A stretch of DNA of 13,571 bases from Microcaldota archaeon (lineage in GTDB: Archaea; Micrarchaeota; Micrarchaeia; Micrarchaeales; Micrarchaeaceae). Numbering within the stretch: the stretch's first letter is position 1; each line of letters starts with the position of its first letter. This document shows positions 1 to 13,571 of this stretch, in pieces. The stretch is from positions 1 to 13,571 of the forward strand of contig JAKAXF010000010.1 in NCBI GenBank assembly GCA_021816645.1, read 5' to 3'. The translations under genes and the position numbers were made by a program. The notes beneath the pieces are model-generated. The model did not search any database. It was not told the DNA's origin and saw only the letters and a program-made list of their open reading frames with translations.

Positions 1-11
1 GCGCGATTAGA

Positions 12-26
12 GGAAAGTATATATTC
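12..26 (+). promoter_or_regulatory. Candidate BRE/TATA promoter of the rpo3 ribosomal-protein operon
   Basis: A purine-rich GGAAAG (12-17), suitable as a BRE, is followed directly by TATATATT (18-25). Archaeal TATA boxes are centred about 26 nt before the start of transcription, which predicts a start near position 47 and a leader of about 95 nt before rpo3. In many archaea rpo3 is read through from rps11; a promoter here suggests this cluster can start its own transcript. This is sequence pattern only. Confidence 0.55.
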
Positions 27-72
27 TTTTGTATGGCAAAATCTTCAATAGAGGCTCTGTCTGTATAAGGTC

Positions 73-111
73 TAGTTTACCCGCGCTTCTTAAGATTTTC
101 AGGCTAAACTA
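73..111 (+). promoter_or_regulatory. Leader stem-loop upstream of rpo3
   Basis: TAGTTTA (73-79) is the exact reverse complement of TAAACTA (105-111). After a C/C mismatch (80/104), the stem continues with CC (81-82) against GG (102-103). The 19-nt loop contains the palindrome TCTTAAGA. The 3' arm ends one base before GGGAG (113-117), a Shine-Dalgarno-like sequence, so the hairpin could affect access to it. A regulatory role is inference. Confidence 0.4.
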
Positions 112-122
112 AGGGAGCAGAT

Positions 123-161
123 ATGACACCACAAGTGAAGGCATGGAGATCAAGATCCTAG
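123..161 (+). other. Possible 12-codon upstream ORF overlapping the rpo3 start
   Basis: An ATG at 123, five bases after GGGAG (113-117), opens a frame of 12 codons (MTPQVKAWRSRS) that stops with TAG at 159-161, 19 nt inside rpo3 in another frame. The Shine-Dalgarno-like sequence is well placed for this ATG but too far from the rpo3 ATG at 143. It may be a small regulatory ORF, or GGGAG may be chance and rpo3 may use the weak GAAGG just before its own ATG. No conservation data are available. Confidence 0.25.
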
Positions 162-712
162 AGGAAAATGATAAGGTCTATAGATTCACACTCAGCGACG
201 TTAGCGTAGCTTACGCCAACTCGCTCAGGAGAACGGCGATAAACGCCGTACAGACATTCGCGATAGACAGGATAACTTTCTACGAGAACACGAGCTCGAT
301 GTTCGACGAATACATAGCACACAGAATAGGCCTCGTGCCCATAACGACCCCGACAAAGGGCTACGACGAGAAGGACGAGATACTGTTCACGCTTGACGCT
401 ACAGGACCAAAGACCGTGTATTCCAAGGAGCTCGAAAGCTCGGACAAGAGCGTAAAGGTCGCCAACGGCGAGATACCAGTAATCAAGCTCGCTGCGGAGC
501 AGAGGCTCAGGCTTGAGGGCAAGGCGGTGATGGGCAGGGCGCTCAGCCACTCCAAGTTCCAGCCGGGGCTCGTGACATACGAGCAAAAGGGCGATGATTC
601 TTTTGAGTTTTACGTTGAAAGCTTCGGCCAAATGCCACCCAAAGAAATCATTAATAAGGCTTGCAACGAATTAATTGAAGGAATCAAGGAAGTTGCAAAA
701 AAAGTCAAATGA
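143..712 (+). CDS. rpo3: DNA-directed RNA polymerase subunit Rpo3 (subunit D)
   Basis: Subunit D pairs with subunit L (Rpo11) to form the assembly platform of archaeal RNA polymerase, equivalent to the bacterial alpha dimer and eukaryotic Rpb3. Family signatures are visible: the N-terminal NSLRR segment (about residues 26-30) followed by AINAVQTFAI, and the AHRIGLVPI motif (about 59-67). At 189 residues it is a compact form. Some archaeal D subunits are about 260 residues with an extra ferredoxin-like domain; here there is only one cysteine (near the C-terminus), so no iron-sulfur cluster is possible. No in-frame ATG, GTG or TTG lies between the upstream TAA at 110-112 and the ATG at 143, which fixes the start. 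tRNA-Leu begins 7 nt after the stop. Function is confident. Confidence 0.96.
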   Translation: MEIKILEENDKVYRFTLSDVSVAYANSLRRTAINAVQTFAIDRITFYENTSSMFDEYIAHRIGLVPITTPTKGYDEKDEILFTLDATGPKTVYSKELESSDKSVKVANGEIPVIKLAAEQRLRLEGKAVMGRALSHSKFQPGLVTYEQKGDDSFEFYVESFGQMPPKEIINKACNELIEGIKEVAKKVK

Positions 713-719
713 AGCAAAC

Positions 720-806
720 GCGGGGGTGGCAGAGCTTGGCCAAATGCGCAGGACTGAGGCTCCTGTGTCTTTAGTGACTGCGCGAGTTCAAATCTCGCCC
801 CCCGCA
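720..806 (+). tRNA. tRNA-Leu(GAG), intronless, class II
   Basis: The acceptor stem GCGGGGG (720-726) pairs with CCCCCGC (799-805), with discriminator A806. The D-stem is GCA/TGC and the anticodon stem CAGGA/TCCTG encloses the loop CTGAGGC, giving anticodon GAG (756-758). A long variable arm contains GTC/GAC (767-769 with 776-778), as expected for leucine tRNA. The T-arm is GCGAG, TTCAAAT, CTCGC. CCA is not encoded. The gene lies 7 nt after rpo3 and 9 nt before L18e on the same strand, so it is probably cut from a shared transcript, leaving a 9-nt leader on the L18e message. A leucine tRNA next to L18e is also known from the halobacterial S9 operon. Confidence 0.96.
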
Positions 807-815
807 CGTGATTAA

Positions 816-1163
816 ATGAGTTCGATTGAAAGAAGCGATATAAGGAGCATCATCGACACGCTCAGGGAGAACGTAAGGAGCAAGAAGGATGACGGTATAT
901 CTAAGAAGCTCATTAAACTGATAGACGTTCCCGCGAGGCGCAGGGTCAGCGTCAACCTGTACAAGCTCGACAAGCTTACGAAGGAAGGCGATAACGTGAT
1001 AGTGCCCGGAAAGGTGCTATCTGAAGGCACTATAGGCCACAGGTTGAACATAGCTGCGATCGAGTACTCGAGGGGCGCCGCGGCTGCGCTTGAAAAGGCT
1101 GGCGCTAAGATGCTGGATATAAAGGAGTCGCTCGGATCTAAGAAAGTTAAAATAATCGTGTAG
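816..1163 (+). CDS. rpl18e: Large-subunit ribosomal protein L18e
   Basis: L18e is an archaeal/eukaryotic protein of the 50S subunit, related in fold to bacterial L15. The 115-residue length is close to the usual 115-120. Typical sequence is seen around residues 38-78: a PARRRVSVNL stretch, then DNVIVPGKVL and a glycine-containing turn. The C-terminus runs AGAKMLDI to a basic KKVKIIV tail. The ATG at 816 is 9 nt after the tRNA-Leu 3' end and no strong ribosome binding site is visible beyond GTGA (808-811). L13 starts 11 nt after the stop, in the L18e-L13-S9 order that is conserved in archaea. Confidence 0.95.
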   Translation: MSSIERSDIRSIIDTLRENVRSKKDDGISKKLIKLIDVPARRRVSVNLYKLDKLTKEGDNVIVPGKVLSEGTIGHRLNIAAIEYSRGAAAALEKAGAKMLDIKESLGSKKVKIIV

Positions 1164-1174
1164 CAGTGTAGTGC

Positions 1175-1621
1175 ATGGATAACGTTTCAGATTATGAGGT
1201 TTTTGACGCTAGGGGCAAGGTAGCGGGCAGACTGGCGAGCGTAGTCGCGAAGAAGGTGCTTCAGGGGAAGAAGGTCGCGATCGTGAACGCCGAGGAAGCT
1301 ATAATAAGCGGAGACAAGAAAGGTATAGTGGACAACTACAGGACCAGAGTCAACCTAAAGAACAAGGTGAATCCGGACCACTCGCCATACTGGCCGAGGA
1401 GGTCAGACCTTCTGCTTAAAAGGATTATACGCGGCATGCTGCCGTACAGAAAGCCGAGGGGGAAGAGCGCGTACAGGAATCTGCGCGTGTTCATCGGAAT
1501 CCCAGACACGTTTAAAGACGCAAAATTCGTTGAAATAGAATCGAAGGATCCGAGAAGTATGTACACGGGCTACATAACCATGAAGGAGCTATCGAACAGG
1601 CTCGGATATGAAAAGGTGTAA
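1175..1621 (+). CDS. rpl13: Large-subunit ribosomal protein L13 (uL13)
   Basis: Universal ribosomal protein that helps early 50S assembly by binding 23S rRNA. The N-terminal block FDARGKVAGRLASVVAKKVL (about residues 10-29) and VAIVNAEEAIISG are characteristic. The central RRSDLLLKRIIRGMLPYRKP (about 75-94) includes the conserved RGMLP motif, and the end has the EL(S)NRLGY-type terminus. The length of 148 residues is normal for an archaeal L13. It is followed by S9 after only 2 nt, which suggests translational coupling of these two assembly partners. Confidence 0.96.
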   Translation: MDNVSDYEVFDARGKVAGRLASVVAKKVLQGKKVAIVNAEEAIISGDKKGIVDNYRTRVNLKNKVNPDHSPYWPRRSDLLLKRIIRGMLPYRKPRGKSAYRNLRVFIGIPDTFKDAKFVEIESKDPRSMYTGYITMKELSNRLGYEKV

Positions 1622-1623
1622 CG

Positions 1624-2193
1624 ATGCAGGAACAGAGTACTACTACTGATGCTACTAATGCGGGTACGGGCGCGGCAAAGGCAGCCGAAGGGAAGCGCGA
1701 ACAGGCAGCTGCAGTGCCAGCGGAGCAGACGCAGAAAACGGCGGCAAAACGACCCAGGAGCAGCGCCAGGAAGGCGGTAAAAAAGGAGAAGAAGGTATTC
1801 GTGTCCAGTAAGAGGAAGAGGGCGGTTGCGCGCGCAGTCCTCAAGAAGGGCTCGGGCAGGATAATTGTAAACAGCGTTGATGTGAGCCTCGTTGAGCCGA
1901 GAGAGCTCAGGAGCATAATGATGGAGCCTGTCAACGCGCTAAGCCTGGCCAGGGAGATGGCGAAGGGACTAGACATAAGCGTAAACGTCAGCGGAGGTGG
2001 AAGGAGCGCGCAGGCACAGGCCGTGCGCACAGCCATAGCAAAGGGCATAGCCAAGTACTCGGACAGCGACACTATAAGGAAGGAATACCTAAGGCACGAC
2101 AGGTCGATGCTGGTCGATGACCCGAGGAGGGTAGAGCCGAAGAAATTCAGGGGACCTAAGGCGAGAGCGAGGTTCCAGACGAGCTACAGATGA
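1624..2193 (+). CDS. rps9: Small-subunit ribosomal protein S9 (uS9) with long N-terminal extension
   Basis: S9 lies in the 30S head, and its C-terminal arginine reaches the P-site tRNA. The core begins near residue 59 ([16 protein letters not shown]) and includes [19 protein letters not shown] and [19 protein letters not shown], ending in the invariant-type SYR. The first 58 or so residues are an additional, low-complexity tract rich in alanine, glutamine, threonine and then lysine/arginine. Archaeal S9 is usually about 130-140 residues; this one is 189. The ATG is 2 nt after the L13 stop, which supports the long form, though a GTG near residue 61 could in principle start a short form. The extension may be disordered and RNA-binding. 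Confidence 0.93.
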
Positions 2194-2215
2194 TGCTGAA
2201 GATTTAGATGATAAC

Positions 2216-2416
2216 ATGATGATGCCGGTCAGGTGTTTCACGTGCGGTGCCGTGTTGGCTGACAAGTGGGCTGAGTACGACAAGCGCGTGAACAAGGACA
2301 AGGAGGACGCTGGCAAGGTGCTCGACGACCTCGGAGTCAAGAGGTACTGCTGCAGGAGGATGTTCCTGAGCAACGTAGAGCTGATAGATGAATTCATAGA
2401 AATAGGAAGAAAGTGA
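2216..2416 (+). CDS. rpo10: DNA-directed RNA polymerase subunit Rpo10 (subunit N)
   Basis: Small zinc-binding subunit that stabilises the D-L assembly platform of RNA polymerase, homologous to eukaryotic Rpb10. The signature MPVRCFTCG near the N-terminus supplies two cysteines (7 and 10), and RYCCRRM supplies the pair at 45 and 46, forming the CxxC...CC zinc site. The 66-residue length is normal. Three consecutive ATG codons (2216, 2219, 2222) are possible starts; family alignment favours the second or third. It follows S9 by 22 nt. The rpoK gene that usually comes next is missing, and tRNA-Pro begins 9 nt after the stop. Confidence 0.96.
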
Positions 2417-2424
2417 TGCTCAGT

Positions 2425-2518
2425 GGGGCCGTCTGCTAGCTTGGTAGGCTACTGCCTTGGGGTGGCAGCGACCCGAGTTCAAATGGCCGCGCTCGGTCTG
2501 AAAATCTCGGCGGCCCCA
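2425..2518 (+). tRNA. tRNA-Pro(GGG) with a 21-nt intron in the T-loop
   Basis: Acceptor GGGGCCG (2425-2431) pairs with CGGCCCC (2511-2517); discriminator A2518; no encoded CCA. The anticodon stem CTGCC/GGCAG encloses TTGGGGT, giving anticodon GGG (2459-2461). The T-stem CCGAG (2473-2477) pairs with CTCGG (2506-2510), but 21 extra bases interrupt the T-loop between A2483 (position 59) and T2505 (position 60). After removal the loop reads TTCAAAT and the tRNA is 73 nt. The junction forms a complete bulge-helix-bulge (see intron entry), so this is a spliced gene rather than a pseudogene. It lies between rpo10 and S2 on the same strand and is probably cotranscribed with them. Confidence 0.93.
2484..2504 (+). 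other. tRNA-Pro T-loop intron (position 59/60), bulge-helix-bulge type
   Basis: The outer helix is the T-stem. The 4-bp central helix pairs exon TTCA (2478-2481) with intron TGAA (2499-2502). The 3-nt bulges are AA|T (2482-2484) and AA|T (2503-2505), each cut after the second base. The inner helix pairs GGCCG (2485-2489) with CGGTC (2494-2498), including one G-U pair, closed by the loop CGCT. This matches the substrate of the archaeal tRNA splicing endonuclease exactly. Because the base at 2484 and the one at 2505 are both T, the ends could be shifted by one without changing the mature tRNA; the bulge geometry selects 2484-2504. Confidence 0.88.
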
Positions 2519-2527
2519 AAAATTAAC

Positions 2528-2536
2528 AAGGAGTGA
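2528..2536 (+). promoter_or_regulatory. Strong ribosome binding site of rps2
   Basis: AAGGAGTGA ends 4 nt before the ATG at 2541, with good complementarity to the 3' end of 16S rRNA. It lies in the 22 nt left between the tRNA-Pro 3' end and rps2, so the S2 message would keep its own initiation signal after the tRNA is cut out. Confidence 0.7.
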
Positions 2537-2540
2537 ATTT

Positions 2541-3164
2541 ATGACTGAAGAAGAAAGCTTCATAACGAACAAGGACGACTACCTGAAGATGGGGATGAAC
2601 ATTGCCACGAGGACCAAGAGCCCGGGCATGAAGAAGTTCATATACAAGACCAGGGAGGACGGTCTGTACCTACTGGATCTCAAGACGATAGATGAGAGGC
2701 TGAAGGCGGCCGCGAGTATGATAGCGAGATACGACCCGAAGGATGTGATAGTCACAGCGTCGAGGCTTTACGCGTTGACCGCGGTAGAGAAGTTCACGCA
2801 GATGATAGGGGCCAGGTTCATAAAGGGAAGGGTAGCACCGGGAATATTCACGAATCCGCACAAGGAGGGGTTCACCGAGCCGAAGCTTGTCTTTATAAGC
2901 GACACTAGGAACGAGAAGCAGGCGGTCAGGGAAGCCAGCACGGTCAACATACCCATAATCGCGCTGTGTGATACCGACAACTCAACCAAATTCGTAGACC
3001 TGGTAGTTCCAGTCAACAACAGGGGTAGGAAGGCGCTTGCGTTTACATATTTCCTGCTGACCAGAGAAGTCCTAAAGGCCAGGGGCGATATAAAGAGCAA
3101 CGAGGAATTCAAGGCTACGGAAGAGGAGTTTGAAGCGAAGCTTGAAGACAAGGGCCCACAGTGA
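2541..3164 (+). CDS. rps2: Small-subunit ribosomal protein S2 (uS2)
   Basis: S2 binds the back of the 30S subunit between head and body. Archaeal-type signatures include YLKMGMNIATR near residue 14, GLYLLDLKTIDERL near 41, RFIKGRVAPGIFTNP near 92-106, and IPIIALCDTDNSTKFVDLVVPVNNRGRKAL near 138-167. At 207 residues it has the usual archaeal length; the last 20 or so residues are acidic. The ATG at 2541 is chosen because of the AAGGAGTGA at 2528-2536. It is the last gene of the cluster and converges with the prenyltransferase, 24 nt away. Enolase and rpoK, often found just before S2 in archaea, are not here. Confidence 0.96.
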   Translation: MTEEESFITNKDDYLKMGMNIATRTKSPGMKKFIYKTREDGLYLLDLKTIDERLKAAASMIARYDPKDVIVTASRLYALTAVEKFTQMIGARFIKGRVAPGIFTNPHKEGFTEPKLVFISDTRNEKQAVREASTVNIPIIALCDTDNSTKFVDLVVPVNNRGRKALAFTYFLLTREVLKARGDIKSNEEFKATEEEFEAKLEDKGPQ

Positions 3165-3173
3165 TCTGCTCTT

Positions 3174-3186
3174 ATGTTCTGTTTTT
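3174..3186 (+). terminator. Possible T-tract terminator after rps2
   Basis: In the 24-nt gap between the convergent rps2 and prenyltransferase genes, the + strand reads TGTTCTGTTTTT. Archaeal RNA polymerase can terminate at T-rich tracts without a hairpin. There is no comparable tract on the minus strand. The signal is short and weak. Confidence 0.3.
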
Positions 3187-3188
3187 GA

Positions 3189-4058
3189 TTACGCCACATA
3201 TACGAACGCCGAGGCGAGGTATACGAGCAGAGCCAGAGACATCGCACCTAGGCTCAGGTTCCTGGAAGCGCGTATAAAAGATAGACTGGGCTTGCGTACA
3301 AGGTAACCCAGTGCAACGTATAACAGCATTATATCCACAGCGAGTATAGGAATGAGGTAGACGAGATTGTAGGCGAATGGTTTCAGATAAACGAACATGA
3401 ACAGGCTCAGTACTATCGCGACCATATACAGAACGAACGCTATCCACACAGCAAACCTTTTACCAGTGTAGAACACAAGGTTCCTGCTTTTTCTAGCCTT
3501 CATGTCGCCAGAGTAGTCCCTTACCATTCCGTGTATCTCACGTGCAAGGCCGCCGAAGAATATTACAAGGCTTATTATCACTATATTAGGATTCAGAAAT
3601 CCGGAAACCACATAATTGCCGTATATAAACGGGATGGCCATGGAGAACGCAATGTAAGCGTTGCCGAGCAACAGCATATCCTTCATCCTGTAGCTGTACA
3701 GGAAAGCCAGGATTCCAAATATCAATGCTATTAAAAATGCAGTATAGTTTATGAGGACACTCGCCAAGATTCCTATGAGGAAAGATATGAGAGACACGTA
3801 AAGCGCGGTGCGCCTACTTATCGCTCCGGAAACTATGGGCCTGTCGGACCTTTTGTTGAGCCTGTCAGATCCAACATCATAGTAATCGTTTATCGCAAAT
3901 GACGCGGCACTTATGAATATAGGGGTTATAAGGCTCAGAAGTAGTATCGGGAGGGTGGGCATGGGTCGGACTATTGCTTCGGCTGCTATTACGGCTATCA
4001 CCAGCATGATGCTGTGCTCTATCCTTGTAAGCTTGAGTAGTGCGGCTATCCTGTTCAT
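3189..4058 (-). CDS. UbiA-family prenyltransferase, probably digeranylgeranylglyceryl phosphate synthase
   Basis: Integral membrane enzyme that transfers a prenyl group from an isoprenyl diphosphate. In archaea the closest role is adding the second geranylgeranyl chain to geranylgeranylglyceryl phosphate for ether lipids. The first Asp-rich motif NDYYDVGSDRLNKRSDRP is at residues 57-74 and the second, MVRDYSGDMKARKSRN, at 178-193; both bind magnesium-diphosphate in this family. About eight or nine hydrophobic segments run the length of the protein. The start at 4058 (MNRIAALLKLTRIEHS) gives 289 residues, the usual size. An open frame reaches back to 4193, but the extra 45 residues would overlap the divergent gene and do not resemble the family. 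Other UbiA substrates (quinone, heme) cannot be excluded. Confidence 0.82.
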   Translation of the reverse strand: MNRIAALLKLTRIEHSIMLVIAVIAAEAIVRPMPTLPILLLSLITPIFISAASFAINDYYDVGSDRLNKRSDRPIVSGAISRRTALYVSLISFLIGILASVLINYTAFLIALIFGILAFLYSYRMKDMLLLGNAYIAFSMAIPFIYGNYVVSGFLNPNIVIISLVIFFGGLAREIHGMVRDYSGDMKARKSRNLVFYTGKRFAVWIAFVLYMVAIVLSLFMFVYLKPFAYNLVYLIPILAVDIMLLYVALGYLVRKPSLSFIRASRNLSLGAMSLALLVYLASAFVYVA

Positions 4059-4068
4059 AAAGAACCGT

Positions 4069-4105
4069 AGATATAGAGTAAAGAAAAGTTGATAAATGTA
4101 TATAG
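4069..4105. promoter_or_regulatory. Divergent promoter region between prenyltransferase and pilin genes
   Basis: Two TATA-like elements are present: GATATAGAG (4070-4078) and TGTATATAGG (4097-4106). Read on the minus strand, the second, CTATATACA, would start the prenyltransferase transcript near 4075, 17 nt before its ATG. Read on the plus strand, the first would start the pilin message near its ATG at 4096. The positions are approximate and based only on spacing. Confidence 0.4.
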
Positions 4106-4935
4106 GCAACATATCTGCAGTGCAATGTGGTGTTGGTATAAGAAAACTTTTGCGCAATACAAAATTGCAAAGCGCGCTCGAACTTTTAACCACTTATTCG
4201 TGGGCGTTTCTCATAATCGCGATCTTTATTGCCGCCGCTGCGCTCGCATCTGGAAGCAGGGCACCTACGTCTTACCTCACTTCCACATGCAACATAAATC
4301 CAGAGTTTCAATGCCTGCAGTCAGTACTCAGTGGGTACAACGCTGCAACCCCGATAAAGTTTTCTGTCCTGTTCACAAACGATCTTGGTGCGCCCGTATA
4401 TTTTCCCAGTAATTCGTTCAACGTGACGGTAACCAACATAGGCACTTCAGGAATCCACAGTTATAAGGGTAACTGCACACCGCAGTTAGCTTCAAAGGGA
4501 GCGCAGATAATGTGCATTTCACAAATACCGGGTACGCAAGTACCTTCAACCGGATCACAGGCATCGGTTTCTTTTTTAATGAATTACAGCATATGCAATA
4601 ATATGCAACCAAGCAGCTGCAGCGGATCCTATAAGACAACAGGTTTTTCAATTCAGCCTGTTTCGCCACCGGGTGCGTCTCTTTTTACTACAAAGTTTAT
4701 AACTAATCCAAATAACGGTATGATAGTGCTAAATGGAGTTTCTTACGCAAACGGCACAAGCGCAATACTGATGGGCAACAAATATACGGTTTATGCTTCT
4801 CCGCCTAGCGGTTACATATTCGGTACCTGGTCCATAACTTCCGCATCGTCAACCATATCCTCCACCAACACGCAGAATGCAACACTTATCCTCTCGTCAA
4901 ATGCAACGCTACAGGCAAACTTCGTGATCAAATAG
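4096..4935 (+). CDS. Type IV pilin-like secreted protein with InlB-like C-terminal repeat
   Basis: The N-terminus has a class III (prepilin) signal: basic RKLLRNTKL, then QSALELLTTYSWAFLIIAIFIAAAAL (25-50). Cleavage before Q25 would leave a glutamate at mature position 5, followed by the hydrophobic assembly helix. QSAxExLxTYxWA is common in DPANN pilins. The exposed part has six cysteines (65, 73, 127, 140, 167, 175), which could form three disulfides, and several N-x-S/T glycosylation sites. Residues 196-279, with GYIFGTWSI, then NATLILSSNATLQANFVIK, look like one divergent InlB B-repeat, a small beta domain found in surface proteins. At 279 residues it is larger than a major pilin and may be an adhesin or minor pilin. 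The leader of 24 residues is long; a GTG at 4120 is another possible start. Confidence 0.75.
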   Translation: MYIGNISAVQCGVGIRKLLRNTKLQSALELLTTYSWAFLIIAIFIAAAALASGSRAPTSYLTSTCNINPEFQCLQSVLSGYNAATPIKFSVLFTNDLGAPVYFPSNSFNVTVTNIGTSGIHSYKGNCTPQLASKGAQIMCISQIPGTQVPSTGSQASVSFLMNYSICNNMQPSSCSGSYKTTGFSIQPVSPPGASLFTTKFITNPNNGMIVLNGVSYANGTSAILMGNKYTVYASPPSGYIFGTWSITSASSTISSTNTQNATLILSSNATLQANFVIK

Positions 4936-5005
4936 ATACAAAGACCACAATGAAAAACAGTAGTATTATTGTATACATAACCGGATTCTGTATATTATTG
5001 TGAAG

Positions 5006-5119
5006 CGGGTCTGACGGGATTTTCATAGACCTTGGTATCTTCTCACCAAGAATTTTATTTTGAACCCGCAACCATCTGGTCCGAAGCCAGACGCGCTATC
5101 CAAGTTGCGCCACAGACCC
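5006..5119 (-). tRNA. tRNA-Arg(TCG) with a 39-nt intron in the T-loop
   Basis: On the minus strand, acceptor GGGTCTG (5119-5113) pairs with CAGACCC (5013-5007), with discriminator G (5006) and no encoded CCA. The D-stem is GCGC/GCGC. The anticodon stem TCTGG/CCAGA encloses CTTCGGA, giving anticodon TCG (5084-5082), which reads CGA. The T-stem GCGGG (5069-5065) pairs with CCCGT (5018-5014), but the T-loop is split after TTCAAA (5064-5059) by 39 nt before T60 (5019). The spliced tRNA is 75 nt with a normal TTCAAAT loop. The gene stands alone between the pilin and RNase HII genes. An AT-rich CTATTTCTAT (5152-5143, minus) sits about 28 nt upstream and may be its TATA box. Confidence 0.93.
5020..5058 (-). 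other. tRNA-Arg T-loop intron (position 59/60), bulge-helix-bulge type
   Basis: The T-stem is the outer helix. The central helix pairs exon TTCA (5064-5061) with intron TGAA (5025-5022), identical to the helix in tRNA-Pro. The bulges are AA|A (5060-5058) and AA|T (5021-5019). The inner helix starts with only TA/TA, then an internal loop, then a 6-bp stem CTTGGT/ACCAAG (5050-5045 with 5036-5031) with an 8-nt loop. The inner part is therefore looser than in tRNA-Pro, a relaxed form of the motif. Apart from TGAAAA at the 3' end, the two introns share no obvious sequence. Confidence 0.85.
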
Positions 5120-5160
5120 GTGCTTATACTTGGATAAAAAGATAGAAATAGGCTCGTTCT

Positions 5161-5913
5161 TTACTTTTGCCGCGAAGCTGGCGCCTTGTCGTGCGTGCCA
5201 AAGTAGCCAAAATTTGTAAGGCGTGTCTGCCTTATCCTCTGCATCGTCTTCCAGTACTCCCTCGTATTCTTCATCAGCGCCTCGTTGCCCATGTTCTTCG
5301 TAAGTATGCTGATCGTCTTCTCGTCAGATGGATAGCCGGAGCCTATCTTCATTTTCAGCGACTTCTCTATCTTTCTGACTTCTGAGTCCCTGGTAACCTT
5401 TGCTATTATGCTGGCAGCCGATACTATCGGATACCTTACATCGGCCTTGTGCTCTGCGATTATTCTTGTAGAGTGGCCGCCCTCTGGTGTTTTCGGAGCC
5501 TTTATTCCTGTTATCTTTGTGGGCTTCGTGGTCTGGGTGTTTACCCTGACGGCGAATTTCTCTGCGATAACGTCTGGAGAATCTAGGTACAGGTATCCTG
5601 TTTCGCTTACCACGCTGTCAAAAAGCCTGGAGAAGTGCATAGCCTCGAGCTCGTTCAGAGATATCTTGTTTCTCATGGCGTTGTTTATCTCTTCCGCCGT
5701 TATTATGCTGACTTTTGACTCAACTGCGAGACGCTCAATCTCTCCGTACAACAGCTCCCTCTTCTTCCTTGAGAGCATCTTTGAATCACGCACCCCTATC
5801 TCGGCTAGCTTTTTCTCAGCGCCTTTCTTGAAAACTACGAGTGCGACTACGAGCGGACCTATTACCGCACCCCTTCCGGCCTCGTCACCGCCACATACGA
5901 AAATACATATCAC
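5161..5913 (-). CDS. rnhB: Ribonuclease HII
   Basis: Cuts the RNA strand of RNA-DNA hybrids, including single ribonucleotides in DNA, using two metal ions. All signatures are present: GGDEAGRGAVIGP at residues 8-20 with catalytic D10 and E11, RDSKMLS at 42-48, YLDSPD with D111, and the HKAD...YPIVSAASIIAK block (155-172) with D158, then GSGYPSD. The 250-residue length is slightly above the archaeal average (about 210-230), with a basic C-terminal tail of about 20 residues. The start is a GTG at 5913; no nearby in-frame ATG exists upstream of the active-site motif. A TATA-like element 27 nt upstream suggests a leaderless message. The neighbours do not suggest a shared pathway. Confidence 0.95.
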   Translation of the reverse strand: MICIFVCGGDEAGRGAVIGPLVVALVVFKKGAEKKLAEIGVRDSKMLSRKKRELLYGEIERLAVESKVSIITAEEINNAMRNKISLNELEAMHFSRLFDSVVSETGYLYLDSPDVIAEKFAVRVNTQTTKPTKITGIKAPKTPEGGHSTRIIAEHKADVRYPIVSAASIIAKVTRDSEVRKIEKSLKMKIGSGYPSDEKTISILTKNMGNEALMKNTREYWKTMQRIRQTRLTNFGYFGTHDKAPASRQK

Positions 5914-5935
5914 CGAAAAGATGAAAAGAAAAAGT

Positions 5936-5947
5936 CCTTTAAATAAA
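5936..5947 (-). promoter_or_regulatory. Promoter of rnhB (leaderless type)
   Basis: On the minus strand, TTTATTTAAAGG is centred about 27 nt before the GTG start at 5913. This is the expected TATA-to-start distance when transcription begins at the start codon. No ribosome binding site is visible, in agreement with a leaderless message. Confidence 0.5.
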
Positions 5948-5953
5948 ACAAAT

Positions 5954-6208
5954 TCAGGCTATGTTCTTCCTGTCCACGACTATGTAATCGTTTACGGCCA
6001 GGACCGATGCGTACGGGATCTTGACCTGTCCGCTTTCGGCTTTCAACCTGCTAGCGAAGCTGCTGTCCATGTTCGGCTCTACGAGTATGTTGTTTATCTT
6101 ACCCGTAACCTCGCTTATTTCAGCGTCTACAAACCTGCCAACATCGAACCCGTCGCTCGTTATTACCTTCCTTCCAACTAGCTGCTTGGCTATAATATAT
6201 TTCACCAT
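5954..6208 (-). CDS. PRC-barrel domain protein
   Basis: An 84-residue, single-domain PRC-barrel protein, a small beta-barrel also found in the photosynthetic reaction centre H subunit and in RimM. Typical features are the start AKQLVGRKVITSDGFDVGRFVDAEI (7-31), then NNILVEPN and the closing VKIPYASVLAVNDYIVVD (62-79). Stand-alone PRC-barrel proteins are common in archaea, often in several copies; roles in RNA metabolism or cell division have been suggested for some, but none can be assigned here. The ATG at 6208 has no ribosome binding site, and a TATA box 26 nt upstream supports leaderless expression. Confidence 0.85.
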   Translation of the reverse strand: MVKYIIAKQLVGRKVITSDGFDVGRFVDAEISEVTGKINNILVEPNMDSSFASRLKAESGQVKIPYASVLAVNDYIVVDRKNIA

Positions 6209-6228
6209 GCTTACACCTTTGCGCCTGA

Positions 6229-6238
6229 ATATTATAGC
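6229..6238 (-). promoter_or_regulatory. Promoter of the PRC-barrel gene (leaderless type)
   Basis: On the minus strand, CTATAATATT is centred about 26 nt before the ATG at 6208, so transcription would begin at or next to the start codon. The region also has a second AT-rich element further upstream (ATTAATAAATTAAC, minus strand, about 6244-6257). Confidence 0.5.
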
Positions 6239-6284
6239 AAGTCGTTAATTTATTAATCTTATGCTAAACGGCGTATATGCGGAA

Positions 6285-6809
6285 CTACGCTTTATCGTTG
6301 AGGAAAATCTTGTTTGTTATGCCAAATCTGCTCCTTTTTATCAGGTCCATGTTTTCCAGTTTCTTCAGAACGCGGTGCATCTTTACCTTTGAGTAACCGC
6401 TTTTTACTACGAGATCGGATTGGAGAATTCCGTTCTCGGCCTTTACCATTGAAAGAACTCTTTTCTCGTCCTCGCTCATCAGGTTCATGAGCATATTGTC
6501 CTTCTTTTCGTTGAAGCTTTGCCTTACCTTGCGCGTTATCTCGTGCTCTGTCTCTTCCCGCCTGAACTTAAGTATCGTTAGGCCGGCTACGATGAGCAGC
6601 ACTCCGCCTACAAAAGGTATCAGAAAGTCAAAAAAAACGTTGAGGACGTTTATCCTTATGTCTGAAAACGTGTGCAGCGGTATGCCTTTTGCGAACGCCA
6701 CTATCATGTACGTGCCCCTTATTACCGATAGCAGGAGAAGAAAGGCACCCACGATTAGCAGGACTATAGCAAATCGTTCCATGTTAGCGCGTTTTATTGT
6801 GAAATCCAT
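6285..6809 (-). CDS. Membrane-anchored winged-helix transcriptional regulator
   Basis: With the start at 6809 the protein has 174 residues. Two hydrophobic helices are seen at about 12-30 (ERFAIVLLIVGAFLLLLSVI) and 55-80 (VLNVFFDFLIPFVGGVLLIVAG). A charged linker (82-112) follows, then a winged-helix domain at 113-172: EDEKRVLSMVKAENGILQSDLVVKSG, a recognition helix SKVKMHRVLKKLENMDLI, and a wing with KRSRFGI. This layout matches archaeal predicted membrane-associated regulators (COG2512-like). The signal sensed is unknown. An ORF extends to 6884, but that start would cover the shared promoter; an internal ATG at 6782 is also possible. It is divergent from another winged-helix gene. Confidence 0.7.
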   Translation of the reverse strand: MDFTIKRANMERFAIVLLIVGAFLLLLSVIRGTYMIVAFAKGIPLHTFSDIRINVLNVFFDFLIPFVGGVLLIVAGLTILKFRREETEHEITRKVRQSFNEKKDNMLMNLMSEDEKRVLSMVKAENGILQSDLVVKSGYSKVKMHRVLKKLENMDLIKRSRFGITNKIFLNDKA

Positions 6810-6856
6810 TGTAACGTGCCCCCATCTCAGGATCAACAGATATTTGAAAGGTAAAC

Positions 6857-6866
6857 TATTTATACA
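6857..6866. promoter_or_regulatory. Shared divergent TATA element between two winged-helix genes
   Basis: The sequence CTATTTATAC reads as a TATA box on both strands (TATAAATAG on the minus strand). On the plus strand it predicts a start near 6886, leaving a leader of about 13 nt with GGAG (6890-6893) before the ATG at 6899. On the minus strand it predicts a start near 6835, about 26 nt before the ATG at 6809. Mutual exclusion or co-regulation is possible. Confidence 0.45.
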
Positions 6867-6898
6867 CAAGCAGATAAAGTCCAAATGTCGGAGATTGA

Positions 6899-7228
6899 AT
6901 GGCGAATCCTGTACTGATCTTCAAGGATAAGCAGCTGCGTATCATACTTGCCCTGAGGGATTCTTCCAAGGACTGGAACATATCCGACCTTGCGAAAGCT
7001 ACAGGCACGACCTACGCGCATTCGTGCAATTTCATAACGGCGTGCGTTAAGGCCGGGCTCGTGGCTGGGGAGAAGCATGGTAAGATAAAGGTGATCAGGC
7101 TCAGCGACAAGGGCAAGAAGGTAGCGGACTCCCTATACGAGGCATACGACGCGATCAAGCAGGGCCAGCAGGGCTCGCAGAAAGCGGCACAGCCTGCGCA
7201 GCAGAACGCACAGGAAACTAAAGAGTAA
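6899..7228 (+). CDS. Small winged-helix DNA-binding protein (MarR-like)
   Basis: A 109-residue soluble protein. Residues 5-75 form a winged helix: FKDKQLRIILALRDSSKDW, then NISDLAKATGTTYAHSCNFITACVKAGLV as the helix-turn-helix, a wing KHGKIKVIRL and the SDKGKKVADSL helix typical of MarR-like archaeal regulators. The last 22 residues or so are glutamine- and alanine-rich and likely disordered. GGAG lies 5 nt before the ATG. The gene is divergent from the membrane-anchored regulator and shares its promoter region. The target is unknown; autoregulation of the divergent pair is a reasonable guess. Confidence 0.75.
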   Translation: MANPVLIFKDKQLRIILALRDSSKDWNISDLAKATGTTYAHSCNFITACVKAGLVAGEKHGKIKVIRLSDKGKKVADSLYEAYDAIKQGQQGSQKAAQPAQQNAQETKE

Positions 7229-7248
7229 TCGCGCCGCCCGCAATATGG

Positions 7249-8586
7249 CTATATCCTTATTATTGGATACACGTTGTCCAATCCCAGGCTCTTCAGGAGC
7301 GATTCTGGATCGTCATAGTACATCCTTACAGCCTGATTTATCTCGCCTATGCTTCTCTTGCCCTGCTTGTTGAGCCTCTCGAGTATCAAGGCCCTGACTC
7401 TTTCTTCGGCCAGTATGTCTGGTGGCGGAACTCCTATCAGCTGTGAGATCGTATCCCGGTACGTGACGCTTGGAAGTATCGGAGACGCCTTGTAAGTTTT
7501 ATAATCGAATCTGTACAGATCCGAGAGCAGAATTTGCGTTTCCATCCCGGATATTTCAGACATCTGGACTATCTTTCTTTTTGGTACTCCGTTCTTGTAT
7601 ACCTGGGACAGCACTATCAGCGCATCTATAACCTGGAGTATGTCCTTTGGCACGTTCATGGGAGAATGCTGCAGCCTGTTTATTATGTCCCTTGATGAAG
7701 AAGCGTGTATCGTGCCCATCACTATCTTTCCTATGTTCATAGCAGTTATCATGTCGTTTGCCTCTGCGCCTCGGACTTCCCCTATTATTATCATGTCCGG
7801 TCTCATTCTCAGCGTGTTCTTAACGAGGAGCTCCATCGGCATCTCCTCGCTGGTCTCAAGGTTCACGCAATTCTCTTGCGTGCTTGTGTCTAGTTCGTAG
7901 GTTTCCTCTATTGTAACTATTCTCTGTTCGGGCCTAAGGAAGGAAAGGAGTGAGTTTAGGAGTGTTGTCTTGCCCGAAGCAGGCATGCCGCCTATAAGTA
8001 TGTTGGCCGGTCTGACCCTAAACCCATCCATGTAGAGCCACAGCCTAGCCGCTATGCTGTAGTCCATCGTGCCTTCGTTTATCAGGTCTATCACGCTGTA
8101 TGGGGCTTTCCTGAAGTTCCTTATTGTTATATCATATCCCTTGGGTGATGATATGATGTTAGCCCTGCTTTTTGAAGGTAGGTGCACATCGAGTATGTTG
8201 CCTCCGGCCGTTGAGTTTGTAGCGTAAAGCTTCATTTTGTTTACAAGGTTGGCGAGCTCCTCCACGCTGCCTATCCTTTTGTCCGTCTTCTGCTGGCCGC
8301 TCCTAGAGTCGTAGACGAATATGTTGCTGGTCCCGTTTATCATTATGTCTTCTATGTTCTGGTCTTCCAGGAATCCCGAGATGGGATCAAAGTTGTCTAC
8401 ATCCTTCGTCATGGCGTCGATTTCTTCGGGGCTCGTGTCGGGCTCTACTGTTTTTGCCACCTCGGTGAGCAGCTCCCTCTTCTTTTCGTAATCGCTTACG
8501 TTTACGAATTTTCCCTCGAGCTTCTTCAGCACGATTTCCTCGAGCGCCTGGTTGAACGCTTCTCCTTTATTGTTCTCATCCGACAT
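7249..8586 (-). CDS. Type II/IV secretion or pilus assembly ATPase (GspE/CpaF/VirB11 family)
   Basis: Hexameric ATPase that powers pilus or archaellum assembly from the cytoplasmic face of the membrane. Visible motifs are an N-terminal domain with DQNIEDIMINGTSNIFV (75-91), the Walker A GGMPASGKTT (199-208), the Asp box IEETYEL (226-232), Walker B MIIIGEVRG (265-273) and the His box GTIHAS (291-296). The length of 445 residues fits archaeal TadA/FlaI-like enzymes. The partner membrane protein (TadC/FlaJ type) normally found next to it is not in the window. It could drive the pilin encoded at 4096-4935. It starts 72 nt after ftsY on the same strand and may be partly read through from that operon. 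A small positively charged C-terminal region after 400 is not recognised. Confidence 0.92.
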   Translation of the reverse strand: MSDENNKGEAFNQALEEIVLKKLEGKFVNVSDYEKKRELLTEVAKTVEPDTSPEEIDAMTKDVDNFDPISGFLEDQNIEDIMINGTSNIFVYDSRSGQQKTDKRIGSVEELANLVNKMKLYATNSTAGGNILDVHLPSKSRANIISSPKGYDITIRNFRKAPYSVIDLINEGTMDYSIAARLWLYMDGFRVRPANILIGGMPASGKTTLLNSLLSFLRPEQRIVTIEETYELDTSTQENCVNLETSEEMPMELLVKNTLRMRPDMIIIGEVRGAEANDMITAMNIGKIVMGTIHASSSRDIINRLQHSPMNVPKDILQVIDALIVLSQVYKNGVPKRKIVQMSEISGMETQILLSDLYRFDYKTYKASPILPSVTYRDTISQLIGVPPPDILAEERVRALILERLNKQGKRSIGEINQAVRMYYDDPESLLKSLGLDNVYPIIRI

Positions 8587-8658
8587 TTTTCAGCACCGTA
8601 TAAGTATAAGCCGCAAGTATTATGATAAGGCAAAAAATAAAAACAGAGTGTATCTATG

Positions 8659-9783
8659 TCATGAGGCAGGAAGTATGTTGTTTACTATGAAATCGGCATT
8701 GAATGGTACCAGCGCATCGTATCCCTCCCCGGTGCCGAAGAATAGTATTGGTATGCCTGTAGTACTTGCTATCGATATCGCGTTGCCGCCCTTCGCGTCG
8801 CAGTCCAGCTTGGTGAGTATTATCCCGTCGATCTTCACGTGGTTTGACAGCTCCCGAATCTGGTTCGGTAGCGCGTTGCCTGAAGTGCTCTCTCCTACAA
8901 ATATTGTCAGGTCGGGTTTTGATACCCTCACCAGTTTCTCTATCTCCATCACGAGGTTTCGGTTGGTCTCCTGCCTTCCCGCGCTGTCTATCAGCACCAC
9001 CTCTATATTGTGAGACCTAGCGTGTGCTATTGCATCGAAAGCTACGCTCGCCGGATCGGCACCGTAGGAACTTTTTATAACTGGAACACCGACCTTCTTT
9101 GCGTGATGCTCCGTCTGCTCTATTGCGGCCGCCCTGAAAGTATCGCTGGCCGAAATAACGCAGCTAGTTCCAGAATTCTTCAGCATGTAAGCGATTTTTG
9201 CTATGGTGGTGGTCTTACCCGTTCCGTTAGGGCCCAGGAACAATATCTTAATCGGAATATCGTTCGCTTTTATGCGTTCTTCTATGAATTTTTTTACGTC
9301 TATGCCATGGCCTCCTTTTGATAGCACGCTCACCATCGATTCGCGTACCTTATTCATGAATTCGTCTTCGGCTTTGGAAGGCGACACTCGCATACCCTTA
9401 AGGCTTGAGTGCAGGTTTTCCGACATTTCCTCCGCAACATCGTATGACACGTCCGATTCTATAAGCGACATCTTCACCTTGTCTACGAAACCGGACACCT
9501 CTTTATCGCTAAGCGTAACACTTCCGAGTACGGCACCCTTTATCTTTGAAGCTAGCGAGACATCCAGAGTTTTTTCCTGCTTTTTTGGCTTCTCCGCAGC
9601 TACGCCGGGCACTTCTTCGCTTTTTACTACTGGTTGCTTTGTCTCGCTGACCTCCTCCTTTATCTCTATCTCTTCGCTTGCCTTCTCCCCCTTTACCTCG
9701 CGCTGTACTTCCGCTTTCTCTTCTTCTTTCTTTGAGATACCCCTTATTGCGTTTGATATCTTCTTGCGCAGATCTTCAAACAT
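8659..9783 (-). CDS. ftsY: Signal recognition particle receptor FtsY
   Basis: GTPase that docks the SRP-ribosome complex at the membrane. Residues 1-75 are a charged, glutamate- and lysine-rich region (membrane-binding A domain), starting with an amphipathic MFEDLRKKISNAI. The N domain spans about 76-170 and the G domain 175-374. GTP motifs: GPNGTGKTT (184-192), DTFRAAA (214-220), DSAGR (266-270), TKLD (324-327) and GTGEGYD (350-356). The third motif has serine where most FtsY have threonine (DTAGR), a mild change. At 374 residues it is normal. It starts 5 nt after prefoldin alpha, and the prefoldin alpha-FtsY pair at the end of the S19e-aIF6 operon is conserved in archaea. Confidence 0.96.
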   Translation of the reverse strand: MFEDLRKKISNAIRGISKKEEEKAEVQREVKGEKASEEIEIKEEVSETKQPVVKSEEVPGVAAEKPKKQEKTLDVSLASKIKGAVLGSVTLSDKEVSGFVDKVKMSLIESDVSYDVAEEMSENLHSSLKGMRVSPSKAEDEFMNKVRESMVSVLSKGGHGIDVKKFIEERIKANDIPIKILFLGPNGTGKTTTIAKIAYMLKNSGTSCVISASDTFRAAAIEQTEHHAKKVGVPVIKSSYGADPASVAFDAIAHARSHNIEVVLIDSAGRQETNRNLVMEIEKLVRVSKPDLTIFVGESTSGNALPNQIRELSNHVKIDGIILTKLDCDAKGGNAISIASTTGIPILFFGTGEGYDALVPFNADFIVNNILPAS

Positions 9784-9788
9784 TGCTG

Positions 9789-10202
9789 CTACACCCCTGA
9801 GAGCGTGTAGGACAACCTGAGTAGTACGTTCTCCACCGCGTCCTTTTCCTTCGACATCTCTGCAAGCTGCTTGTTCTTCTCATCGAGCACCTTGTCCAGG
9901 AACTGCTGAGCCTCGGCGATGCTCTTTTCGAGCACGTATCCCCCGCCCACGTTCACGAGCACTTTGTTCGATGCCTCTGCGGTGCTGAATATCTGCATTA
10001 TGTTGCTTATTGGAGTCAGTATCCTCTTCCCTTTTATAGAATCAAACTCTGTGAGAGTCTTCTTGCTGTTGCTCAACGACCCTATATCGGCAACCAGTTC
10101 CTTTATTTCGGTGTTGAGGGCGGTGTACCTATCGTTGTACAGCTGCGCCATGTATCTGACTTCTTCCAAACTCTGATGCGACTCTTCCTTTTTTTCGGCC
10201 AT
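9789..10202 (-). CDS. pfdA: Prefoldin subunit alpha
   Basis: Forms the archaeal prefoldin hexamer (two alpha, four beta subunits), a chaperone that carries unfolded proteins to the thermosome. The protein has N- and C-terminal coiled-coil helices (about 10-50 and 95-130) around a central beta region with TPISNIMQIFSTAEASNKVLVNVGGGYVLEKSIAEA (63-98), the family core. The 137-residue length is typical. The gene begins 59 nt after aIF6; the L20a/LX gene that often lies between them is absent. It ends 5 nt before ftsY. Confidence 0.93.
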   Translation of the reverse strand: MAEKKEESHQSLEEVRYMAQLYNDRYTALNTEIKELVADIGSLSNSKKTLTEFDSIKGKRILTPISNIMQIFSTAEASNKVLVNVGGGYVLEKSIAEAQQFLDKVLDEKNKQLAEMSKEKDAVENVLLRLSYTLSGV

Positions 10203-10261
10203 TTGTGCACCACGTATTATTAGCGTGTTGCGTATTTATGCGTTTTGTGGTGTATCGCCCA

Positions 10262-10924
10262 TCACTCTATGTCTAGCCCTTCTGATATGCGCTGTATCTC
10301 AAAACCCGTAGTGCTTTTTCCGAGCACCATTCCCTTGGAGTTCGCTACAACCGACAGGCCCACGTATATCGACCCGGAATTAGCAGTCGTTCTTACCGAC
10401 TTTATTCCGGCTATCTTTTCGAGCTCCGCCTTTTCCTCATCGCTGCTTCTGTTGTTTACCACCATGCCTTTGTTTGTCAGCACGTTGCTTGCGCCTATGG
10501 TTTTGAAAAGCTTCATATCAGACCTGACTACTTCCACTCCCAGAATGTCGCGTATCTGGGTCATCGCCTGCTGATCGTAGTCTGGATTGACTATGGCTAT
10601 CTTGTCGTTCGCTATTATGTCGTTGCCTATTGTGTTTAGGGCGCTGTCTATCACTCCTATGTTTATGCCCAGTTTCTTCCTCTTGAGCTCTTCTAGCTCG
10701 CTCTCTTCTATTATGTTGGATAGGAGTATGCCGTTGGAATTGGCGCGCGCGAACAACCCTATGAGGTCCGAACCAGAAACCGATATGTCAACGTACTCGA
10801 CACCGAGCACCTCGGCGACGCGCGATTTGTCATTCTGCCCTATGCTCTTGCCCAGGAAAACGTAGTCGTCGCTTGCGCTCGCAAAAACCCCGACGTAATC
10901 GCTATTACTTATGCGATAGAGCAT
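10262..10924 (-). CDS. eif6: Translation initiation factor 6 (aIF6)
   Basis: Binds the 50S subunit and prevents early joining of the two subunits. The 220 residues form five pseudo-repeats of the pentein fold, seen as recurring stretches ending in NxxGxxL or NSKGMVL, for example ARANSNGILLSNIIEESELEEL, SNVLTNKGMVVNNRSSDEEKAEL and VVANSKGMVLGKSTTGFEI. The ATG at 10924 (MLYRISNSDYVGVFA) fits the family; the frame opens up to 10942, adding only six residues. The start lies 20 nt inside the 3' end of L31e in another frame, so ribosomes may re-initiate directly. It lacks unusual residues that I can recognise. Confidence 0.93.
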   Translation of the reverse strand: MLYRISNSDYVGVFASASDDYVFLGKSIGQNDKSRVAEVLGVEYVDISVSGSDLIGLFARANSNGILLSNIIEESELEELKRKKLGINIGVIDSALNTIGNDIIANDKIAIVNPDYDQQAMTQIRDILGVEVVRSDMKLFKTIGASNVLTNKGMVVNNRSSDEEKAELEKIAGIKSVRTTANSGSIYVGLSVVANSKGMVLGKSTTGFEIQRISEGLDIE

Positions 10925-11318
10925 TGTTCCCATTCTTCTCAACGCCTTTGGCCGTGGCGGCAGGCGGCTGCGGGTTCTTGCCCCTGCCCTTTCTGGACAC
11001 GATCAGCTTGTTGTACGTCTTCTTGAACTCTTTGGCCTTCGCATTCTCGGGCTTGGCCGCGCCGGTTTCCTTGAACTGAGTAGCTGTCGCCTTCCCGCCT
11101 TCGAGCTTCACGCTGAGCTTCAGGGGCAGCATGCTCTTTGAATAGTACTTTACTATCGCGTTGTTCAGCGCCTGGGAGATTATCACGTTCTCAGGCTGCG
11201 TCTTTGTGTAGTGCGCTATCCTGTCCCTCACGTATCCCGCTGTCCTTCTCAGCCTCTTGTTCCTCTCCTGTTTTATCAGGAACTTCCTCAGATTTATTGT
11301 AAGTAGTATTTCTGCCAT
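10905..11318 (-). CDS. rpl31e: Large-subunit ribosomal protein L31e with C-terminal extension
   Basis: L31e lies near the exit tunnel of the archaeal/eukaryotic large subunit. The core spans about residues 1-90, with the N-terminal NLRKFLIKQERNKRLRRTAG, YVRDRIAHYTKTQPENVIIS and LPLKLSVKLEGGKATATQF. Archaeal L31e is usually about 80-100 residues; this one has 137. The extra 45 or so residues are lysine-, alanine- and proline-rich (for example RKGRGKNPQPPAATAKG) and probably unstructured. The last 20 nt overlap the aIF6 start. The ATG at 11318 is 20 nt after the L39e stop. Confidence 0.92.
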   Translation of the reverse strand: MAEILLTINLRKFLIKQERNKRLRRTAGYVRDRIAHYTKTQPENVIISQALNNAIVKYYSKSMLPLKLSVKLEGGKATATQFKETGAAKPENAKAKEFKKTYNKLIVSRKGRGKNPQPPAATAKGVEKNGNNALSHK

Positions 11319-11338
11319 ATACAGTCACCGATTTATGA

Positions 11339-11497
11339 TCACGCCTTTATCTTGAGCTTCCTGCTCCTCCAGTTCCTGGCGAAGAGATTGCTCTGGAGCC
11401 TCCTGTGCGTCCTCACCATCGCCAGCGCTGGGATACGCCTGTTTCTCTTTGCCCTTTTCGCCAGCATCCTTTTCTTCAACATGCTTTTCTTGGACAT
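11339..11497 (-). CDS. rpl39e: Large-subunit ribosomal protein L39e
   Basis: A 52-residue, very basic protein that lines the ribosomal exit tunnel. It begins MSKKSMLKKRMLAKRAKRNR and continues with the family core RRIPALAMVRT, HRRLQSN and NWRSRKLKIKA. The NRR(I/V)P and NWRSRKLK blocks are diagnostic (compare the usual NRRVP and HWRR.KLK). It lies exactly where L39e is expected, between the PDCD5-like gene (6-nt gap) and L31e (20-nt gap). A longer, acidic 60-codon frame from 11325 to 11507 overlaps it completely, and gene callers may choose that by mistake. Confidence 0.92.
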   Translation of the reverse strand: MSKKSMLKKRMLAKRAKRNRRIPALAMVRTHRRLQSNLFARNWRSRKLKIKA

Positions 11498-11503
11498 TTG
11501 CCC

Positions 11504-11812
11504 TCACTTGTGCTTAAACGTAAGTGTCGGTTCCGGTCTGTACGTGAGTTTCCTCAGCAGCTGCAGGAACTGCGCCTCAGGTATCTTGCCGGTTATCCTG
11601 TTGCTCTGCACTATCTGTATTATCAGCTCTGTAAGCTGCAGGTACAGCTCGCCGTTCGAAGCTTTTATGTTCATCATTCTCTCGTAGGACGCGTCGTCGA
11701 GGTACCTGCGGAGCATTGCCTTCCTTTGCTGCTCCTCCTGCGCCGCTTTGTACGCCTTCGCCCACGCTTTTTTTAGCTCCGCTTCGTCGCTGCGCTGCCT
11801 TTCTTCTGGCAT
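11504..11812 (-). CDS. PDCD5-family DNA-binding protein (TFAR19-related)
   Basis: A 102-residue, three-helix-bundle protein of the archaeal PDCD5 family. Family features are seen in order: an N-terminal charged helix with EEQQRKAMLRRYLDDASYERMMNIKAS (26-52), a helix ELYLQLTELIIQIVQSNRITGKIPEAQFLQLLRKL (55-89) and the TYRPEPTLTFKHK end, where family members have a basic tail. The function in archaea is unsettled; DNA binding has been shown for some homologues. It sits 4 nt after S19e and 6 nt before L39e, its conserved position in the operon. Confidence 0.9.
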   Translation of the reverse strand: MPEERQRSDEAELKKAWAKAYKAAQEEQQRKAMLRRYLDDASYERMMNIKASNGELYLQLTELIIQIVQSNRITGKIPEAQFLQLLRKLTYRPEPTLTFKHK

Positions 11813-11816
11813 TGCA

Positions 11817-12230
11817 TCACTTTCTGCCGCTTACCTGGTTTGCTATCTTGTCAAGGAACGACTTGCCCTGCGGCGTTATGACTCTGCCGTTTTTAACTTT
11901 TTTTATCATGTTTGCCTTCTCAAGCTCCTGGAGCATGTCCCGTATTATGCCGCTTCCCGCCTGAACGTGGTGCCTCCTGTGTACAACGTGCTCCTTCCTG
12001 CTGCCGTATCTCGTGGCGAGCCTCGTTACTCCAATAGGACCGTTCAGATATACCTGCCTGAGTATCGAGGCGCTGCGCGTGTACCAGAAATCGCTTTGGG
12101 CTGGTGGCCGCTCCTTGCTCGGCCCCGATTTTACGTAATTTATGTAATCGCGCTTCTTTATCTTTTCTTTGAGTGCGGCTGCAGCTGCGCTGACCAGCTG
12201 CGCCGAATTTACATCATTCACATTTGCCAT
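11817..12230 (-). CDS. rps19e: Small-subunit ribosomal protein S19e
   Basis: Archaeal/eukaryotic 30S protein needed for small subunit maturation. The family pattern is clear: the N-terminal helices (AQLVSAAAAALKEKIKKRDYINYVKSGPSKERPP, 10-43), then DFWYTRSASILRQVYLNGPIGVTRLATRYGSRK (47-79), HHVQAGSGIIRDMLQELEKANMIKK and the winged-helix end RVITPQGKSFLDKIA. The 137 residues are slightly short of the usual 145-150. It is the first gene of the operon leading to ftsY. GGTGA (12239-12235) ends 4 nt before the ATG, and a stem-loop lies directly upstream. Confidence 0.95.
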   Translation of the reverse strand: MANVNDVNSAQLVSAAAAALKEKIKKRDYINYVKSGPSKERPPAQSDFWYTRSASILRQVYLNGPIGVTRLATRYGSRKEHVVHRRHHVQAGSGIIRDMLQELEKANMIKKVKNGRVITPQGKSFLDKIANQVSGRK

Positions 12231-12239
12231 TGCTTCACC

Positions 12240-12269
12240 AAAAAGACTACTTTTACAAAGAGATAGTCT
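12240..12269 (-). promoter_or_regulatory. Inverted repeat and T-run in the leader of the S19e operon
   Basis: On the minus strand AGACTA (12269-12264) and TAGTCT (12249-12244) are perfect inverted repeats. Inside, CTTT and AAAG pair around GTA, with a 3-nt bulge TCT, making about 10 bp in all. Four Ts follow (12243-12240), then GGTGA and the S19e ATG. It may be an operator near the start of transcription, an RNA hairpin that hides the ribosome binding site, or an attenuator. None is proven. Confidence 0.4.
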
Positions 12270-12283
12270 GACAAATCAAAAAG

Positions 12284-12293
12284 GTATTTTATT
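12284..12293 (-). promoter_or_regulatory. Candidate TATA box of the S19e-ftsY operon
   Basis: On the minus strand AATAAAATAC is centred near 12289, which predicts transcription from about 12263, inside the inverted repeat. A second element, CCTATTAATACC (12318-12307), would start near 12286 and give a leader with the whole hairpin. The choice between them decides whether the repeat is DNA- or RNA-level. Confidence 0.35.
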
Positions 12294-12326
12294 AATGCGT
12301 CGGGAAGGTATTAATAGGTTTTGCTT

Positions 12327-12339
12327 GGCCGTGACGGCC
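12327..12339. repeat. 13-nt perfect palindrome after the aminotransferase gene
   Basis: GGCCGTGACGGCC reads as GGCCGT, G, ACGGCC, a perfect palindrome around one base. It lies 17 nt past the aminotransferase stop and could form a short hairpin at the end of that message. No T-run follows on the minus strand, so it is not a classical terminator. Confidence 0.3.
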
Positions 12340-12355
12340 CCTATCTTGCTCTGGG

Positions 12356-13571
12356 CTACCTGTCTTGATCGGCTTTCTTGACGGCGTTTTCGAGCACGTT
12401 GAGTCCTCTTTCTATTGACGGCTTGCTCATGGTAATTGGAGGTATTATCCTTATTGAAGAGTCTCCCGCGGGAAGCAGAATCAATCCGTTGTAGAAAGCG
12501 TCCTCCAGTATCTTCTCTCTCTCCTTTATCCCGAATGCCTTGCTCTTCTTGTCCTTCACTATCTCTATAGCCATCATAAGCCCCAGTCCCCTAGCGTCTC
12601 CTACTATCTCGTAGCTCTCCTCCATCTCCTTAAGCCTTTTCATTATGTGCCTTCCCTTCTCCCTCGCTTCCTTCTCCAGCCTCTTCCTGTTCCTCTTCAC
12701 GTACCTCAGCGAAGCAAGAGCAGCCGAAACGCTCACTAGATTGCCGCTGAACGTACTCGCGTGAGATCCTGAGGGTATGTCTCCAAGGCTCTTTCTTACT
12801 ACCGTAGCCCCGAGAGGAAGGCCGGCTCCGAGAGCCTTCGCCATCGTGTATATGTCAGCCTCAACGCCGAAGTTGTCGAGCGCCAGGAACTTTCCGGTCC
12901 TCATGTACCCGGACTGCACCTCGTCAGCTACGAACAGTATGCCGTTGTCATCGGTTATCCTCTTTATCTCCTTGAAATAGTCTTTTGGAGGCACAACGTA
13001 TCCACCCTCCCCCTGCACGGGCTCCACGAAGAAGGCCGAGACTTCTTTGGGGTTCACCTCCTTTGCCAGGGGATACTTCTTTATGTAGTCCACGCACGCG
13101 AACCCGCACCCTGGGTAGGTCTGGTTGAACGGGCACCTGTAGCAGTAGGCGAACGGCACGTGGATGGTGTTGGAGAACGGGCCGAAGTGCGATCTCTGCA
13201 CGTATCTCGACGCGGTGAGCGCGAGTGATCCCTTGCTCCTGCCGTGGAAAGCCCCGTAGAACGCAAGGTTGTAGCTTCTCTTCGTGAACAGCTGCGCAAA
13301 TTTTATCGCCGCTTCGTTTGCCTCGGTTCCAGAATTCGACAGGAAGAGCTTTCCGAAACCGCGCGGGAACATGGAAAGCAGTTCCTCTCCAAACTTCACT
13401 GGAAGCTCAGAGTAGTAATCGGTAAACGCAGAATGCATGAGTTTATCAACTTGCTGCTTGATTGCCGTCCTGATGCTCTTGTTGGCGTTTACGCCCATGT
13501 TGTAGACCGATATGTAGCTGGCGAAGTCGATGAACCTGTTGCCTTCCACGTCGTACGAGTAGTCTCCGTCT
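12356..13571 (-). CDS. Class III (PLP) aminotransferase, 5' end outside the window
   Basis: PLP-dependent omega-aminotransferase of the ornithine/4-aminobutyrate/acetylornithine type. Seen in order: the upstream DGDYSYDVEGNRFIDFA (the reading frame runs off the window), SNSGTEANEAAIKFA, FYGAFHGRSKGSLALT, EPVQGEGGY, the cofactor-binding VADEVQSG, and TMAKALGAGLPLGA with the Schiff-base lysine. A cysteine cluster CYRCPFNQTYPGCGFAC (CxxC, then C-x3-C) occurs in the middle; similar inserts are, as I recall, found in other archaeal homologues. The GTG at 13549 is internal, since the family sequence continues before it. The substrate cannot be told. The neighbour upstream is unknown; downstream lies the unrelated S19e operon. 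Confidence 0.9.
   Translation of the reverse strand, partial: DGDYSYDVEGNRFIDFASYISVYNMGVNANKSIRTAIKQQVDKLMHSAFTDYYSELPVKFGEELLSMFPRGFGKLFLSNSGTEANEAAIKFAQLFTKRSYNLAFYGAFHGRSKGSLALTASRYVQRSHFGPFSNTIHVPFAYCYRCPFNQTYPGCGFACVDYIKKYPLAKEVNPKEVSAFFVEPVQGEGGYVVPPKDYFKEIKRITDDNGILFVADEVQSGYMRTGKFLALDNFGVEADIYTMAKALGAGLPLGATVVRKSLGDIPSGSHASTFSGNLVSVSAALASLRYVKRNRKRLEKEAREKGRHIMKRLKEMEESYEIVGDARGLGLMMAIEIVKDKKSKAFGIKEREKILEDAFYNGLILLPAGDSSIRIIPPITMSKPSIERGLNVLENAVKKADQDR

Follow-up and report, generated by a model that had tools for sequence, protein, structure and literature searches.

The window analysed here, the whole 13,571-nucleotide stretch of DNA from an ultra-small, uncultured archaeon of the Micrarchaeota, carries at positions 2425-2518 what its sequence identifies as a tRNA-Pro(GGG) gene, interrupted at tRNA position 59/60, within the T-loop, by a 21-nt intron shaped as a bulge-helix-bulge (BHB). 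An intron at this place had been claimed in a preliminary description of the same DNA, and every part of the BHB named there is found in the sequence. It is very probable that the precursor of this tRNA is cut at the T-loop BHB by an epsilon2-type endonuclease and ligated to restore a normal T-loop. In such a process the T-stem, the TTCA of the T-loop and the TGAA of the intron would form the BHB in the precursor, an endonuclease resembling that of ARMAN-2 would cut each bulge past its second nucleotide, and joining of the ends by a tRNA ligase would yield the T-loop TTCAAAT; both the expression of the gene and the possession of the enzyme are presumed for the window's organism. Since introns at 59/60 and cleavage by epsilon2 enzymes have already been published, the intron of the window represents another case of an established type.

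Anatomy and detection of the interrupted gene

The motif in the T-arm comprises the 5-bp T-stem as outer helix, a central helix of 4 bp and two 3-nt bulges, and the intron is closed by an inner helix of 5 bp, including one G-U pair (Table 1). Cleavage of a BHB follows nucleotide 2 of every bulge, and the cuts listed are placed by this rule. The acceptor, the anticodon stem and the T-stem are all completely paired. The two tRNA genes at 720-807 and 2425-2518 are embedded in a compact cluster of genes for ribosomal proteins and RNA polymerase, separated by 7-22 nt; given this tight spacing, excision of the tRNAs would break any transcript that these genes may share.

Table 1. Coordinates of the tRNA-Pro(GGG) gene, its parts and neighbours, and of the tRNA-Arg(TCG) gene in the window
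Feature	Position	Strand	Basis or remark
tRNA-Pro(GGG), unspliced	2425..2518	+	cloverleaf by eye; ARAGORN on spliced form
Acceptor, 5' strand	2425-2431	+	
Anticodon GGG	2459..2461	+	ARAGORN, position 35 of spliced form
T-stem, 5' strand CCGAG (outer helix)	2473..2477	+	
T-loop TTCA (central helix, 5' strand)	2478..2481	+	conserved among relatives
5' bulge AAT, predicted cut 2483/2484	2482..2484	+	BHB cut rule
Intron, 21 nt, tRNA position 59/60	2484..2504	+	
Inner helix GGCCG (2485-2489) / CGGTC (2494-2498), loop CGCT (2490-2493)	2485..2498	+	
TGAA (central helix, 3' strand)	2499..2502	+	
3' bulge AAT, predicted cut 2504/2505	2503..2505	+	BHB cut rule
T-stem, 3' strand CTCGG	2506..2510	+	
RNA polymerase subunit N gene, ends 8 nt upstream of tRNA-Pro	2216..2416	+	PF01194
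Ribosomal protein S2 gene, starts 22 nt downstream of tRNA-Pro	2541..3164	+	PF00318
tRNA-Arg(TCG) gene, intron at same T-loop position	5006..5119	-	Rfam sub-threshold, sequence; also in G001 (L032)
tRNA-Arg T-loop intron, 39 nt, TTCA/TGAA, bulges AAA and AAT	5020..5058	-	read from sequence

Following deletion of the 21 nt in silico, ARAGORN calls a 73-nt tRNA-Pro(ggg), while the precursor itself remains uncalled. When applied to the window, ARAGORN reports tRNA-Leu(GAG) alone, and the tRNA-Pro(GGG) is likewise absent from the matches to Rfam RF00005 at E<=1. At this threshold Rfam matches three places in the window: the tRNA-Leu, positions 5061-5119 as a tRNA below its cut-off, and a weak similarity to a microRNA, the last of which was taken as chance. 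The earlier warning that a standard search may miss this tRNA thus holds for both ARAGORN and RF00005 (E<=1). Two common finders thereby overlook a real intron-bearing gene common to an archaeal order, and annotations derived from such finders may wrongly list tRNA-Pro(GGG) as absent.

Folding of the precursor with RNAfold yields a minimum-energy structure (-46.7 kcal/mol) devoid of the 4-bp central helix, whose pair probability is about 0.3; the cloverleaf scores -38.5 kcal/mol with this helix and -38.8 without it. The TTCA/TGAA helix satisfies the pairing rules, though it lies outside the best structure, and minimum-energy folding was set aside as proof of the BHB, being not decisive. The agreement of the insert with the motif is rarely matched by shuffling its 21 nt: over 200,000 trials, the central helix paired 4/4 in register in 1.75%, and in combination with an inner helix of at least 5 bp in 0.0115%. 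Conservation among relatives nevertheless provides a stronger case against chance than these shuffles of a single intron.

Conservation among relatives and competing readings

A DNA search with the window gene matched 117 of 119 genomes, drawn from the window's family and its sister family within the order. Of the matching genomes, 88 were sampled, yielding 90 loci, and 29 were left unsampled. The window and 85 relatives (86 of 91 sequences) were parsed as tRNA-Pro, with anticodon GGG in 56 and AGG in 30; the five sequences excluded bear the anticodon CGG (L097, L098, L124, L125, L126). G017, G078 and G087 yielded no Pro(GGG) gene. An intron at 59/60 occurs in 80 of the 86 genes, a frequency that may be overstated by a sample picked for its similarity to the intron-bearing gene of the window. 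These introns are 11-30 nt long and comprise 67 distinct sequences, yet their central helix pairs 4/4 in 79 of 80, the exception (G027) having 3/4 pairs in that register. Across the 67 distinct introns the mean length of the inner helix is 2.78 bp, versus 0.54 bp when shuffled (sd 0.098; highest of 1000, 0.84). The 3' bulge reads AA/T in 68 introns, AG/T in nine, AC/T in two and AT/T in one. Two relatives are intronless at both T-arm sites (G094 and G006; L085, L091), and between the same strands of the T-stem they carry TTCAAAT, exactly the loop that splicing of the window gene is predicted to give. The 86 genes may thus serve as a natural series of substrates, with 0, 1 or 2 T-arm introns and inner helices of 0-9 bp, for the tolerance of the epsilon2 enzyme.

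The genomic setting was compared by a search with the S2 protein, which returned 19 loci, the best from Candidatus Micrarchaeota MAG YF1.bin22 (97% identity) and none of the others above 87%. The closest named records thus come from Micrarchaeota, in support of the earlier proposal of a T-loop BHB intron in an ARMAN-like archaeon. In 11 of these 19 loci of named relatives, tRNA-Pro(GGG) lies 12-130 nt ahead of rpsB. The nearest genome compared, G001, has 24% of sampled words in common with the window; its tRNA-Pro genes with anticodons CGG and TGG are called, alongside a single match to the Pro(GGG) pattern.

Among other readings, the one that fares best concerns why the intron persists, and is compatible with splicing: its presence may disrupt a T-arm attachment site for viruses or integrating elements. 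Randau and Soell proposed such disruption for archaeal tRNA introns generally, according to a passage of PMC4090602, and both the position in the T-arm and the rapid change in intron sequence would suit it; for the present gene we regard it as an unlikely though reasonable explanation. Far less credible is the retention of the 21 nt in a tRNA that functions with an enlarged T-loop bearing an extra hairpin. Within the predicted fold of the precursor it is indeed the inner hairpin that is stable (pair probability about 0.75-0.85), but in 47 of the 80 introns at 59/60 the inner helix has just 0-2 bp, while the central helix is intact in 79. The absence of the insert from G094 and G006 and the co-variation of exon and intron strands also argue against retention, as does the contact between T-loop and D-loop, which an insert kept in the T-loop would upset. 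That the gene is dead, broken by a chance insertion, can scarcely be maintained, for although neither ARAGORN nor Rfam calls it, its stems are completely paired, it lies ahead of rpsB in 11 of the 19 loci of named relatives, the nearest genome holds but one match to the Pro(GGG) pattern, and 80 of 86 genes among the relatives are in the same intron state.

The probable splicing enzyme and a second intron in the T-arm

Removal of the T-loop intron by an epsilon2-type enzyme is consistent with the endonucleases of the lineage. The endonuclease domain PF01974 was detected in 58 of 60 relatives, and the lack of a match in the G001 (92% complete) and G003 (60% complete) assemblies probably reflects assembly gaps. 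A complete protein of 390 aa from one relative (L056) has as its best solved match 4fz2, the epsilon2 endonuclease of ARMAN-2, aligned end to end with an E value of 2.4e-157, and a 297-aa part of the endonuclease located at a contig end of G002, from the same genus as G001, also matches 4fz2. Parts of PMC12397907 describe Y236, H251 and K282 as catalytic, and Y160 and K161 as belonging to an ARMAN-specific loop. Counterparts of these five residues, as well as of R275 and W384, occur in 29 of 29 aligned endonucleases, the positions having been transferred via the printed alignment of L056 with 4fz2, and one of the 30 fetched loci (L048) having been dropped because it had been read in a wrong frame. 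The traits of the epsilon2 class (three units, ~390 aa, the Tyr-His-Lys triad and the ARMAN-specific loop) are thus present in the relatives, and by sequence the endonucleases examined belong to the ARMAN-2 epsilon2 type, two proteins having been searched by structure match.

The ARMAN-1 and ARMAN-2 system belongs to the same phylum as the window, and the enzyme of the relative resembles 4fz2 along its full length. According to portions of PMC4033280, non-canonical introns at a range of tRNA positions are cut by the epsilon2 enzyme of ARMAN, and tRNAs with multiple introns are present in ARMAN-1 and 2. The sites considered here are also familiar: 53/54 and 59/60 are among the known archaeal intron sites in the text seen of PMC4090602, and the T-arm is named as a location of archaeal tRNA introns in that of PMC12397907. 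Known non-canonical archaeal introns thus share both the positions (59/60, 53/54) and the motif observed here. The rich sources mentioned in the consulted part of PMC4090602 are Crenarchaeota and Nanoarchaeota, whereas here the site spans two families of a single order of Micrarchaeota.

The 53/54 site is occupied in 32 of the 86 tRNA-Pro genes (L090, L092, L094-L096, L099, L101-L123, L127, L128, L158), of which 28 have introns at both sites and four at 53/54 only; two of the 86 have neither. These introns end in CGGGAA in 29 of 32, and 28 lie 6 exon nucleotides from the 59/60 intron. The four letters before their last two pair 4/4 with the CCCG at the start of the T-stem (CTCG in G015) in 31 of 32, the remaining case (G080) having 3/4 pairs. 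The 53/54 intron could thus pair with the 5' strand of the T-stem (CCCG/CGGG), and would then compete with the outer helix needed by the 59/60 intron. This arrangement raises the possibility, to which we give somewhat less than even credence, that in this order of Micrarchaeota the tRNA-Pro T-arm forms a hotspot of splicing, where overlapping 53/54 and 59/60 introns surround an exon of 6 nt and are excised one after the other in a set sequence.

RNAfold predictions for the 28 double genes bear on such an order. The mean pairing probability of the T-stem is 0.39 with the 53/54 intron versus 0.86 without it, rising in 27 of 28, and that of the central helix at 59/60 increases on average from 0.14 to 0.43 upon removal of the 53/54 intron, though it drops in three of 28 (G002, G085, G095). 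The idea of ordered removal is weakened, however, because the T-stem is predicted despite the 53/54 intron in 11 of the 28 double genes, where its probability already exceeds 0.6. The modelled folding thus leans somewhat towards ordered removal, with mixed results, and stops short of showing an order. Some archaeal tRNA genes need one intron gone before the second BHB forms, as stated in an excerpt of PMC8450103; compared with the close-set introns described there, both introns in the window's relatives sit in one T-arm, 6 nt apart. The tRNA-Pro of the window, unlike that of its two-intron relatives, has the 59/60 intron only, a state shared by G001 and G003, while G002, a congener of G001, has two. 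Nearly identical tRNAs with one and two introns would allow the order of removal to be tested. Among more distant named Micrarchaeota, Fermentimicrarchaeum (L175) and others seem by eye to carry an intron at 53/54 but none at 59/60, together with an apparent extra insert near the anticodon.

T-loop introns in other tRNAs and the AGG anticodon

Three tRNA genes were seen within the window, and a T-loop intron interrupts two of them. The second interrupted gene, a tRNA-Arg(TCG) on the reverse strand (Table 1), is uncalled by ARAGORN and falls slightly below the Rfam cut-off. A comparison of the tRNA-Leu with phage records gave no match. In G001, inspection by eye revealed T-loop introns in tRNA-Arg(TCG), tRNA-Arg(CCT), one tRNA-Leu and tRNA-Cys. 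The TTCA of the T-loop is nearly fixed in tRNAs, and for an insert to be excised it would consequently suffice that it supply TGAA plus two more nucleotides. So low a requirement at 59/60 would explain the occurrence of introns there in several tRNAs, and may be the reason for a hotspot.

The motif GTTCAAAN{2,32}TGAAAATC (GTTCAAA..TGAAAATC) matches in 101 of 118 genomes, as against four for the reversed control and six of 118 when the 3' half of the motif is scrambled. Thirty motif loci were read, all from the sister family, and 28 of them are located in tRNAs with T-stem 5/5 and acceptor 7/7, comprising 11 tRNA-Pro and, by eye, 17 others; of the remaining two, one is truncated where its contig ends and the other matches by chance. 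An exon with TCCA is combined with an intron TGGA in eight tRNAs (12 hits, four of which are not tRNAs), and with an intron TGAA in one (four hits); seven of the eight TCCA/TGGA cases resemble one tRNA-Lys in related genomes, and are thus not independent. The two strands therefore appear, at the level of sequence comparison, to tend to change together at the T-loop site. By eye, the tRNA-Met of G040 (L265) has a T-loop intron in which TCCA/TGGA replaces TTCA/TGAA, and the tRNA-Cys of G001 (L038) has one with TTCG and CGAA on exon and intron, respectively.

The families also differ in the anticodon of this tRNA. The orthologous tRNA-Pro of the sister family (L129-L158) bears AGG in place of GGG: the AGG pattern is found in 71 of 79 genomes of that family and in none of the 85 genomes of the window's family, and the GGG pattern in one of 79 (G129) and 64 of 85, respectively. 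G129 matches both patterns alike, possibly due to contamination. In G040, which consists of a single contig, tRNA-Pro genes with TGG, CGG and AGG are seen, and among the 1034 proline codons of the sampled open frames, 243 are CCC. As reported in a section of PMC6000648, tRNAs with A-starting anticodons are nearly absent from 167 archaeal genomes, and according to the consulted part of PMC8007984 a deaminase specific for A34 has yet to be identified in archaea. A TadA-type deaminase was considered as the partner of A34 and rejected: PF00383, a general deaminase family in which TadA is not distinguished, shows no association with the AGG genomes, being hit in 23 of 46 genomes from the sister family and in 33 of 72 from that of the window. 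A literature search on the AGG tRNA-Pro case found no relevant paper. In the same G040 genome, ARAGORN calls a tRNA-Ile with the anticodon TAT (L182); tRNA-UAU is described as rare in archaea in the portion of PMC6000648 that was seen.
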